Origin: Methylophaga sp.
Lineage (GTDB): Bacteria > Pseudomonadota > Gammaproteobacteria > Nitrosococcales > Methylophagaceae
NCBI GenBank assembly: GCA_002706095.1
Contig: PAJP01000023.1
Span: 248,001 to 312,000, forward strand
Reading direction: 5' to 3'
DNA length: 64,000 nt
Made by a program: the position numbers and the translations under genes. Below are positions 1 through 64,000 of this stretch, piece after piece; the stretch's first letter is position 1; every line of letters starts with the position of its first letter. Under the pieces are notes generated by a model. The model was not told where the DNA came from, made no database searches, and was given only the letters and a program-made list of their open reading frames with translations.

Positions 1-1627
1 GTAATGCTTGTTCGAGGCGTTCTTTTGATTTTGAGGTCGCTAAATGAGCAAGTTCAGGCGATAACGATAGTTGAAGTGTGCGTTCTTCACATCGAATAAA
101 GGCGCTATTCTCGGCTAATTGTCGCGTTAAAGCAGACAGTTTGAGTTCTGAAATGATTTGCGTCCAGTTTGCAGGGGACAAATCAACACTGATCAAAGTC
201 TCTTCATCGACGCTGGGAAGCGAGTCAGCTAAAGCTTCTTTTGTATGTTTTTCGTTTACCTGAGTATCAGTGTTCTTTTGAATATTCTGGTCATGATTTA
301 ACTCAGGTCTGGGCTGTGGCTTTTCTAATGGTGCTGCGGGCTTTTGTGAAGAAAAGGCTGAATGGGTTGTTGAATCATTCGGCTCTGAATGATGTTCATG
401 TCGACTCAATACCGGGGCTGATGCGTTTAGTTCTTTGCTGTCTGAGCTGTTGGCATTGCTGACTGTTACCGGCGGTTCAGTGACGGCCGGTTTACTAGGC
501 GTGTCAGACTTTTTTGCTGGGGGATTCCCATTGTTGGGTTCGCCAGTCCGAGGCTGAAAACTTAGCATCCGTAATAACGTCATATCAAAACCGCTTTTCG
601 GGTCAGCGGCCCATGGTAGATCTCGCTTACCATGCAGAGCAATTTGATAAAGTAATTGCACGGTTTCAGCATCAAACGTGTTGGCCAAGTCCTTTAGACT
701 GGAGCTGTCTTTTTCTTCCGACGCTAAATCCTGAATGTGTTGATAGCTTGCTATCTTTTGTAAACCATCCAAAATCGCATTAAGAATAACTTCAAAGTCG
801 CGGCCAAGTACTGCTAAATCACCAGAGAGTTGCAGTAATGCTTTTGCATCTCTTTGTTGAAGTGCGCTCAGTAATTGATAGACCTGATCTTGGTTGATGC
901 TGCCAAGCATTTGGAAAACCACATCAGTCGTGACATTTCCGTTCCCAAAAGCAATCGCTTGATCTAATAAACTCAGCGCATCACGCATGCTGCCGTCAGC
1001 TGCACGAGCGAGTTCTATTAAAGCGGGATGTTCAAATGAGAGATTTTCTTGGCCTAAAATGTACGACAGATGTTCACTAATCTGAGTGATATCCAAACGT
1101 CTTAAGTTAAATTGTAGGCAACGCGACAAGATGGTGACAGGTAATTTCTGAGGATCTGTTGTGGCGAACAAGAATTTAACGTGAGGAGGGGGTTCTTCCA
1201 GTGTTTTTAATAGTGCATTAAAACTACTGGTCGATAACATGTGCACTTCGTCGATTAAGTAAACTTTATAACGACCACGACTTGGCGCATATTGCACGTT
1301 GTCGAGGAGTTCACGTGTGTCATCCACTTTTGTCCTGGACGCGGCATCGACCTCAATTAAATCGACAAAGCGACCACTATCTACTTCGACACAGCTCTGG
1401 CATTCACCACATGGGGTAGAGCTGACGCCTTGTTCACAGTTGAGGGATTTGGCGAAGATTCTCGCCAGTGTCGTTTTACCAACACCACGTGTACCAGAAA
1501 ACAGAAAGGCGTGATGCAGTCGGTTTTGATCCAGGCCGTTGATTAAAGCACGTAAGACATGTTGTTGCCCAACGACTTGTTCAAATGTTTTAGGTCGCCA
1601 CTTACGGGCTAAAACCAGATAACTCAT
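1..1627 (-). CDS. dnaX: DNA polymerase III subunit tau/gamma (3' end beyond window)
   Basis: Clamp-loader ATPase subunit of the replicative polymerase; tau also tethers the polymerase cores and DnaB. The frame stays open from the ATG to the window edge (542 codons, no stop), so the C-terminus is missing. Near the N-terminus the translation shows the Walker A loop GTRGVGKTT, the zinc cysteines of CGECQSC, Walker B as LIDEVHML and the sensor motif LLKTLEEPP. After about residue 365 it turns into a Pro/Ser/Thr-rich linker and then a segment (WTQIISELKLSALTRQL) like the tau-specific C-terminal domain. The start codon has only a weak ribosome site. The gene lies directly downstream of the SRP RNA gene, an arrangement also known from Bacillus (scr-dnaX). 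A probable -1 frameshift site at codons 372-373 would yield the shorter gamma form. Identity is secure. Confidence 0.97.
   Translation of the reverse strand, partial: MSYLVLARKWRPKTFEQVVGQQHVLRALINGLDQNRLHHAFLFSGTRGVGKTTLARIFAKSLNCEQGVSSTPCGECQSCVEVDSGRFVDLIEVDAASRTKVDDTRELLDNVQYAPSRGRYKVYLIDEVHMLSTSSFNALLKTLEEPPPHVKFLFATTDPQKLPVTILSRCLQFNLRRLDITQISEHLSYILGQENLSFEHPALIELARAADGSMRDALSLLDQAIAFGNGNVTTDVVFQMLGSINQDQVYQLLSALQQRDAKALLQLSGDLAVLGRDFEVILNAILDGLQKIASYQHIQDLASEEKDSSSLKDLANTFDAETVQLLYQIALHGKRDLPWAADPKSGFDMTLLRMLSFQPRTGEPNNGNPPAKKSDTPSKPAVTEPPVTVSNANSSDSKELNASAPVLSRHEHHSEPNDSTTHSAFSSQKPAAPLEKPQPRPELNHDQNIQKNTDTQVNEKHTKEALADSLPSVDEETLISVDLSPANWTQIISELKLSALTRQLAENSAFIRCEERTLQLSLSPELAHLATSKSKERLEQAL
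459..515 (-). promoter_or_regulatory. Probable programmed -1 ribosomal frameshift signal in dnaX
   Basis: On the coding strand the heptamer A AAA AAG lies in the correct frame (codons AAA AAG at 514-509, residues 372-373). Slipping back one base gives GTC and then TGA at 506-504, so the product stops after about 374 residues, at the end of the clamp-loader core. Two nested helices follow: CTGAC (507-503) with GTCAG (463-459), and ACCGGC (491-486) with GCCGGT (473-468), separated by an internal loop. E. coli dnaX uses the same heptamer, also preceded by GC and followed by a stop within two codons. I see no clear upstream Shine-Dalgarno-like stimulator, and the inner helix starts 17 bases after the heptamer, farther than in E. 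coli. Confidence 0.75.
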
Positions 1628-1661
1628 CGGTTATTAGACACCCGGTTAACTTAATGTTTAG

Positions 1662-1776
1662 GGTGGCGACCCACACCAGCCGAATCTCGGCGCCCGAGTC
1701 CGAAGGCTCCGCTGCTCCCTTCCGGGCCTGACGGGGTCACCAACATATCGTCGCGAGGAGACCAATGCAGGCCACC
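1662..1776 (-). ncRNA. ffs: Signal recognition particle RNA (4.5S)
   Basis: The minus strand carries the conserved SRP domain IV core: the segment read from 1738 to 1711 contains GTCAGGCCCGGAAGGGAGCA, which forms the GGAA-tetraloop hairpin with the symmetric internal loop bound by Ffh. The ends GGTGGC (1776-1771) and GCCACC (1667-1662) pair, giving a rod of about 115 nt, the usual size of the bacterial short form. It partners Ffh and the FtsY receptor (also in this window) to target proteins to the inner membrane. A possible promoter lies just upstream (TAGAAT as -10), but it is weak. The exact ends come from the terminal pairing and may be off by a few bases. Confidence 0.93.
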
Positions 1777-1903
1777 ATAGAGCGACACATTCTATGTCTT
1801 TATTGTAGTTTTTTCCATCCTATTTTGCTTTTAATCATGACATCGTCACATCAAACAAGCAGTTAGGGGCTTTATCATTGTAGAAAGGAGGAGGCTAATA
1901 TTC

Positions 1904-1951
1904 ATGAGATGCGCTGATGTGTTATTTCCTCCTCTTGAATTAAGTTTATGA
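1904..1951 (+). CDS. Possible 15-residue leader peptide with strong Shine-Dalgarno
   Basis: The short frame MRCADVLFPPLELSL is preceded by AAGGAGGAGG, an unusually good ribosome site, with about 10 bases to the ATG. The same site can pair over nine bases with TTTCCTCCT inside the frame (two G-U pairs), which would hide it in a hairpin. It stops about 88 bases before the cyclic-di-GMP gene. The peptide has no recognisable features. It may be a regulatory leader, a small protein or chance. Confidence 0.25.
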   Translation: MRCADVLFPPLELSL

Positions 1952-2039
1952 AACGATTGTGATGGCCGATAGAAGTAGTATTAAGGATAGTGTTGACGCA
2001 CTGTTGGCCTTTCTCGCTATAGCTGATCATGATGGATAA

Positions 2040-5000
2040 ATGAAAAATAAATTTCTCACTCCTATCTTTGTTAACTTATTCGTTGCCCTGGTTTACCTGA
2101 TAGCTGGTTGGCTGAGCATTCAATTCGCTGTATTTGAACATTTTTCAGCATTGGTATTTTTCCCTGCGGGTATTGCATTGCCCTTTTTTCTGACATATCC
2201 CGCCATGTACGTCTTGCCAGGGATCTTTGTCGGGGCATTGATAATCAGCTTAATCGTATTGACCAGAATCGAACTTATCGCGCACAACGTTATTTTTTCT
2301 GCTGTTATTGCCTTAGTCAGCTGTTTACAAGTGATTGTTGGAAAATACCTTTTCAGAAAAATGATTGGATTTCCACTTACACTAAGTCGTGATCGGGATA
2401 TTTTTCTCTTTCTGCTAGTGGTACCAATTATATGTCTAGTTAGCACCACACTTGGTCTTGGCGTGATACATGTTTTTAACCCATCAGCATTAAATTTTAT
2501 GCCGGTCTGGCTCATGTGGTGGATCGGAAACATTATGGGTACTTATGTCATGTTGTCTCTGGTTTTGAGCTTTATTGGGCGACCACGGGCAGTATGGAAA
2601 ACAAGACGGTGGTTTATCGGTATTCTTGTTTTACTCTCATTGATTATCATCAGTGCTACAGTCTGGAATATCCGACAGTTTGAAGATAAACGTCTTGCTG
2701 ATCAGTTCAAAATCAGAACGCAGGAAGCAGCCGAGGTATTTAAAATTGCTCTCAAAACAGAAGAGTTGATTCAAGATGGCGTCTCACGCTTGTTTGCCTC
2801 CTCGGACAAAGTGACGCGAGATGAGTTTAAGAGTTTTGTTAATTGGACCACCTATAATGAACAGCATATTCAGGTCATTGAGTGGTTGCCTCGAATACTG
2901 CATTCAGAACGACAGGCGTACGAAGAAGAGCAGAAGAAACATTTTGGCGAAGATTTTTTTATCAAAGAAATCGTGTCGCACAAGACGCTAGGTCCGTCAA
3001 AAGCATATCCTGTTTATTTCCCCATCACCTACTTAGAGCCTGAAGCAGATAACCTGATAGCGCGTGGATTTAATCCTTACTCATCCGTTGTTTCAAAAAA
3101 AGTGATTGATAAGGCTATAGAAAGTGGTCAGGCCGTTGCCAGAAGTCCACTGAAAATGATTCGTGATAAGGAGCTTATCGATGCATTAGTGATATATCGC
3201 CCCATATATCAAACTCAAACGGGTAAATTCAGCATTAATAAAGAGAATAACGAGGTGATTGGCTTGGTTAATGTCGTGATTCGTGTAAAGGAGTTTGTGG
3301 ATGATATTTTGAAACAGTCATCACAACCGGAGTTCTTGATAAATTGGCTTGATATACAGAGTGGTGACTTTTTTTATCAGCAAAGTGAGGAGAGAACGTC
3401 CCGGATCAAACATTATGTTGATTTTGAATTAGCTGGCCGACACATGCAGTTGCAGTTTTACCCGACCACTTATTTTATGAATACTTACTCAACTAGCCTG
3501 GCGTCACTAGCACTGGTTTGTGGGTTTTTAATAACGACATTATTTACCTTGTTATTCTTGAGTATAACTGGGAGAACTCATCGCATCTCAAAAGAAGTCA
3601 CCATTCGAACACAAGAGTTAACACAAGCAACAAAAAGGGCTCAGTCTTCAGAACAACGCATTCGCGATGTACTCAAACAGATGAAAGTGACGGAACAAAA
3701 GCTTCGACTATCAGACGTCGCTTTTAACTCGACTAGTGAAGCTATGATGATCACTGATGCTAATAAATACATCATTGCTGTCAACCAAGCCTTTACAGAT
3801 ATGACCGGCTATTCATATGAAGAAGTCATCGATCAGTATCCCGATTTTTTAATAAGCGAGTTCGCTTCACATCAATCAATACGATTGACGCAAGAATTAT
3901 GGGATGTCATGCGAGATAAAGGGATGTGGCGAGGGGAGGTCATTATCAGTACAAAAAGTGCTGAATCATTGCCAACATATTTATCTGTATCTGCTATTTA
4001 TGATTCGGCCCAGAGCGTGACGAATATGGTAGCAGTGTTTACTGATATGACAGAAGTGAAAGAAGCACATGCCATCATTGAACAACATGCCAACTTCGAT
4101 GCCCTGACCAATTTACCGAATCGGCGTCTGTTTACGGATCGCTTACAACAAGCGATTAAACGAGCGGAGAGATTGGGTGAGAAAATTTGTCTGATGTTTC
4201 TCGATTTAGATCGTTTCAAAGATGTGAATGATACCTTAGGGCACGAATTCGGGGATGAGTTACTTCGGCAAATGGCGTTTAGAATTTCGAGTTGTATTCG
4301 AGATATGGATACCGTAGCGCGGTTAGGTGGCGATGAATTTACTATCATCCTATCTGAGTTTAAAAATAAAGCACATGCAATTAATGTTGCAAAAAGTCTG
4401 ATCAGTGAAATAGAAAAACCAGTTGAAATTCAGGGACAAACGCTACGGCTCTCAACTAGTATTGGAGTAACCTTTTTTCCTGATGATGCTGCGGAACCGG
4501 GTATGTTAATTCAAAATGCTGACAGAGCGATGTATGCAGCAAAAGATATGGGTGGCAGTGCTTTCAAGTTTTATAACGCTGAATTAGCGGCAAGTTGGCA
4601 AGCAAGAACGTTTATTATTAACGAATTAGAGTCTGCCTTGAGCAGACAAGAATTAATCGTTTATTACCAGCCAATTATTTCTCTAAGTCTGAATCATGCT
4701 TTATACGCAGAAGCATTAGTTAGATGGAATCATCCTGTTCGTGGAATGATTCCACCCTCAGATTTTCTTCCTCAGGCAGAACGTATGGGCCTCATCGATA
4801 AAATCGATGATTATGTGTTTAAACGTGTTTGCGATGATTTGAAACAGTGGACGAATAGTGGTCATGCCGTTCCACATATTTCTATTAATCGATCAGCACA
4901 TAATTTTGGTGGGCAGCGTGCTCGTTTAGATTGGTTGGCTTATTTACGTGAGGTTTCAATACCCAGTGAGTTAATCACGTTAGAGATAACGGAAAGTACG

Positions 5001-5378
5001 TTAATGCAGAAACAATCCGAAAGCCGGATGTTACTGTATCGTTTACGAGATGCTGATATAAAAATTGCGGTGGATGATTTTGGCACCGGTTATTCTTCTT
5101 TATCTTACTTGAAAGAAATGGATGTTGATTATCTGAAAATTGATCGCTCTTTTATTCATGACATTGATCAAAGTGAGGATGACAGGGCGATTGTCGAAGC
5201 GATTACCGAAATGGCAAAACGTTTAGACATTATGGTTATAGCAGAAGGGGTGGAAACAGCGACTCAGGCAGAAATTTTAAAAAATATTGGTTGCCATGCT
5301 CTTCAAGGCTTTTTCTATTCTAAACCGTTGCCAAAGTCTGAGTTTGAATTTTATCTTCGGAGTTTTGAAAACGGTTGA
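2040..5378 (+). CDS. MASE1-CHASE-PAS-GGDEF-EAL cyclic-di-GMP signalling protein
   Basis: Membrane sensor predicted to make and/or degrade cyclic-di-GMP. Order along 1112 residues: a multi-helix membrane region resembling MASE1 (about 1-215), a periplasmic CHASE-like domain (about 235-480), another membrane helix near 490-515, a short coiled coil, a PAS domain (about 560-685), GGDEF and EAL. GGDEF is intact at residue 763, with an inhibitory I-site RxxD at 754-757. The EAL domain keeps the EAL glutamate (E891), EITE, DDFGTGYSS, LKID and AEGVET, so both activities look possible. The ATG has a poor ribosome site. A weak promoter-like pair (TTGACG at 1993, TATAGC at 2018, 19-base spacing) lies upstream. 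The gene stands alone, facing tRNA-Ser. The ligand is unknown. Confidence 0.93.
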   Translation: MKNKFLTPIFVNLFVALVYLIAGWLSIQFAVFEHFSALVFFPAGIALPFFLTYPAMYVLPGIFVGALIISLIVLTRIELIAHNVIFSAVIALVSCLQVIVGKYLFRKMIGFPLTLSRDRDIFLFLLVVPIICLVSTTLGLGVIHVFNPSALNFMPVWLMWWIGNIMGTYVMLSLVLSFIGRPRAVWKTRRWFIGILVLLSLIIISATVWNIRQFEDKRLADQFKIRTQEAAEVFKIALKTEELIQDGVSRLFASSDKVTRDEFKSFVNWTTYNEQHIQVIEWLPRILHSERQAYEEEQKKHFGEDFFIKEIVSHKTLGPSKAYPVYFPITYLEPEADNLIARGFNPYSSVVSKKVIDKAIESGQAVARSPLKMIRDKELIDALVIYRPIYQTQTGKFSINKENNEVIGLVNVVIRVKEFVDDILKQSSQPEFLINWLDIQSGDFFYQQSEERTSRIKHYVDFELAGRHMQLQFYPTTYFMNTYSTSLASLALVCGFLITTLFTLLFLSITGRTHRISKEVTIRTQELTQATKRAQSSEQRIRDVLKQMKVTEQKLRLSDVAFNSTSEAMMITDANKYIIAVNQAFTDMTGYSYEEVIDQYPDFLISEFASHQSIRLTQELWDVMRDKGMWRGEVIISTKSAESLPTYLSVSAIYDSAQSVTNMVAVFTDMTEVKEAHAIIEQHANFDALTNLPNRRLFTDRLQQAIKRAERLGEKICLMFLDLDRFKDVNDTLGHEFGDELLRQMAFRISSCIRDMDTVARLGGDEFTIILSEFKNKAHAINVAKSLISEIEKPVEIQGQTLRLSTSIGVTFFPDDAAEPGMLIQNADRAMYAAKDMGGSAFKFYNAELAASWQARTFIINELESALSRQELIVYYQPIISLSLNHALYAEALVRWNHPVRGMIPPSDFLPQAERMGLIDKIDDYVFKRVCDDLKQWTNSGHAVPHISINRSAHNFGGQRARLDWLAYLREVSIPSELITLEITESTLMQKQSESRMLLYRLRDADIKIAVDDFGTGYSSLSYLKEMDVDYLKIDRSFIHDIDQSEDDRAIVEAITEMAKRLDIMVIAEGVETATQAEILKNIGCHALQGFFYSKPLPKSEFEFYLRSFENG

Positions 5379-5395
5379 TCAACAACTCGGAGTGA

Positions 5396-5486
5396 TGGCG
5401 GAGAACGAGGGATTCGAACCCTCGATAGGCTATTAACCTATACACACTTTCCAGGCGTGCGCCTTCAACCACTCGGCCAGTTCTCC
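5396..5486 (-). tRNA. tRNA-Ser (anticodon GGA)
   Basis: The minus strand folds as a 91-nt class II tRNA. The acceptor pairs GGAGAAC with GTTCTCC, the anticodon loop is CTGGAAA (anticodon GGA, reading UCC/UCU), there is a long variable arm, the T-loop is GGTTCGAATCC and CCA is encoded. The anticodon stem contains one G-U pair. No obvious intrinsic terminator follows before the end of the convergent cyclic-di-GMP gene. Confidence 0.97.
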
Positions 5487-5507
5487 TTAAGGGAGCGAAA
5501 GATTACC

Positions 5508-6536
5508 TCAGATTGCCTCTTCTGGCAATGATGGGTCTGACGCTTGTTTTTTTGTTTTTGATGGTGACTTGGGTTTGGTGGCACGTGTTTTACGTGGTTT
5601 ACGTGCAGGTTTCTTTTTTTCTTCTGTTATGGTTTCTGGTGACGGATTATCATTTTCCGTTGATGTTTCAACAGTATTTGGCGCAGTTTTATCTGTTACA
5701 TCTGCTGCTGTTTCTGTTTTTTCCTGACCATCTACATCCGATGATATTTGAGATTTCTGTGCTTTAGATTTGTTTTTTTCTGCTGGTTTTGCTTTGTCTT
5801 GTCGCGCATAAAACGCAAGACCTTTAAGCACAATATCTGGATAGTAATGAACGTCATCAGACAGAAGTGGAAGTAAAGCTTGGGCATCACCGCCGGTGAT
5901 AATGAATCGAATTCGGTTATTGAAGCTTTCTTTTAGATCACTAATGATACGCTCAATAGTGGCGGTGACGGCATATAGCGTACCGGTTTGTATTGCACTG
6001 TAGGTGTTCGTTGCGAGAGTTTTGAATTCTTGATCATCTGTATCGGTAGTTAATGCATCAGTATTGTTGACCAGACTACTTTTCATAATACTGATACCGG
6101 GGATAATCATTCCCCCTTGATGTTGACCTGCCTTTGTGACGATATCAACGGTGATTGCCGTACCACAATCAATAATGCACTGTGCAAGCCTAGCATGTTG
6201 CCGTGCTGAAATCAGAGATAACCAACGGTCAATACCAAGTTTGGCTGGTTCATCATAAGCATTGGTGACACCGAAATGTTTTTTCTCAGCTTGAATGAAT
6301 TTGGGGGTCAGGTTCCACTGTTTTTCTGTCCACTCAGTAAGTTGAGCGGCTATTTTTTCGCCGGCTACGTTGGCAACATATACTGATTCGATTTCAGATA
6401 ATGTTTTCCACACTTTGTTTAATGAAGCTTTGATTCCTGATTTGTTTCGATCAAAACTTTGACTTTCATTAAGACCATTATTGTCCATAGTGGTCCATTT
6501 AACTCGGCTGTTACCAATATCTACCAGTAATTTCAT
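5508..6536 (-). CDS. coaX: Type III pantothenate kinase with long charged C-terminal tail
   Basis: Phosphorylates pantothenate, the first step of coenzyme A synthesis. The N-terminal phosphate-binding motif VDIGNSRVKW, GIDRW, DCGTAITVD, GGMIIPG and ITGGDA mark the ASKHA-fold type III enzyme. The catalytic part ends near residue 250, the normal family length. About 90 further residues follow, rich in Lys, Pro, Thr and Glu, ending in a highly basic stretch (KKKPARKPRKTRATKPK). I know no such tail as standard for the family; it may be a disordered nucleic-acid- or protein-binding extension. The ATG overlaps the birA stop (ATGA), so the two are translationally coupled. birA-coaX adjacency is common in gammaproteobacteria. 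Confidence 0.95.
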   Translation of the reverse strand: MKLLVDIGNSRVKWTTMDNNGLNESQSFDRNKSGIKASLNKVWKTLSEIESVYVANVAGEKIAAQLTEWTEKQWNLTPKFIQAEKKHFGVTNAYDEPAKLGIDRWLSLISARQHARLAQCIIDCGTAITVDIVTKAGQHQGGMIIPGISIMKSSLVNNTDALTTDTDDQEFKTLATNTYSAIQTGTLYAVTATIERIISDLKESFNNRIRFIITGGDAQALLPLLSDDVHYYPDIVLKGLAFYARQDKAKPAEKNKSKAQKSQISSDVDGQEKTETAADVTDKTAPNTVETSTENDNPSPETITEEKKKPARKPRKTRATKPKSPSKTKKQASDPSLPEEAI

Positions 6537-7336
6537 GAAGCAAACCTAATGCTGATATGACTATTAGACAGCAGTTTTATTTCATTGTTTTGTAAATACC
6601 GTAATTCACCATGTTCGTTAATACCACAAGCAAGTGCCGATGATTTTTGATCGCCTTCAATCAATGTGATGGCTTGCTCATGCAGAGCATCATATTGAGG
6701 CCAGAGTGGAAGGAAGTCAGTAAGACCTCGATGTTCAAACAGTTCTATTGTTTCTATCATGTTCTGCAGTATTTTTCCTGCCAGCCAACTACGACAGGGG
6801 ACGGGGTCACAAAGCTGTTCGAGGCTGGTAGATGGTTGTTGAATTAATGTTTGTGTAGATTCTGGAAGCTTAAAATTAAGGCCAATTCCTACAACGGTGT
6901 ATTGTCTGGTATTAAATCTCGATTCTACAAGAATTCCGGCCAGCTTTTGTCTTTTATATAAGACGTCATTAGGCCATTTCAATGCTAACTGATTGATTCC
7001 AGACTGCTTGAGTGTATTAATTAAACTAATGCCAATAGCAATACTCAGTCCATGTCTGGCTTCTTCTGCGCAGTGTGGCCAGAATAAAGAAAGGTAGAGG
7101 TTACCCACAGGAGGAGATTGCCATACGTCTCCTCGGCGACCTCTGCCAGCGGTTTGCGTTTCAGCAATACATGCCGCAGGCTCTAGATGATGTTGGCTGA
7201 ATCTTTGCCAGAGAATGTCATTTGTGGACGTGACTTCTGGCAAGATCAACATCTCGCTGAGCTTGTTGCTTGTCTGTGGTTCCATGGCGCTGAGAATAGC
7301 GGCCTGCGATAACGGTGAGTAGGATGGATTATTCAA
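6533..7336 (-). CDS. birA: Biotin--[acetyl-CoA-carboxylase] ligase, lacking the DNA-binding domain
   Basis: Activates biotin with ATP and attaches it to the biotin carboxyl carrier protein. The catalytic signature GRGRRGDVW (biotinyl-AMP loop), TSTND and LKWPNDVLY are present, and a C-terminal domain follows to residue 267. E. coli BirA has about 55 extra N-terminal residues forming a helix-turn-helix; here an in-frame TAA shortly upstream excludes that, so this is a monofunctional ligase and not a biotin-operon repressor. The longest frame opens with TTG; an ATG at 7285 would lose 17 residues before the conserved core and is an alternative start. Confidence 0.94.
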   Translation of the reverse strand: MNNPSYSPLSQAAILSAMEPQTSNKLSEMLILPEVTSTNDILWQRFSQHHLEPAACIAETQTAGRGRRGDVWQSPPVGNLYLSLFWPHCAEEARHGLSIAIGISLINTLKQSGINQLALKWPNDVLYKRQKLAGILVESRFNTRQYTVVGIGLNFKLPESTQTLIQQPSTSLEQLCDPVPCRSWLAGKILQNMIETIELFEHRGLTDFLPLWPQYDALHEQAITLIEGDQKSSALACGINEHGELRYLQNNEIKLLSNSHISIRFAS

Positions 7337-7428
7337 AGGTGTGTCGGAGTTGTAAAACGAGCGGACAGTTTAGCAGGATGAGAGAAGTTGGGGGGAGTCT
7401 CCTCTCAATATATACAGCAGATGGTATT

Positions 7429-7656
7429 TTAGACTTTTATATCAAGAATACTTCCAACCATCTCATTACTGGCTTTGACGACTTTTGCAGATGCTTCAAC
7501 TTGTCTTGCGTTTGCATCTAGCTCGACAAGCGCTTTGGTTAATTGTTCGTTTGAACCTGGATCGGCAGACGCAATTTTGGCGCTACTTTGTGCTGCACCA
7601 TACATACCGCTTTGAATGCCTGCTATGCCTGATTGAAAAGCAGAAATGCTACTCAT
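7429..7656 (-). CDS. Small protein resembling the C-terminal motif of flagellar rod/hook proteins
   Basis: 75 residues, ATG start preceded by a purine-rich site (TAGGAGAC). The N-terminus (SSISAFQSGIAGIQSGM) and the C-terminus (VEASAKVVKASNEMVGSIL) resemble the paired amphipathic helices at the ends of FlgC/FlgE/FlgK-type axial proteins, with nothing between them. There are no flagellar genes nearby. Small stand-alone proteins of this form occur in other gammaproteobacteria, but their role is unknown to me. It sits alone between birA and the DUF2069 gene, separated from each by short gaps. Confidence 0.7.
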   Translation of the reverse strand: MSSISAFQSGIAGIQSGMYGAAQSSAKIASADPGSNEQLTKALVELDANARQVEASAKVVKASNEMVGSILDIKV

Positions 7657-7711
7657 AAATGTCTCCTATATGGATGACTTTATATCATTTTAATGGTCAC
7701 AAGTTTGTGAC

Positions 7712-9009
<1,298 letters not shown>

Positions 9010-9013
<4 letters not shown>

Positions 9014-10191
9014 CGTGATGGTTCCAATAATTTTTCCAATGAAGATAAATGAATTTCAATAGGGCGCATCGTTGACCAACTGGAACAGCCCGGACATAAC
9101 CAGTGCATCGTTCGACCAGAAAAACCACAGTTCTTGCATGTATAACGATCGCCTTTATGAATTAAGGTAGTTGTGACTTCTTTAATAAGTGGGATTAGCG
9201 CTTGATGGTTCTCTTCACCCAGCGTAATGAGCTGATGTAAACCTTCCACAGAGGGGTGTTGGTGCAGTTGGGCATGCAAGAACGCCTGGGCTGCTTCCGT
9301 GCTCTGTGTTTGTTCGATAAGTCTCGTTATCATTAAGCGTGCAGAAGTGAGGTGAGGATATCTATTGAGTAATGATTCTAACCAGTCTTTGAAGTCATCC
9401 AGATTATTCGTGTTCTCAAAACAGTCATAAAGCAAAGGCAGCGCTTCTGGTAAAAAATAGTGATTTTGTTTTTCAACATGTTGAAGTGCACGAATCGCTT
9501 TACGGTATTGCCCGTTTTTGATGTATATCCGACCTTCTAGCAGGCTCGCTCTGACACAGTTTGCATCGTAATGGTGAGCACTTCGTAATAAATTCAGTGT
9601 TTGATGCTGATCTTTATTGATGACAGATTCGGCAAGTTCACAATAAAACTGTGCAATCAGCGCCCGGGTATTGGTCTTATCATTACCTTCGATATGTTTT
9701 GCCATATCAATGGCTTGCTGCCATTTCTTTTCTTGCTGATAGATCCGTAGCAATTGTTTGGGCGCTTCAGGTGGTGTCCCTGGTTGTTGTAATAATTCTA
9801 AAAATAGCAGTTCAGCGCGGTCTAAAACGCCTGCACTCATATAATCCAGGCCTAATTCGACAAGAGCTTGGCGCCGTTGTTGGGCACTGAGTGAAGGCCT
9901 GGCAATTAAATTCTGATGGATTCTGATGGCACGATCACTTTCACCACGTCTACGGAATAAGTTAGCCAGAGCCAAATGGGTTTCGACTGTTTCACTGTTA
10001 ACTTCTAGCAAGCCAATAAAGACATCAATGGCTTTATCAGGCTGTTCATTCAGTAAATAATTAAGGCCTTTAAAATAATCAGGGCTAAAAGAAGAGTCTT
10101 GCTGGCGGTAGCGACGTTTATAGTGACGTCTGGCCATCATCCATCCGGAGAGAGCTGCTACGGGTAATAAGAAAAATAACCAGCCAAACAT
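9010..10191 (-). CDS. lapB: LapB (YciM), TPR regulator of lipopolysaccharide synthesis
   Basis: Inner-membrane-anchored protein that in E. coli delivers LpxC to FtsH, adjusting LPS output. The 393-residue product has an N-terminal membrane helix (FGWLFFLLPVAALSGWMM), a basic stretch, a series of TPR repeats from about residue 38 to 345 and a C-terminal rubredoxin-like metal site (CKNCGFSG...CPGC) near 355-372, all as in E. coli LapB (389 residues). It lies three bases after lapA and overlaps the arsC-like gene, forming one transcription unit. Confidence 0.94.
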
Positions 10192-10194
10192 GAA

Positions 10195-10488
10195 TTAATG
10201 GGCGTCTTTAATCGGCAGTATTCTTAAGCTGTTAATTTCTTGCTCAGAAACTGACAACTTTGATTGTAAGCGATGATTTTCATAGCGCAATTTCATCGTG
10301 CTGAACAATAAAATCACTGCACCGATGGCTACCCCCAACAACATAGATAGCGCTACTATCACAGATAGAGGCATGGTTAACTCACCAAAGTAATAATTTA
10401 CCGTCACATCGCTCATGTTAAATGCGGCAAAAGCGGCGCTTGCTAAGAAAATCAGCCCAAAAATCAGAAGTAATATTATTTTTCGCAT
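10195..10488 (-). CDS. lapA: LapA (YciS) small inner-membrane protein
   Basis: 97 residues with two membrane helices (about 3-23 and 37-60) and a C-terminal coiled coil, matching LapA/DUF1049. It partners LapB. The longer frame starts with TTG at 10506, but the ATG at 10488 has an AAGGA ribosome site nine bases before it that lies inside that extension, so the ATG is preferred. It is the first gene of the lapA-lapB-arsC-like-wrbA-DUF2069 run. Confidence 0.9.
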   Translation of the reverse strand: MRKIILLLIFGLIFLASAAFAAFNMSDVTVNYYFGELTMPLSVIVALSMLLGVAIGAVILLFSTMKLRYENHRLQSKLSVSEQEINSLRILPIKDAH

Positions 10489-10653
10489 TCTGCGGTGTTC
10501 CTTCAAATTACTGATGTTTTTTCATGAATTTTATTCAATCGGGATCATACCCTAAAATTGAACCTTGCCCAGAATTAGGCGAAATCATGTAGAATTACAT
10601 TTTATTTTTGACAGGTCGGTCCTGTATCAACTCGTGATTTTGGAGAATTCACC

Positions 10654-10977
10654 ATGACCTTTGTTGTCACAGAAAACTGTATTAAATGTAAATATACTGA
10701 TTGTGTTGATGTCTGCCCAGTAGATTGTTTTCACGAAGGTCCTAACTTTTTAGTCATTGATCCTGATGAGTGTATCGATTGCACGCTGTGTGAACCAGAG
10801 TGTCCAGCAGAAGCTATTTTTTCAGAGGATGATTTGCCAGATGAGCAAATGGAATTTTTGCAAATCAACGAGGAGCTCTCTCGTGTATGGCCTGTAATTT
10901 CTGAAAAGAAAGATGCACTTCCAGATGCAGAAGAGTGGGATGGTAAATCTAACAAAACGCCTTTACTGGAAAGATAA
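10654..10977 (+). CDS. fdxA: FdxA-type seven-iron ferredoxin
   Basis: Soluble electron carrier of 107 residues with one [3Fe-4S] and one [4Fe-4S] cluster. The first cysteine set ([14 protein letters not shown]) and second set ([12 protein letters not shown]) follow the Azotobacter FdI/FdxA pattern, with the family's C-terminal extension. Ribosome site TTGGAG precedes the ATG. It is monocistronic, divergent from lapA and closed by a terminator shared with rpoH. The electron partner is not shown by context. Confidence 0.94.
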
Positions 10978-10995
10978 GTACATTCAGTCCAAGAT

Positions 10996-11026
10996 AAAAA
11001 AAAGCCCGCAAAAGCGGGCTTTTTTT
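10996..11026. terminator. Bidirectional intrinsic terminator between fdxA and rpoH
   Basis: Stem AAAAAGCCCGC / GCGGGCTTTTT with loop AAAA, flanked by A and T tracts on both sides, so it can stop transcription from either strand. The T tract on the plus strand overlaps the rpoH stop codon. Confidence 0.93.
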
Positions 11027-11885
11027 ACACCATTAAGTGTTTGAGTTTCTTCATAGCGTTGTTTTCAATCTGTCTTATACGTTCTGCAGATACCTGATAT
11101 TGATCAGCTAATGTATGAAGCGTTGCTTTGTTATCTTCGCTTAACCAGCGCTGCATAATAATATCTCTGCTACGATCATCTAAGGTCGCTAATGCATTGG
11201 ATAATTTTTGTTGTTGATAATCAGCATAATTATCATCTTCCAACTGATTAGAAGGATCCGAATCATCGTTAGCGGCTAAATAAGCAATCGGCGAATAATG
11301 GTTTTCTTCGTCATCCGTATCATTTGGTAAGTCAAAAGAGGTATCAGGCTGTGCCAGTCTACGCTCCATTTCCATCACATTATCGGCTGTGACACCTAAG
11401 TCTTCAGCAACAGCTTCAACTTCTTCTTTGTTTAACCAACCAAGACGTTGCTTTGCACTGCGAAGATTGAAAAACAACTTACGTTGTGCTTTTGTCGTAG
11501 CAATTTTCACAATGCGCCAGTTACGAATCACGTATTCATGAATTTCGGCACGAATCCAATGAACAGCAAAAGAAACTAAACGCACACCTTTTTCAGGGTT
11601 GAACCGTTTTACTGCCTTCATCAAACCAATGTTACCTTCTTGAATCAGGTCAGCAACGGGCAGTCCATAACCGCTATATCCTTTGGCAATACGAACAACA
11701 AAACGTAGATGCGATAAAACAAGTCTTTGCGCTGCTTTGAGATCACCTTCGTTTTGCAGGCGATAGGCGAGGTCGTATTCTTCTTCCTCAGTTAATACAG
11801 GAATGGTGTGCACAAGACTGGTGTAAGCATCCAAATTACCAATAGGAGCTAAAGCCATGTCATATTGAGCTACATTCGTTGTCAT
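11025..11885 (-). CDS. rpoH: RNA polymerase sigma-32 (heat shock sigma factor)
   Basis: Directs RNA polymerase to heat-shock promoters. The 286-residue product (E. coli 284) has region 2 with the core-binding [13 protein letters not shown] and the promoter-melting segment [18 protein letters not shown], the RpoH box QRKLFFNLR that distinguishes it from other sigma factors, and a region 4 helix-turn-helix ending [23 protein letters not shown] site precedes the ATG. Upstream lies ftsX on the same strand about 100 bases away, the classical ftsYEX-rpoH order. Confidence 0.97.
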
Positions 11886-11984
11886 TTATTACAGTCTCCT
11901 GAGAGTCACTCCTTTAATCATATCACTAAAGGATTAGTGTCAACTATAAGAAGCGTATTTTTGGAAAAAGTTCCTGTTTAGATA

Positions 11985-12920
11985 CTAAGTTGGTTCAATA
12001 TCATTCAGGTGTCTACCCACAGCTAACCATGCCCCTAAAACACCCAAAAAGAGACCAAAAAGTGGCAGAGAGAGAAACATCTGTCCCAGCATCCATTGTA
12101 GCGAAAACTGACTGTCATAGAGTGCCGTGAGTCTGGAAATGGGGCCATTGATCGCAATTAGAGCTATGAGTAATGTTAACCAGGCAATCGCACCCCCAAA
12201 AAAACCGTACCAAAACCCTGTATAGAGGAAAGGGCGTCTGACAAACGCGTTAGTACCACCTACAAGTTTTATGACGCGTATTTCGGTTTGTCGATTTAAT
12301 ATTGCCAAGCGGATAGTGTTACCAATGACAAGTAATACGCTTAGTGACAAGAGGACGGCAAGAATGGTGATCCCTCTCTGACCAGTTTGATTGATAGATT
12401 TAAGTCGTTTTAACCAGGCCATATCAAGTTGTGCCAGATCCACTTCTTGCATATTTTGCAAGCGCTCAAGTAAGCCCTGAATAGCCTCTTCATGTTCGGT
12501 TTCTTTGGGTTTGATGATGATAACCGGTGGTAAAGGATTGGTTGGCAAGCTATCAAGAATGTCATCTAAGCCAGATAACTGTCTAAACTCTTCGAATGAC
12601 TGCTTGGCAGAATGATAATCGACGGCGGTGACATCCGGCCAGGCGAGTAATTGTTCAGCGAGTTGTTTGCCTCGTGCATCATTAGTACCAGGTTTTAAAA
12701 ACAAAGAGATCTGACTGGCATCATCCCACTGTCCTGCCACTTGTTCTACATTCTTCAGTAATACATAAAGACCAGCGGGTAACGCTAAAGCAATACCGAT
12801 GACCAGAACCGTCATAACACTGGCAACAGGTGTTCTGGACAACTGTCCCAGACTGTACAGCATCACCTGTAGGTGTCTTAGAAGATAATTGGGTAGGTTG
12901 AATGACAACATATCAGGCAA
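11985..12920 (-). CDS. ftsX: Cell division ABC transporter permease FtsX
   Basis: Polytopic partner of FtsE that controls septal murein hydrolases. In 311 residues it shows one helix near the N-terminus (TPVASVMTVLVIGIAL), a periplasmic domain of about 110 residues, then three more helices, the FtsX layout. The frame begins with TTG, which has AAGGA four bases upstream and overlaps the ftsE stop; an ATG at 12911 would remove three residues. Shorter than E. coli FtsX (352) at the cytoplasmic N-terminus. Confidence 0.95.
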   Translation of the reverse strand: MPDMLSFNLPNYLLRHLQVMLYSLGQLSRTPVASVMTVLVIGIALALPAGLYVLLKNVEQVAGQWDDASQISLFLKPGTNDARGKQLAEQLLAWPDVTAVDYHSAKQSFEEFRQLSGLDDILDSLPTNPLPPVIIIKPKETEHEEAIQGLLERLQNMQEVDLAQLDMAWLKRLKSINQTGQRGITILAVLLSLSVLLVIGNTIRLAILNRQTEIRVIKLVGGTNAFVRRPFLYTGFWYGFFGGAIAWLTLLIALIAINGPISRLTALYDSQFSLQWMLGQMFLSLPLFGLFLGVLGAWLAVGRHLNDIEPT

Positions 12921-13563
12921 GACGTCCTTGATGTAGAGTAAGCTGACGATAGGGCATAGTGCTGATTAATTCATGATCATGACTGGCGATAAATACGGTG
13001 ACGCCGACCTGATTAAACTGTTCAAAAAGATGCATGATTTCTCTAGAAAGTTCAGGATCCAGATTACCCGTCGGTTCATCGGCCAGTAGTACTGGAGGTC
13101 TGTTGACAACGGCTCTGGCAATACCGACGCGTTGTTGTTCACCTCCGGACAAGGCAATAGGCAGATTACGTTCTTTGCCCAGCAGGTTCACTTTATCCAA
13201 AGCCGCCCTGACGCGTCGTCCGATCTCACGATGATTTTCACCGGCTATGATTAAAGGCAAAGCAACATTGTCGAAAACAGTTCGATCATGTAGCAGATTA
13301 TGGTCCTGAAATACTAAGCCGATCTTACGACGGTAGTAGGGCACTTTCCACTTAGGCAGTCGTGTCAGGTTTTGATTGTTTACCCATACTTGCCCATGTG
13401 TGCTTCGCTCGATCAGGGCAATCAGTTTTAGTAGCGTACTTTTGCCTGCACCTGAGTGGCCGGTAAGGAAAGCCATTTCGCCCTTGTCTAGCTCAAAACT
13501 GAGTCCGGATAGTGCTTCATGCTGATTGGTATAGCGTTTGTAAACGTCAGTAAAACGAATCAT
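12913..13563 (-). CDS. ftsE: Cell division ATP-binding protein FtsE
   Basis: ABC ATPase that with FtsX couples divisome assembly to peptidoglycan splitting. Walker A is GHSGAGKST, the Q-loop FQDHNLL, the signature LSGGEQQRV and Walker B VLLADEPTGNLD, all in 216 residues. It overlaps ftsY (ATGA) upstream and ftsX downstream, so the three are co-translated. Confidence 0.97.
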   Translation of the reverse strand: MIRFTDVYKRYTNQHEALSGLSFELDKGEMAFLTGHSGAGKSTLLKLIALIERSTHGQVWVNNQNLTRLPKWKVPYYRRKIGLVFQDHNLLHDRTVFDNVALPLIIAGENHREIGRRVRAALDKVNLLGKERNLPIALSGGEQQRVGIARAVVNRPPVLLADEPTGNLDPELSREIMHLFEQFNQVGVTVFIASHDHELISTMPYRQLTLHQGRLA

Positions 13564-14630
13564 TTAATCTCTTCTTTTCCCAGCAAAGCATCGACAAAAT
13601 CAGTCGCATTAAATGGACGTAAATCATCTATTTTTTCACCCACACCAATGTAACGGATAGGTAGTTTGGTTTTGTTAGCGATGGCAAAAATGATGCCGCC
13701 TTTTGCTGTACCATCGAGTTTAGTTAGTGTGATACCCGAAACACCAACAGATTGCTGGAACTGTTGAGCCTGTTGAAGTGCGTTCTGTCCTGTACCGGCA
13801 TCAAGCACTAACATGACTTCGTGGGGCGCACTTTCATCGACTTTACCCATCACGCGTTTCACTTTTTTTAACTCTTCCATAAGATTTGACTGGGTGTGAA
13901 GTCGACCCGCTGTATCGGCGATAAGAATATCCATATTTCGTGCTTTAGCAGCTTGCAGTCCATCGAAAATAACAGAAGCCGAATCTGCTCCGGTCTTTTG
14001 TGCAATGACCGGGATGTTATTGCGTTCCCCCCAGACTTGTAATTGCTCTACAGCGGCCGCACGGAACGTGTCGCCAGCAGCCAACATGACTTTTTTACCT
14101 TGCTGTTGAAATTGCTTAGCGAGTTTACCTATCGTTGTGGTTTTGCCTACGCCGTTTATTCCTACCATCAGTATGACGTAAGGACCGCCGGACTTTTCCG
14201 GTAATTCAAGTGGCTGGCTACTGGGCTCAAGGATGCTAATCATATCCTCACGCATGGCGGTAAAGAGTGCTTCCACATCGTTAAGTTGTTTGCGTGCTAC
14301 ACGTTGGGTGAGATCATTGATGATGCGACTGGTTGCCTCAACACCAAGGTCTGCTGTTAACAGCTGTGTTTCGAGCTCTTCAAGTAGATCATCATCAATA
14401 GTCTTACGGCCAAGGATTAAATTGGCAAAGCCATCAGTCAGCTTGCTGCTGGTTCGGCTCAGACCTTGCTTAAGACGGCTGAAAAAACCAGGTTGAGACT
14501 TTGTCTCACTTGTATCTTTTGTCTGCTCTTCTGGAGCAGATAATTCTGGTGATTTTTCAACAACATTATCTTCAGCGATAGGCGCGTCTGATTCGGGTGT
14601 TTTGGACTTTCTTTTAAGGAAACTAAACAT
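13560..14630 (-). CDS. ftsY: Signal recognition particle receptor FtsY
   Basis: SRP GTPase receptor for co-translational targeting. The 356 residues hold a short acidic A domain (about 1-55), the N domain, and the G domain with the P-loop GINGVGKTTTIGKLA, the closing-loop segment DTFRAAAVEQL, DTAGRLHT and TKLDGTAKGG. The A domain is shorter than in E. coli (497 residues in total). First gene of ftsY-ftsE-ftsX. Its RNA partner ffs is also in this window. Confidence 0.97.
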   Translation of the reverse strand: MFSFLKRKSKTPESDAPIAEDNVVEKSPELSAPEEQTKDTSETKSQPGFFSRLKQGLSRTSSKLTDGFANLILGRKTIDDDLLEELETQLLTADLGVEATSRIINDLTQRVARKQLNDVEALFTAMREDMISILEPSSQPLELPEKSGGPYVILMVGINGVGKTTTIGKLAKQFQQQGKKVMLAAGDTFRAAAVEQLQVWGERNNIPVIAQKTGADSASVIFDGLQAAKARNMDILIADTAGRLHTQSNLMEELKKVKRVMGKVDESAPHEVMLVLDAGTGQNALQQAQQFQQSVGVSGITLTKLDGTAKGGIIFAIANKTKLPIRYIGVGEKIDDLRPFNATDFVDALLGKEEIK

Positions 14631-14689
14631 ATTCTCTGCTTGTCGTTAAACTTCGACGGTAAATCTTATCACGCGTTACAAAAAAAGAG

Positions 14690-16063
14690 ATGCAGATGCT
14701 GAATATAAAAAATGTGGCTTGGGTTGTTTTTTTCTTACCCATGGTGGCTTTGGCAAACGTGAGTGAGTTTCAGTTGGAGAATGGACTGAAGCTGATAGTT
14801 AAAGAAGATCACCGTGCGCCTGTGGTCGTTTCACAAGTCTGGTACAAAGTGGGGTCAAGCTACGAGCATAACGGTATAACGGGGATCTCGCACATGCTGG
14901 AACATATGATGTTTAAGGGGACTAAACATCTTGAACCAAATGAGTTTTCTCATATCATTGCTGAGAATGGCGGCGAGCAAAATGCATTTACAGGACAAGA
15001 TTATACGGCCTATTTTCAGAAGCTCCACAAAGATAGATTAGAAGTCAGTTTCAAACATGAAGCAGACAGAATGCGCAATTTAATTATTGACCCTGAGGAG
15101 TTATTAAAAGAACGGGAAGTCGTGACTGAAGAGCGCCGAATGCGCACCGATGATAATCCTCAATCTCTGCTGAGAGAACAATTCAGTGCTGCAGCCTTTG
15201 TCAGTAGTCCATACCACTGGCCAGTGATTGGTTGGATGAATGATATTAAGCATTATCAAGCAGAAGACTTACGTGCCTGGTATAAAAAATGGTATGCACC
15301 CAATAACGCTACTCTTGTGGTAGTGGGAGATGTTTCACCTAAAGCCGTTCTGGCCTTAGCCAAAAAATATTTTGGTCCATTGAAAGCGGAAAAAATTGCA
15401 GCATTGAAACCTCAGGAAGAGATAACTCAAAAAGGTTTGAGGCAAGTAGAGGTGAAAGCACCGGCAGAATTACCTTACCTGATGATGGGCTGGAAAGTAC
15501 CTTCGGTGACAACGGTTGATAAAGACCAGGCATGGGAGCCCTACGCGCTTGAAGTTTTAGCGAATGTTTTGGATGGTGGTAACAGCGCGCGATTTGCTAA
15601 ACAACTCGTGCGTGAACAACAGGTAGCTGCCAGTGTTGGCGCTGGCAATAGTCTGTTTTCACGCCTTTCTGATTTATTTATCGTTGCGGGAACGCCAGCA
15701 AATGATAAGTCCGTTGATGATTTGAAAAAAGCGATTATCGAGCAGATTTCTCAACTAAAAAATCAGCCTGTCAGTCATGAAGAGCTAGCACGTGTGAAAG
15801 CACAAGTTGTGGCTAATGCGGTGTATGAAAAAGATAGTGTGTTTTACCAAGCCATGCAGATTGGTATGTTGGAAACCATTGGTGTCGACTGGCAAGTGGG
15901 TGAACAATATGTCGACAACATCAAAGCGGTGACTGCTGAACAAGTTCAGGCCGTTGCCAATAAATATTTCAACAATTATCTATTAACGGTGGGCGAACTA
16001 GTGCCTTTACCGCTGGATGGTCATCGTCCTGTTTCATCTGCTGGAGGTCAATATGTCCATTAA
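14690..16063 (+). CDS. M16 family zinc protease (active subunit)
   Basis: Periplasmic pitrilysin-type peptidase of 457 residues. A signal peptide (NVAWVVFFLPMVALA) precedes the catalytic domain; the inverted zinc motif HMLEH lies at about residues 68-72 and the third ligand region is in ELLKEREVVTEERR. It resembles the processing-peptidase subfamily (PqqL/YmxG-like) found next to rsmD in Pseudomonas and relatives. ATGs at 14690 and 14696 are both possible; the second suits the ribosome site spacing better. It is followed, with an 11-base overlap, by a second M16 protein lacking the zinc motif, so the two probably form a heterodimer. Confidence 0.9.
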   Translation: MQMLNIKNVAWVVFFLPMVALANVSEFQLENGLKLIVKEDHRAPVVVSQVWYKVGSSYEHNGITGISHMLEHMMFKGTKHLEPNEFSHIIAENGGEQNAFTGQDYTAYFQKLHKDRLEVSFKHEADRMRNLIIDPEELLKEREVVTEERRMRTDDNPQSLLREQFSAAAFVSSPYHWPVIGWMNDIKHYQAEDLRAWYKKWYAPNNATLVVVGDVSPKAVLALAKKYFGPLKAEKIAALKPQEEITQKGLRQVEVKAPAELPYLMMGWKVPSVTTVDKDQAWEPYALEVLANVLDGGNSARFAKQLVREQQVAASVGAGNSLFSRLSDLFIVAGTPANDKSVDDLKKAIIEQISQLKNQPVSHEELARVKAQVVANAVYEKDSVFYQAMQIGMLETIGVDWQVGEQYVDNIKAVTAEQVQAVANKYFNNYLLTVGELVPLPLDGHRPVSSAGGQYVH

Positions 16064-17357
16064 AAAATGGATTTTTTTCATCACACTCACTGTCAGTTCT
16101 AGTGTCTTTGCCTCACCTGACATTCAAAAGTGGACGACTGAAAATGGTGCTAGCGTGTATTTTGTCAATGCACCTGAACTACCAATGGTGGACATCAATA
16201 TTGTATTCAATGCCGGAGCAGCAAGAGATGCTGACCATCCAGGTCTGGCAAAGCTGACTAATGCCATGCTTGATGAGGGCACGGCTGATTTAGATGCGGA
16301 TGCCATTGCTGATGCCTTCTCATCAGTCGGTGCAAACTACAGTGCAAGCTCTCAGCGAGATATGGCCATTCTGAGCTTGCGTACATTGACAGATCCGAAC
16401 GCCTTCGATATCGCAGTCAATATGTTTGCAAAAATACTGTCGTCACCAAGCTTTCCTGAAACGTCATTTCTACGTATCAAACAACAGCTGTTAACAGGCC
16501 TTCAGGCTGAAAAACAATCGCCAAAAAGTTTGGCAACAAGAACTTTTTTCCAAGAACTTTATGGTGAGCATCCCTACGCTCAAATGCCTGCAGGAGATAC
16601 GGTTAGCGTTGAAAAAATCAATCTGACTGATTTGAAGGCGTTTTATCAGCAATATTATGTCGCAAAAAATGCGGTGGTCGTCATTGTCGGTGATGTAAGC
16701 AAGTCACAAGCACAGCAGTTAGCCACACGGTTAACTGTTCATCTTAAAAGTGGAGAAGCAGCTCCTGAATTGCCGGTTGTGAGTTCATTTAATCAGGATA
16801 AAGAGATCGTTTTACCGTTTCCATCCTCACAAACCACAATCATGATGGGACAAGTCGGCATCAGCCGTGATGACCCTGATTATTTCCCGCTTTATGTTGG
16901 TAATCATATTTTGGGAGGGAGTGGTTTAGTCTCCATTTTGAGTGATGAAGTACGAGAAAAGCGTGGATTAACGTATGGGGTTTATAGTTATTTTAGCCCT
17001 ATGCAACAATCCGGGCCTTATGTGTTCGGCTTACAGACTCGCAACGATCAAACTGAGCAAGCCCTTAAGGTTCTGAAAGATACATTAAATAAGTACATCA
17101 AAAACGGACCATCACAAGCACAGCTAACAGCGGCTAAGCAAAATATTACCGGTGGGTTTGCATTGAGAGTGGATAGTAATAGCAAGATCGCTGATTATCT
17201 TTCTATGATAGGCTTTTATAACTTGCCACTGGATTATCTGGATAGCTTTAATGATAAGGTTAATGCTGTCACCGTGGCGGATATAAAAAAGGCGTTTAAA
17301 CGACGCGTTCACGCAGACAACATGTTAACGGTATTAGTGGGTGGCGAAACAGAATAA
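16053..17357 (+). CDS. M16 family peptidase-like protein, catalytically inactive partner
   Basis: 434 residues starting MSIKKWIFFITL with a signal peptide ending near VFA, and a strong GGAGG ribosome site placed at the end of the preceding gene. The fold matches M16 (HPGLAKLTNAMLDEGT aligns with the zinc helix), but the HxxEH ligands are absent, as in non-catalytic beta-type subunits. Near the C-terminus the segment GGSGLVSILSDEVREKRGLTYG is the typical M16 substrate-binding motif. A start further upstream at 16017 would overlap the first gene more and lacks support. Confidence 0.88.
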   Translation: MSIKKWIFFITLTVSSSVFASPDIQKWTTENGASVYFVNAPELPMVDINIVFNAGAARDADHPGLAKLTNAMLDEGTADLDADAIADAFSSVGANYSASSQRDMAILSLRTLTDPNAFDIAVNMFAKILSSPSFPETSFLRIKQQLLTGLQAEKQSPKSLATRTFFQELYGEHPYAQMPAGDTVSVEKINLTDLKAFYQQYYVAKNAVVVIVGDVSKSQAQQLATRLTVHLKSGEAAPELPVVSSFNQDKEIVLPFPSSQTTIMMGQVGISRDDPDYFPLYVGNHILGGSGLVSILSDEVREKRGLTYGVYSYFSPMQQSGPYVFGLQTRNDQTEQALKVLKDTLNKYIKNGPSQAQLTAAKQNITGGFALRVDSNSKIADYLSMIGFYNLPLDYLDSFNDKVNAVTVADIKKAFKRRVHADNMLTVLVGGETE

Positions 17358-17931
17358 TAAGGCTAGAACGAATTCGCTGAGAATTATCGGTGGCGTTTGG
17401 CGAGGTAGAAAACTCACCTTCCCAGAAGTCGAGGGATTGAGACCCACTAGTGATCGTACGCGAGAAACGATATTTAATTGGTTGCAGCCGTCTATGGGGG
17501 GCAGTCGTTGTCTCGACCTGTTTGCAGGTAGTGGTGCATTAGGTTTCGAAGCGGCATCAAGAGGTGCTGCAGAAGTGGTGTTGATAGAAAATAACCAACA
17601 GGCTTTTTTGCAGCTTAAGCAGAATGCAGACACGCTGAAGGCGTCAAACTGTGTTATTAAAAACAGTTCGGCAAATCAGGCCATCATCGAATTAACAATA
17701 CCTTTTGATATCGTGTTTATTGATCCGCCATACCAGGCAGATTTATGGACCGATACAGCGGAAAATTTAGTGTCACAAGGGATTTTAAGTCAGGGGGCAT
17801 TAATATATTTGGAATATCCTGCCAAGCAGGATATGCCGATATTACCCACTTCATGGCTTTTATTGAAAGAAAAAAAAGCAGGTGATGTAAAATACTGCTT
17901 ATTTGAATTTCATGCTGGAGAACAAGATTGA
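17341..17931 (+). CDS. rsmD: 16S rRNA (guanine966-N2)-methyltransferase RsmD
   Basis: Methylates G966 of 16S rRNA using S-adenosylmethionine. The product is 196 residues (E. coli 198), with [12 protein letters not shown] near the N-terminus, [14 protein letters not shown], the SAM motif [14 protein letters not shown] and the catalytic DPPY. The start is GTG, overlapping the end of the M16 gene by 17 bases. It overlaps coaD by four bases, the familiar rsmD-coaD pair. Confidence 0.95.
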
Positions 17932-18416
17932 GTACCGTTGCGATATACCCAGGTACGTTTGATCCTATTACTTACGGGCACATTGATCTCATTAAGCGTG
18001 CTTCACCATTATTTGAACGCATTATTGTGGCTGTGGCGATTAATCCGGGAAAGCAACCTATGTTCAGTCTCGATGAACGCGTGGAGTTAGTGAAAAAAGC
18101 GACGCTGGGTATTGAGAATGTTGAGGTAAGTGGATTTAAAGGCCTGCTGGTGAATGAAGCATTGAGTATGGGCGCGAATGTTATCATTCGTGGTTTGCGG
18201 GCCGTCTCAGATTTTGAATATGAATTGCAATTGGCCACAATGAATCGCCGAATGCAATCAAAAGTAGAAACGTTATTTCTCACCCCAGCAGAGAATTTGA
18301 GCTTTGTCTCTTCAACACTGGTAAAAGAAATTGCTGTATTAGGCGGTGATGTCTCTGAATTTGTTGCACCTTGTGTTCAAGAAGCCTTGAAACGCAAATT
18401 GCCGGCCCAAGACTAA
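17928..18416 (+). CDS. coaD: Phosphopantetheine adenylyltransferase
   Basis: Fourth step of coenzyme A synthesis, joining AMP to 4'-phosphopantetheine. Nucleotidyltransferase motif [16 protein letters not shown] at the N-terminus (T/HxGH), [14 protein letters not shown] in the middle and the ATP-contacting SSTLVKEIA near the C-terminus; 162 residues, normal for the hexameric enzyme. The start is TTG, overlapping the rsmD stop. coaX for an earlier step of the same pathway is elsewhere in the window. Confidence 0.95.
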
Positions 18417-18452
18417 GCACGCTAAAATAATATTATAAAGTTACTGGAGTAA

Positions 18453-18710
<258 letters not shown>

Positions 18711-18743
18711 CACTGAATTATTTCCACGCAATCTCCACGAAAT

Positions 18744-18776
18744 AAAAGCAGCTGATTTAGCTGCTTTTATTTTTTA
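18744..18776 (+). terminator. Intrinsic terminator after the ferredoxin gene
   Basis: Perfect ten-base stem AAAAGCAGCT / AGCTGCTTTT with loop GATTT, followed by ATTTTTT. It separates the coaD-ferredoxin unit from leuS. Confidence 0.9.
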
Positions 18777-18853
18777 GCTAAGCAAAACGACAGATTATTT
18801 TGAGCCCTGCTCCTGCTGAGTTATGCTTAGCGCTTTTCAAGTCCCTGATTTAA

Positions 18854-21319
<2,466 letters not shown>

Positions 21320-21334
21320 CATAAGGATAAAAAA

Positions 21335-21832
21335 ATGAATCGTGTAATGATGAGTTTGATGACTGGCGTATTGATGTTGACCTTAACAGCATGCGGTTTT
21401 CAATTGCGTGGTGAAGCCAATGTGCCAGAAACACTCAAAACCATCTATATTCAAGGATTGAACATACGACAAGACTCATTCGGCTTGCAATTAAAACGTG
21501 CCATGACACGTAACGGCATTCATGTACTGGATACTTATCGAGAAGGTGCAGCCGTGATGACGGTCGTGGAAAATGTGTTTGATCAGAATGTGTTGTCTGT
21601 TGGTTCTGATGCCAAAGTGACAGAGTATGAGTTAGAAACCCGTTTTTCTTTCAAAGTCTCTTCGCCTGATGGTGAACCTATGAGTGATGTGATTACGGTT
21701 CAAGCTAGACGCGATTATCAGTTTGACCGTAATCAGCTATTAGCGATGAGTGAACAACAAGCCGTCATCCGAGATGATTTGAATAAACAGATGGTTCAGA
21801 ATGTGCTGAGACGACTATCAGCAATGAAGTAA
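21335..21832 (+). CDS. lptE: LPS-assembly lipoprotein LptE
   Basis: Outer-membrane lipoprotein that plugs the LptD barrel during LPS export. A signal peptide of about 19 residues ends in the lipobox LTAC, with Cys20 as the lipidation site; the mature part starts GFQLRGEANVPETLKTIYIQG, typical of LptE. 165 residues, somewhat shorter than E. coli (193). It sits between leuS and holA, its conserved position. Confidence 0.93.
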   Translation: MNRVMMSLMTGVLMLTLTACGFQLRGEANVPETLKTIYIQGLNIRQDSFGLQLKRAMTRNGIHVLDTYREGAAVMTVVENVFDQNVLSVGSDAKVTEYELETRFSFKVSSPDGEPMSDVITVQARRDYQFDRNQLLAMSEQQAVIRDDLNKQMVQNVLRRLSAMK

Positions 21833-21835
21833 ACA

Positions 21836-22879
21836 ATGCGGATAAGACTCGAACAGTTAAACACTCTTTTATCGGCTTCACTCAACCCTGTTTACCTCTT
21901 ATTTGGTGAAGAAGCATTACTGATTGAAGAGGCCGCTGATACCATTCGTCAACAGATTCGTCAGGCCGGTGCTAATGAGCGAGAAGTCTGGAATATTGAA
22001 GGACGTTTCGACTGGTCTCAGATTAAATGGCAAGAGCAGAGTCTCTCTTTATTTGCCAGCCAGCGACTGATCGAAATTCGCCTGCCATCCGGTAGTCCAG
22101 GTAAAGAGGGGGGGGAAGCATTGAGGAAATTTGCTTCCAATCCTCCGCAGGATACAACGCTATTAATCATCAGTGGCAAAATTGATGCGCGCTCACAGAA
22201 AGCCAAGTGGTTTACCGAACTGGACAAGTTAGGTGTCACTATTCCTGTCTGGCCAGTTGCCTTAGCTCAACTCCCTCAATGGGTGAGTCAACGCATGCAG
22301 GCCAAAGGCCTAAAAAGTGATCCTAAAATCGCTACCCTGATTGCTGAACGCGTAGAGGGCAATTTATTTGCGGCCGCACAAGAAATCGAAAAGTTGTCTT
22401 TACTGAGTCTTGATGGACAGATTGATGAAGCCTTAGTATTAGCCTCAGTAGCTGATAATGCTAAGTTTGAGGCATTTGGTCTGATGGATGCTGTGTTTGC
22501 AGGACAGCATGCACGAATCCCACGTATACTATCTCGTCTACGCGCAGAAGGTATTGATATTCTGGCTGTTTTCTCCGTTGTCAGTTGGTCACTGCAACGC
22601 GTGGTCGATATGTCAGCGCAATGGGCTTCTGGTGAGTCTTTGGAACGTGTCTTTGCCTCTCAAAAACCGCCGGTATGGGATAAAAATAAAGCGGTAATGC
22701 GACAAGCCATAGAGCGCTACAGCCATACCCGCTGGCAATCTTTTTTGCAGCAAATGTCTGATATTGATCAAGCAGTAAAAGGTATGACTAAACACTGTCC
22801 ATGGCGTCTCCTGGAAACACTCTGTTTAGGCGCTTCGGGCATCGATATACCAACAAAAATATTGGAAAGGAGTGCTTAA
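21836..22879 (+). CDS. holA: DNA polymerase III subunit delta
   Basis: Clamp-loader wrench subunit that opens the beta clamp. 347 residues; the N-terminal NPVYLLFGEEALLIEEAAD, the mid-protein EGNLFAAAQEIEKLSLL and the C-terminal helical domain are characteristic. It begins three bases after lptE and ends directly before the proA TTG. Its partner dnaX lies at the left edge of this window. Confidence 0.95.
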   Translation: MRIRLEQLNTLLSASLNPVYLLFGEEALLIEEAADTIRQQIRQAGANEREVWNIEGRFDWSQIKWQEQSLSLFASQRLIEIRLPSGSPGKEGGEALRKFASNPPQDTTLLIISGKIDARSQKAKWFTELDKLGVTIPVWPVALAQLPQWVSQRMQAKGLKSDPKIATLIAERVEGNLFAAAQEIEKLSLLSLDGQIDEALVLASVADNAKFEAFGLMDAVFAGQHARIPRILSRLRAEGIDILAVFSVVSWSLQRVVDMSAQWASGESLERVFASQKPPVWDKNKAVMRQAIERYSHTRWQSFLQQMSDIDQAVKGMTKHCPWRLLETLCLGASGIDIPTKILERSA

Positions 22880-24136
22880 TTGAACATCGCTGATTATATG
22901 CACACATTAGGTCGGCAAGCGCGGTCAGCCAGCCGCAAACTGGCGAGTGCAGGTACAGATATTAAGAATCGTGCTTTATTGGCCATTGCTACTGATATTC
23001 GTGCGAATGCCGAATCATTAAAGCAAGAAAATGAGCGTGATTTGAAAGCTGGACAAGACAAAGGCCTCGATGCTGCTTTGCTGGACAGACTGACATTGAC
23101 AGATGCTCGCATTGAATCGATGGCTGAAGGCCTGGAACAAATAGCGGCATTGCCTGATCCTGTGGGGGAAGTGAGCGAAATGACTTATCGTCCTTCAGGT
23201 ATTCAATTAGGCAAGATGCGTGTACCGCTCGGTGTGGTTGGTATCATTTATGAATCTAGGCCGAATGTGACAGCGGATGCGGCGGCGCTGTGCTTGAAGT
23301 CCGGTAATGCGACCATATTACGCGGCGGTAGTGAAGCTATTCACTCGAATCAGGCCATTGCGGCATGTATTCAACGAGGTCTAAACCTGGTCGGTTTACC
23401 CGAGACAGTGATTCAAGTGGTGGAAACGACGGACCGCGAGGCTGTAGGCGCCCTGATTACCATGTCAGAGTATGTGGATGTCATTGTACCCAGAGGTGGT
23501 AAGGGGCTGATTGAACGTATCAGTCAAGACGCCAGAGTACCTGTGATTAAACACCTTGATGGTATTTGTCATGTGTACATCGATAAAGGCGCTGATCTGG
23601 ATATGGCTGAAAACATCGCCTTGAATGCCAAATGTCACCGCTACGGCGTATGCAATGCCATGGAAACACTCTTGGTCGCCGCTGATGAAGCCAATGCCGT
23701 GTTGCCTCGTTTAGCAGTCAAATATGCTGAAGAAGGCGTTGAGTTGCGAGGCTGTGAGCGTACTCTGGAGATTTTACCTGACATCAACAAAGCGACAGCA
23801 GAAGATTGGGATACGGAATATCTGGCGCCTATCTTGTCAATTAAAATCGTTGAAGATATTGATGCGGCAATAGCACATATCAATACGCATAGTTCAGGTC
23901 ATACGGAGTCGATCATTACTCAAGATTATCAGCGCTCAAGACAATTCCTGGCCGAAGTCGATTCAAGTTCTGTGATGGTGAATGCGTCAACTCGCTTTGC
24001 AGATGGCTTTGAATATGGTCTCGGAGCGGAAATCGGTATTTCGACAGATAAAATTCATGCACGTGGACCAGTAGGACTTGAAGGGTTAACGTCACAAAAA
24101 TGGATAGTATTAGGTAGTGGCCAAATCAGAAAATAA
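22880..24136 (+). CDS. proA: Gamma-glutamyl phosphate reductase
   Basis: Second enzyme of proline synthesis, reducing gamma-glutamyl phosphate to the semialdehyde with NADPH. The 418 residues match the family length; the aldehyde-dehydrogenase-type segments [44 protein letters not shown] and the catalytic-cysteine segment [17 protein letters not shown] are present. The start is TTG immediately after the holA stop, with a strong GGAAAGGAG site eight bases upstream. It overlaps nadD by 20 bases. Confidence 0.97.
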
Positions 24137-24788
24137 ACCAGCCATAGGGATGTTAGGGGGGACTTTTGACCCTGTGCATTTTGGGCATTTACGCACTGGC
24201 TTGGATGTTGTCGAGCAGTTGAATCTGGATCACTTACGTTTGATACCGTGTGCCATTCCACCTCATCGTATCGAACCTGTTGCCACGGCAAAACAACGGC
24301 GGATGATGCTGGAACTGGCGATTAAGAATCACCCGAAACTGGTTGTCGATGATCGTGAGTTAGGCAGAGATGGACCATCTTATAGCGTGGATACTTTGCT
24401 CAGTTTGCGAGAAGATTTTCCAGACAATCCGCTGTTTATATTGATGGGGACGGATGCCTTTTGTAGCTTGCCAAGCTGGTCTCGCTGGCAACAGATTATT
24501 GAGCTAGCCCATATTGTGGTGATGCAGCGCGCAGACGAAGCCTTGTTGATGAGCGATGAGTTACAAACATTTTATGAAACTCATCAGGCTCAAAAACAAG
24601 ACAGTCAATTAAGTGCTGGGAAAATCTGGTCAGTATCGGTGACACAAATGTCAATTTCGGCCACAGCGATTCGTGATGCATTAGAGCAGGGACGAGATGT
24701 ACGCTACCTCTTGCCTGATGCGGTCATCAGTTTAATTGAGCAATTAGGCCTCTACCCGTCAGCTGCTGCTTCTAGAACCAATGGATAA
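24117..24788 (+). CDS. nadD: Nicotinate-nucleotide adenylyltransferase
   Basis: Forms deamido-NAD from nicotinate mononucleotide. Motif [20 protein letters not shown] is the nucleotidyltransferase site, and the C-terminal [11 protein letters not shown] (ISSTxIR-like) is conserved. 223 residues. The start is GTG within the end of proA; an internal ATG would cut into the catalytic motif, so GTG is preferred. Confidence 0.95.
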
Positions 24789-25632
24789 TTTGTTTTTTGT
24801 GCTCTCCAAGCTAGTGTGGGGATTGCTTAGCCCTACCAGTCTGATGGTTTGGCTGCTCCTGTTGGTCACATTGCTTTTATGGCTTAACTATATCCGCGTA
24901 GCTAAGCGCTTATTACTATTGATGAGCCTGATTGGATTTATCGTGATGGGCTATCCGGTCGGTGATTATTTAATGTATCCGCTGGAGAGTCGTTTTGCTG
25001 CCCCTGAAAAGTTATCAGAACCATTTGACGGCATTATTATGCTGGGCGGCGCTGAGCAGCTAAAACTATCTGATAGTTGGCAAAAAGCGCAAGTAGGCGA
25101 TGGCGCGGAACGTATTCTGCAAACTGCTGAGTTAGCCAGACTCTACCCCGACTTGCCAATTATTGTGTCGGGTGGCAGTAATTTGGTACAAAGACAAAAT
25201 CTGGATAGTGATGGTCAAGTGTTTCAACAGTTGTTCTCACAAGCGGGTATCGATGCGTCACGGTTAGTTATCGAACCACAGGCACGGAATACTTATGAGA
25301 ATTTCCAAAGGCTGAAACCATTACTCACGAAACCGGCGGGCACTTATGTTTTAGTCACATCCGCTTTTCATATGCCTAGAGCGGTTGGCATTGCTAAAAA
25401 ACAACACATCAATGTGATCCCTTATCCGGTTGACTATAGAAGTAACCACGCCAACAACCGCTATTGGGATTTTGACTTACCAGCCCATCTTGCTGTGTTA
25501 GAAACAGCCTGGCATGAATGGTTGGGACTAACGGTTTATTTCCTGACCGGCAAAACACAAAGCTGGTTTCCGCAAGCGACTGTAAAGATTGATAAAACCG
25601 ATGAATCAACACGTAATAATAAGGGATATTAA
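24781..25632 (+). CDS. DUF218/ElyC-YdcF family membrane protein
   Basis: 283 residues with two N-terminal membrane helices (about 10-30 and 40-62) and a DUF218 domain: IIMLGGAEQ, IIVSGGSN, EPQARNTYENF and TSAFHMPRAV. E. coli ElyC of the same architecture affects cell-envelope integrity and lipid-carrier use. It overlaps nadD by eight bases, so belongs to the same run. I assign the family but not the exact paralogue. Confidence 0.88.
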   Translation: MDNLFFVLSKLVWGLLSPTSLMVWLLLLVTLLLWLNYIRVAKRLLLLMSLIGFIVMGYPVGDYLMYPLESRFAAPEKLSEPFDGIIMLGGAEQLKLSDSWQKAQVGDGAERILQTAELARLYPDLPIIVSGGSNLVQRQNLDSDGQVFQQLFSQAGIDASRLVIEPQARNTYENFQRLKPLLTKPAGTYVLVTSAFHMPRAVGIAKKQHINVIPYPVDYRSNHANNRYWDFDLPAHLAVLETAWHEWLGLTVYFLTGKTQSWFPQATVKIDKTDESTRNNKGY

Positions 25633-25681
25633 ACAGCCCTTACGTTACACTATGTAGCAGATATATTAAATGGAGTGCCCA

Positions 25682-26038
25682 ATGCAGGCAGAACAATTAA
25701 AACTACTCGTCATCGATGCGCTCGAAGACATTAAAGCAGAAGATATCCAAGTGCTGGATGTCAAAGAAATGACCGATGTGACAGATATTATGATTATCGC
25801 TACCGGTAAATCCAGCCGTCAGGTGAAAGCCTTGGCAAATGAAGTCGTCATGCAAGCGAAAGCGGCAGGTGTTCAACCTTTAGGAGTTGAAGGTGAAACG
25901 GTTGGCGAATGGGCGCTTGTAGATTTAGGTGATGTGATTACACACATCATGACGCCTCAAACACGTCTTACTTATAACCTTGAGAAATTATGGGCTGTGC
26001 CTGCACAGAATGAAAAGGCGTCGGCTGAACAAGAATGA
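25682..26038 (+). CDS. rsfS: Ribosomal silencing factor RsfS
   Basis: Binds ribosomal protein uL14 and blocks subunit joining in starvation. About 118 residues; [20 protein letters not shown] and [16 protein letters not shown] are the conserved core. The ATG at 25682 is chosen because GGAG lies seven bases before it; a start 12 bases earlier would place that site inside the gene. It overlaps rlmH by four bases. Confidence 0.95.
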
Positions 26039-26505
26039 AGATAAATCTTGTCGCTGTTGGCAATAAAATGCCAGGTTGGGTAAGCGAGGGCTATGAAGAA
26101 TACAGTAAGCGAATGCCAAGAGAGTGTGCACTTCAACTGACCGAAATTATGCCAGCTCGCCGTAGCAAAAATGCGCAGCCAGAACAGTGGAAGAGAGAGG
26201 AAGGTCAGCGGATTCTGGCTTCGATTGCTGATAACCATCATGCAGTTGCCTTAGAGGTGACGGGAAAGAGCTGGAGTACAGAAGACTTATCATTACATAT
26301 GCAGCAATGGCTCAGTGATGGGCGTGATGTTGCCCTAATGATTGGTGGACCAGACGGTTTGGACCCCAGCTGTCTTCAGCGAGCGGACCAGAAATGGTCC
26401 TTATCCGCGTTGACCCTGCCTCATCCACTGGTTCGTATTGTACTGGCCGAACAGCTCTATCGGGCCTGGACCATCCTTCAAAATCACCCCTATCATCGTT
26501 CATGA
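26035..26505 (+). CDS. rlmH: 23S rRNA (pseudouridine1915-N3)-methyltransferase RlmH
   Basis: SPOUT-fold enzyme modifying helix 69 of 23S rRNA. 156 residues against 155 in E. coli; the SAM-binding knot LMIGGPDGL and the C-terminal [19 protein letters not shown] with YHR are diagnostic. ATGA overlap with both rsfS and maf. Confidence 0.97.
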
Positions 26506-27077
26506 ACTTTCCATCTATTTATTTGGCATCGCGTTCACCTAGGCGACGCGAACTTTTGTTACAGATGGGTGTGGATTTTTCAGTCATTAATCCTGATATT
26601 GATGAATCTGTGCTGGAGAACGAACTCCCAATTGATTATGTGAGTCGTATAGCTAGATTGAAGGCTGAAGCGGGACGAGGCTTATTGTTAGCAGCTGACA
26701 GAAAGCCAGTACTGGCTGCAGACACCGCGGTAGTTATTGATAAAACGATTTTGGGTAAACCTCAAAATGACGAACAAGCTGCCAGTATGTTAAGAATGTT
26801 GTCAGGTAAAACACATCAAGTGATGACGGCAATTGCACTAACACGCGCTGACAGGTTGTGGACAGCTGTTTCAGTCAATAATGTTTGTTTCGCTGAATTG
26901 AGTGAACAGGATATTTTCTGGTACATCAAGACTAAAGAGGGTGTTGATAAAGCTGGTGGTTATGCGGTTCAGGGCTTAGCTGCATTATTTATCGAGCATA
27001 TAGAAGGTAGTTATTCTGGCATTATGGGATTACCCATCAGGGAAACGGGACAACTTTTATTAACAATGGATGACTGA
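26502..27077 (+). CDS. Maf-family nucleoside triphosphate pyrophosphatase
   Basis: Hydrolyses non-canonical or excess nucleotides (dTTP/UTP in the YhdE type). 191 residues from the ATG that overlaps the rlmH stop; the longer frame upstream is rlmH sequence out of frame. Motifs LASRSPRRRELL, VLAADTAVVID, KTHQVMTAIAL and GSYSGIMGLP fit Maf. Position ahead of rng suggests the YhdE subtype. Confidence 0.93.
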   Translation: MNFPSIYLASRSPRRRELLLQMGVDFSVINPDIDESVLENELPIDYVSRIARLKAEAGRGLLLAADRKPVLAADTAVVIDKTILGKPQNDEQAASMLRMLSGKTHQVMTAIALTRADRLWTAVSVNNVCFAELSEQDIFWYIKTKEGVDKAGGYAVQGLAALFIEHIEGSYSGIMGLPIRETGQLLLTMDD

Positions 27078-27079
27078 AT

Positions 27080-28552
27080 GTGAGTAGTGAAATATTAATC
27101 AACGTGACGCCGAGTGAAACTCGTGCAGCCGTAGTTGAAAATGGTCTACTTCAAGAAGTATTCATTGAGCGTAATGAATATCGAGGGCTAGTTGGGAATA
27201 TATACAAAGGCAAAGTCTGTCGTGTCTTGCCTGGCATGCAAGCGGCTTTTGTAGAAATTGGCCTAGCAAGGGCCGCTTTTTTACATGTTTCAGATATTTC
27301 TATTCCCAAGGGCCAAACGGGGGATTTGAAAGAAGCGCCTAATGTTGAGCCAACTATTAGCAGTCTGTTGCGTGAAGGTCAGGAGATTCTGGTTCAGGTC
27401 ATAAAAGACCCGATGGGAACAAAGGGCGCACGTCTGACAACACAGCTTTCTGTATCCTCGCGATATTTAGTTTATATGCCGGAAACTGAAGGGATTGGGG
27501 TTTCCTTAAAAATTGAAACTGAGCAGGAACGGGAACGGTTAAAAGCTTGCTTGATAAGCTTACTTGATGAAGGCGCTGGCGGTTATATTCTCCGCACAGC
27601 AGCAGAAGGCGTTTCAGAGGCAGAATTAGAAGCTGATCTGAAATTTCTTTATCGGTTGTGGGCAAAGCTGCAAGAACGCAAACAACTCGTTAAATGTGGT
27701 GACCCGCTTCATGAAGACTTATCACTTGCGATGCGCGCTTTACGTGATTTGTTTTCAGCAGATGTTGATCGGATTCGTATTGACTCTGAAGAGACCTTTC
27801 ATAAAGCCGTGCACTTTGCTGAGGGATTTATGCCTGAATGTGCCGCTCGGCTTGAGCACTATAAAGGGGATTTACCCTTATTTGATTTATTCAGTGTAGA
27901 AGACGAAATTCAGAAAGCCTTGCAACGTAAGGTGCCCTTGAAGTCTGGTGGTTATCTGATTTTTGATCAAACCGAAGCGATGACAACGGTGGATGTGAAT
28001 ACAGGCGGCTTTGTTGGCCATAAAAATTTGGAAGAAACCATCTTCAAAACCAACTTAGAAGCTGCGCATGCCATTGCTCGTCAGTTACGTGTTCGTAATT
28101 TGGGTGGCATCATTATCATCGATTTCATTGATATGGAAGAAATTGGTCATCGTGAACAAGTGTTGCGTGCTTTGGAAAAAGCCATGCAATTAGATCGGGC
28201 TCGTCACAATATCAGTGCCGTGTCAGAGCTTGGACTGGTTGAAATGACACGTAAACGAACCCGAGAAAGTTTAGGCCATATTCTGTGTGAACCTTGCCCT
28301 TGCTGTGAAGGAAAAGGCTATACCAAGAACGTCGAGACGGTATGTTATGAAATCTTCCGGGAAATTGTTCGTGAGTCCAAGCAGTATGAGACAAAACAGT
28401 TTCTGATACTGGCGTCTCAAGATGTGATTGACCGATTGAATGATGAGGATTCAACCAAAGTGGCTGATTTAGAACACCATATTGGTAAACCTATATTATT
28501 CCAGTGTGAACCACAGTATGGACGTGAGCAGTTTAACGTCGTGCTGATGTAG
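27080..28552 (+). CDS. rng: Ribonuclease G
   Basis: Endoribonuclease that matures the 5' end of 16S rRNA and processes some mRNAs. 490 residues (E. coli 489): N-terminal S1 domain (GNIYKGKVCRVLPGMQAAFV), catalytic aspartate segment TTVDVNTGGF and IDFIDME, and the Zn-link cysteines in CEPCPCCEGKG. It lacks the long RNase E C-terminus. The start is GTG two bases after maf; an overlapping ATG is out of frame. Confidence 0.97.
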   Translation: MSSEILINVTPSETRAAVVENGLLQEVFIERNEYRGLVGNIYKGKVCRVLPGMQAAFVEIGLARAAFLHVSDISIPKGQTGDLKEAPNVEPTISSLLREGQEILVQVIKDPMGTKGARLTTQLSVSSRYLVYMPETEGIGVSLKIETEQERERLKACLISLLDEGAGGYILRTAAEGVSEAELEADLKFLYRLWAKLQERKQLVKCGDPLHEDLSLAMRALRDLFSADVDRIRIDSEETFHKAVHFAEGFMPECAARLEHYKGDLPLFDLFSVEDEIQKALQRKVPLKSGGYLIFDQTEAMTTVDVNTGGFVGHKNLEETIFKTNLEAAHAIARQLRVRNLGGIIIIDFIDMEEIGHREQVLRALEKAMQLDRARHNISAVSELGLVEMTRKRTRESLGHILCEPCPCCEGKGYTKNVETVCYEIFREIVRESKQYETKQFLILASQDVIDRLNDEDSTKVADLEHHIGKPILFQCEPQYGREQFNVVLM

Positions 28553-28559
28553 GTATCTG

Positions 28560-31500
28560 ATGCTAAAACGCAGCCTGCATATTGCCGGTCGGCAATTATT
28601 TTATCTCACCGCGATTTCTATTACGCTAGGACTTTTATTACTGATAACTGCTATCTGGCTGTCAGATCAGGTTGCCGAGCGAAAAGACGAAATTGCCAGC
28701 TGGGCGTCTCAGCAAAGCGGTTATCCTGTAGAAATCGAAAAAGCCGGATTATATTGGCTGGATCTGATTCCTAAACTGGAAATTCGTCAGGTAAAGGTCA
28801 TGGCGAAACAAGGGAATACACCCATTTTCCAGGCCGGACAGATTTATCTGGCGGTGGATGTTTTTTCATCTATTCGTAGTGGCGAGCTGATGATTGCGGA
28901 TGCCAGTATCCGTAATGCCAAAGTTAATGTTGAACATACAGCTGATGGTCAGTTCCGCGTTAAAGGCTATGAAAGTCAACCTCAGCAGGCGCTTAGCGAA
29001 GATAACATTCAAACAGTTTTTCATTGGTTAACGCGTCTTAAGCAGTCACAACTTTCCAATATTCAGGTTCAGTACAAAGATGAAAACGAACCCGCCTTAA
29101 CTGGTTTATACACTATTGAACATGCTTCTCTGAGTTTTAACGATGAACAGCTTCTCGCTGAAGCCGATCTGAATTTACCCGATTCACTGGGCAATCACCT
29201 TAACTTATCTGCAACAGCACACATTGATAAAGCATTGAATGTGACTTCATGGCAGGGACAAGTACGTGTTGATGAAGTGTCTCTTGGGAGTCTTTTGAAA
29301 AAAAGAGCATACCGCGGCGCAAAGTTAGATGAAGGCCTATTATCGGCGACACTCAATGTACAGAAAGTAGATAATCAAGCCTTGCTGGCAGAACTTGAGC
29401 TTGAACTCTCAGACGCCACTTTGTCTTCATCTAAACCGGCTGATGAGTTCACCGAGGTCAGTCTTGAGCAACTTGTGGGACACTTTCAACTTGATTACAC
29501 GGCTAATCAGTGGCAGGTGGAAGGTAAACAGATTCAAATCAGAATGGCTGGTGAAGATTGGCCAATCACAACGTTCGATGTAAAAAGTGAACAGAGTGGT
29601 GCATTGTCTGGATACGTTTCCTTTGTTCGTTTGAGTGACGTCACTGCAATGGCATTACTGATGAATGAAATGCCAGCAATATTAGTGAACACCAAACCCG
29701 CCGGGGATCTGCAGAATGTCGCTTTTGCATACACTCAGCAATCCGGGCTTGATGAACTTTCCATGAGTGCGAGTGGTGTATCTTTCTTACCTTGGCAGGA
29801 TTACCCGGGGGCGAATGATGTCAGCTTTTCACTTGATAAGAAAAAATATAAAGGCACCTTGGAACTCAATAGTCGTGCAACGAGCATTTATGCGGATACT
29901 TGGCTGCCAGATTCTGTGTTGTTTGATTCAATTACAGGACAATTAACATGGCAGAATCAGGATGCGAGCTGGAGAGTAAATGCTGATGCTCTTCAAATAT
30001 GGAATGATGATTTAAACATTCTTCTCAATGGTGAAATCCAGCAAGCCAATGGTATTACCGATACCAATCTCATACTAACCATACAAGACGTGGTTGTTAA
30101 TACATGGCGGAATTATGTGCCGAAAAGAATTTTGCCAGCAGACTTTGAAGAATGGTCTGCAGATGCGTTCCGTCAAGGGATTATCCGGTCAGGTACGATA
30201 ACGATGAAAGGGGATCCTTCAGCCTTTCCTTTTGAATCTGAACCCGAACGTGGCAGCTTCGATATGAAACTCAATGTTGAAGATGTTCAGTTACATTATG
30301 GCCCAGGTTGGCCGGACATTATGCATGTCAATGGCACAGTTGAAGGGCAAGGCAATAACTTATTAATCCAGAGTGAGTCAGGTCAAATAGCGGGTTTTAA
30401 CTTTAATAAAGTCACCACTACTATCAGTAATCTCGTTAAGAGTAATCCGATTTTGAAAGTCAGTGGCCTGTTAAATGGTTCAACCAGTAACGCTTTGGCT
30501 TTCCTAAAACAAAGCCCGTTAAAGTCACGCTTTGGCAGTATAGATGATTGGCTTCAGGCTAAGGGTAGCAGCGATATTCAACTGGATTTAACGGTGCCAT
30601 TAGTTGATCCTGATAGTGCGCAGGCTAAAGGCTATGTCAGTTTTAATCAAAGCCAGTTAATAACAAAGGCCATTACTGGACTTGAAGTAAATAAGATTAA
30701 TGGCCGTCTTTTTTTCAGTAATAATGGTGTATCAGCAGATAAAATTACCGCGACAGCGTTTGATGAACCCATAGAGATAAATGCAAAAACCGAACAAGAT
30801 AAAACCTATATTGATATTAATGGCAGAGTCGCAGTATCAACGCTTAATCAGCACTGGCCCGGTACTGTGCCTGCATTTGTTACGGGTGAAAGTGACTATC
30901 TGACAGGAATTACCGTTAGTGAGCCAAGCCCGGGTGAGTTTGAGCTCAACGTCTCATTGCGTACTGATCTGCAAGGAATAAGCATTGATGCGCCCGAACC
31001 ATTAGGAAAATCAGCATCGCTACCGGTTCGGCTGCAAGCGGCAATACAAGAAAAAGACGATGGAATGCTGTACACCATCAGTTATAGTGATTGGCTGAAT
31101 GCTGCTATTCATTCCAATGCAGGTAAGTCGTTGTCGGGGCAAATTAAGCTTGGCGGACAATCAGCAGGTACCAATGTTAATGGCTTGCAACTGACGGGCA
31201 ATATAGAAACGCTTGATATTCAACCTTGGCTGGATTGGCAGGAATCTTTGCCGGACACGACGAATGCGTCAGCGCTTGACCTGATTGACGGTATTGATTT
31301 GACCTTATCAAAGGTATTCATCACAGATCAGGTGATAAACCATCTTCAACTCTCGGGTCAACATACGAGCTCTGACTGGCAGTTCGATTTGAACTCGCCT
31401 CAGATAAAAGGTCGGGTATCGATTCCAAAACAGATAAACAACCAGACGCCACTTAATATCAATCTTGATTATCTGAACTTACAAGTTGCGAATGAACAAG

Positions 31501-32372
31501 CAGATGATGAGACGAGGGAAGATAAAAAGGCAGCATTGTGGCCAGCAATACAATTAGCGATACGCTCCCTTAAGATTAATGATCTTGATTTAGGTCAACT
31601 GACACTTCAGGGTGAAGCCTCACCGAATCAATGGCGGATGAAAAATGCTGAGTTATCATCAAAAGTCATGCGTGCCTCCGCTACAGGTGATTGGCTGCAG
31701 ACTGAATCTGACGATACAAGTCATTTTATTGTGAATGTAGAAAGTGATGATCTGAGAGCTCTGCTGGCACACCTTAATTATCAGGAAGTGATCGCAGCCA
31801 GACAAGTCAAAATCGATGCGGATCTGAACTGGAATGCGGATCCTATGTCTTTTACTCGCCAACAATTGAATGGACAACTGGATTTGTCTGTCGGACGGGG
31901 AAGTTTACTTGAGGTGGAGCCGGGCGCTGCTGGCAGAATTTTTGGGCTGTTAAGTATTGCGGCGATTCCACGTCGTTTATCATTGGATTTTAGTGATTTG
32001 TTTGGCGGCGGCTTTGATTTCAGTAGTATTAAAGGTGATTTTCAGTTTAATAATGGTATCGCCTCAACGAAAGATTTAACCATGCAAGGTGATTCAGCGG
32101 TTATTGAAATGAAAGGCCCGATCGATCTGGTTAATCAAACTTACAACCAAGTAGTCAAAATTACGCCTAAAGTGTCATCAACCTTACCTATCGCTGGTGC
32201 AGTAGCGGGTGGCCCTGTTGGCCTCGGAGTGGGGACGGCTATCTTACTGTTCGATAAAATTGCTGGCAGTGTTCTGGATAGGGATGTGATTAACTTAATT
32301 AGCTACAGTTATCAGTTAACGGGACCCTGGAACGACCCTAAACTCAATGTCGTGAATCCAGCTCAGCAATAG
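28560..32372 (+). CDS. yhdP: YhdP, AsmA-like bridge protein for phospholipid transport
   Basis: Large envelope-spanning protein that with TamB and YdbH moves phospholipids to the outer membrane. 1270 residues (E. coli 1266) with an N-terminal membrane helix (LFYLTAISITLGLLLLITAIW), long repeated beta-rich stretches (DUF3971), and the AsmA-like C-terminus (PGAAGRIFGLLSIAAIPRRL, then SYQLTGPWNDPKL). It lies eight bases after rng and 47 before tldD, the conserved rng-yhdP-tldD order. Confidence 0.95.
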   Translation: MLKRSLHIAGRQLFYLTAISITLGLLLLITAIWLSDQVAERKDEIASWASQQSGYPVEIEKAGLYWLDLIPKLEIRQVKVMAKQGNTPIFQAGQIYLAVDVFSSIRSGELMIADASIRNAKVNVEHTADGQFRVKGYESQPQQALSEDNIQTVFHWLTRLKQSQLSNIQVQYKDENEPALTGLYTIEHASLSFNDEQLLAEADLNLPDSLGNHLNLSATAHIDKALNVTSWQGQVRVDEVSLGSLLKKRAYRGAKLDEGLLSATLNVQKVDNQALLAELELELSDATLSSSKPADEFTEVSLEQLVGHFQLDYTANQWQVEGKQIQIRMAGEDWPITTFDVKSEQSGALSGYVSFVRLSDVTAMALLMNEMPAILVNTKPAGDLQNVAFAYTQQSGLDELSMSASGVSFLPWQDYPGANDVSFSLDKKKYKGTLELNSRATSIYADTWLPDSVLFDSITGQLTWQNQDASWRVNADALQIWNDDLNILLNGEIQQANGITDTNLILTIQDVVVNTWRNYVPKRILPADFEEWSADAFRQGIIRSGTITMKGDPSAFPFESEPERGSFDMKLNVEDVQLHYGPGWPDIMHVNGTVEGQGNNLLIQSESGQIAGFNFNKVTTTISNLVKSNPILKVSGLLNGSTSNALAFLKQSPLKSRFGSIDDWLQAKGSSDIQLDLTVPLVDPDSAQAKGYVSFNQSQLITKAITGLEVNKINGRLFFSNNGVSADKITATAFDEPIEINAKTEQDKTYIDINGRVAVSTLNQHWPGTVPAFVTGESDYLTGITVSEPSPGEFELNVSLRTDLQGISIDAPEPLGKSASLPVRLQAAIQEKDDGMLYTISYSDWLNAAIHSNAGKSLSGQIKLGGQSAGTNVNGLQLTGNIETLDIQPWLDWQESLPDTTNASALDLIDGIDLTLSKVFITDQVINHLQLSGQHTSSDWQFDLNSPQIKGRVSIPKQINNQTPLNINLDYLNLQVANEQADDETREDKKAALWPAIQLAIRSLKINDLDLGQLTLQGEASPNQWRMKNAELSSKVMRASATGDWLQTESDDTSHFIVNVESDDLRALLAHLNYQEVIAARQVKIDADLNWNADPMSFTRQQLNGQLDLSVGRGSLLEVEPGAAGRIFGLLSIAAIPRRLSLDFSDLFGGGFDFSSIKGDFQFNNGIASTKDLTMQGDSAVIEMKGPIDLVNQTYNQVVKITPKVSSTLPIAGAVAGGPVGLGVGTAILLFDKIAGSVLDRDVINLISYSYQLTGPWNDPKLNVVNPAQQ

Positions 32373-32419
32373 AATCTGATATCATGTGTTTATCTTAAAT
32401 AACCGATGATTCTGTATTA

Positions 32420-33862
32420 ATGAGCGCTTCGATTCCCGAGCAAGTACAACAGCAACTCCTGCTTCCTGTTGGTTTAACGGATAACGATCTGGAAAATGCA
32501 TTAGCTACAACCATGACGGCTGGTGTTGACTATGCCGATTTGTATTTCCAACAATCCAGACAAGAAAACTGGGTGCTGGAAGATGGCATTATCAAAGATG
32601 GTGGTTATCATCTTGAACAAGGTGTGGGTGTCCGAGCCTGTAGCGGTGAGAAAACCGGTTTTGCCTATTCCGATGATTTGGTTTTGCCGGCTTTACAAAA
32701 AGCAGCCAAGGCAGCTCAAGCTATTTCAAGACAAGGCTCTCAACAATCCGTAGCTGTCTGGAAAAAACAGCAATCCCCAATACTGTACACCCCAGATGAT
32801 CCCATTCTTGCCTTAACCGTGACTGAAAAACTCAACTTATTACGAGAAGCCGACGCTGCAGCAAGAGCGGCCGATCCTCGAGTTAAACAAGTCAGTGTTA
32901 GCCTGGCTGGTGGCATTGACACGGTCCTGATTGCGGCGAGTGATGGTACGTATGCCACCGATATCAGACCGCTTGTACGCATGAATGTCAGCGTGATTGT
33001 TGAGCACAATGGTCGACGCGAACGCGGCAGTGCTGGTGGTGGACGACGGATGGATTATCGTTATTTTCAACAAAATAACCTTGCTGTTAACTATGCAAAA
33101 GAAGCCGTCAGATTAGCGTTAGTGAACCTAGAGGCGGTGGCTGCACCTGCTGGAACGATGCCTGTCGTACTAGGTAGTGGTTGGCCAGGTGTTTTATTAC
33201 ATGAAGCTGTTGGTCATGGCTTAGAAGGCGATTTTAACCGCCGTGGTACATCTACCTTCTCAGGCAAGATGGGCGAGCAAGTGGCTTCGCCTTTATGTAC
33301 CGTGGTAGATGATGGTACGTTGCCATCACGCAGGGGCTCACTCAATGTTGATGATGAAGGGGTTGAAACGCAATTCACCACACTCATCGAAAAGGGCAAG
33401 CTGACCGGATACATGCAGGACAAACATAATGCCCGTCTGATGGGCAAAGCAAGTACGGGGAATGGGAGGAGAGAATCCTATGCGCATTTGCCGATGCCAC
33501 GTATGACAAATACGTACATGTTACCTGGTGACCACAAAGCGGAAGAAATCATTGCTTCTGTTGAGAAAGGTATTTACGCCGTTAATTTTGGTGGTGGTCA
33601 GGTCGATATTACGTCTGGCAAGTTTGTTTTCTCTACCAGTGAAGCCTATCTCATTGAAAACGGTAAAGTTACTACACCGGTAAAAGGGGCAACACTTATT
33701 GGGAATGGACCAGAGGTCATGCAACGTATATCCATGGTCGCCGATGATTTAGAACTAGATACTGGCGTTGGTAATTGTGGTAAAGAAGGACAGAGTGTGC
33801 CTGTCGGTGTGGGACAGCCCACCCTGAAAATTGACGCACTGACTGTCGGTGGAACAGCTTAG
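32420..33862 (+). CDS. tldD: Metalloprotease TldD
   Basis: With TldE (PmbA) forms a zinc protease that processes peptides such as microcin B17 and CcdA. 480 residues (E. coli 481). The zinc site [30 protein letters not shown] and the glycine-rich C-terminus [17 protein letters not shown] are conserved. pmbA is not in this window. Confidence 0.97.
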
Positions 33863-33873
33863 ATTTAGAAAAA

Positions 33874-34929
33874 ATGATGGAAAAAAAACATAAAGCAGTC
33901 GCCCTGATTTCAGGTGGCCTGGATTCCATGCTCGCCGTTCGGGTCATGCAGGAACAAGGTATTGAAGTAGAGGGTATTAATTTTTATACCGGTTTTTGTG
34001 TCGAAGGCCATACTCACGCCATTCGTAATCAAGACAAAGATAAACAAAAACGAAACAATGCACTCTGGGTGGCTGAACAACTCGGCATTAAATTACACAT
34101 CGTAGATGTCATAGAAGAATACAAAGACGTTCTATTGAATCCTAAGCATGGTTATGGGGCCAATATGAACCCATGCCTCGATTGTAAAATATTTATGGTG
34201 AGTAAAGCGGTCGAGTGGATAAAAGAAAATCATCACAATGGCTTTGATTTCATCATCACTGGAGAAGTGATTGGTCAACGTCCCATGTCGCAGCGTAAAT
34301 CGACTATGCCAATTATCTCTGAAGAGTCTGGCGCTGATGACTTACTACTCAGACCATTGTGTGCCAAAAATCTGCCTGAGACTTTACCGGAGCGAGAAGG
34401 TTGGGTCGATCGTAGCAAGCTTTATGGCTTTCATGGACGCAATAGAAAACCTCAGATAGCTTTAGCGAAAGAGTTTGGCTTGACGGATTTCGCTAGTCCG
34501 GCAGGTGGTTGTTGTTTCCTGACAGATAAAAGCTATTCAGATAAGTTGGTCGACTTATGGAAAGCACGCAATAGCAGAGAATATGAAATGGACGATATTA
34601 TGCTGCTGAAAGTGGGCAGACATATTCGCCCCAGTGCAGAATTTAAGCTTATCATCGCGCGTGATGCCGGTGAAAGTAAGTTTCTGGAAGGTTATCGAAA
34701 AGAATTTATCAGTATTCATGCTCTCAGCCACAGTGGTCCTATGGCATTGGTTGACGGTAAATTGGATGAAGAACAATATGAGCTTGCAGCGGGTATTGTT
34801 GCGCGTTTTGGACAGGGGCGTATGGCGGATGAGGTCGAACTTGATATCGCTTTACCCAAACAAGGAAATTTACAGATAAAAACACCTCCACTCTCTGCTG
34901 AACAGGTTTTACAGGAGTGGTATGTGTGA
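33874..34929 (+). CDS. PP-loop tRNA-thiolation-like protein with C-terminal NFACT-R-like domain
   Basis: 351 residues. The N-terminal ATP-pyrophosphatase (PP-loop) motif SGGLDS is at residues 13-18, as in MnmA and ThiI. A cysteine pair NPCLDCK (C101, C104) matches the catalytic-cysteine region of MnmA-like enzymes, and a double cysteine (C213, C214) lies in SPAGGCCFLTD. There is no THUMP or rhodanese domain, so it is not canonical ThiI, and the rest does not match canonical MnmA. The C-terminal third (VGRHIRPSAEFKLIIARD) resembles the NFACT-R/DUF814 RNA-binding domain as I remember it. Overlap with a TusA-like carrier (next gene) supports sulfur transfer to RNA. Starts at 33874 and 33877 are equally good. 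Substrate is inference. Confidence 0.75.
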   Translation: MMEKKHKAVALISGGLDSMLAVRVMQEQGIEVEGINFYTGFCVEGHTHAIRNQDKDKQKRNNALWVAEQLGIKLHIVDVIEEYKDVLLNPKHGYGANMNPCLDCKIFMVSKAVEWIKENHHNGFDFIITGEVIGQRPMSQRKSTMPIISEESGADDLLLRPLCAKNLPETLPEREGWVDRSKLYGFHGRNRKPQIALAKEFGLTDFASPAGGCCFLTDKSYSDKLVDLWKARNSREYEMDDIMLLKVGRHIRPSAEFKLIIARDAGESKFLEGYRKEFISIHALSHSGPMALVDGKLDEEQYELAAGIVARFGQGRMADEVELDIALPKQGNLQIKTPPLSAEQVLQEWYV

Positions 34930-35153
34930 GTAAGCAGACCTTAGATGCTCGTAAGATGCTATGCCCATTACCTGTCATCAAAGCCCAGAATCAGATTAAA
35001 CAGATGAGTCATGGGGATGAACTGGATGTGATCTGTACAGATCCAGGTGCTTTACACGATATACCGGCGTGGGCACGAATTAATGGTCATGAAGTTATCG
35101 CCACGCAACAGAATGATGATGAACTTATTATTACGGTTCGAGTTGGTGCATAG
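34926..35153 (+). CDS. TusA-like sulfur carrier protein
   Basis: About 75 residues of the SirA/TusA fold with the persulfide-forming motif LDARKMLCPLPVIKA (CPxP). The GTG start overlaps the preceding stop (GTGA), with AGGAG eight bases upstream; a GTG nine bases earlier is less likely. Known TusA hands sulfur to TusD or other acceptors for tRNA 2-thiouridine; here the partner is likely the overlapping PP-loop protein. Confidence 0.87.
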   Translation: MSKQTLDARKMLCPLPVIKAQNQIKQMSHGDELDVICTDPGALHDIPAWARINGHEVIATQQNDDELIITVRVGA

Positions 35154-35183
35154 CACCAATATTGTGCAGTAGTGAGTTAATAT

Positions 35184-35198
35184 GCACTATTTAGGTGC
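35184..35198 (+). promoter_or_regulatory. NtrC-binding site upstream of glnA
   Basis: GCAC-N7-GTGC (GCACTATTTAGGTGC) fits the NtrC dyad consensus. It lies about 87 bases upstream of the start expected from the sigma-54 promoter, a usual enhancer distance. A weaker half site (GCAC at 35216) follows. Confidence 0.8.
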
Positions 35199-35227
35199 CT
35201 GTCGCTGGTGCGAATGCACCTAAATAG
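35187..35227. repeat. 12-bp perfect inverted repeat in the glnA upstream region
   Basis: CTATTTAGGTGC and GCACCTAAATAG are exact complements separated by 17 bases. The left arm shares bases with the NtrC site. A short T-run follows (35232-35238), so in RNA it could also end the tldD/TusA transcript. Confidence 0.85.
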
Positions 35228-35251
35228 TTGATTTTTTTATGTAGTGAAAGT

Positions 35252-35267
35252 TGGCGTGATTTCTGCT
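35252..35267 (+). promoter_or_regulatory. Sigma-54 promoter of glnA
   Basis: TGGCGTGATTTCTGCT places GG (-24) and GC (-12) exactly ten bases apart, matching the sigma-54 consensus TGGCAC-N5-TTGC apart from the less conserved positions. The predicted start is near 35278, giving a leader of about 54 bases. Confidence 0.8.
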
Positions 35268-35289
35268 GTATTGTGTCGCGTGTTTAGTT

Positions 35290-35307
35290 TGCACTAAGAA
35301 AAGTGCA
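35290..35307. repeat. Inverted repeat in the glnA leader
   Basis: TGCACT-N6-AGTGCA lies just downstream of the expected start. The half-sites are NtrC-like, but the spacing is eight rather than seven between GCAC and GTGC. It may be a weak operator or an mRNA hairpin. Confidence 0.5.
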
Positions 35308-35331
35308 GTTTATAAAAATTGGAGAAGTTAA

Positions 35332-36741
35332 ATGTCAGTCGAAAATGTGCTTCAAATGATCAAAGATGAGGATGTCAAATTTGTTGACTTCCGTTTCACC
35401 GATACGCGTGGTAAAGAGCAACATGTTTCTTACCCTGCACACACTATTGAAGAAGATACCTTCACAGAAGGCGCAATGTTCGATGGCTCTTCTGTTGCTG
35501 GATGGAAAGGTATTAATGAATCAGACATGATTTTAATGCCGGATCCTGAAACAGCAGTGATGGATCCATTTATGGATGACAACACGTTGATTATCCGTTG
35601 CGATATCGTTGAACCTGCAACAATGCAAGGTTACGAGCGTGACCCACGTAGTGTGGCAAAACGTGCAGAGGCTTACCTGCAATCGACAGGCCTTGGCGAT
35701 ACTGCTTTCTTTGGTCCTGAACCAGAATTTTTCATCCTGGATGATGTTCGTTGGGGCAGTGACATGTCAGGATCATTCTTTAAAGTCGACTCAGATGAGT
35801 CTGCTTGGAATACTGAAAAAGTCTTTGCTGACGGTAACAAAGGTCACCGTCCAAAAGTAAAAGGCGGCTATTTCCCTGTACCACCTGTTGACTCTCTTAA
35901 TGATATTCGTGCAGCAATGTGCTTGACTATGGAAGAAATGGGCTTATCAGTTGAAGTTCATCACCATGAAGTTGCCACTGCTGGTCAGTGCGAAATTGGT
36001 GTTAAATTCAATACCTTAGTCAAAAAAGCGGATGAAGTTCAAGCGCTGAAATATGTTGTACATAATGTGGCTCATGCCTACGGCAAAACAGCGACATTCA
36101 TGCCAAAACCAATCGTCGGTGATAACGGTAGTGGTATGCACGTTCACCAATCGTTCTCAAAAGATGGTGAAAACCAATTCACTGGTAACAAATACGGTGG
36201 CTTATCAGAAACAGCACTGTACTACATCGGTGGTATCATCAAACATGCTCGTGCACTGAATGCCTTTACCAACGCATCAACAAACAGCTACAAACGTCTT
36301 GTTCCTGGTTTTGAAGCGCCAGTTATGTTGGCTTACTCTGCACGTAACCGCTCTGCGTCAATCCGTATTCCTTTCGTCAACAATCCTAAAGGTCGTCGTA
36401 TTGAAGTGCGTTTCCCTGATCCAACAGCGAATCCGTACCTGGCATTCTCGGCAATGTTGATGGCTGGCTTAGATGGTATTAAAAACAAAATCCATCCTGG
36501 TGATGCGATGGATAAAGATCTGTATGACTTACCAGCAGAAGAAGCAGCAGAAATTCCAACAGTATGTCACTCACTGGATCAAGCACTTGATTCACTAAGT
36601 GAAGACCGTGCTTTCTTAACAGAAGGTGGTGTATTTACTGATGATATGATTGATGCTTACATTGCATTAAAAATGGAAGAAGTTACACGTATCCGTATGG
36701 AAACTCATCCAGTGGAATACGACTTGTACTACAGTGTTTAA
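35332..36741 (+). CDS. glnA: Glutamine synthetase type I
   Basis: Assimilates ammonia into glutamine. 469 residues, the same length as the E. coli enzyme. The metal- and ATP-site segments [45 protein letters not shown] and [11 protein letters not shown] are intact, and the adenylylation tyrosine is present in the segment [10 protein letters not shown], so GlnE regulation is expected. GGAGAA ribosome site. Transcribed from a sigma-54 promoter under NtrC and closed by its own terminator. Confidence 0.98.
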
Positions 36742-36763
36742 TCACTTATGTGATGAAGCTAAC

Positions 36764-36793
36764 AAAAAAGCGCCTTTCGGGGCGCTTTTTTTA
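36764..36793 (+). terminator. Intrinsic terminator after glnA
   Basis: Stem AAAAAGCGCC / GGCGCTTTTT with a short CTTTCGG-containing loop region, followed by TTT. GC-rich base and T tract make it strong. Confidence 0.92.
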
Positions 36794-36838
36794 TATCTGT
36801 GAGTTGCGGTAAATTCCACAGTGGAATATGCTGAGCGA

Positions 36839-37372
36839 ATGAGAGTTATATACCTGATTTTCTTCTTATTATTCAGCACGCAAGGGCTAACAGCAATTTA
36901 TCGCTGGGTAGATCCCAGCGGAACAGTTGTTTTTTCTGATGAAGAAAGACCAGGTGCTGAGCTCATTGAACTTCCTGCATCAACGACATACTCCTCTCCC
37001 GATGTTGAGCCTGTCACGTCAATGAATGAAAACGTCGAACAGGACACGTCACCGGTTCCAGACTATCAACTATCCATCACTGCGCCAGCAGCTAATGAGA
37101 GTATCTGGGTCAACGATGGAGATGTCACAGTGACCTTAAGCGTGGAGCCTGCTTTGAGCCAGGAAAGAGGTGATGGTATTCAGCTATTTCTTGATGGACA
37201 AACTGTAGGTGAGCCCCAGACCACATTAACCTATCAGTTCAGTAACCTCAGCAGGGGCTCGCATGAGCTTGTGGCCAAGCTTATTGATGCTAATGGTCAA
37301 GAGTTGCTTAGCGAAAGTATTGTATTCCATCTGCACCGGGCATCTAAACTCAACAATTCTTCAGCAAATTGA
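36839..37372 (+). CDS. DUF4124 periplasmic protein
   Basis: 177 residues: signal peptide ending near GLTA, then the DUF4124 motif IYRWVDPSGTVVFSDE, an acidic linker and a beta-rich C-terminal half (FLDGQTVGEPQTTLTYQF; RGSHELVAKLIDANG) that looks like an Ig-type fold. The frame can be opened by GTG at 36821, but the ATG gives a proper signal peptide. A DUF4124 gene between glnA and ntrB is also what I recall from Pseudomonas. Function unknown; it may relate to the cell wall. Confidence 0.85.
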   Translation: MRVIYLIFFLLFSTQGLTAIYRWVDPSGTVVFSDEERPGAELIELPASTTYSSPDVEPVTSMNENVEQDTSPVPDYQLSITAPAANESIWVNDGDVTVTLSVEPALSQERGDGIQLFLDGQTVGEPQTTLTYQFSNLSRGSHELVAKLIDANGQELLSESIVFHLHRASKLNNSSAN

Positions 37373-37384
37373 AGCATTTCTGTA

Positions 37385-37401
37385 TGCACTTCTCTGGTGC
37401 A
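37385..37401 (+). promoter_or_regulatory. NtrC-binding site upstream of ntrB
   Basis: TGCACTTCTCTGGTGCA is a full NtrC dyad (GCAC-N7-GTGC with flanking T and A). A -10-like TACAAT lies ten bases downstream (37411), so bound NtrC would cover the -35 region and repress, as at E. coli glnLp. Confidence 0.8.
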
Positions 37402-37537
37402 TAAAAGAGATACAATTAAGTGGTGTCAATGAGTTGTTCGAGGACAACTTAACCTTGTTTCTATAGCAATCAATAGCTTAACTTTAAACATTTTGATAGT
37501 GCTCAAATGTGGAGCGTTTTTTGCTATCAAATTACGC

Positions 37538-38611
37538 ATGAATATGAGTGTTACCACTATGAGTCACAATACTTTCAACAGCAATGATGTATTGGAAAGT
37601 TTATCTACTTCCGTGCTGATCTTAGATTCAGCTTTACGGGTTAGTTATATCAACACAGCAACTGAAATTTTATTTGAAATTAGCCAGCGCCAAGCTGAAA
37701 ACATTCCTCTACAAACCCTACTTCCAGGCGAAAAAAAGCTTTTTAAATCACTTGAACGAGTGGTATCCACAGGTCAAGCTTTGATTGAGCGTGAAGTCCA
37801 TTTGTTTTTGCCGGCCAGCGGTGAAGTACTTGTAGATTGCTCTATTAAGGTACTGGATACAGATGATTCTTATGTCATTCTTGAACTTGCATTACTTGAT
37901 TATCAACAAAGGATCAGTAGGGATGAAAATCTTCACACTCAACAGCAAGTCGTGCGTGGCCTTGCCCATGAAATAAAAAACCCATTAGGCGGTTTACGTG
38001 GTGCGGCACAATTACTTGAGAGACAGCTAGACTCTGAAGATTTAAAAGAATACACACGTATCATTATCACGGAAGCGGATCGTCTACAGAACTTGATGAA
38101 CAGAATGCTGGGACCAAATCAGCAACCTGAGAAACGACATACCAACATTCATGAAATTCTTCAGCATGTTCGCCAATTGGTGGATATTGAAGTTGATGAA
38201 CGACTTAAGTTTAAGATTGATTATGACCCGAGTATTCCAGATCTTTTCGCTGATTTTGACCAGCTGATTCAGATTTTTCTCAATATTGTGAGAAATGCTG
38301 TTCAAGCTATGCATGGCGTAGGTTTAATTATCCTTCGGACCCGGATACAGCGAAATATCACCATTGAAAAACAATATTACCGTTTAGGGGTGTTAGTTGA
38401 GGTTGAAGACAATGGCCCTGGCATCCCCGAATCTCTTCAAGATAGTTTGTTTTATCCCTTAGTTACTGGAAGAGCTGATGGAACAGGACTTGGGTTGTAT
38501 TTGGTACAGAACTTAGTGCAACGCAATGGTGGAACAGTCAGTTGCTCCAGCAAAGTTGGACAAACTATTTTTTCCGTAACATTTCCTTTGGAGTTTGGAC
38601 GTGAGCGCTAG
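37538..38611 (+). CDS. glnL: Nitrogen regulation sensor kinase/phosphatase NtrB
   Basis: Cytoplasmic kinase that phosphorylates NtrC when PII is uridylylated. About 357 residues: PAS domain (about 12-115), H-box GLAHEIKNPLGG with His144, the N box IVRNAVQAM, and G boxes DNGPGI and GTGLGLYL. No membrane segment. A TTG-opened frame reaches 37493, and ATGs at 37544 and 37559 are possible; 37538 is a compromise. It overlaps ntrC by 11 bases. Confidence 0.95.
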   Translation: MNMSVTTMSHNTFNSNDVLESLSTSVLILDSALRVSYINTATEILFEISQRQAENIPLQTLLPGEKKLFKSLERVVSTGQALIEREVHLFLPASGEVLVDCSIKVLDTDDSYVILELALLDYQQRISRDENLHTQQQVVRGLAHEIKNPLGGLRGAAQLLERQLDSEDLKEYTRIIITEADRLQNLMNRMLGPNQQPEKRHTNIHEILQHVRQLVDIEVDERLKFKIDYDPSIPDLFADFDQLIQIFLNIVRNAVQAMHGVGLIILRTRIQRNITIEKQYYRLGVLVEVEDNGPGIPESLQDSLFYPLVTGRADGTGLGLYLVQNLVQRNGGTVSCSSKVGQTIFSVTFPLEFGRER

Positions 38612-40010
38612 CAGAGCGATAGCTTGGATTGTTGATGATGACCGATCAATTCGGTGGGTTTTACAAAAAGCATTGGAAGTGGTTGATATTACAGTTCGCG
38701 CTTTTGAAACCGGTGATATCGCACTTAATGAGCTAAAACAAGGTCGTGAACAAAGACCGGATGTATTAATCAGCGATATCAGAATGCCTGGTATTGATGG
38801 TCTTGAACTTCTATCTGAAATTAAAGAACGCTACCCAGAGTTACCGGTGATCATTATGACGGCCTATTCTGATTTGGATAGTGCCGTATCTGTATACGAA
38901 GGTGGGGCGTTTGAATATTTACCCAAACCATTTGATGTTGATGAGGCGGTTGAGCTAGTCCAACGTGCCATCAGTCATAGTCGTGAACAGAATAGCGAGC
39001 CCGCTGAAAATGTAAATATCGGCACAGATATTGTTGGTGAAGCTCCTGCAATGCAGGAGGTTTTTAGAGCGATCGGACGACTGGCGCGTTCAAATATCAC
39101 CGTCATGGTGAATGGGGAGTCAGGAACAGGGAAAGAATTAGTTGCTCAAGCACTGCATCGTCATAGCCCGAGAAAGCATGGTCCTTTCATTGCTTTAAAC
39201 ATGGCTGCAATCCCCAAAGAGCTACTCGAATCAGAATTGTTTGGGCATGAAAAAGGGGCCTTCACCGGCGCGCATGTCCAGCGAAAAGGTCGGTTTGAAC
39301 AAGCTAATGGCGGTACCTTATTCCTAGACGAAATCGGGGATATGCCTATCGAGCTACAAACACGACTCTTGCGTGTGCTATCAGATGGTGAGTTTTTCCG
39401 AGTTGGTGGACATAGTGCAGTCAAAGTAGATGTTCGAATCATTGCCGCAACCCATCAAAATCTTGAAAAGCTTGTTGAGCGAGGCGATTTCCGTGAAGAT
39501 TTATTTCATCGGCTGAATGTCATTCGTATTCATATTCCATCACTTCGTGAACGTCGAGAGGATATTCCGGCTTTGGTTGCTTATTTTCTGAATAAGGCTG
39601 CTAAAGAATTAAATATGTCAACGAAATCAGTTGCAACTGATGTGGAGATGTATTTATCCCAATTACCATGGCCAGGAAATGTTCGACAATTAGAGAATAC
39701 GTGTCGTTGGCTGACGGTTATGTCACCTGGGCAAGTCGTTCAGATGGATGATTTGCCTGTCGAACTCTCTACAGAAACAATAGATGCCAATAATGGTAGA
39801 CAAGGCGGTGACTGGCAACAGTTGTTCAGACAATGGGCAGCAAACAAGGCTTTGACTGGACAGGAAGGTGCACTGGCAGATGTTGTTCCACTTATCGAGC
39901 ATTTACTGATGGAAGTTGCTCTCGAGAAAACAGCAGGTAAACGTCAGGAAGCAGCCAAATTATTGGGGTGGGGTAGAAACACACTGACGCGTAAACTAAA
40001 AGAAAATTAG
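38601..40010 (+). CDS. glnG: Nitrogen regulation response regulator NtrC
   Basis: Sigma-54 activator. Receiver domain with VDDD and phosphoacceptor D59 in ISDIRMPG, AAA+ domain with Walker A GESGTGKE, the sigma-54 loop GAFTGA and Walker B TLFLDEIGD, and a C-terminal Fis-type helix-turn-helix (AAKLLGWGRNTLTRKL). 469 residues as in E. coli. The GTG start is chosen because GGAG lies seven bases before it; TTG six bases earlier also opens the frame. The matching sites at glnA and ntrB close the circuit. Confidence 0.96.
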   Translation: MSASRAIAWIVDDDRSIRWVLQKALEVVDITVRAFETGDIALNELKQGREQRPDVLISDIRMPGIDGLELLSEIKERYPELPVIIMTAYSDLDSAVSVYEGGAFEYLPKPFDVDEAVELVQRAISHSREQNSEPAENVNIGTDIVGEAPAMQEVFRAIGRLARSNITVMVNGESGTGKELVAQALHRHSPRKHGPFIALNMAAIPKELLESELFGHEKGAFTGAHVQRKGRFEQANGGTLFLDEIGDMPIELQTRLLRVLSDGEFFRVGGHSAVKVDVRIIAATHQNLEKLVERGDFREDLFHRLNVIRIHIPSLRERREDIPALVAYFLNKAAKELNMSTKSVATDVEMYLSQLPWPGNVRQLENTCRWLTVMSPGQVVQMDDLPVELSTETIDANNGRQGGDWQQLFRQWAANKALTGQEGALADVVPLIEHLLMEVALEKTAGKRQEAAKLLGWGRNTLTRKLKEN

Positions 40011-40018
40011 AATAAGGC

Positions 40019-40047
40019 TTGCGTCACCATGAACTGGTATGTATAAT
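40019..40047 (+). promoter_or_regulatory. Sigma-70 promoter of the initiator tRNA
   Basis: Perfect -10 TATAAT at 40042-40047 and TTGCGT at 40019-40024, spaced 17 bases. The start would be near 40054, ten bases before the mature tRNA. Confidence 0.75.
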
Positions 40048-40063
40048 GCATTGCTTAATCAGG

Positions 40064-40140
<77 letters not shown>

Positions 40141-40150
40141 ATAGAATATA

Positions 40151-40186
40151 AAAAGCTCAAAACAACTTGTTGTTTTGAGCTTTTTT
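40151..40186. terminator. Bidirectional terminator after tRNA-fMet
   Basis: 15-base perfect stem AAAAGCTCAAAACAA / TTGTTTTGAGCTTTT with loop CTTG, followed by TT. A matching T tract on the minus strand also serves the convergent small gene. Confidence 0.92.
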
Positions 40187-40194
40187 ATTGGGCG

Positions 40195-40581
40195 TTAATA
40201 CACCTCACCGTATCTCTTAATCGCATCTTCTTTTTCTATAAATCTGGCATTAACTAATTGCCAATGCTGCTGACTCTCCATAACAACGTTGCAGCCTAGT
40301 GCTTGCATGTGACCGCTTTGCAGAGCAAACATGGAGCGACCAGCCTGCCTTACATCGGAAAAATAACGATCTAAACTGATATCGATTACTTTTTTTGGAT
40401 GAATATTCTCAACATAGATACGTAATCCGCCTCGTTGTGTACAGTCACTACTAGTATCTTCATCTTCTATTGTTTTAAACACTATGTAATCTGAAGCATG
40501 TTCACTGTCAGCAGAGAGAGGATGGCTGACACTTATAGAACATAAAAAATAAAGAATAAAAGGAGATAGTGATATTTTCAT
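40195..40581 (-). CDS. Small secreted protein of unknown function
   Basis: 128 residues with a signal peptide (KISLSPFILYFLCSISVSHPLSA) and a mature domain of about 104 residues holding two cysteines (in SSDCTQ and ALGCNV) that could form a disulfide in the periplasm. I recognise no family. The start has AAGAAC upstream, a modest ribosome site. It is on the opposite strand inside the otherwise conserved metY-rimP interval and shares the tRNA terminator. Confidence 0.7.
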   Translation of the reverse strand: MKISLSPFILYFLCSISVSHPLSADSEHASDYIVFKTIEDEDTSSDCTQRGGLRIYVENIHPKKVIDISLDRYFSDVRQAGRSMFALQSGHMQALGCNVVMESQQHWQLVNARFIEKEDAIKRYGEVY

Positions 40582-40746
40582 GAGTTCTTTTTCCTGTGCT
40601 TACAGAAAACAAACTGACCTGACTGCAGGAATGAAAGTTTTCCCAAGAAAGATATAAAGGTAATTTTCATAGCATGAATGTCAGTTGATTCATGATTGTG
40701 TGGTTGAAGCAAGTAAAACTGAGTTTGTGGCTATAAATAGTTTAAG

Positions 40747-40776
40747 TTGCTGTGACGGGTAGGTTTCTGTTAATAT
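40747..40776 (+). promoter_or_regulatory. Candidate promoter for rimP-nusA-infB
   Basis: TTGCTG and TAATAT with an 18-base gap. A weak match, but the operon cannot easily be read from the tRNA promoter because a strong terminator lies between. The surrounding gap (40582-40948) shows no gene. Confidence 0.3.
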
Positions 40777-40803
40777 TCTGTGCTTTCTGGAGAGCAATCA
40801 GTA

Positions 40804-40824
40804 CTGGAAGCAAGCTTGTTCCAG
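40804..40824. repeat. Bulged palindrome in the rimP leader
   Basis: CTGGAA-G-CAAG faces CTTG-TTCCAG, ten complementary pairs interrupted by one extra G and with no loop. It could be an operator or fold into a hairpin. Confidence 0.5.
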
Positions 40825-40884
40825 CACAGATGCTTATGGCAGAGCGGTGTAGATTAGCCGCATGACAATATTTTGAATTCCGGG

Positions 40885-40908
40885 CCCCTGTATGGGGTTT
40901 TTGTTTTT
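40885..40908 (+). terminator. Terminator-like attenuator in the rimP leader
   Basis: CCCC-TGTAT-GGGG followed by TTTTTGTTTTT, about 40 bases before rimP. The stem is short, so partial termination is more likely than a full stop. E. coli also carries terminators in the metY-rimP leader. Confidence 0.45.
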
Positions 40909-40948
40909 CTGGAGAATTGATTTAGGCCGCAAGGCTTAATACATACTT

Positions 40949-41395
40949 ATGGCCATTACTGATCAGATTGAACAACTTGTTGAGTCTTCCATTGAGACTC
41001 TTGGATATGAATTGGTAGGCATTGAATATATCCAGGGCGGCCCCGATCCTATCTTACGAATCTACATTGATGCTGAGCAAGGCATTGGTATAGAAGACTG
41101 TGAAAGGGTGAGTCATCAAGTGAGCGGTATTCTTGATGTAGAAGAGCCAATTCGAAGTGCTTACGTGCTGGAAGTATCATCCCCAGGATTTGATCGACCT
41201 TTATTTAAGGCTCGGGACTTTGAAAGATTTAAAGGTGCTGAAGCCAAAATAACAATGAAATTACCTGTCGCTGGCCGACGTAATTTCAAGGGCGTATTAG
41301 AGGGCTTTAGTGATGGTGAGATCTTAATAGAAGTGGATGGTGAGGTATATGCCTTGCCTTTGGCAAAGTTAGCAAAAGCAAGACTTGTTGCCTAA
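40949..41395 (+). CDS. rimP: Ribosome maturation factor RimP
   Basis: Assists assembly of the 30S head and central pseudoknot. 148 residues (E. coli 150); LGYELVGIEYIQGG, LRIYIDAEQGIGIEDCERVS and LEVSSPGFDRPLF are the family signature, and the C-terminal SH3-like domain follows. First gene of rimP-nusA-infB-rbfA-truB. Confidence 0.96.
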   Translation: MAITDQIEQLVESSIETLGYELVGIEYIQGGPDPILRIYIDAEQGIGIEDCERVSHQVSGILDVEEPIRSAYVLEVSSPGFDRPLFKARDFERFKGAEAKITMKLPVAGRRNFKGVLEGFSDGEILIEVDGEVYALPLAKLAKARLVA

Positions 41396-41472
41396 AACAA
41401 GCGTATTATTAGCGGTTAATATATTGAATACTGAGCTGGATTTGGTCTGCTACGTAATCCACTGGGGGCGTG

Positions 41473-42981
41473 ATGAATAACAAAGAAATTTTATTGGTTG
41501 TCGATGCCATGTCTAATGAAAAAGGCGTGGGCAAGGAAGTGATTTTTCAGGCAATTGAAGCGGCGTTAGCGATGGCTACACGTAAACGCTATGACATGGC
41601 ATTGGATGCACATGTACAGATCGATCGTGTCACAGGTAATTACGAAACGTTTCGTCAATGGTTGATCGTCGAAGATGAAGACTATCAGTCACCAGAGACA
41701 GAAATTACAATAGAAGATGCTCAAGAAAGCAATCCTGATGCTGTAGTGGGTGAGTATGTTCGCGAACCTATGGAGTCTGTTGAGTTTGGTCGTATTGCGG
41801 CACAGACTGCTAAACAGGTGATTGTCCAGAAAGTACGTGAAGCAGAACGCGCACAGGTAGTCGACCAATATCGTGAGAAGGTCGGTCAAATGATTCACGG
41901 TACAGTGAAACGTGTTGAGCGTGGCAATGTGACTTTGGATCTTGGTGGTAATGCAGAAGCATTTTTACCACGTGAAGAAATGATCCCGCGTGAGAGTTTC
42001 AGAACGGGTGATCGTATTCGTGGTTACTTAAAAGAAATTAGACCAGAAGGTCGTGGTCCACAACTCATCGTCAGCCGTGTTGCTCCTGAGTTATTAATCG
42101 AACTCTTCCGCTTAGAAGTGCCTGAAATCAGTGATGGCATGATCGAAGTAAAAGGGGCGGCGCGTGATGCTGGTTTGCGAGCTAAGATCGCTGTACTGGC
42201 CAAAGAGTCACGTATAGATCCTGTTGGTGCCTGTGTCGGTATGCGTGGATCACGTGTTCAAGCAGTCACTAATGAGCTAGCTGGAGAGCGTGTTGATATT
42301 ATCCTTTGGGATGAAGATGTTGCTCGATTTGCTATTAATGCCATGGCGCCAGCTGAAGTTTTATCTATCGTTGTTGATGAAGACGCGCATAGCATGGACA
42401 TTGCTGTTGAAGATGCTCAGTTATCTCAAGCGATTGGTCGCGGTGGACAAAATGTGCGCTTAGCCAGCCAATTAACGGGGTGGGAACTCAATGTGATGTC
42501 AGCTTCTGATGCTGACAAAAAAGCAGAGTCTGAAATTGGCGAATTAATCAAAACCTTCATGGCCGATCTTGATGTCGATGAAGATGTTGCATTAATTCTG
42601 GCCCAAGAAGGCTTCTCATCACTTGAAGAAGTGGCTTATGTCCCAGAGCATGAAATGCTCGACATTGAAGAGTTTGATGCCGATATCGTTGCTGAACTTC
42701 GTTCGAGAGCAAGAGATGTACTTTTAACTCGCGCGATTGCAAGTGAAGAACAGCTGGAGTCAGCAGAGCCAACTCAAGAGCTGATAAATATGGATGGGAT
42801 GACGCGTGATCTCGCGTTAACTTTGGGAAGTAAAGGTATCACTGATCTTGATGATTTAGCTGAACTCGCCGTCGATGAGTTAGTTGAAATAGGTGGTATG
42901 GAAGAACAGCAAGCTGCTGCACTTATCATGAAAGCCAGAGAATCGTGGTTTGCTAATGAACAAACAGATGCAGGGGAGTAA
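41473..42981 (+). CDS. nusA: Transcription termination/antitermination protein NusA
   Basis: RNA polymerase pausing and antitermination factor. 502 residues: N-terminal polymerase-binding domain (NKEILLVVDAMSNEKG), S1 (GTVKRVERGNVTLDLG), two KH domains (GACVGMRGSRVQAV; QAIGRGGQNVRLAS) and two acidic C-terminal repeats as in E. coli. The ATG at 41473 aligns with E. coli MNKEIL; a GTG one codon earlier also opens the frame. Confidence 0.97.
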   Translation: MNNKEILLVVDAMSNEKGVGKEVIFQAIEAALAMATRKRYDMALDAHVQIDRVTGNYETFRQWLIVEDEDYQSPETEITIEDAQESNPDAVVGEYVREPMESVEFGRIAAQTAKQVIVQKVREAERAQVVDQYREKVGQMIHGTVKRVERGNVTLDLGGNAEAFLPREEMIPRESFRTGDRIRGYLKEIRPEGRGPQLIVSRVAPELLIELFRLEVPEISDGMIEVKGAARDAGLRAKIAVLAKESRIDPVGACVGMRGSRVQAVTNELAGERVDIILWDEDVARFAINAMAPAEVLSIVVDEDAHSMDIAVEDAQLSQAIGRGGQNVRLASQLTGWELNVMSASDADKKAESEIGELIKTFMADLDVDEDVALILAQEGFSSLEEVAYVPEHEMLDIEEFDADIVAELRSRARDVLLTRAIASEEQLESAEPTQELINMDGMTRDLALTLGSKGITDLDDLAELAVDELVEIGGMEEQQAAALIMKARESWFANEQTDAGE

Positions 42982-42984
42982 CCA

Positions 42985-45792
42985 ATGAGTGACATGAGGG
43001 TTAAGGACCTAGCTGGCACAGTCGGAATTACAGCTGAACGCTTGGTCGAACAGCTGAACGAAGCAGGGATTAACGTCTCAAAGCCTGATGACTTCATTAC
43101 TGAAGATCAAAAACAGACGTTATTACAATTCTTGCAACAGCGTCATGGTAAGTCTGGTGGTGGTGAAACCGCAGTGCCTAAAAAAATTACACTAAAGCGT
43201 AAATCAGTTAGTGAAATTAAATTAGGTGGTACAGCGCGTGGTGGTAAAAGTGTTAGTGTTGAAGTACGGAAAAAACGTACATACGTAAAACGTAACGAAA
43301 CTGAAGACAGCACTACCAATACAGAGCAAACCGCTCAGATGAGTGTGGCTGAACAACAAGCTGCTGAGGTGGCGAGACTTGAAGCGCTTCGATTAGAAGA
43401 AGCCAAGCGCCGTCAACAGGATGATGAAGCTCGACGTCTTAAAGAATCTGAAGAAGAAGCAGCGGCTGTAGCGGCGGCAATCGAAGCAGAGAATAGAGCG
43501 GCAGAAGAAGCCAAGTTAGCAGCAGAAGAAGAGAAAAAAGCCCTGGAAGAAGAAGCTAAATCTAAGAAAGCTGAAAAAGCGATTGAAGAAACAGTGAAAC
43601 CTAAACCAAAGCAGAAAACAGAAACATCATCCTTAACGGCCTCTCAACTTGCACATAAAAAGCTTGAAGAAGCTGATGCAAAGAGACGTGCTGCAAACCT
43701 GGCTAGAATTGAAGCGGAAAAAGCACTCGAAGCCAAGAAAAAAGCACGTGAAGAAGAAGAGGCTCTTGAGAAAGAAAGGGAAAAAGCACGTGCTGCTGCT
43801 GCAGAAGCGCAAGCAAAAGAACAAAAAGCAGGTGTGCGTAAGACGAAAGATGCCGAAGCGAAACATAATCGTGAAAAATCTAGTCGCAAAGGCGGTCGTA
43901 ACGATGATGAGTTTGAGCGTAAAGAACTTCACGTGACCGAAGGCAAAGGTGGGCGCCGTAAGAAGAAAAAAGGATCGGCAGCGAAAGTCGCTGTTAACAA
44001 AGATCAGGAACACGGCTTTTCAAAACCTACTGCACCCGTCGTACATGAAGTAAACGTACCGGAAACCATCAGTGTTTCTGATCTAGCTCAGCGTATGTCA
44101 GTTAAAGCTGGTGAAGTTATCAAGGCTCTGATGGGACTTGGCACCATGGCCACCATCAACCAGGTTCTTGATCAAGATACCGCAGTTATTGTGGTTGAGG
44201 AAATGGGGCATATTGCAAAACCTATCATCGAGAATGAAGTTGAACAAGCACTTCAAGTGTCTGATGAGCATCAGGGCGAAGCAATTGGTCGAGCGCCAGT
44301 TGTTACTGTCATGGGCCATGTTGACCATGGTAAAACATCGTTATTGGACTACATCCGTCGCACCAAAGTGACTTCTGGTGAGGCAGGTGGTATCACTCAG
44401 CATATTGGTGCCTACAAAGTCGAAACCAGTCGTGGTGAAATCGCATTCCTTGATACACCGGGCCATGCTGCATTTACAGAAATGCGTTCACGCGGTGCAA
44501 AAGTGACTGATATCGTGATTCTGGTGGTCGCGGCAGATGACGGTGTTATGCCGCAAACAATTGAAGCTATTCAGCATGCTAAAGCTGCTGATTCAGTCAT
44601 CATTGTTGCTGTTAACAAAATAGATAAACAGGATGCTAACCCTGATCGTGTGAAGCAAGAATTAGCTAATCACGAAGTCATTCCAGAAGACTGGGGTGGT
44701 GATGTTCAGTTTATTCCTGTATCAGCATTAACGGGGCAAGGTATTGAAGATCTGCTGGAAGCTATTTCGCTTCAGGCAGAGGTTATGGAGCTGAAAGCAC
44801 CTGAACAAGGACCTGCTCACGGTACTGTCATTGAAGCGCGACTGGATAAAGGTCGTGGTACGGTGGTAACGGTACTGGTTCAACAAGGGACTTTAAACAA
44901 GGGCGATATCGTCGTTGTTGGTCAAGAGTATGGCCGCGTTCGTGCTATGTTTAACGAGACAGGCGAACAACTTAAACATGCTGGCCCTTCAACACCGGTA
45001 GAGTTACTTGGCTTATCTGGTACACCCGCTGCCGGTGATGAACTTCAGGCAGCGCCTGATGACCGCACCGCACGTGAAATTGCCAACTTCCGTCAAACAA
45101 AAGCCCGTGAGCAAAAAATGGCTCAACAACAAGCGGCTAAATTGGACGAAATGTTCAACAAGATGGAAGAAGGTGACGTTAAAACACTTAATGTTGTTAT
45201 TAAGGGTGACGTTCACGGCTCTGTTGAAGCAGTGAGTCAAGGGTTGCAGAAACTGTCTACAGATTTAGTAAAAGTCCGTGTTGTCGGTTCAGGTGTTGGT
45301 GGTATTAATGAAACCGATGCTCAACTTGCTGCCGCTTCCGATGCGATTCTGATTGGCTTTAATGTTCGTGCTGATAATGCAGCACGTAAAGTGATCAGTG
45401 AAAAAGGTCTGGATGTTCAGTACTTCAGCATCATTTATGACCTATTAGACGTTGTTACTAAAGCCATGACAGGTATGCTTGAACCTGTATACAGAGATGA
45501 AATCATCGGGTTGGCTAGAGTTGACGATGTATTTAGATCGCCTAAGTTTGGTGATATCGCAGGTTGTTTGGTTGTAGAAGGTACAGTTAAACGCAACAAC
45601 CCAATTCGTGTACTACGTGATAACGTAGTGGTATACGAAGGTGAGCTCGAATCATTACGTCGCTTTAAAGATGATGTTAATGAAGTCAATGCGGGTACTG
45701 AGTGTGGTATCGGTGTGAAGAACTACAAAGATGTCAAACCAGGCGACCAAATCGAAGTGTATGAACGTGTATTAATGAAGCCGACCCTGTAA
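42985..45792 (+). CDS. infB: Translation initiation factor IF-2
   Basis: GTPase that brings fMet-tRNA to the ribosome. 935 residues (E. coli 890). A small N-terminal IF2N domain is followed by a very Lys/Glu/Ala-rich helical region (about 110-330), a second IF2N-like segment, then the G domain with GHVDHGKTS near residue 443, DTPGHAAF and NKIDK, and domains II-IV to the end. It overlaps rbfA by one base (TAATG). Confidence 0.97.
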
Positions 45793-46172
45793 TGGCAAGA
45801 GAATTTAGTCGTACAAATCGCTTTAGCGAAGTCATAATGAGAGAACTCGCGTTGATGCTTCAACGCGAGATTTCTGATCCACGTGTGGGAATGGTTACTG
45901 TCTCACACGTCGATGTGACGTCGGATCTTAAGTATGCCAAAGTCTATGTCACCCGTTTTAATGGCTTTGAAGATGAGCAGGACATGAAAGAATGTTTAGC
46001 AGGTCTGAATAGTGCTGCTGGTTATCTGAGAAGAGGTCTGGCTGGACGGGTCAAGCTAAGAAACATGCCTGAATTGCAATTCTTTTATGATAAAAGCCTG
46101 GAACACGGGTTCCACATGGATGAATTGATTGCCAAAGCGAATGCAGATATTCGTCGGGAAGACGAAGACTAA
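45792..46172 (+). CDS. rbfA: Ribosome-binding factor A
   Basis: KH-type 30S maturation and cold-adaptation factor. 126 residues; RTNRFSEVIMRELALMLQREI, VSHVDVTSDLKYAKVYVT and LRNMPELQFFYD are conserved. Start shares a base with the infB stop, so translation is coupled. Confidence 0.96.
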   Translation: MAREFSRTNRFSEVIMRELALMLQREISDPRVGMVTVSHVDVTSDLKYAKVYVTRFNGFEDEQDMKECLAGLNSAAGYLRRGLAGRVKLRNMPELQFFYDKSLEHGFHMDELIAKANADIRREDED

Positions 46173-46184
46173 TTTATCACGCTG

Positions 46185-47111
46185 ATGGCAAGACGAAATA
46201 AAAAAGGTCGGGATGTTACCGGCATTGTCATTATTGATAAGCCTACCGGGCAAAGTTCAAACCACATTCTTCAACGAGTCAAACGCCTGTTCGATGCTAA
46301 AAAGGCTGGACATACAGGTAGTCTCGATCCTCTTGCTACAGGCGTACTTCCTGTTTGCTTGGGTGATGCGACAAAATTATCCAGTTACTTATTAGACGCA
46401 GATAAGCAATATCACGTTACCTGTCAGCTGGGTATTATCACCGACAGTGGTGATGCTGACGGTAATGTACTTGAAGAACTGCCTATTCCCGAATTTACTG
46501 AATCTACGCTTAATCAAATCATCCAGCAATTTATCGGTGAGATTGATCAGGTTCCACCTATGTTCTCCGCATTAAAACATCAGGGGCAACCGTTATATAA
46601 ACTTGCAAGACAAGGTATCGATGTAGAAAGAAAAGCGCGTCGAATTACGATCTATGAGATTCAATTGCTCGATTACCAAAGACAGAGTTTTACTTTATCA
46701 GTAAGGTGTAGCAAAGGTACCTATATTCGTACCTTGGTAGAAGATATTAGCCATGCCTTAGGCACTGGTGGCCATGTCACAATGCTGAGAAGAACAGCAG
46801 TCGCTGGTTATGATTTATCAGACGCCATTACACTAACGTCTCTTCAGGAAAAATCAGATAAGCAGGGCATCAAAGCACTTGATGAACTATTGCAACGAGC
46901 AGAAGATGCATTACCCGACTGGCCAAGCATTCAGCTTGATGAAGAGGGAACAAAAAATATTAGTTTTGGACGCTCTATTTCGGTACATGAGCCTTTTATA
47001 AGCGCAAATGTCAGATTATTTAATGTGAATAATGAGTTTATTGGTTTAGGCGAAATGTCAGCAGAAGGTGTGGTATCACCGAAGCGTTTATTTGCAAATG
47101 CGGTGGCTTAA
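46185..47111 (+). CDS. truB: tRNA pseudouridine(55) synthase
   Basis: Forms pseudouridine 55 in the T-loop of tRNAs. 308 residues; GIVIIDKPTGQSSN, the catalytic Asp in HTGSLDPLATGVLP, MFSALKHQGQPLYKLAR and CSKGTYIRTLVEDI identify it. A C-terminal PUA-like part follows. Gap of 12 bases after rbfA. Confidence 0.97.
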   Translation: MARRNKKGRDVTGIVIIDKPTGQSSNHILQRVKRLFDAKKAGHTGSLDPLATGVLPVCLGDATKLSSYLLDADKQYHVTCQLGIITDSGDADGNVLEELPIPEFTESTLNQIIQQFIGEIDQVPPMFSALKHQGQPLYKLARQGIDVERKARRITIYEIQLLDYQRQSFTLSVRCSKGTYIRTLVEDISHALGTGGHVTMLRRTAVAGYDLSDAITLTSLQEKSDKQGIKALDELLQRAEDALPDWPSIQLDEEGTKNISFGRSISVHEPFISANVRLFNVNNEFIGLGEMSAEGVVSPKRLFANAVA

Positions 47112-47119
47112 ACTACGCC

Positions 47120-47148
47120 TTGTTTCATAATAAGAAAGTCGGTAGAAT
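47120..47148 (+). promoter_or_regulatory. Candidate promoter of rpsO
   Basis: TTGTTT and TAGAAT spaced 17 bases, giving a leader of about 90 bases. The -10 is good, the -35 poor. In E. coli rpsO likewise has its own promoter after truB. Confidence 0.4.
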
Positions 47149-47244
47149 CCCTACCTTCAAAAAGGTTGGCTGTTCTGGTATGTATCTGCTGGGGCAGTTC
47201 AGAATTTAACTAGTAGCAAAAGCTACAAAAAGTTGGAGTATTTA

Positions 47245-47514
47245 ATGTCTATTTCTGCACAACAAAAGAAAGAACTGATCACTAAATTTGCACGTTCAGA
47301 AGGTGATACTGGTTCTGCTGAAGTACAAGTTGCTTTGTTAACAGCGCGTATCACAAACTTGTCAGAGCATTTCAAAACAAACATTCACGATCACCATTCA
47401 CGTCAAGGTCTGTTAAAAATGGTTAGCAGCCGTCGTAAAATGTTGGACTATCTGAAAAAGACAGATATCGAACGTTACCGTGCATTGATTGCTGAATTAG
47501 GTTTACGTCGCTAA
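47245..47514 (+). CDS. rpsO: 30S ribosomal protein S15
   Basis: 89 residues, the standard length. [20 protein letters not shown] and [21 protein letters not shown] are the rRNA-binding signature. The ATG has GGAG nine bases ahead; a start 12 bases earlier would bury that site. The leader may carry S15 autoregulation as in E. coli, though I could not fold it with certainty. Confidence 0.98.
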
Positions 47515-47588
47515 GTTGATTTTGGTGACTCATTATATGCAGCCAATGTGGCCGGCAAAATCGGCGACCTCAAGGCAGGATATATAAA

Positions 47589-47625
47589 ATATGCCCCTGA
47601 AGCTATAACAGTTTCAGGGGCATAT
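47589..47625 (+). terminator. 13-bp hairpin between rpsO and pnp
   Basis: ATATGCCCCTGAA and TTCAGGGGCATAT pair perfectly around an 11-base loop, with TCGTTTTT following. It could be an imperfect rpsO terminator or, as in E. coli, part of the RNase III-processed stem that controls pnp. Confidence 0.75.
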
Positions 47626-47704
47626 TCGTTTTTAGATTTATGATTTTTATATCAGTTGTGAAACGGGTTCATAACTGACAACAGAGAAGAGAAGGAAGAA
47701 AAGA

Positions 47705-49804
47705 GTGAACTCAGTAAAAAAGACAGTTCAGTACGGTGACCATTTATTAAGTCTTGAAACCGGAAAAATCGCACGTCAAGCCGGTGGTGCCGTTATTGCC
47801 AGTCTTGGCGAAACGTCAGTATTAGTAACCGTTGTTGGTAAAAAAGATGTCAACCCAGGCCAAGACTTTTTTCCTTTAACTGTTAATTACCAGGAGCGTA
47901 CATACGCAGCCGGTAAAATCCCTGGTGGTTTCTTCAAACGTGAAGGCCGTCCAAGTGAAAAAGAAACATTAACGTCTCGCTTAATCGATCGCCCACTACG
48001 TCCTTTGTTTCCAAAAGGGTTTGTTAATGAAGTGCAAGTGATTGCAACGGTTGTTGCACTGGATCCAGAAATTGATCCGGATATTCCTTCAATGATAGGT
48101 GCTTCAGCAGCACTGGCTATTTCAGGTATTCCGTTTAATGGGCCACTGGGTGCTGCACGTGTTGGTTATGTTGATGGCAGCTATGTATTAAACCCAGGCA
48201 AAGCTCTACTGGATAAAAGCGCATTAGACCTGGTCGTTGCAGGTACTGAAAGCGCTGTTTTAATGGTCGAGTCTGAAGCCTCTGAGTTACCTGAAGAAGT
48301 GATGCTGGGTTCGGTCATGTTCGGTCACCAGCAAATGCAGACCGCTATTAACTTGGTCAAAGAGTTACAAGCTGAAGTCGGCAAACCTGCCTGGGATTGG
48401 ACTGCACCTGAAAAAGACGTCACTTTATATAATCAAGTGAAAGACACTGCCTATGCTGGTATTCAAGAAGCTTATGCTATCAGCGACAAGCTAGCGCGTT
48501 TAGAACAGTTAGGTAATGTTCGTTCAGCAGCCGTCGAAGCTATTGCTACAGAAGATTCAGAATATTCTGAAGATGATGTGAAAGGCGTTTTTGCTAAGTT
48601 AGAAAAGGAATTAGTGCGCGGTAAGATCATTGCTGGTGATCCACGTATCGATGGCCGTGACACATCAAGTGTTCGCCCAATCTTCGTTGAAACAGGTGTC
48701 TTACCACGTGTCCATGGCTCAGCATTATTCACTCGCGGTGAAACTCAAGCTATCGTTGTGGCCACATTGGGCGCCGAGCGTGATGCGCAAATGATTGATG
48801 CTGTGGAAGGTGAATATCGTGACCGCTTTATGCTTCACTATAATTTCCCTCCATTCTGTGTTGGTGAAACAGGTTTTGTTGGTTCTCCAAAACGTCGTGA
48901 AATCGGTCACGGTAAATTAGCCAAACGTGGTATTCAGGCTGTTATGCCTTCAGCGGAAGAATTTCCGTATGTAGTGCGTGTTGTCTCTGAAATCACCGAA
49001 TCAAACGGTTCAAGTTCAATGGCTTCAGTCTGTGGTACCAGCTTGGCGTTAATGGATGCGGGTGTGCCGATTAAAGCACCTGTTGCTGGTATCGCGATGG
49101 GCTTAATCAAAGAAGAAAATGGTTACGCTGTATTGACGGATATCTTAGGTGATGAAGATCATTTAGGTGATATGGACTTTAAAGTAGCTGGTACTGATAA
49201 AGGTGTCACTGCATTGCAGATGGACATCAAAATCGAAGGTATCAACGAAGAAATCATGCGTACTGCGTTAGCTCAAGCGCGTGATGGTCGTATGCATATC
49301 CTTGAAAAGATGAATGCAGTTATTAACACGCACCGTCAGGAAATGTCTGAATTTGCGCCACGCATTATTACTATCAAAATCCACGCAGATAAAATTCGTG
49401 ACGTGATTGGTAAAGGTGGTGCCACTATCCGTGCCATCACTGAAGAAACAGGTGCTACTATCGATATTCAGGACGATGGTACCGTGATGATTTTCTCTTC
49501 TGACTACAATGCTGGACAACAAGCATTGCGTCGCGTTGAAGATATTACTGCAGAAGTTGAAGTCGGTAAGATCTACGAAGGTCGTGTGGCTAAATTAATG
49601 GACTTTGGTGCATTTGTGACCATTCTGCCAGGTAAAGACGGTCTGGTACATATTTCTCAAATTTCAGAAGAACGTGTTGAGAATGTGTCAGATAAATTGT
49701 CTGAAGGTGATTTAATCCAAGTCAAAGTCTTGGAAGTCGATCGTCAAGGCCGTATCCGTCTTAGTATGAAAGCGGTTAATGAAGAAGTGAAAGAAGAAGA
49801 GTAA
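47705..49804 (+). CDS. pnp: Polynucleotide phosphorylase
   Basis: 3'-5' phosphorolytic exoribonuclease of the degradosome. 699 residues: two RNase PH domains ([31 protein letters not shown]), KH ([15 protein letters not shown]) and S1 ([18 protein letters not shown]). The start is GTG with a long purine-rich region (GAAGGAAGAAAAGA) before it. Usual length in E. coli is 711. Confidence 0.98.
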
Positions 49805-49823
49805 GTCTTCTGCGCTACTTCGC

Positions 49824-49854
49824 AAAAAAGCCCCGTACTGCGGGGCTTTTTTTT
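49824..49854 (+). terminator. Intrinsic terminator after pnp
   Basis: Stem AAAAAGCCCCG / CGGGGCTTTTT with loop TACTG and a continuing T tract. Ends the rpsO-pnp unit. Confidence 0.93.
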
Positions 49855-49936
49855 ATGCATGAGTAAAAAATTTCTTCTAACGGATGAGATATAGGTCAAT
49901 TCACACAATCACGGCTGTAAATATGGCATAACTCTC

Positions 49937-49966
49937 TTGATAAGGTAAATGATAACGATTATCATT
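49937..49966 (+). promoter_or_regulatory. Fur-controlled sigma-70 promoter of the TonB operon
   Basis: A Fur box AATGATAACGATTATCATT (49948-49966) with perfect eight-base arms lies across TTGATA (49937-49942) and TATCAT (49960-49965), spaced 17 bases. Bound Fur would block polymerase, so the exbB-exbD-exbD-tonB-PepSY genes should be switched on under iron limitation. Confidence 0.88.
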
Positions 49967-49989
49967 GCTGGCTCGAAAAGGGGAATTTT

Positions 49990-50811
49990 ATGGCTCAAGA
50001 AAACGACGACGCATTAGGTACAACTGAGAATATCAGTAATAACGGCGCTGCAGTGACAGACGTAAATACCGATCCAAGTACAGTCTCGCCAGCAATGACC
50101 GATGCTTTAACTAGTACAGATCCAACAACGTTGGCTCCGCAAGCAGATGCGATGACACAGTTTGTGGAGTTCATGCAGGTAGGTGGACCTGTTGTATGGA
50201 TTCTGACAGGTTTTTCGGTAATCGCATTAGCGATTACACTCATTAAACTCTGGCAGTTCATGTCAGCGCGACCAGAATCCTCCAAACACCTTAAGTCTGT
50301 TATTCAACATTGGCAAAAAGGCGATGCTGCCGAAGCCATGATGATGTTGAATCCAAAACGACCAGTGGATGAGCTGGTGCTAATGTCGATTAGAGGTCTA
50401 ACTCAGCATAAAATGGATCTTGCGACCTTAAAAGAAGAGCTTGATCGTGTTGCTACACTGCGCCTCAATCAATTACGTGCTTACCTTCGTCCAATGGAGG
50501 TTATCGCTACATTAAGTCCTTTATTAGGTCTGTTAGGTACCGTGTTGGGGATGATTATCGCCTTCCAACAAATGGAAGCTGCAGGGAATCAGGTGGATCC
50601 GTCTGTTTTATCCGGTGGTATCTGGCAAGCATTATTAACAACAGCAGTTGGTCTGGCTGTGGCCATACCGGTTGTGACAGTACATAACTGGATGGAGCGT
50701 AAAGTTGAGCGTGTTGCATCGCTGATGAATGACACTGTCACCCAGATTTTCACAACAGCACCTGCTAAGCCAGTGTCTGCTGAAAACAATACCATGCGCC
50801 ATGCTGCTTAA
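49990..50811 (+). CDS. exbB: ExbB/TolQ/MotA-family proton channel, channel Glu replaced by Gln
   Basis: 273 residues: an acidic, Thr/Ser-rich N-terminal tail (1-58), a first membrane helix (about 66-90), a cytoplasmic domain, then two helices with LSPLLGLLGTVLGMI and GGIWQALLTTAVGLAVAIP. Compared with E. coli ExbB, the pore threonines are kept (T148 as T184, T181 as T218), but the conserved E176 is Q213 (codon CAA). It forms the motor with the two ExbD proteins that follow and powers TonB. GGGGAA ribosome site; first gene after the Fur box. Confidence 0.92.
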   Translation: MAQENDDALGTTENISNNGAAVTDVNTDPSTVSPAMTDALTSTDPTTLAPQADAMTQFVEFMQVGGPVVWILTGFSVIALAITLIKLWQFMSARPESSKHLKSVIQHWQKGDAAEAMMMLNPKRPVDELVLMSIRGLTQHKMDLATLKEELDRVATLRLNQLRAYLRPMEVIATLSPLLGLLGTVLGMIIAFQQMEAAGNQVDPSVLSGGIWQALLTTAVGLAVAIPVVTVHNWMERKVERVASLMNDTVTQIFTTAPAKPVSAENNTMRHAA

Positions 50812-51193
50812 TACAGAACCGCCAAGACATAAAAGAGCCATTAGTCTGACACCGCTTATTGATGTGGTGTTTATTCTGTTGCTGTTCTTTATGTTGTCTT
50901 CGACCTTTATCCAGTGGCGGCAAATTGATGTGTCGGCACCAAGTGAATCTCAGGCAGAATCTCGTGAGCAACGTGTTGTCACTCTGGTGTCAAATGACGG
51001 TACATACAAAATTGGTAATATGACCTTGTCTTTAAAAGATGCAAACTCTGTGGTTACGGTGGTTAATCAAGATCCTGATGCTGTCTATGTCATCGAGGTT
51101 AAATCAGGTATTCAAACACAAAGTATGATTGATCTGCTTGATGCCTTTAAACAGGCAGGCGCTAAATCTGTCAGCCTGGCAGGGATAAATTGA
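50801..51193 (+). CDS. exbD: ExbD-family protein 1, essential Asp present
   Basis: 130 residues: short cytoplasmic tail, one membrane helix (PLIDVVFILLLFFMLSSTF) and a periplasmic domain. The Asp at residue 21 corresponds to the proton-carrying D25 of E. coli ExbD. The ATG overlaps exbB by 11 bases; a longer frame upstream lies wholly inside exbB. It is followed immediately by a second ExbD. Confidence 0.92.
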   Translation: MLLNTEPPRHKRAISLTPLIDVVFILLLFFMLSSTFIQWRQIDVSAPSESQAESREQRVVTLVSNDGTYKIGNMTLSLKDANSVVTVVNQDPDAVYVIEVKSGIQTQSMIDLLDAFKQAGAKSVSLAGIN

Positions 51194-51621
51194 TGAAAGT
51201 CGGACAGTCGATTCAACATAAAAAGCCTGATCAAGATGACAGCTTGGTGCCGTTGATTAACATTGTGTTTCTGATGCTCATATTTTTTATGGTCGCGGGA
51301 CACATTAGTCAGTCTGACCCTATTAAGGTACAGCCGCCTTTATCTGCGAGTGAAACAAAGCAAGTCGAAGAACCCTTAGTTATTATCGTATCTGAAGATG
51401 GGCAAGTAGCGATTGATCAGGCAATTACAGATGATGAGGCGCTATTACCCACCATCAACAAACGTTTTGAAGCGACAGAAGATAAAGATACGTTTCATAT
51501 CTTAGTTAAAGTGGATGGCAATCTGCCGGTGGAAAGGCTTCAAGATGTGCTGACCATAATCAAGCAATCTGGCATCAAGCGTGTCTCATTGGCGACACAA
51601 AAACAAGCAGAACTAACATGA
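51193..51621 (+). CDS. ExbD-family protein 2, essential Asp replaced by Asn
   Basis: 142 residues of the same layout: tail, helix (PLINIVFLMLIFFMVAG) and periplasmic domain. In the position of E. coli D25 it has Asn23 (codon AAC), so it cannot protonate there in the same way. Its ATG shares a base with the previous stop (TGATG), and it overlaps tonB by four bases, so expression with ExbD1 is tightly coupled. A mixed ExbD1-ExbD2 dimer is the simplest reading. Confidence 0.9.
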   Translation: MKVGQSIQHKKPDQDDSLVPLINIVFLMLIFFMVAGHISQSDPIKVQPPLSASETKQVEEPLVIIVSEDGQVAIDQAITDDEALLPTINKRFEATEDKDTFHILVKVDGNLPVERLQDVLTIIKQSGIKRVSLATQKQAELT

Positions 51622-52454
51622 CAAAAAATCGTTATTGGATCTTTGCGCTTTTGGTGGCCGTTGCTATTCATGCCGCTGGCTTCGTCTTTTTTACCTATCA
51701 GCCTGAAGAAGAAGATGGTGCTGAGCTAACTGGCTTACAAGGTGTAGAAATTGATCTGGGTATGCTTGGTGACCTTGGTGACGTAGAAAAAACGCAAGAA
51801 AAAGCGACGGAGTCAGAGCCCGAACCTGAACCAGAAAAAGAGCCGGAACCTGAACCTGTTGTCGAGCCAGAACCTGTCGTTGAACCTGAACCTGTGGTTG
51901 AACCCGAACCTGTTGTAGAGCCTGAGCCAAAAAAAGTTGAGGCAAAACAAAAAACAGAAACAAAGGTAAAAGCACAAACCAAGCCTAAACCAGAACCAAA
52001 AAAAGTGGTTGAAGAGCTTATCGAAAAAGAAGTCACACCAGAAAAGCCGGTGAAAAAACAAACAGTCGCGACAACAACGACCAGTACAAACGTGAATAAA
52101 CAGACTGCCCAGAAGAAAACAACCGGGCAAGCAAGTGCACAGCTAAGTGGTGGTCAGATAGCAGCGCAAAAATCTTACTACAGTGAGCTGGCTGCAACAC
52201 TGGCCAAGCATAAACGTTATCCCATGGCCTCAAGACGTCGTGGTGAAGAAGGGATCGTCAAGCTGTTTTTTGTGGTTGATCGTGATGGCAAGGTGTTGGA
52301 TTTTCGTATTACACAAAGTTCGGGGTCAAAACGTTTAGATGAAGCGGTTATAAGCATGTTAAAAAAAGCCCAACCGTTACCTTCGTTTCCGGATGACATG
52401 TTGCAGTCTCAGCTTGAGGTGAATGTGCCGATTGCTTTCCAGCTTAATACATAA
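51618..52454 (+). CDS. tonB: TonB energy transducer
   Basis: 278 residues: N-terminal membrane helix (YWIFALLVAVAIHAAGFVFF, with a SHLS-like His), an extended periplasmic spacer rich in Pro-Glu (about 64-105) and Lys-Pro, and the C-terminal domain (YPMASRRRGEEGIVKLFFVVDRDGKV, SSGSKRLDEAV) that grips the TonB box of outer-membrane receptors. Four VVEPEP repeats lengthen the spacer. No receptor gene is in the window. Confidence 0.94.
   Translation: MTKNRYWIFALLVAVAIHAAGFVFFTYQPEEEDGAELTGLQGVEIDLGMLGDLGDVEKTQEKATESEPEPEPEKEPEPEPVVEPEPVVEPEPVVEPEPVVEPEPKKVEAKQKTETKVKAQTKPKPEPKKVVEELIEKEVTPEKPVKKQTVATTTTSTNVNKQTAQKKTTGQASAQLSGGQIAAQKSYYSELAATLAKHKRYPMASRRRGEEGIVKLFFVVDRDGKVLDFRITQSSGSKRLDEAVISMLKKAQPLPSFPDDMLQSQLEVNVPIAFQLNT
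51858..51929 (+). repeat. Four 18-base tandem repeats in tonB
   Basis: Four consecutive units encode Val-Val-Glu-Pro-Glu-Pro. They differ at synonymous positions, so the peptide is kept while the DNA has drifted. The repeat probably sets spacer length. Confidence 0.9.
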
Positions 52455-52486
52455 GTTCGGCTTTAATATGTTTTACGGTGGTTAAT

Positions 52487-53710
52487 ATGCGATCAATCGG
52501 AGTACTTATTCATCGCTGGTTTGGACTGGCCAGTGCTGTGTTTTTATTCATAGCCGGTCTTACCGGCGCCATTATCTCCTGGGACCATGAGCTGGACGAA
52601 TGGCTCAATCCACAGCTATATAAAGCCAAAACACAAGATGTGGACTTTGCTGCAATTGATGCTTTATCTCTTGCTAACAAGTTTGAAGCTGACAATCCAC
52701 AGTTAATGGTCAGCTTTATGCCGCTCAATATTGAGGCTGAGCATAGTTTAATGATGACAGTCATGCCCAGACCTGTTCCTGAGACTGGCAAAGCGGCTGC
52801 CGTGGATTTTAATCAGGTAGCCATCGATCCTGCGACCTCTGAGGTGCAGGCAAATAGAATGTGGGGGGAGATTTCGCTAACGCGCGAGAACATCCTACCT
52901 TTTCTCTATAAGCTTCACTACAGCATGCATATACCAGATGGTTTTGGTTTGGAACTCGGTATTCTATTTATGGGCATTATTGCTGTCGTCTGGACAATAG
53001 ATAGTTTCATTGCCTTATGGATAAGTTTTCCAAAAGCAAAAAGCTGGAAGAAGTCATTACGGTTCCGTTGGAAACAAGGCGGCTACAAATTAAACTTTGA
53101 TCTTCATCGCTCTGGCGGCGTCTGGTTATGGGGCTTTGTGCTGATTTTAGCGGTGACATCTATCTCGATGAATCTAAATAATGAGGTGATGCGTCCAGTA
53201 TTATCCGTTTTCTCCGAGCTGACGCCTACACCCTTTGATGAGCGTACACCGACACCATTGGATGAACCCATCAATGCCGAGTTGAGTCGTGAACAGATTC
53301 TGCCGATTGCACGCCAACAAGCCGACAAGTTAGGCATTTCAGATCCTGCAGGCGGGATTTTTTATGCGTCTCATTACGATGTTTATGGCGTGGGATTTTA
53401 TAAGCCGGAGAATGATCATGGCGATGGTGGTTTAGGCAATCCGTGGCTTTATTTCGATGGTAAAAGTGGTGACTACCTCGGCGGTAAGATACCTGGGCAA
53501 GGCACGGCAGGTGATATTTTCATTCAAGTCCAGTTCCCTCTACATTCTGGTCGTATTTTGGGTTTGCCTGGTCGAATTATGGTCTCAATTATGGGATTGA
53601 TGATAGCTATTTTTAGTGTCACAGGCATCATTATCTGGGCCAAAAAACGTCGAGCCAGAGTATCAACGAGAACCAATCAAGCATTAAATATGTCTTCTTC
53701 TCTTCGCTAG
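52487..53710 (+). CDS. PepSY-associated membrane protein (iron-uptake reductase-like)
   Basis: 407 residues. Four membrane helices (about 10-30, 155-180, 215-240 and 360-385) with the conserved HRWFGL, LHYSMHIP and HRSGGVWLWG histidines, the layout of the PepSY_TM (PiuB/FsrB-like) family. Family members are thought to reduce ferric siderophores in the periplasm or inner membrane. Placement behind tonB in a Fur-box operon supports that. An upstream GTG at 52478 is possible, but the ATG starts the conserved region better. Confidence 0.87.
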   Translation: MRSIGVLIHRWFGLASAVFLFIAGLTGAIISWDHELDEWLNPQLYKAKTQDVDFAAIDALSLANKFEADNPQLMVSFMPLNIEAEHSLMMTVMPRPVPETGKAAAVDFNQVAIDPATSEVQANRMWGEISLTRENILPFLYKLHYSMHIPDGFGLELGILFMGIIAVVWTIDSFIALWISFPKAKSWKKSLRFRWKQGGYKLNFDLHRSGGVWLWGFVLILAVTSISMNLNNEVMRPVLSVFSELTPTPFDERTPTPLDEPINAELSREQILPIARQQADKLGISDPAGGIFYASHYDVYGVGFYKPENDHGDGGLGNPWLYFDGKSGDYLGGKIPGQGTAGDIFIQVQFPLHSGRILGLPGRIMVSIMGLMIAIFSVTGIIIWAKKRRARVSTRTNQALNMSSSLR

Positions 53711-53758
53711 CATAGATGATGCTATGCTAGCTTTATTTGAATAAATGAAGGATAGCTT

Positions 53759-54529
53759 ATGCGCATTGATTGGCATCAGGTTTACGCCGCCATCTGGCGA
53801 AGTAAAAGTCAAAAACTAAAACCTGTTGTTCGCCTCGATCCTGTTCGTCTGGATGAGCTTCAAGGCATAGACAGACAAAAGCAAGCGATTATCGCTAACA
53901 CGCAACATTTTCTTGAAGGCAAAACCAGTAATCACGCATTGTTGTGGGGAGCCAGAGGTACGGGCAAGTCCTCTGTCATTAAAGCCTTACTGAACGAAAT
54001 GGCACCAAAGGGCCTACGAATTATACAAATTGATAAAGATGATCTGGGCTTCTTACCTGAAATTCTGGATGATCTAGAACAAGAAAGTGAGCAATTTCGC
54101 TTTATCATTTTCTGTGATGATTTATCTTTCGAAGCCGGCGAATCCAGTTATAAGCCACTCAAAACATTATTGGAAGGTGGCCTTGAGTTACCCCCAGAGC
54201 ATGTGCGTCTGTATGCGACTTCAAACCGCCGTCATTTATTGCCAGAGAAACAGTCTGAAAATCAGCTGAGCGGGGTAGTGGATGGTGAAGTGCATTATGC
54301 CGATAGTTTAGAGGATAAACTGGCTTTATCGGACCGCTTCGGACTCACCTTATCTTTTTATCCTGCTAACTGGGAAAATTATTTCGCTATAGTTGAAACT
54401 CTATTTGCCGATATCAATACTGATAAGAGCCAATTACACGAAGCGGCACGCCTATATGCCATGGGGCGAGGAAGTCACAGTGGCAGAACGGCTAAGCAGT
54501 TTTATCAGTACTATCGTGCTCAGTTTTAA
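53759..54529 (+). CDS. DUF815 family AAA ATPase
   Basis: 256 residues; Walker A WGARGTGKSS, Walker B-like FIIFCDDLSFE and an arginine-rich LYATSNRRHL segment, matching DUF815. These ATPases are common in proteobacteria, and their role is not defined to me. It lies 48 bases after the PepSY gene; whether it is in that operon is unclear. Confidence 0.87.
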   Translation: MRIDWHQVYAAIWRSKSQKLKPVVRLDPVRLDELQGIDRQKQAIIANTQHFLEGKTSNHALLWGARGTGKSSVIKALLNEMAPKGLRIIQIDKDDLGFLPEILDDLEQESEQFRFIIFCDDLSFEAGESSYKPLKTLLEGGLELPPEHVRLYATSNRRHLLPEKQSENQLSGVVDGEVHYADSLEDKLALSDRFGLTLSFYPANWENYFAIVETLFADINTDKSQLHEAARLYAMGRGSHSGRTAKQFYQYYRAQF

Positions 54530-54698
54530 CAAAACCACATAAATGCTTGGTTGATTGTTGTATGCAATTTTGGCTAACTAAGCTCTACAGTAGAAATGAT
54601 AAATAACGAACGTAACAAACTGTGACGATAAGAATAATAGTGAATTAATACAATCCTAAAAAACAGCGTGGCTTGAATTGCACAAAGGATGATCCGAA

Positions 54699-56912
54699 AT
54701 GAGTCGAGACAATTCTTTTTTCGAGTTTGATACAGAGACTGATTACTCCTCGACATCACCCAAGTCACGCTGGTTAATTCTGACGGTTGAAGATAATGAT
54801 ATTTTTCAGCAGTCTCTGGTGAGTGCTTTGTCGAGAATGATTATTCAAGGCAAAACACTGGAAATCCTCACCGCTTCCTCTGCGAAACAAGCTAAAGTCG
54901 TGCTTGAACAACGTCCCGATATTAACCTTGTCCTACTTGATGTTGTCATGGAAACTGATGATGCCGGTTTACGTCTGATTGATCATATTCGGTTTACCTT
55001 ACAGAACCCCATCACTCGTATTATTTTATTAACAGGGCAGCCTGGTATGGCGCCCAACCGCTCAGTGATGGAGCAATATGATATTGATGACTACTGGTGT
55101 AAAACTGAGCTGGGAGAAGAGCATTTATTTAATGTTATGAATGGCAACCTCAAGACGTGGCAACGTATGAGTGACCTCAAAAAAGCTCATCAGGGCCTGG
55201 AGAAAGTTGTGACTGCGTCACAAAAAATTTCATGCCATCATAATTTATCACCTTTCTCTCAAACCGTACTGGAGCAGATTGATCAAATTATTGGCATTAG
55301 TGATGGCGGCATTATGAGTCTAAAGATGTCTGATCCACTTGACCTTAACAATGATTCTGCTGTTTTAGCGGCTACCGGCCAATATCAACCTTACGTTGGC
55401 CAGCCACTCGTTTCTATTGAAAATAATTTGTTATTAAAACGAATACAACAACTGTTAGAGCAAAAGCAGCATATATTTGATGGTCATTCTTCTTTATTGT
55501 ATTTTTCTTTCCAAGAGCCCAACCCTGTCTATTACGTTATTGTTGTGAAATCAACAGATGTGTTGACTGAGTCTAATATCCATCTTCTGAAAGTGTTTGC
55601 TGAAAACATTGCGAATGGCTTTTCAAATATTGCACTCACTGATTATCTCAATGAGTTAGCATTCAAACATTGGCAGACAGGTATCTATAACCGTAATTGG
55701 TTCTGCAAACAGCTTGAGAATGAAGCCTATTGGAATAATAACGCTCAAATCGTGTTGATCTCGATCGATAGGTTGAGTGATATCACGGTGACATTCGGAG
55801 AAAAGTTTGTCATTCAGTTACTTGAGACTGTCTATGCTGAATTGTCAGACATAACTGGCATACAAGCCATAGCCATCATCAGTCGGGATGCTTTTGCCAT
55901 TTTATTGGAAAAATCACAGCTATTGACGGCAGAAAAATTCGAACAAATTTTAGGCAAAAAAAATCATATCCAACACCTTGAGCATAAAGTGATTGCTCAG
56001 GCGGTATCCGCGCAGCTCACGCACTCATTAAATCACAGTCCTGAGCGTTTATTAGGTCAGTTGGAGAGTCATTTATTACGCTTACGCACCACAAGTAGTA
56101 GCCATTTCCACCATGTCTCTCTCGATAATGAGGCCATATTTTCAAAGCATATCCGTTTGTTAAATGAGTTTAATCTTGGTCTCACCAGAGATGAAGTACA
56201 GGCTTATCTACAGCCAAAAGTGAATATGGTTACTGGAAAGCTGGTGGGGTTTGAAGCCTTGGCGCGATGGTTTAAACCGAGTGGTGAGATGGTGCCACCT
56301 GATGTTTTTATTCCTATCGCAGAAGCATCAGGGCTAGTGGAGCAACTCGATAGAGTTATCTTATTAAAATCCTGTTCGGCCATAAAACAGTTAGAAGCCG
56401 CCGGAATTCAGGTACCCATCTCCTTTAATGTCTCATGTCATGAACTATTATTAAGTGATTTTTCCAGTTCCATCCTCGAGGTTTTAGCCGCCGAAAATGT
56501 GGCTCCACAGCAAGTAGATATGGAGATTACCGAAACCTTGGCAATGATAAATTATGAAGAGGTTTCCGCCACATTACGCAAGCTGATCCAGCTGGGCATG
56601 GATGTCAGTATTGACGATTTCGGTACTGGGTTTTCATCCCTGTCACATGTCACAGAATTAGCAGCCACCACACTCAAGATTGATAAATCTTTTGTGCAGT
56701 ATCTCGGTGAAAAATCTTCTTCTGAACATATCGTGGATATGATCATTCGGGTAGCTACACGCTTTGGTATGAAAGTCATTGCTGAAGGGGTGGAAACAGC
56801 ATTACAAAGAGATAAGCTTATTGAGTTAGGCTGCACCATTGGACAAGGCTATTTCTGTGCTCGTCCTATGCCCATTGATGAGGCAGTTCAATGGGCAATG
56901 GCGAATTCTTAG
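54699..56912 (+). CDS. Response regulator with DUF3369, degenerate GGDEF and EAL domains
   Basis: Predicted cyclic-di-GMP phosphodiesterase under phosphorelay control. 737 residues: receiver (about 25-150) with phosphoacceptor D81 in LLDVVMETDD; a middle DUF3369/GAF-like domain (about 170-315); a GGDEF-like domain in which the signature is SRDAF, so it should not synthesise cyclic-di-GMP; and an EAL domain with E519, NVS, EITE, IDDFGTGFSS, LKID and AEGVET intact. The next gene, a sensor kinase, overlaps it by 22 bases and is the likely partner. About 170 bases before it hold no gene. Confidence 0.92.
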   Translation: MSRDNSFFEFDTETDYSSTSPKSRWLILTVEDNDIFQQSLVSALSRMIIQGKTLEILTASSAKQAKVVLEQRPDINLVLLDVVMETDDAGLRLIDHIRFTLQNPITRIILLTGQPGMAPNRSVMEQYDIDDYWCKTELGEEHLFNVMNGNLKTWQRMSDLKKAHQGLEKVVTASQKISCHHNLSPFSQTVLEQIDQIIGISDGGIMSLKMSDPLDLNNDSAVLAATGQYQPYVGQPLVSIENNLLLKRIQQLLEQKQHIFDGHSSLLYFSFQEPNPVYYVIVVKSTDVLTESNIHLLKVFAENIANGFSNIALTDYLNELAFKHWQTGIYNRNWFCKQLENEAYWNNNAQIVLISIDRLSDITVTFGEKFVIQLLETVYAELSDITGIQAIAIISRDAFAILLEKSQLLTAEKFEQILGKKNHIQHLEHKVIAQAVSAQLTHSLNHSPERLLGQLESHLLRLRTTSSSHFHHVSLDNEAIFSKHIRLLNEFNLGLTRDEVQAYLQPKVNMVTGKLVGFEALARWFKPSGEMVPPDVFIPIAEASGLVEQLDRVILLKSCSAIKQLEAAGIQVPISFNVSCHELLLSDFSSSILEVLAAENVAPQQVDMEITETLAMINYEEVSATLRKLIQLGMDVSIDDFGTGFSSLSHVTELAATTLKIDKSFVQYLGEKSSSEHIVDMIIRVATRFGMKVIAEGVETALQRDKLIELGCTIGQGYFCARPMPIDEAVQWAMANS

Positions 56913-58819
56913 CAACGGCTGAATCAACCTCTTTTCGTGTGCCATATGTGTTCAGACATGTATGGCGCAGCCTAATCCTTATCTATATTCCTATTTTGGG
57001 GCTTGCTGGTTTTTTCAGTTATCACATTTATTGGCATATTTTTGAGTCCAACTACCAGCCTTATTTTGAATCACAGCAAAGCAGATTGGACAATGCTGTG
57101 AATACTTTCTCGCGAGAGCTGGGCCATATCCATCAGCTTATTCGCTTACTTCGTTACAACCAACAGTTTGAAAAAGCATTGCAAGCTGGTATGTCGATTG
57201 ATTATCAGTCATTGGAAAATGTGTTTACTGATTTTTCCAACGTTTCTTCTCATATTAGTCAATTGAGATGGCTCGATGAAAAGGGCGTTGAAAAGCTGAG
57301 AATGAACATATCTGATAAGGGGGTGATTAAGGTTGCTCCTGAAGCATTACAAAATAAATCGAAACGGCAATATGTGAAGGCAGGTATGAGATTGGAACCG
57401 GATGAAGTTTATATCTCTGCCATTAATCCAAATATTGAAAATGGACAAATCGTATTACCTCTCGAAAAAACAATCCGAGCCGTCATGCGAACAGGTAAGC
57501 AGGATGGCCTACATGATGGCGTGCTTGTCATTAATTTTCTGTTGAATGACATGTTTGAGTCATTGAATCAAAAGCAAGATAATAAACTGCGTATTATCGA
57601 TAATGAAGGTTATTGGGTGATGCACCCCAACCCTTCGATGGCATTTCGGTCCTATACTGACTATCTTGTCAGAACAGAACGACTATTAAGCCAGGCAGTG
57701 ATTAAGGGCATACTTGAACAACGGCAATTACATAACTTCATTCACGGCTCAAGATTAATAAGCTATAGCGTGATAGACATCGGTGAAAATGGTCCAGATA
57801 ACCGGCATCGTCTATTTTTTATTGATAGCTCTGCACCTGATTTATTAGGTTCCCTAAAATACAGGGTTGCCTTGGTTGTATTTATTCCGACCGTTTTAGT
57901 GCTCGTTGTTCTGTTATTTCTGATTGGGCGATTTCTTTACGATGGTCGTAAGCAATATGATTTATTCAGACAGCTGGCTGTCGAGAAAGAAGCATTAGCC
58001 AAGTCTAAACAACAACTGCAACTGGCATATGAGCAACAACAGCAAATGCAGGATACCCTGGTTGAGCTACGTAAGTTATCATCAATGGGAATGATGGTGG
58101 CCGGTTTAGCGCATGAGCTCAATACTCCGCTTGGTGGTGCTGCCCTGACTTTATCCAGTCTTGACTCTTCACGTGAGCAATTACAACAGGCCGTGAGCGA
58201 TGGCTTGAGAAAGAGCGAATTAGAAGATTATCTGACCCATTCAGCTGAGACCATTGCCTTGGCCAGGAAAAACATCGCTAAAGCGGCGGAACTTGTGAAG
58301 AGCTTTAAACGTTTAGCCGTTGATAGACATACAGATGAATCAACGGAATTTGATTTGATGACGGTGATAAATGATGTCGCCACCACGTCTAAGCATAGAT
58401 TGAAACAGCAGCACATCCATCTGGATATCGTGGGACCGAAACAGTTAGTGATACAGAGTTACGCTGGTATTATTTCGCAGTTATTCGAAAACCTTATTAG
58501 CAATGCCATTTCACATGGGTTTGCTGGACGTGATAATGGACATATCCACATTAAAGTCATACAGACGTCTATGAATGATATATCTGTCAGTGTGTCTGAT
58601 GATGGTCATGGGATTGATGTCGAGCAGCTGACAACGATTTTTGATCCCTTTGTGACAGGGGCGAGGGGAGCCGGTCATACAGGATTAGGGTTACATCTCT
58701 GTCATCAGTGGGTGACCCAGGTGTTAAAGGGATCGATTAGCGTGAGTTCTGAACCTGGTCAGGGTACGACGTTTATTGTGTTACTTCCTGTTGATGTGGA
58801 TTCATCGTCACAATCGTAA
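56891..58819 (+). CDS. Membrane sensor histidine kinase, partner of the EAL response regulator
   Basis: 642 residues: first membrane helix near 28-48, a large periplasmic sensor of about 270 residues that looks dCache-like, second helix near 325-346, a coiled coil, the H-box GLAHELNTPLGG with His408, then the ATPase with NLISNAISHG, DDGHGID and GLGLHL. No HAMP or receiver. The signal it senses is unknown. Its last 47 bases overlap the 3' end of the minus-strand kinase gene. Confidence 0.93.
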   Translation: MGNGEFLATAESTSFRVPYVFRHVWRSLILIYIPILGLAGFFSYHIYWHIFESNYQPYFESQQSRLDNAVNTFSRELGHIHQLIRLLRYNQQFEKALQAGMSIDYQSLENVFTDFSNVSSHISQLRWLDEKGVEKLRMNISDKGVIKVAPEALQNKSKRQYVKAGMRLEPDEVYISAINPNIENGQIVLPLEKTIRAVMRTGKQDGLHDGVLVINFLLNDMFESLNQKQDNKLRIIDNEGYWVMHPNPSMAFRSYTDYLVRTERLLSQAVIKGILEQRQLHNFIHGSRLISYSVIDIGENGPDNRHRLFFIDSSAPDLLGSLKYRVALVVFIPTVLVLVVLLFLIGRFLYDGRKQYDLFRQLAVEKEALAKSKQQLQLAYEQQQQMQDTLVELRKLSSMGMMVAGLAHELNTPLGGAALTLSSLDSSREQLQQAVSDGLRKSELEDYLTHSAETIALARKNIAKAAELVKSFKRLAVDRHTDESTEFDLMTVINDVATTSKHRLKQQHIHLDIVGPKQLVIQSYAGIISQLFENLISNAISHGFAGRDNGHIHIKVIQTSMNDISVSVSDDGHGIDVEQLTTIFDPFVTGARGAGHTGLGLHLCHQWVTQVLKGSISVSSEPGQGTTFIVLLPVDVDSSSQS

Positions 58820-60080
58820 GGGTCACATAGTGTCCGTCAGGATTCACTTGGTTTTGATATGGCCAGTCCAATTTTTTACACAGTTGCTGCGTTAGCTGCA
58901 GGCCTAGACCAAACCCTTGATCATTTTCAACACTCTCCTTGTCAGATGGCGAGCTTTGGTTACGGATAGTGACTGTATGTTTGTGTTGATGAATCACCAC
59001 ATGACCATCCCAGGTATGCTGGAACGCATTTCTTATTAAGTTACCGATAATGATTCTGGCTGCCGCGGATGATGCATATAGCGTCGATTCAGTTGTTTCA
59101 ACTTTGACATCAACGGGTTTGTTCTTCAGCAAATAACGCATTTCATCAACAAGACTATGAATCAGCTCATCGAGACGGAAATGTTGTTTTGCCAGAGACT
59201 CTGTTTCTTCTCGGTTCAGCCATAACAGGGTTTCACATAGATGTTGCATAGTGAGGCTAGCACGATCGATGCGTTCAATAATGTCTTGTTGTTTTTCGTT
59301 GAGGTCAGCGGGCTGTTTCTGCTGCAGTTTATGTATTAATTCAATATTGTTACGAATAACACTGATGGGGGTGCGTAATTCATGGCTGGTATAACGCAAG
59401 AAGTTTTGCTCTCGCTCCATAGCCTCATTAACGGATGATAATGACCCTTGAATTAAGGCGGCCATCTCGTTGAGTTCGGGATAAGCAAAGTCAGGAGGTG
59501 GGCGTTTTAATGTCTCTGGGGTCAGTTCATGTGTCCATGTGGTCAGTCGGGATACAGGCTGTGATAAACGCTTCATCAACAACCAGGTCAATAAGGCCAG
59601 AAGTAGGGTGATCCCGATACTCAAGGTAATAATAAACTGGCGGTTTTGTCTGGCATTTTTTCCAACCAAAGGAGAAGCATCCGCTTTGGTAAAGGGGCGG
59701 CTGATAAAATAGTCTTGGTTCTGAATTTTTAACTTAATAAGAAAGTACATCACGCCAGAACCGCGCCCTGTCTCGCCACGTTGGTAATGTTTCTGCAAAG
59801 CTGCATAACGCTTTGGCTTATTGAAATATTGCTTGATCGTAGGAGATTGCGCCTCCCAACTGCGAGTAATGGTATAACCATCAGCATAAGGCGCCTGGTG
59901 ACTATTCTGTTGAGCACGTACATACTCTTCTGCAGCATTTTCCATATTGGCTGAAATAATATTATCCATGCCTCTGAAAAAGAACTGGATACTGAGCATA
60001 GAATATCCTGCCACTATCGTTATCCCCAGAACGAGGAAGGCTAATGCAATGTAAAATTTAAGACTCAGTTTAAGTTTCAT
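58773..60080 (-). CDS. Sensor histidine kinase of the RND-linked two-component system
   Basis: 435 residues: membrane helices near 9-29 and 149-169 framing a periplasmic sensor of about 120 residues, a HAMP-like linker (about 170-222), H-box SHELRTP with His233, N box NLIRNAFQHT and G box GFGLGLQL. EnvZ/CpxA-type layout. It overlaps its response regulator by 11 bases and lies last in the RND operon. Its 3' end runs convergently into the other kinase gene. Confidence 0.93.
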   Translation of the reverse strand: MKLKLSLKFYIALAFLVLGITIVAGYSMLSIQFFFRGMDNIISANMENAAEEYVRAQQNSHQAPYADGYTITRSWEAQSPTIKQYFNKPKRYAALQKHYQRGETGRGSGVMYFLIKLKIQNQDYFISRPFTKADASPLVGKNARQNRQFIITLSIGITLLLALLTWLLMKRLSQPVSRLTTWTHELTPETLKRPPPDFAYPELNEMAALIQGSLSSVNEAMEREQNFLRYTSHELRTPISVIRNNIELIHKLQQKQPADLNEKQQDIIERIDRASLTMQHLCETLLWLNREETESLAKQHFRLDELIHSLVDEMRYLLKNKPVDVKVETTESTLYASSAAARIIIGNLIRNAFQHTWDGHVVIHQHKHTVTIRNQSSPSDKESVENDQGFGLGLQLTQQLCKKLDWPYQNQVNPDGHYVTLTIVTMNPHQQEVTQ

Positions 60081-60741
60081 TTCTTAAGGCAAATCCGTGA
60101 CCGGGGATGGTGTGAATTAAATTTTTTTCAAACGGTGCATCAACAGCTTTTCTTAAGTGAAACATATGCACTTTCAGGCTATCACTATCTGGTGGTGTAT
60201 CGCCCCAGACAGCCGCTTCCAACTTTTGTTTAGCCACTACATCGGGATAAGCGCGCATCAATGCTTCCAATAACTGCCAGCTAGTGGGCGACAGTTTTAA
60301 ACTCTGTCCACTACGTGTCACCGTTTTTGTCTGAAGGTCCATGATGAGATCATCACACTGTAAGCGTTGTACTTGGCCACTACGACGTCGTGATAAGGCT
60401 TGAATGCGCACAATCAGTTCATCCAGTTCAAATGGTTTGACCAGATAATCGTCAGTACCGGCATTAAACCCTGTGATTTTGTCACTGAGCTGATCACGGG
60501 CGGTTAGCATCAGAATCGGCACGTCATAGCCTTGTTCACGTAACTTTTCACAGACCGACAATCCATCCATTCTGGGTAGGTTTAAATCCAGTAACAGCAC
60601 ATCGTATTGATGTTGTTGACTAAATTCTAAGCCGGCAAGGCCATTGCTGGCATGATCACATTCAATATTTTCAAGGCTGAGATAATCAATCACTGTTTCT
60701 GCCAGATCCAGATCATCTTCGACTAATAACACGTGCAACAT
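60070..60741 (-). CDS. OmpR/PhoB-type response regulator of the RND operon
   Basis: 223 residues: receiver with VEDD at the N-terminus and phosphoacceptor D52 in LLDLNLPRMDG, a conserved Lys in DYLVKPFELDEL, and a winged-helix DNA-binding domain ending HTIPGHGFALR. Two bases separate it from the RND gene. It likely responds to the adjacent kinase and may control this pump. Confidence 0.93.
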   Translation of the reverse strand: MLHVLLVEDDLDLAETVIDYLSLENIECDHASNGLAGLEFSQQHQYDVLLLDLNLPRMDGLSVCEKLREQGYDVPILMLTARDQLSDKITGFNAGTDDYLVKPFELDELIVRIQALSRRRSGQVQRLQCDDLIMDLQTKTVTRSGQSLKLSPTSWQLLEALMRAYPDVVAKQKLEAAVWGDTPPDSDSLKVHMFHLRKAVDAPFEKNLIHTIPGHGFALRNET

Positions 60742-60743
60742 GG

Positions 60744-63700
60744 CTAGTTTACTCCGGCTGCTTTTGTGACAGCTTTTCGCTTAAATACGTGTATAACGTC
60801 ATGTTGAATCAGTAATAAACTGGGTATCAAAATCAATGTGATGACGGTGGCAAACATAATGCCGTAGCCTAAAGAAACGGCTGCAGGAATTAGAAATTGT
60901 GCCTGGCGAGATGTTTCACTGAGCAAGGGCATTAATCCGGCAAAAGTCGTGACCGAGGTTAATAACACGGCTCGCAAGCGACTCCTACAAGCAATACTGA
61001 TGGCTTGTTTAATATCATCATAATCGTGGCGAATATCGTTAAAGCGGGAGACCAATAACAAACTATCATTCACCACTACGCCACTTAAGGCAATGATGCC
61101 GTTGAGCGATAAAATGCCCAAGGTCAGATCGTTCATCCAGTGTCCTAGAATGGCACCCACAATACCAAAAGGAATCGCGGTCATAATCAACATAGGCTGG
61201 AGATAAGAGCGAAGCGGAATTGCTAGCAACATATAAATAACTAATAAGGCAATCAATGATACATGGACCATCGATGATTCTGTCTCAGCCTGCTCTTCAG
61301 CCTCTCCGGCAAAATGGATATCTAATCCAGGATATTTTCTGACCAGATCAGGCACCATATTACTTTGTAGTTGAGCGACGAGTTCAGTGGTGGATAAGCT
61401 GTCTTTATTCACATCTGCCGAAATATAAACGGCTCGTTTTTTATCAATACGAGTGATGGAATCCCGTGTAAAGCCATAGCTGACATTAGCGACACTGGAT
61501 AAAGGCACCACATCACCATTGGGCGTTCTAACACGCGAGTTTAATACATCGGCGGCATTCTGACGCTCATCTTCGGGATAGCGCACTTTGACTTCTATCT
61601 CGTCGCTATTACGCTGATAGCGCTGTACCACTTGCCCACTGAAGCCTTGTAAAATTTGAATCGCCAGATCGTTTGTCGTCATGCCTAATGCACGCCCTTG
61701 TTGATTTAACGACAAATGTAGCTGTGGTTGGCCTGGTTCGAGATTATCATCTATACCACTGATCGCAGGAATGCTTTCCATCGTACGTTTAATCTCGTTC
61801 CCGGCCATTTCCAGAATCTGATCATCATTCGCCCGTAACTCAATTCTCAGATCATCAACAGGACCATGTCGGGTTCTTACACTGACTGTTTTGGCGCCTT
61901 CAGGTGTCCCAACGAGTTGCTGCCAATGACGGCTGAACGTCGTAATGTCATAAGGCGCACTGGGTTTGAGTTCAACAGTGACAGTGCCGGCCTGGTCGCT
62001 GGAAGACAAAATCTGCAGATTAGCGATATCACCATTCCCGCCAAGTTCTTTGTCGGCCTGGTAGGCGAGTTGTTCCATCAAGGCCAGATCGTTATGCGTC
62101 AGACCATAGCTCGCATCATTCTGCATGGTCAGCTGAGCACGAACGGTATCGCCTGGGATGGATGGGAAAAAGCTCATTCTCACCATGCCTGTCATGGGCA
62201 TCGACATAACAAAGATAAATAAGGCGATAAATAACACCGCCACCGCATAGCGTTGTTCAAGTGCATAATTGATGGTGGGGCGATAGCAGGTCTGATTAAA
62301 CCACTGCAAACCACTGTCCATGGTATGTTGAATCTTATGCCAGATTTTGAGTAAGCCATGTTTGCTTACTTGTCGGCGTGTGTTCAGATGAGCCAGGTGA
62401 GCAGGCAAAATTAATTTGGATTCGATAATCGATAAAATCAGGCAGATAGTCACTACGGCTGCAAACTGAGCGTAGAGTCTGCCTAAACCGCCTTCTAATT
62501 GTGAGAGGGCGTAAAACGCAGCAACTGTAGTGAACACACCAAATAATGTGGGGACAGCAACAATCATAGTGCCTTTTATCGTATTTTCTATGGTGTCGCC
62601 TTCCTTGGACCTGACATCGTAAACGGATTCACCCACTACAACCGCATCATCGACCACGATGCCTAAGGCTAATAGAAAGCCAAACGTGGTGAACTCGTTG
62701 AGGGACAGTCCCATAAACGCATCCCCCATAAAGTAAAGGGTGCCAAAGAAAATAAAGGGCAAGCCCATGGCCACCCAGAAAGCAACGGTCAAATTCAGGA
62801 ATAATGCCAGCAAGATAAACACCATCACGATGCCGGTAAACGCATTTTTAACTAATAATTCCAAGCGCTGTTGTATGGATTCGCTCCGGTCATACCAAGC
62901 TTCAAGCTTCACGTTATCGGGTAGCTTGCCTTCTTCCTGCCATGATTTAGCGACTTTTTCAGCCGCCTCCACCGTGTTAGTGATGTCATCCAGGCCGGTG
63001 GTTATGACCTGTAAAGCAATGCTGTCTCGACCCTGAAAGCGAGCTAAGACCGAGGTGGTGTCATCATAGGTGTCATTAATTTTGGCGACTTCACCCAGCA
63101 GCAACTGATTACCATTGGCGAGTGTTAATAGAGGGATATCGGCAAAATCTTCTTTCAAATAAGCCTGTTCAGATGCTTTTAGCTGTAGATAAACCGCTTT
63201 ATTACGCAGAACAGCGGTCATCGTATTGGAAGAACCTGCATTTATCGCTTGTTCAACATCCGATAGAGTCAGCCCATAGGATTGTAGTTTGCCATCATCT
63301 ACTTCGATGGCCATCATCGGATCCAGCCAACCGGAAATGTTGACAGAACTAATATTAGGGTTAGCTATCAGATCCGTTTTTAAGTTATAGGCAAGTTGTT
63401 GCAGGCTATGCCTGTCGGTATCACCGTAGAGTTGCAGCCACAGTGAATGCTCTTCCCGTTGGGCTTTCTCAATAACCGGGTTTTTGGCATCGGCGGGGAA
63501 AGTCGATATGGCATCCACTTTCGTTTTGACATCACGAAGAAGTGTGTCTAAATCATACTCACTCTGCTTTTCAACGGTGACTGTTACGCCGGTGCCTGTT
63601 GATGTACTGGTAATGCGTTTAATACCAATAACATCTTCCAGTTGCTCTTCTATTTTGATGGCCAAACCTTCTTCAGACTGTTTGGCTGAACCACTGTCGT

Positions 63701-63872
63701 ACGAGACTGAAATGGTCAGTGAGCGGGGATCCATGCTTGGAAAGGCTTCTTTTCGCAACTGACCAGATTCAAGCACACCCAGCATAATGACCAGAATCAT
63801 TAATAAATTCGCGGCCACAGGATTGGCCGTAAACCAAGCGATGATGCTGCTTGAATAGGATTTTTTTATCAT
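60744..63872 (-). CDS. RND-family multidrug/efflux transporter inner-membrane protein
   Basis: 1042 residues with the AcrB-like plan: first helix at the N-terminus, two large periplasmic loops, and helical bundles. The proton-relay aspartates of helix 4 are kept (VDDAVVVGE, residues 408-409, corresponding to AcrB D407/D408). It resembles the hydrophobe/amphiphile class rather than heavy-metal CzcA types, but the substrate cannot be told. It overlaps the adaptor gene (ATGA) before it. Confidence 0.93.
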   Translation of the reverse strand: MIKKSYSSSIIAWFTANPVAANLLMILVIMLGVLESGQLRKEAFPSMDPRSLTISVSYDSGSAKQSEEGLAIKIEEQLEDVIGIKRITSTSTGTGVTVTVEKQSEYDLDTLLRDVKTKVDAISTFPADAKNPVIEKAQREEHSLWLQLYGDTDRHSLQQLAYNLKTDLIANPNISSVNISGWLDPMMAIEVDDGKLQSYGLTLSDVEQAINAGSSNTMTAVLRNKAVYLQLKASEQAYLKEDFADIPLLTLANGNQLLLGEVAKINDTYDDTTSVLARFQGRDSIALQVITTGLDDITNTVEAAEKVAKSWQEEGKLPDNVKLEAWYDRSESIQQRLELLVKNAFTGIVMVFILLALFLNLTVAFWVAMGLPFIFFGTLYFMGDAFMGLSLNEFTTFGFLLALGIVVDDAVVVGESVYDVRSKEGDTIENTIKGTMIVAVPTLFGVFTTVAAFYALSQLEGGLGRLYAQFAAVVTICLILSIIESKLILPAHLAHLNTRRQVSKHGLLKIWHKIQHTMDSGLQWFNQTCYRPTINYALEQRYAVAVLFIALFIFVMSMPMTGMVRMSFFPSIPGDTVRAQLTMQNDASYGLTHNDLALMEQLAYQADKELGGNGDIANLQILSSSDQAGTVTVELKPSAPYDITTFSRHWQQLVGTPEGAKTVSVRTRHGPVDDLRIELRANDDQILEMAGNEIKRTMESIPAISGIDDNLEPGQPQLHLSLNQQGRALGMTTNDLAIQILQGFSGQVVQRYQRNSDEIEVKVRYPEDERQNAADVLNSRVRTPNGDVVPLSSVANVSYGFTRDSITRIDKKRAVYISADVNKDSLSTTELVAQLQSNMVPDLVRKYPGLDIHFAGEAEEQAETESSMVHVSLIALLVIYMLLAIPLRSYLQPMLIMTAIPFGIVGAILGHWMNDLTLGILSLNGIIALSGVVVNDSLLLVSRFNDIRHDYDDIKQAISIACRSRLRAVLLTSVTTFAGLMPLLSETSRQAQFLIPAAVSLGYGIMFATVITLILIPSLLLIQHDVIHVFKRKAVTKAAGVN

Positions 63873-64000
63873 GACTGTGACACCTCAACAGCTGTCACGG
63901 CCATGCCTTCAAGATAACTATTTAAAGGGCTGACAAGTACAGGAACCGTGGCATTTGTTAGTGACTCAGGAGGCGCGATATAGATAGAACCGCGGCTTGA
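63869..64000 (-). CDS. RND periplasmic adaptor (membrane-fusion) protein, C-terminus only
   Basis: The last 43 codons of a gene that continues past the right edge: the frame ends LEGMAVTAVEVSQS and stops at a TGA overlapping the RND start. The position before an RND pump in the same operon makes an adaptor by far the likeliest identity; the visible sequence itself is too short to prove it. Confidence 0.65.
   Translation of the reverse strand, partial: SSRGSIYIAPPESLTNATVPVLVSPLNSYLEGMAVTAVEVSQS

Follow-up and report, generated by a model that had tools for sequence, protein, structure and literature searches.

A PP-loop/NFACT-R_2 protein encoded with a TusA-like carrier as a candidate tRNA 4-thiouridine synthetase in a ThiI-less Methylophaga genome

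A tRNA 4-thiouridylation pathway with TusA-like proteins was reportedly predicted by Burroughs and Aravind in 2014 (RNA Biol 11:360-372, doi 10.4161/rna.28302). The domain pair PF02568-PF18297 serves as a marker of 4-thiouridine (s4U) in a passage of PMC9239080, the only paper found to name PF18297 in the open-licence literature that we searched. According to passages of PMC11417400, the enzyme usually credited with s4U formation in bacteria is ThiI, and RudS, the form in which TudS is fused to DUF1722, removes s4U from tRNA; YbgA-like single-domain proteins are treated there as different in function. The same passages describe two RudS-bearing groups without ThiI, for which either ThiI homologues of different architecture or a lack of s4U was suggested. 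As for other tRNA thiolases, CxxC...C is given in an excerpt of PMC11784392 as the motif of C-type MnmA. In an excerpt of PMC10067955, three residues hold the [4Fe-4S] cluster of several tRNA thiolases, which include archaeal s4U8 enzymes.

We analysed a stretch of 64,000 nucleotides from a Methylophaga genome, referred to here as the window. The gene at 33874..34929 on the + strand encodes a PP-loop/NFACT-R_2 protein of 351 amino acids, which is predicted from its open reading frame, Pfam matches and structure model to be a tRNA 4-thiouridine synthetase. Its PP-loop (HUP) adenylation domain, assigned from Pfam and the nearest folds, covers approximately residues 7-240 (33892..34593, +) and is matched by PF03054 tRNA_Me_trans (E=7.2e-12, 45.8 bits) and PF02568 ThiI (E=2.3e-08, 34.4 bits). 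The SGGLDS motif occupies residues 13-18, and S13-G-G-L-D-S18 is invariant in the aligned relatives. An earlier note on this DNA had described a PP-loop enzyme with neither THUMP nor rhodanese domains, and Pfam indeed detected neither of them up to E=1. The note had also placed an NFACT-R-like region at residues 225-300 and proposed an HMM search for it. This search matched PF18297 (E=3e-32, 111.3 bits against a cut-off of 26.9), which confirms the domain but moves it somewhat downstream, to residues 248-350 (34615..34923, +); from PF18297 and the fold matches, this NFACT-R_2 domain is predicted to be the tRNA-binding part. Of the aligned relatives, 28/28 matched the models of NFACT-R_2 and PP-loop alike, so that on the sequence profiles the combined architecture is far beyond chance. 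The closest relatives among the best 80 loci of a genome collection were from Methylophaga and similar bacteria, with 77-81% identity.

No NCBIfam equivalog cut-off was reached by the PP-loop/NFACT-R_2 protein, which scored 45.0 bits against the MnmA equivalog TIGR00420 (cut-off 236.95) and 34.4 bits against the ThiI equivalog TIGR00342 (cut-off 264.5). The structure model of the protein had a mean pLDDT of 86.9. In VIA-align, the catalytic part matched 4kr6_A, an s4U synthetase-RNA complex presumably from T. maritima, with Z 15.2 and rmsd 2.7 over 170 residues at 28% identity. Further matches were YcfA (Z 14.8) and ThiI 2c5s (14.2), both within about one Z unit of 4kr6_A, followed by LarE (13.6) and MnmA 2hma (12.6); in Foldseek, MnmA 2hma came first by E-value. 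The C-terminal part matched RqcH 8s1u_H (residues 249-351, Z 14.1) and FbpS 5h3w_B (residues 246-351, Z 14.0). The window protein resembles ThiI in its PP-loop fold, in its predicted product s4U and in its association with RudS, but it carries NFACT-R_2 in place of the THUMP and rhodanese domains and has a separate TusA-like carrier. By the sequence models MnmA is at least as close as ThiI, which speaks against s4U as the product.

The likeness to MnmA extends to the cysteines, as the earlier note had recognised. The C101-L-D-C104 motif (34174..34185, +), a predicted pair of [4Fe-4S] ligands that is invariant in the alignments, aligns with NPCxxC of the MnmA entry 9hln, where E. coli MnmA has NPDxxC. 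The cysteine C214 (34513..34515, +), adjoined by C213, aligns with the late 'CF' cysteine of MnmA and is predicted from this alignment and from its conservation to be the third ligand. These are the positions that characterise C-type MnmA; in contrast to a genuine MnmA, which is encoded elsewhere in the genome, the MnmA match ends within the PP-loop part of the window protein. Cysteines 42, 101, 104, 213 and 214 were invariant in 30/30 full-length rows comprising the window and 29 loci of its class. In the alignment of the window with the best 80 loci, cysteines 42, 101, 104 and 213 were invariant in 81/81 rows, and position 214 was Cys in 80/81 rows with one unread X. A third alignment combined the window with 18 loci of the phylum sample described below, mostly from outside the window's class and leaving out the window's own locus and that of genome G007; C101, C104 and C214 were invariant in 19/19 rows, while C42 and C213 were each Cys in 18/19 rows with one gap. 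Cysteines 101, 104 and 214 are likely to fit a [4Fe-4S]-type mechanism, in which the window enzyme would bind the cluster.

The partner gene encodes a TusA-like sulfur carrier, recognised by PF01206 (E=6.6e-23) and by the Cys-Pro-x-Pro motif CPLP in its sequence. Its longest open reading frame is 34917-35153 (+), with a GTG at 34917. However, the GTG at 34926-34928 overlaps the stop codon TGA (34927-34929) of the PP-loop gene in a GTGA junction, and the start is thus probably at 34926, so that the gene extends over 34926..35153 (+). Both reading frames and the junction are present in the sequence, in agreement with the overlap reported earlier. The domain and the motif are those of TusA, but the protein differs from TusA in being encoded with a PP-loop gene and in scoring below the NCBIfam TusA equivalog cut-off (48.6 bits against 78). 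The two-gene operon recurs widely. Of the best 80 loci, 73 had a TusA gene downstream in the same orientation, with an overlap in 56 of these 73, whereas 6 of the 80 had no adjoining TusA gene despite ample flank; these loci came from one genome-collection scan and were apparently all from Gammaproteobacteria or unclassified Proteobacteria. The same arrangement was found at 26/30 loci of the class sample, where three of the four loci lacking it run out within 350 bases, and at 17/20 loci of the phylum sample. Since the other neighbours were less frequent among the best 80 loci (TldD in 6/80, glnA in 31/80), TusA is the only widely conserved neighbour. In the window, a TldD/PmbA metallopeptidase gene is located upstream of the PP-loop gene, at 32420-33862. 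The window pair shares the architecture, the TusA association and the predicted product of the PF02568-PF18297 plus TusA pathway, and nothing sets it apart. Because that pathway had reportedly been predicted in 2014 and its domain pair already serves as a marker, the pair is a further member of an already predicted kind.

The remaining sulfur and tRNA genes of the window's genome bear on which nucleoside is made. MnmA (444.5 bits against a cut-off of 236.95) and TtcA (483.5 bits against 272) are both present, and ThiI is absent from this genome, as the sole match of the ThiI model was the window gene itself, at 33.5 bits. The look-up of the two canonical enzymes that the earlier note had proposed thus returned a canonical MnmA and no ThiI, and its suggestion of a two-gene tRNA-sulfuration module distinct from both is supported by these two results together with the NFACT-R domain and the TusA adjacency. 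If the enzyme backed up MnmA or TtcA by thiolating another tRNA position, for example to s2U34 or s2C32, the MnmA-like cysteine pattern and the scores of the PP-loop domain, which are as good against MnmA models as against ThiI, would be accounted for. However, since MnmA and TtcA both exist in the genome, these positions are already served and a stand-in role is set back; moreover, as given below, the family excludes ThiI and the s4U eraser RudS tracks it. We consider action at such a position improbable. A second TusA-like gene is located elsewhere in the genome, as are two long cysteine-desulfurase matches: an IscS-like one with one in-frame TAA (G000:C1:163138-164271) and a second, intact copy (C17:37804-38937). 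In the absence of ThiI, this genome nevertheless encodes a complete RudS (L149:4075-5019, at G000:C21 near 207138), in which PF04463 (TudS, residues 5-145) is followed by PF08349 (DUF1722, residues 189-305), each longer than 80 residues.

The distribution of these genes was examined in a sample of 274 genomes of the window's class with profiles for NFACT-R_2, ThiI, DUF1722 and photolyase. Matches to PF18297 were counted as PP-loop fusions, of which 30/138 in the class sample (29 full-length and one, L030, cut by a contig end) and 20/46 in the phylum sample were checked in sequence. NFACT-R_2 was found in 138 genomes, full-length ThiI in 21 (19 over the cut-off and two at 253.8 and 246.5 bits), DUF1722 in 74 and photolyase in 132. 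ThiI and NFACT-R_2 occurred together in 1/274 genomes against 10.6 expected (hypergeometric P=4.6e-6, relatedness ignored). The only genome with both, G221, is 82% complete (G221:C64:56996-58120 and G221:C142:2510-2815), so that it may be contaminated or may represent a genuine transition state. A remnant of an NFACT-R_2 gene with a stop was seen in a genome of 1.4 Mb (G030:C1:280563-280727), which has no DUF1722 match; in G175, a member of its genus, the NFACT-R_2 match is full-length.

RudS/DUF1722 accompanied either enzyme. It was found in 62/137 NFACT-only genomes, 10/20 ThiI-only genomes, 1/1 genome with both and 1/116 with neither (P=1.2e-20, relatedness ignored); outside the window's genome these are matches to the DUF1722 domain alone and may include single-domain YbgA-like proteins rather than TudS fusions. 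Photolyase, which served as a light-related control and is similarly frequent, showed no such pattern (53/137 NFACT-only, 13/20 ThiI-only and 66/116 with neither), and within photolyase-positive genomes DUF1722 was present in 42/53 NFACT-only, 10/13 ThiI-only and 0/66 with neither. A light habit underlying both RudS and the enzyme is thus insufficient as an explanation. When one genome per family was taken (158 genomes), DUF1722 was found in 40/80 NFACT-only genomes, 5/11 ThiI-only genomes and 0/67 with neither. For comparison within families, 268/274 genomes with a readable family label were used and 6 were dropped. Eleven families were mixed for the synthetase; DUF1722 differed in seven of them and was always with the holder (5 NFACT, 2 ThiI), while three had no DUF1722 in either member and one (f87) had it in both. 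Since the pattern is kept in these two comparisons, genome incompleteness and phylogeny were rejected as its source. DUF1722 lay about 3 kb or less from photolyase at G043:C5, G184:C2, G045:C7, G242:C1, G139:C1 and G210:C26, in NFACT-only as well as ThiI genomes.

A sample of 289 genomes of the phylum, some of them common to the class sample, gave the same picture. NFACT-R_2 was positive in 46 genomes, ThiI in 106 and DUF1722 in 76; the ThiI count comprises 105 over the cut-off and G499, whose copy is split at contig ends, and leaves a decayed copy in G533 uncounted. NFACT-R_2 and ThiI overlapped in 0/289 genomes against 16.9 expected (hypergeometric P=6.7e-11, relatedness ignored). RudS/DUF1722 was present in 19/46 NFACT genomes, 53/106 ThiI genomes and 4/137 with neither. 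In the two samples, five RudS/DUF1722-positive genomes had neither enzyme (G211, G394, G410, G462 and G514); all are below 90% complete (86, 78, 74, 83 and 67%, respectively), and relatives with one or the other enzyme are present in the family of each.

These distributions bear also on the idea that the thiouridine which the enzyme forms, be it s4U or a different one, lies at another site or in another RNA, the exclusion of ThiI reflecting nothing but lineage history. Phylogeny does inflate the P values; furthermore, the NFACT-R of RqcH acts on the ribosome according to a source excerpt, and the target of NFACT-R_2 is a predicted one. Nevertheless, RudS, which is reported in passages of PMC11417400 to act on s4U in tRNA, follows the enzyme within families (7/7 where RudS differs) and in other classes of the phylum. 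We therefore regard a different site as unlikely. That the protein is no RNA enzyme and hands sulfur to a cofactor, such as thiamin thiazole in the manner of the ThiI rhodanese domain or by a LarE-like transfer, is most improbable, because, although PP-loop folds such as LarE match (Z 13.6) and TusA-like carriers serve several pathways, a rhodanese domain is absent by Pfam, the C-terminal domain is a relative of the NFACT-R of a ribosome/tRNA factor, and the co-occurrence with RudS would be left without a reason.

Since ThiI is excluded and the s4U eraser RudS co-occurs, the product points to s4U. Thus, the PP-loop/NFACT-R_2 and TusA pair is very probably an alternative tRNA s4U synthetase system that replaces ThiI, acting presumably at U8. 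The following mechanism is plausible: NFACT-R_2 would bind the tRNA in place of THUMP, and the PP-loop domain would adenylate O4 of the uridine with ATP. The co-encoded TusA-like carrier may then deliver persulfide sulfur to a [4Fe-4S] cluster with C101, C104 and C214 as its ligands, from which the sulfur would be passed on to the activated uridine.

In the open-licence literature that we searched, no biochemical or tRNA-modification data on s4U formation by any PP-loop/NFACT-R_2 member were found, and the first 10 of 70 literature matches held nothing usable on s4U measurements in ThiI-less, NFACT-positive species. Evidence combining ThiI exclusion with RudS was likewise not found earlier in the open-licence literature searched; this combination is a new addition to the case for s4U.

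In conclusion, the PP-loop/NFACT-R_2 and TusA pair is probably a second bacterial s4U synthetase, of the Fe-S type, which is commoner than ThiI in the window's class (138 vs 21, n=274) and which would supply the s4U erased by RudS in many ThiI-less RudS bacteria, as a light-related write/erase pair independent of ThiI. In the classes sampled, the counts of the PP-loop/NFACT-R_2 gene supply a concrete candidate for the missing s4U writer. If so, the annotation of genomes as s4U-negative because they lack ThiI would be wrong, also for the window's genome.

Follow-up and report, generated by a model that had tools for sequence, protein, structure and literature searches.

TonB operons that pair an Asp-bearing with an Asn-bearing ExbD in Gamma- and Alphaproteobacteria

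The exbB-exbD1-exbD2-tonB operon of Methylophaga sp.

The window, a stretch of 64,000 nucleotides from Methylophaga sp. (PAJP01000023.1 of assembly GCA_002706095.1, positions 248,001-312,000 of the forward strand), carries exbB, exbD1, exbD2 and tonB in overlapping order on the plus strand, with a Fur-box palindrome before them and a PepSY_TM gene after them. A sequence-only reading of this DNA had described one ExbB and two ExbDs in one operon, and the open reading frames and Pfam domains bear this out. The exbB gene (49990-50811) encodes a 273-residue protein of the GIW family of ExbB (Pfam MotA_ExbB, 6e-30), the predicted fold of which matches that of E. coli ExbB. The exbD1 gene (50801-51193; 130 residues; Pfam ExbD, 5.5e-21) overlaps the 3′ end of exbB, and exbD2 (51193-51621; 142 residues from ATG; Pfam ExbD, 8e-23) begins at an ATG that overlaps the exbD1 stop codon (TGATG); the TTG start as listed would make the protein one residue longer. 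The tonB gene (51618-52454; 278 residues; Pfam TonB_C, 1.7e-17) shares four bases with exbD2, and the PepSY_TM gene (52478-53710; Pfam PepSY_TM, 3.5e-57), about 24 bp past tonB on the same strand, is probably part of the same transcript. The Fur-box-like palindrome, AATGATAACGATTATCATT (49948-49966), lies upstream of exbB and differs from the 19-bp consensus by one or two mismatches on either strand; it is the sole such site in the window, where 0.04 were expected. An Rfam search yielded no RNA element near the operon. The tonB gene and the Fur box, like the recurrence across two classes described below, were additional to the content of the earlier reading.

The phmmer alignment of the ExbB segment sggiwqallttavgl with apgiaeallataigl of E. 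coli ExbB places Q213 (CAA, 50626-50628) at the position of E176, and T184 (50539-50541) and T218 (50641-50643) correspond to E. coli T148 and T181. Direct reading of the codons, together with alignment of the ExbD2 motif PLINIV to PFIDVM of E. coli ExbD, assigns both D21 of ExbD1 (GAT, 50861-50863) and N23 of ExbD2 (AAC, 51259-51261) to the position of D25. All of these assignments agree with the sequence-only reading. Three congeneric genomes, in which ExbB is 83-84% identical, also carry the operon, and locus L051 has the same Gln, Asp and Asn. Sequencing error at the three codons was ruled out, because orthologues in other genomes with 66-84% identical ExbB carry the same three residues.

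By its parts, the operon is a Ton system: an ExbB with the MotA/TolQ/ExbB domain and the channel threonines, two proteins of the ExbD/TolR type and a TonB C-terminal domain. It departs from such systems in the ExbD2 residue, as the membrane Asp expected in every ExbD is present in ExbD1 and replaced by Asn in ExbD2, the putative second member of the axle. The proteins score far below the equivalog cut-offs of the E. coli type (ExbB, 56.6 vs 206 bits for TIGR02797; ExbDs, 32.6 and 44.6 vs 153 bits for TIGR02803) and below those of TolQ and TolR of the Tol-Pal system (73.5 vs 221 bits; 47.3 and 53.2 vs 127.3 bits), and the partner here is TonB. The E. coli TonB-ExbB-ExbD complex (five ExbB to two ExbD; PDB 6tyi, 9ddo) shares with the window operon the ExbB fold, the Thr ring, the ExbD architecture, the TonB partner and Fur-type regulation, whereas the ExbDs of the window operon differ from each other, with Asn in place of D25 in one of them, and the operon belongs to a family in which the E176 site is variable.

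Survey of the family and the E176 position of ExbB

The peptide pattern used in a contig scan, which returned 80 loci, itself contained Asn, and the test of Asn conservation was therefore redone with searches anchored on ExbB alone, in which operons were read whatever their ExbDs and Asn was not selected for. The 80 pattern loci, being unfit for that test, served for breadth and names. The ExbB searches covered close relatives, 397 genomes of the phylum, 275 of the class and 288 of a second class, taken to be Alphaproteobacteria; a few loci of the same set came from a class-wide search anchored on ExbD2 with a query not restricted to Asn. After removal of duplicates, 141 distinct operons with an ExbB of the GIW or GIY type remained from Gamma- and Alphaproteobacteria. 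Both channel threonines were kept in every one of the 141 ExbBs, and 120 of the operons had tandem exbD genes. In these unbiased tandem operons, the order was fixed: the first ExbD had Asp without exception (120/120), and the second had Asn in 114, Ser in 3 and Asp in 2, one being unreadable (Asn in 114 of 119 readable). When the pattern-selected loci were added, Asn was found in 187 of 193 tandem operons. With a GIW/GIY motif in ExbB and an Asp ExbD1 followed by an Asn ExbD2, the window operon falls within this family. The family was found in 40 of the 275 genomes of the class and 51 of the 288 of the second class, or about 15-18% of the sampled Gamma- and Alphaproteobacteria, at slightly different thresholds and with a single-ExbD sister clade counted in. 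Hosts named by the pattern scan include Marinomonas, Neptunomonas, Halopseudomonas, Marinobacter, Thiocapsa, Thalassospira, Roseibium and Nitratireductor. The suggestion that the operon is a dedicated variant of the TonB motor, with one Asp-ExbD and one Asn-ExbD, thus gained support from a large family in which the pair is near-invariant.

The three Ser-bearing ExbD2s (L267, L269 and L287; PLVSVIF, PLISVVF) have a residue that is not protonatable in the way Asp is. In L272 and L273, tandem Asp/Asn ExbDs accompany an ExbB that is not of the GIW type and in which His occupies the E176 site (GISHALVTTALG).

The E176 site behaved quite differently from the ExbD2 Asn. It was occupied by E in 51 of the unbiased tandem operons, V in 29, Q in 21, T in 9, L in 5, G in 2, A in 2 and I in 1, and on an ExbB tree built with this site masked, it changed at least 19 times among the tandem rows while the Asn of ExbD2 stayed. 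All 16 members of the single-ExbD sister clade, which is one clade only, had Glu. Other ExbB families that work with an ordinary Asp ExbD had E in 23, K in 7, Q in 5, V in 3 and M in 1. Given that Gln accompanies ordinary Asp-only ExbDs and that the site is variable, Gln at E176 is unremarkable. The sequence-only reading had tied the Glu-to-Gln change of ExbB to the Asp-to-Asn change of ExbD; this did not hold, nor is co-occurrence of Q213 and N23 a rule across genomes, as Glu is the commonest ExbB residue found with an Asn-ExbD2. By the refuting observation that this reading had itself named, its Gln half falls as well, since Gln, like Lys and Val, occurs at this site in ordinary single-ExbD families that keep Asp. 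These results show that the ExbB Glu is neither needed nor coupled to the ExbD2 Asn, and that other residues can freely take its place in a family that bacteria evidently use. The genome of the window also has a TtpC-type system (L006 / G000:C10:17409-18732), a single-ExbD operon with a normal Asp ExbD and two ExbBs, a long one in which the E176 site is Gln and a second one with Val there.

Conservation of the ExbD pair and its association with TonB

The Asn column of ExbD2 has an entropy of 0.20 bits and is among the five most conserved columns. Because it stays near-invariant at a mean identity of 32% within the family, we regard the Asn as a mark of constraint and not of drift; had the site decayed once a catalytic Asp was lost, it would be free to vary, and it has not varied in this way. 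ExbD1 and ExbD2 formed separate clades in the ExbD tree (support 95/88 and 97/78, respectively) and differ in the signature that precedes the helix, where ExbD2 has acidic residues and a hydrophobic residue in place of Thr at −4, and basic residues and TP are found in ExbD1. All parts of an ExbD are present in ExbD2, including the whole pore-lining helix motif. Its structure model, computed as a single chain like the others, has a membrane helix and a periplasmic domain; the latter matches E. coli ExbD structures, including those of ExbD-TonB complexes.

In a quick tree, a second origin of Asn was indicated by L279 and L288, which lay among single ExbDs; the careful tree placed both at the base of the ExbD2 clade, and a topology that holds all Asn-ExbD2 together was not rejected (AU p 0.213). 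The two Asp exceptions lie inside the ExbD2 clade on long branches, a position that fits reversal and retention alike. L169 (2610-2640) and L171 (L274, L275) are the tandem operons in which both ExbDs have Asp; they fall with ExbD2 in the tree and provide natural controls for the Asn. The gammaproteobacterial sister clade (L222-L234, L266) has a single Asp ExbD followed by TonB, with Glu in ExbB (16/16); the clade is placed next to ExbD1, and ExbD2 may have been lost from it. The two Asp/Asp operons and this clade show that not every member requires the Asn subunit, and that it is dispensable or reversible.

In each of two small genomes, G142 (99% complete, 1.1 Mb) and G668 (96%, 1.0 Mb), the ExbD matches number exactly two, one with Asp and one with Asn, and they are adjacent. 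Each genome has one ExbB of the family and one weak MotA-like match, a single TonB_C match adjoining ExbD2, and four (G142) or three (G668) TonB-dependent receptors. G801 (97%) is similar, and G849 and G797 have in addition only a TolQR-like pair, again with one TonB_C match each. No candidate Ton motor other than the Asp/Asn system was found in these species, and the system is therefore very probably functional there, a reading that allows for a second system on missing contigs or one with a TonB outside PF03544. In G142 (G142:C2:294422-301583) and G668 (G668:C10:6691-13616), several kb with genes for TonB-dependent receptors separate exbB from exbD1-exbD2-tonB.

Across the family, tonB lies directly downstream in 110 of the 127 loci that extend far enough, and exbB is preceded by a Fur-like site in 62 of 200 loci at 13/19 matches, as compared with 6% in shuffled DNA. 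In the alphaproteobacterial locus L300, the Asp/Asn pair is part of a heme cluster that also encodes HemS, a TonB-hemin receptor and an ABC transporter for heme. From this gene context, the main job of the system is likely the uptake of iron or heme.

Tandem exbD genes are already known. Xanthomonas campestris has tonB-exbB-exbD1-exbD2 (PMC3551730), and Gluconacetobacter has a Fur-box-linked operon of the same content with tonB first (PMC9368920); in both cases, the comparison is one of gene content. The heme-uptake cluster of the Roseobacter Ruegeria sp. TM1040 consists of hmuR, exbB, exbD1, a duplicate exbD1a and tonB (PMC5225302), the same components, and L300 matches it with an Asp/Asn pair; the published account of the cluster, with which the comparison was made, notes only the duplicate exbD, and no comment on the residue was found in it. 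Our search of the open-access literature returned no report of an Asp/Asn asymmetry or of an Asp-to-Asn ExbD.

A putative heterodimeric motor and alternative explanations

In published rotary models, the two ExbD Asp residues alternate, with one proton spent per 36-degree step (PMC9022066); the same alternation is described for TolR, in which the Asp is called absolutely required (PMC12905483). Asn carries no charge and resembles protonated Asp in shape. The D22N variant of MotB was constructed to imitate this protonated form (PMC9022066). The hypothesis that we favour is that the operon encodes an iron-regulated Ton motor in which five ExbB surround an axle of one ExbD1 and one ExbD2. The genes overlap in translation and are obligately paired, and both residues are constrained; from this we infer a 1:1 heterodimer, and we lean towards an ExbB5-ExbD1-ExbD2 motor with a single proton-carrying subunit. 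In such a motor, the Asp of ExbD1 alone would load protons, and the Asn of ExbD2, as a fixed neutral stand-in for protonated Asp, could still hydrogen-bond the ExbB threonines and keep the asymmetric geometry. ExbD1 would then make proton-driven 36-degree steps in turn with unpowered steps through ExbD2, at a cost of about 5 and not 10 protons per turn; alternatively, full rotation might be replaced by a two-state swing. That this is a natural 5:1:1 ion-driven motor, only one of whose axle helices is able to carry a proton, we put forward more tentatively, as possible though somewhat short of probable.

In the Myxococcus AglRQS machine, too, a single MotA/ExbB-like protein has two MotB/ExbD-like partners that differ from each other, but AglQ and AglS are both predicted to keep Asp (PMC9389320), and the machine powers gliding. 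If the proposal is correct, the family has half the proton sites of MotAB and ExbBD, and a strict alternation of two Asp would not be needed for force generation. Current rotary models of 5:2 motors (Ton, Tol and the flagellar stator) let two identical Asp alternate, and from these the family departs; a widespread iron-uptake motor with a near-invariant Asn in one ExbD probably operates with a single proton site, in contrast to the two that textbook models require. As a ready-made natural example, the operons allow one to ask if a second site is required, how many protons each stroke costs and which subunit TonB contacts.

Against the heterodimer, one could envision an axle made of ExbD1 homodimers. 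In that case, the motor would be an ordinary ExbB5(ExbD1)2 with two Asp, and ExbD2 would be a periplasmic accessory (e.g., one that holds TonB or peptidoglycan) or an assembly aid, its membrane residue mattering for packing alone. The full periplasmic domain of ExbD2, with its resemblance to ExbD in complex with TonB, is in keeping with this, as are the Asp-only ExbD of the sister clade and the report that iron uptake in Xanthomonas does not require exbD2 (PMC3551730), although the Xanthomonas comparison is one of gene content. Packing, however, would tolerate Ala, Gly or Leu, whereas the Asn is as constrained as other pore columns and the entire helix motif is retained; we think that the accessory role is rather unlikely. 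E. coli ExbD D25N is inactive (PMC11658791), a result that counts against a half-site motor and would suit a scenario in which ExbD2 acts as a brake within the motor: dimers of three kinds (ExbD1/ExbD1, ExbD1/ExbD2 and ExbD2/ExbD2) would coexist, and their ratio would tune proton leak or torque under iron limitation. The genes are indeed co-directional behind one Fur box, but their tight spacing, with overlap in the window, suggests a ratio near 1:1, and a fixed inactive subunit would be costly where no other Ton motor was found. The brake appears quite improbable.

A co-evolved exchange in which the ExbB Gln compensates for the ExbD2 Asn would account for the window and for the 54 of 193 tandem operons in total that combine the two residues; the prevalence of Glu beside Asn, the changes at the E176 site on the ExbB tree and the occurrence of Gln and Lys with Asp-only ExbDs refute it as a general rule and make it barely credible. 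An ordinary duplication of exbD whose second copy decayed neutrally is contradicted by the near-invariant Asn, the intact domain and an operon conserved across two classes, and we regard it as hardly tenable. Duplication by itself is ordinary: the TtpC-type operon L305:879-3669 has two adjacent ExbDs with an identical membrane motif, apparently a tandem duplication without asymmetry, and because both copies keep Asp, tandem duplication alone does not give Asn.
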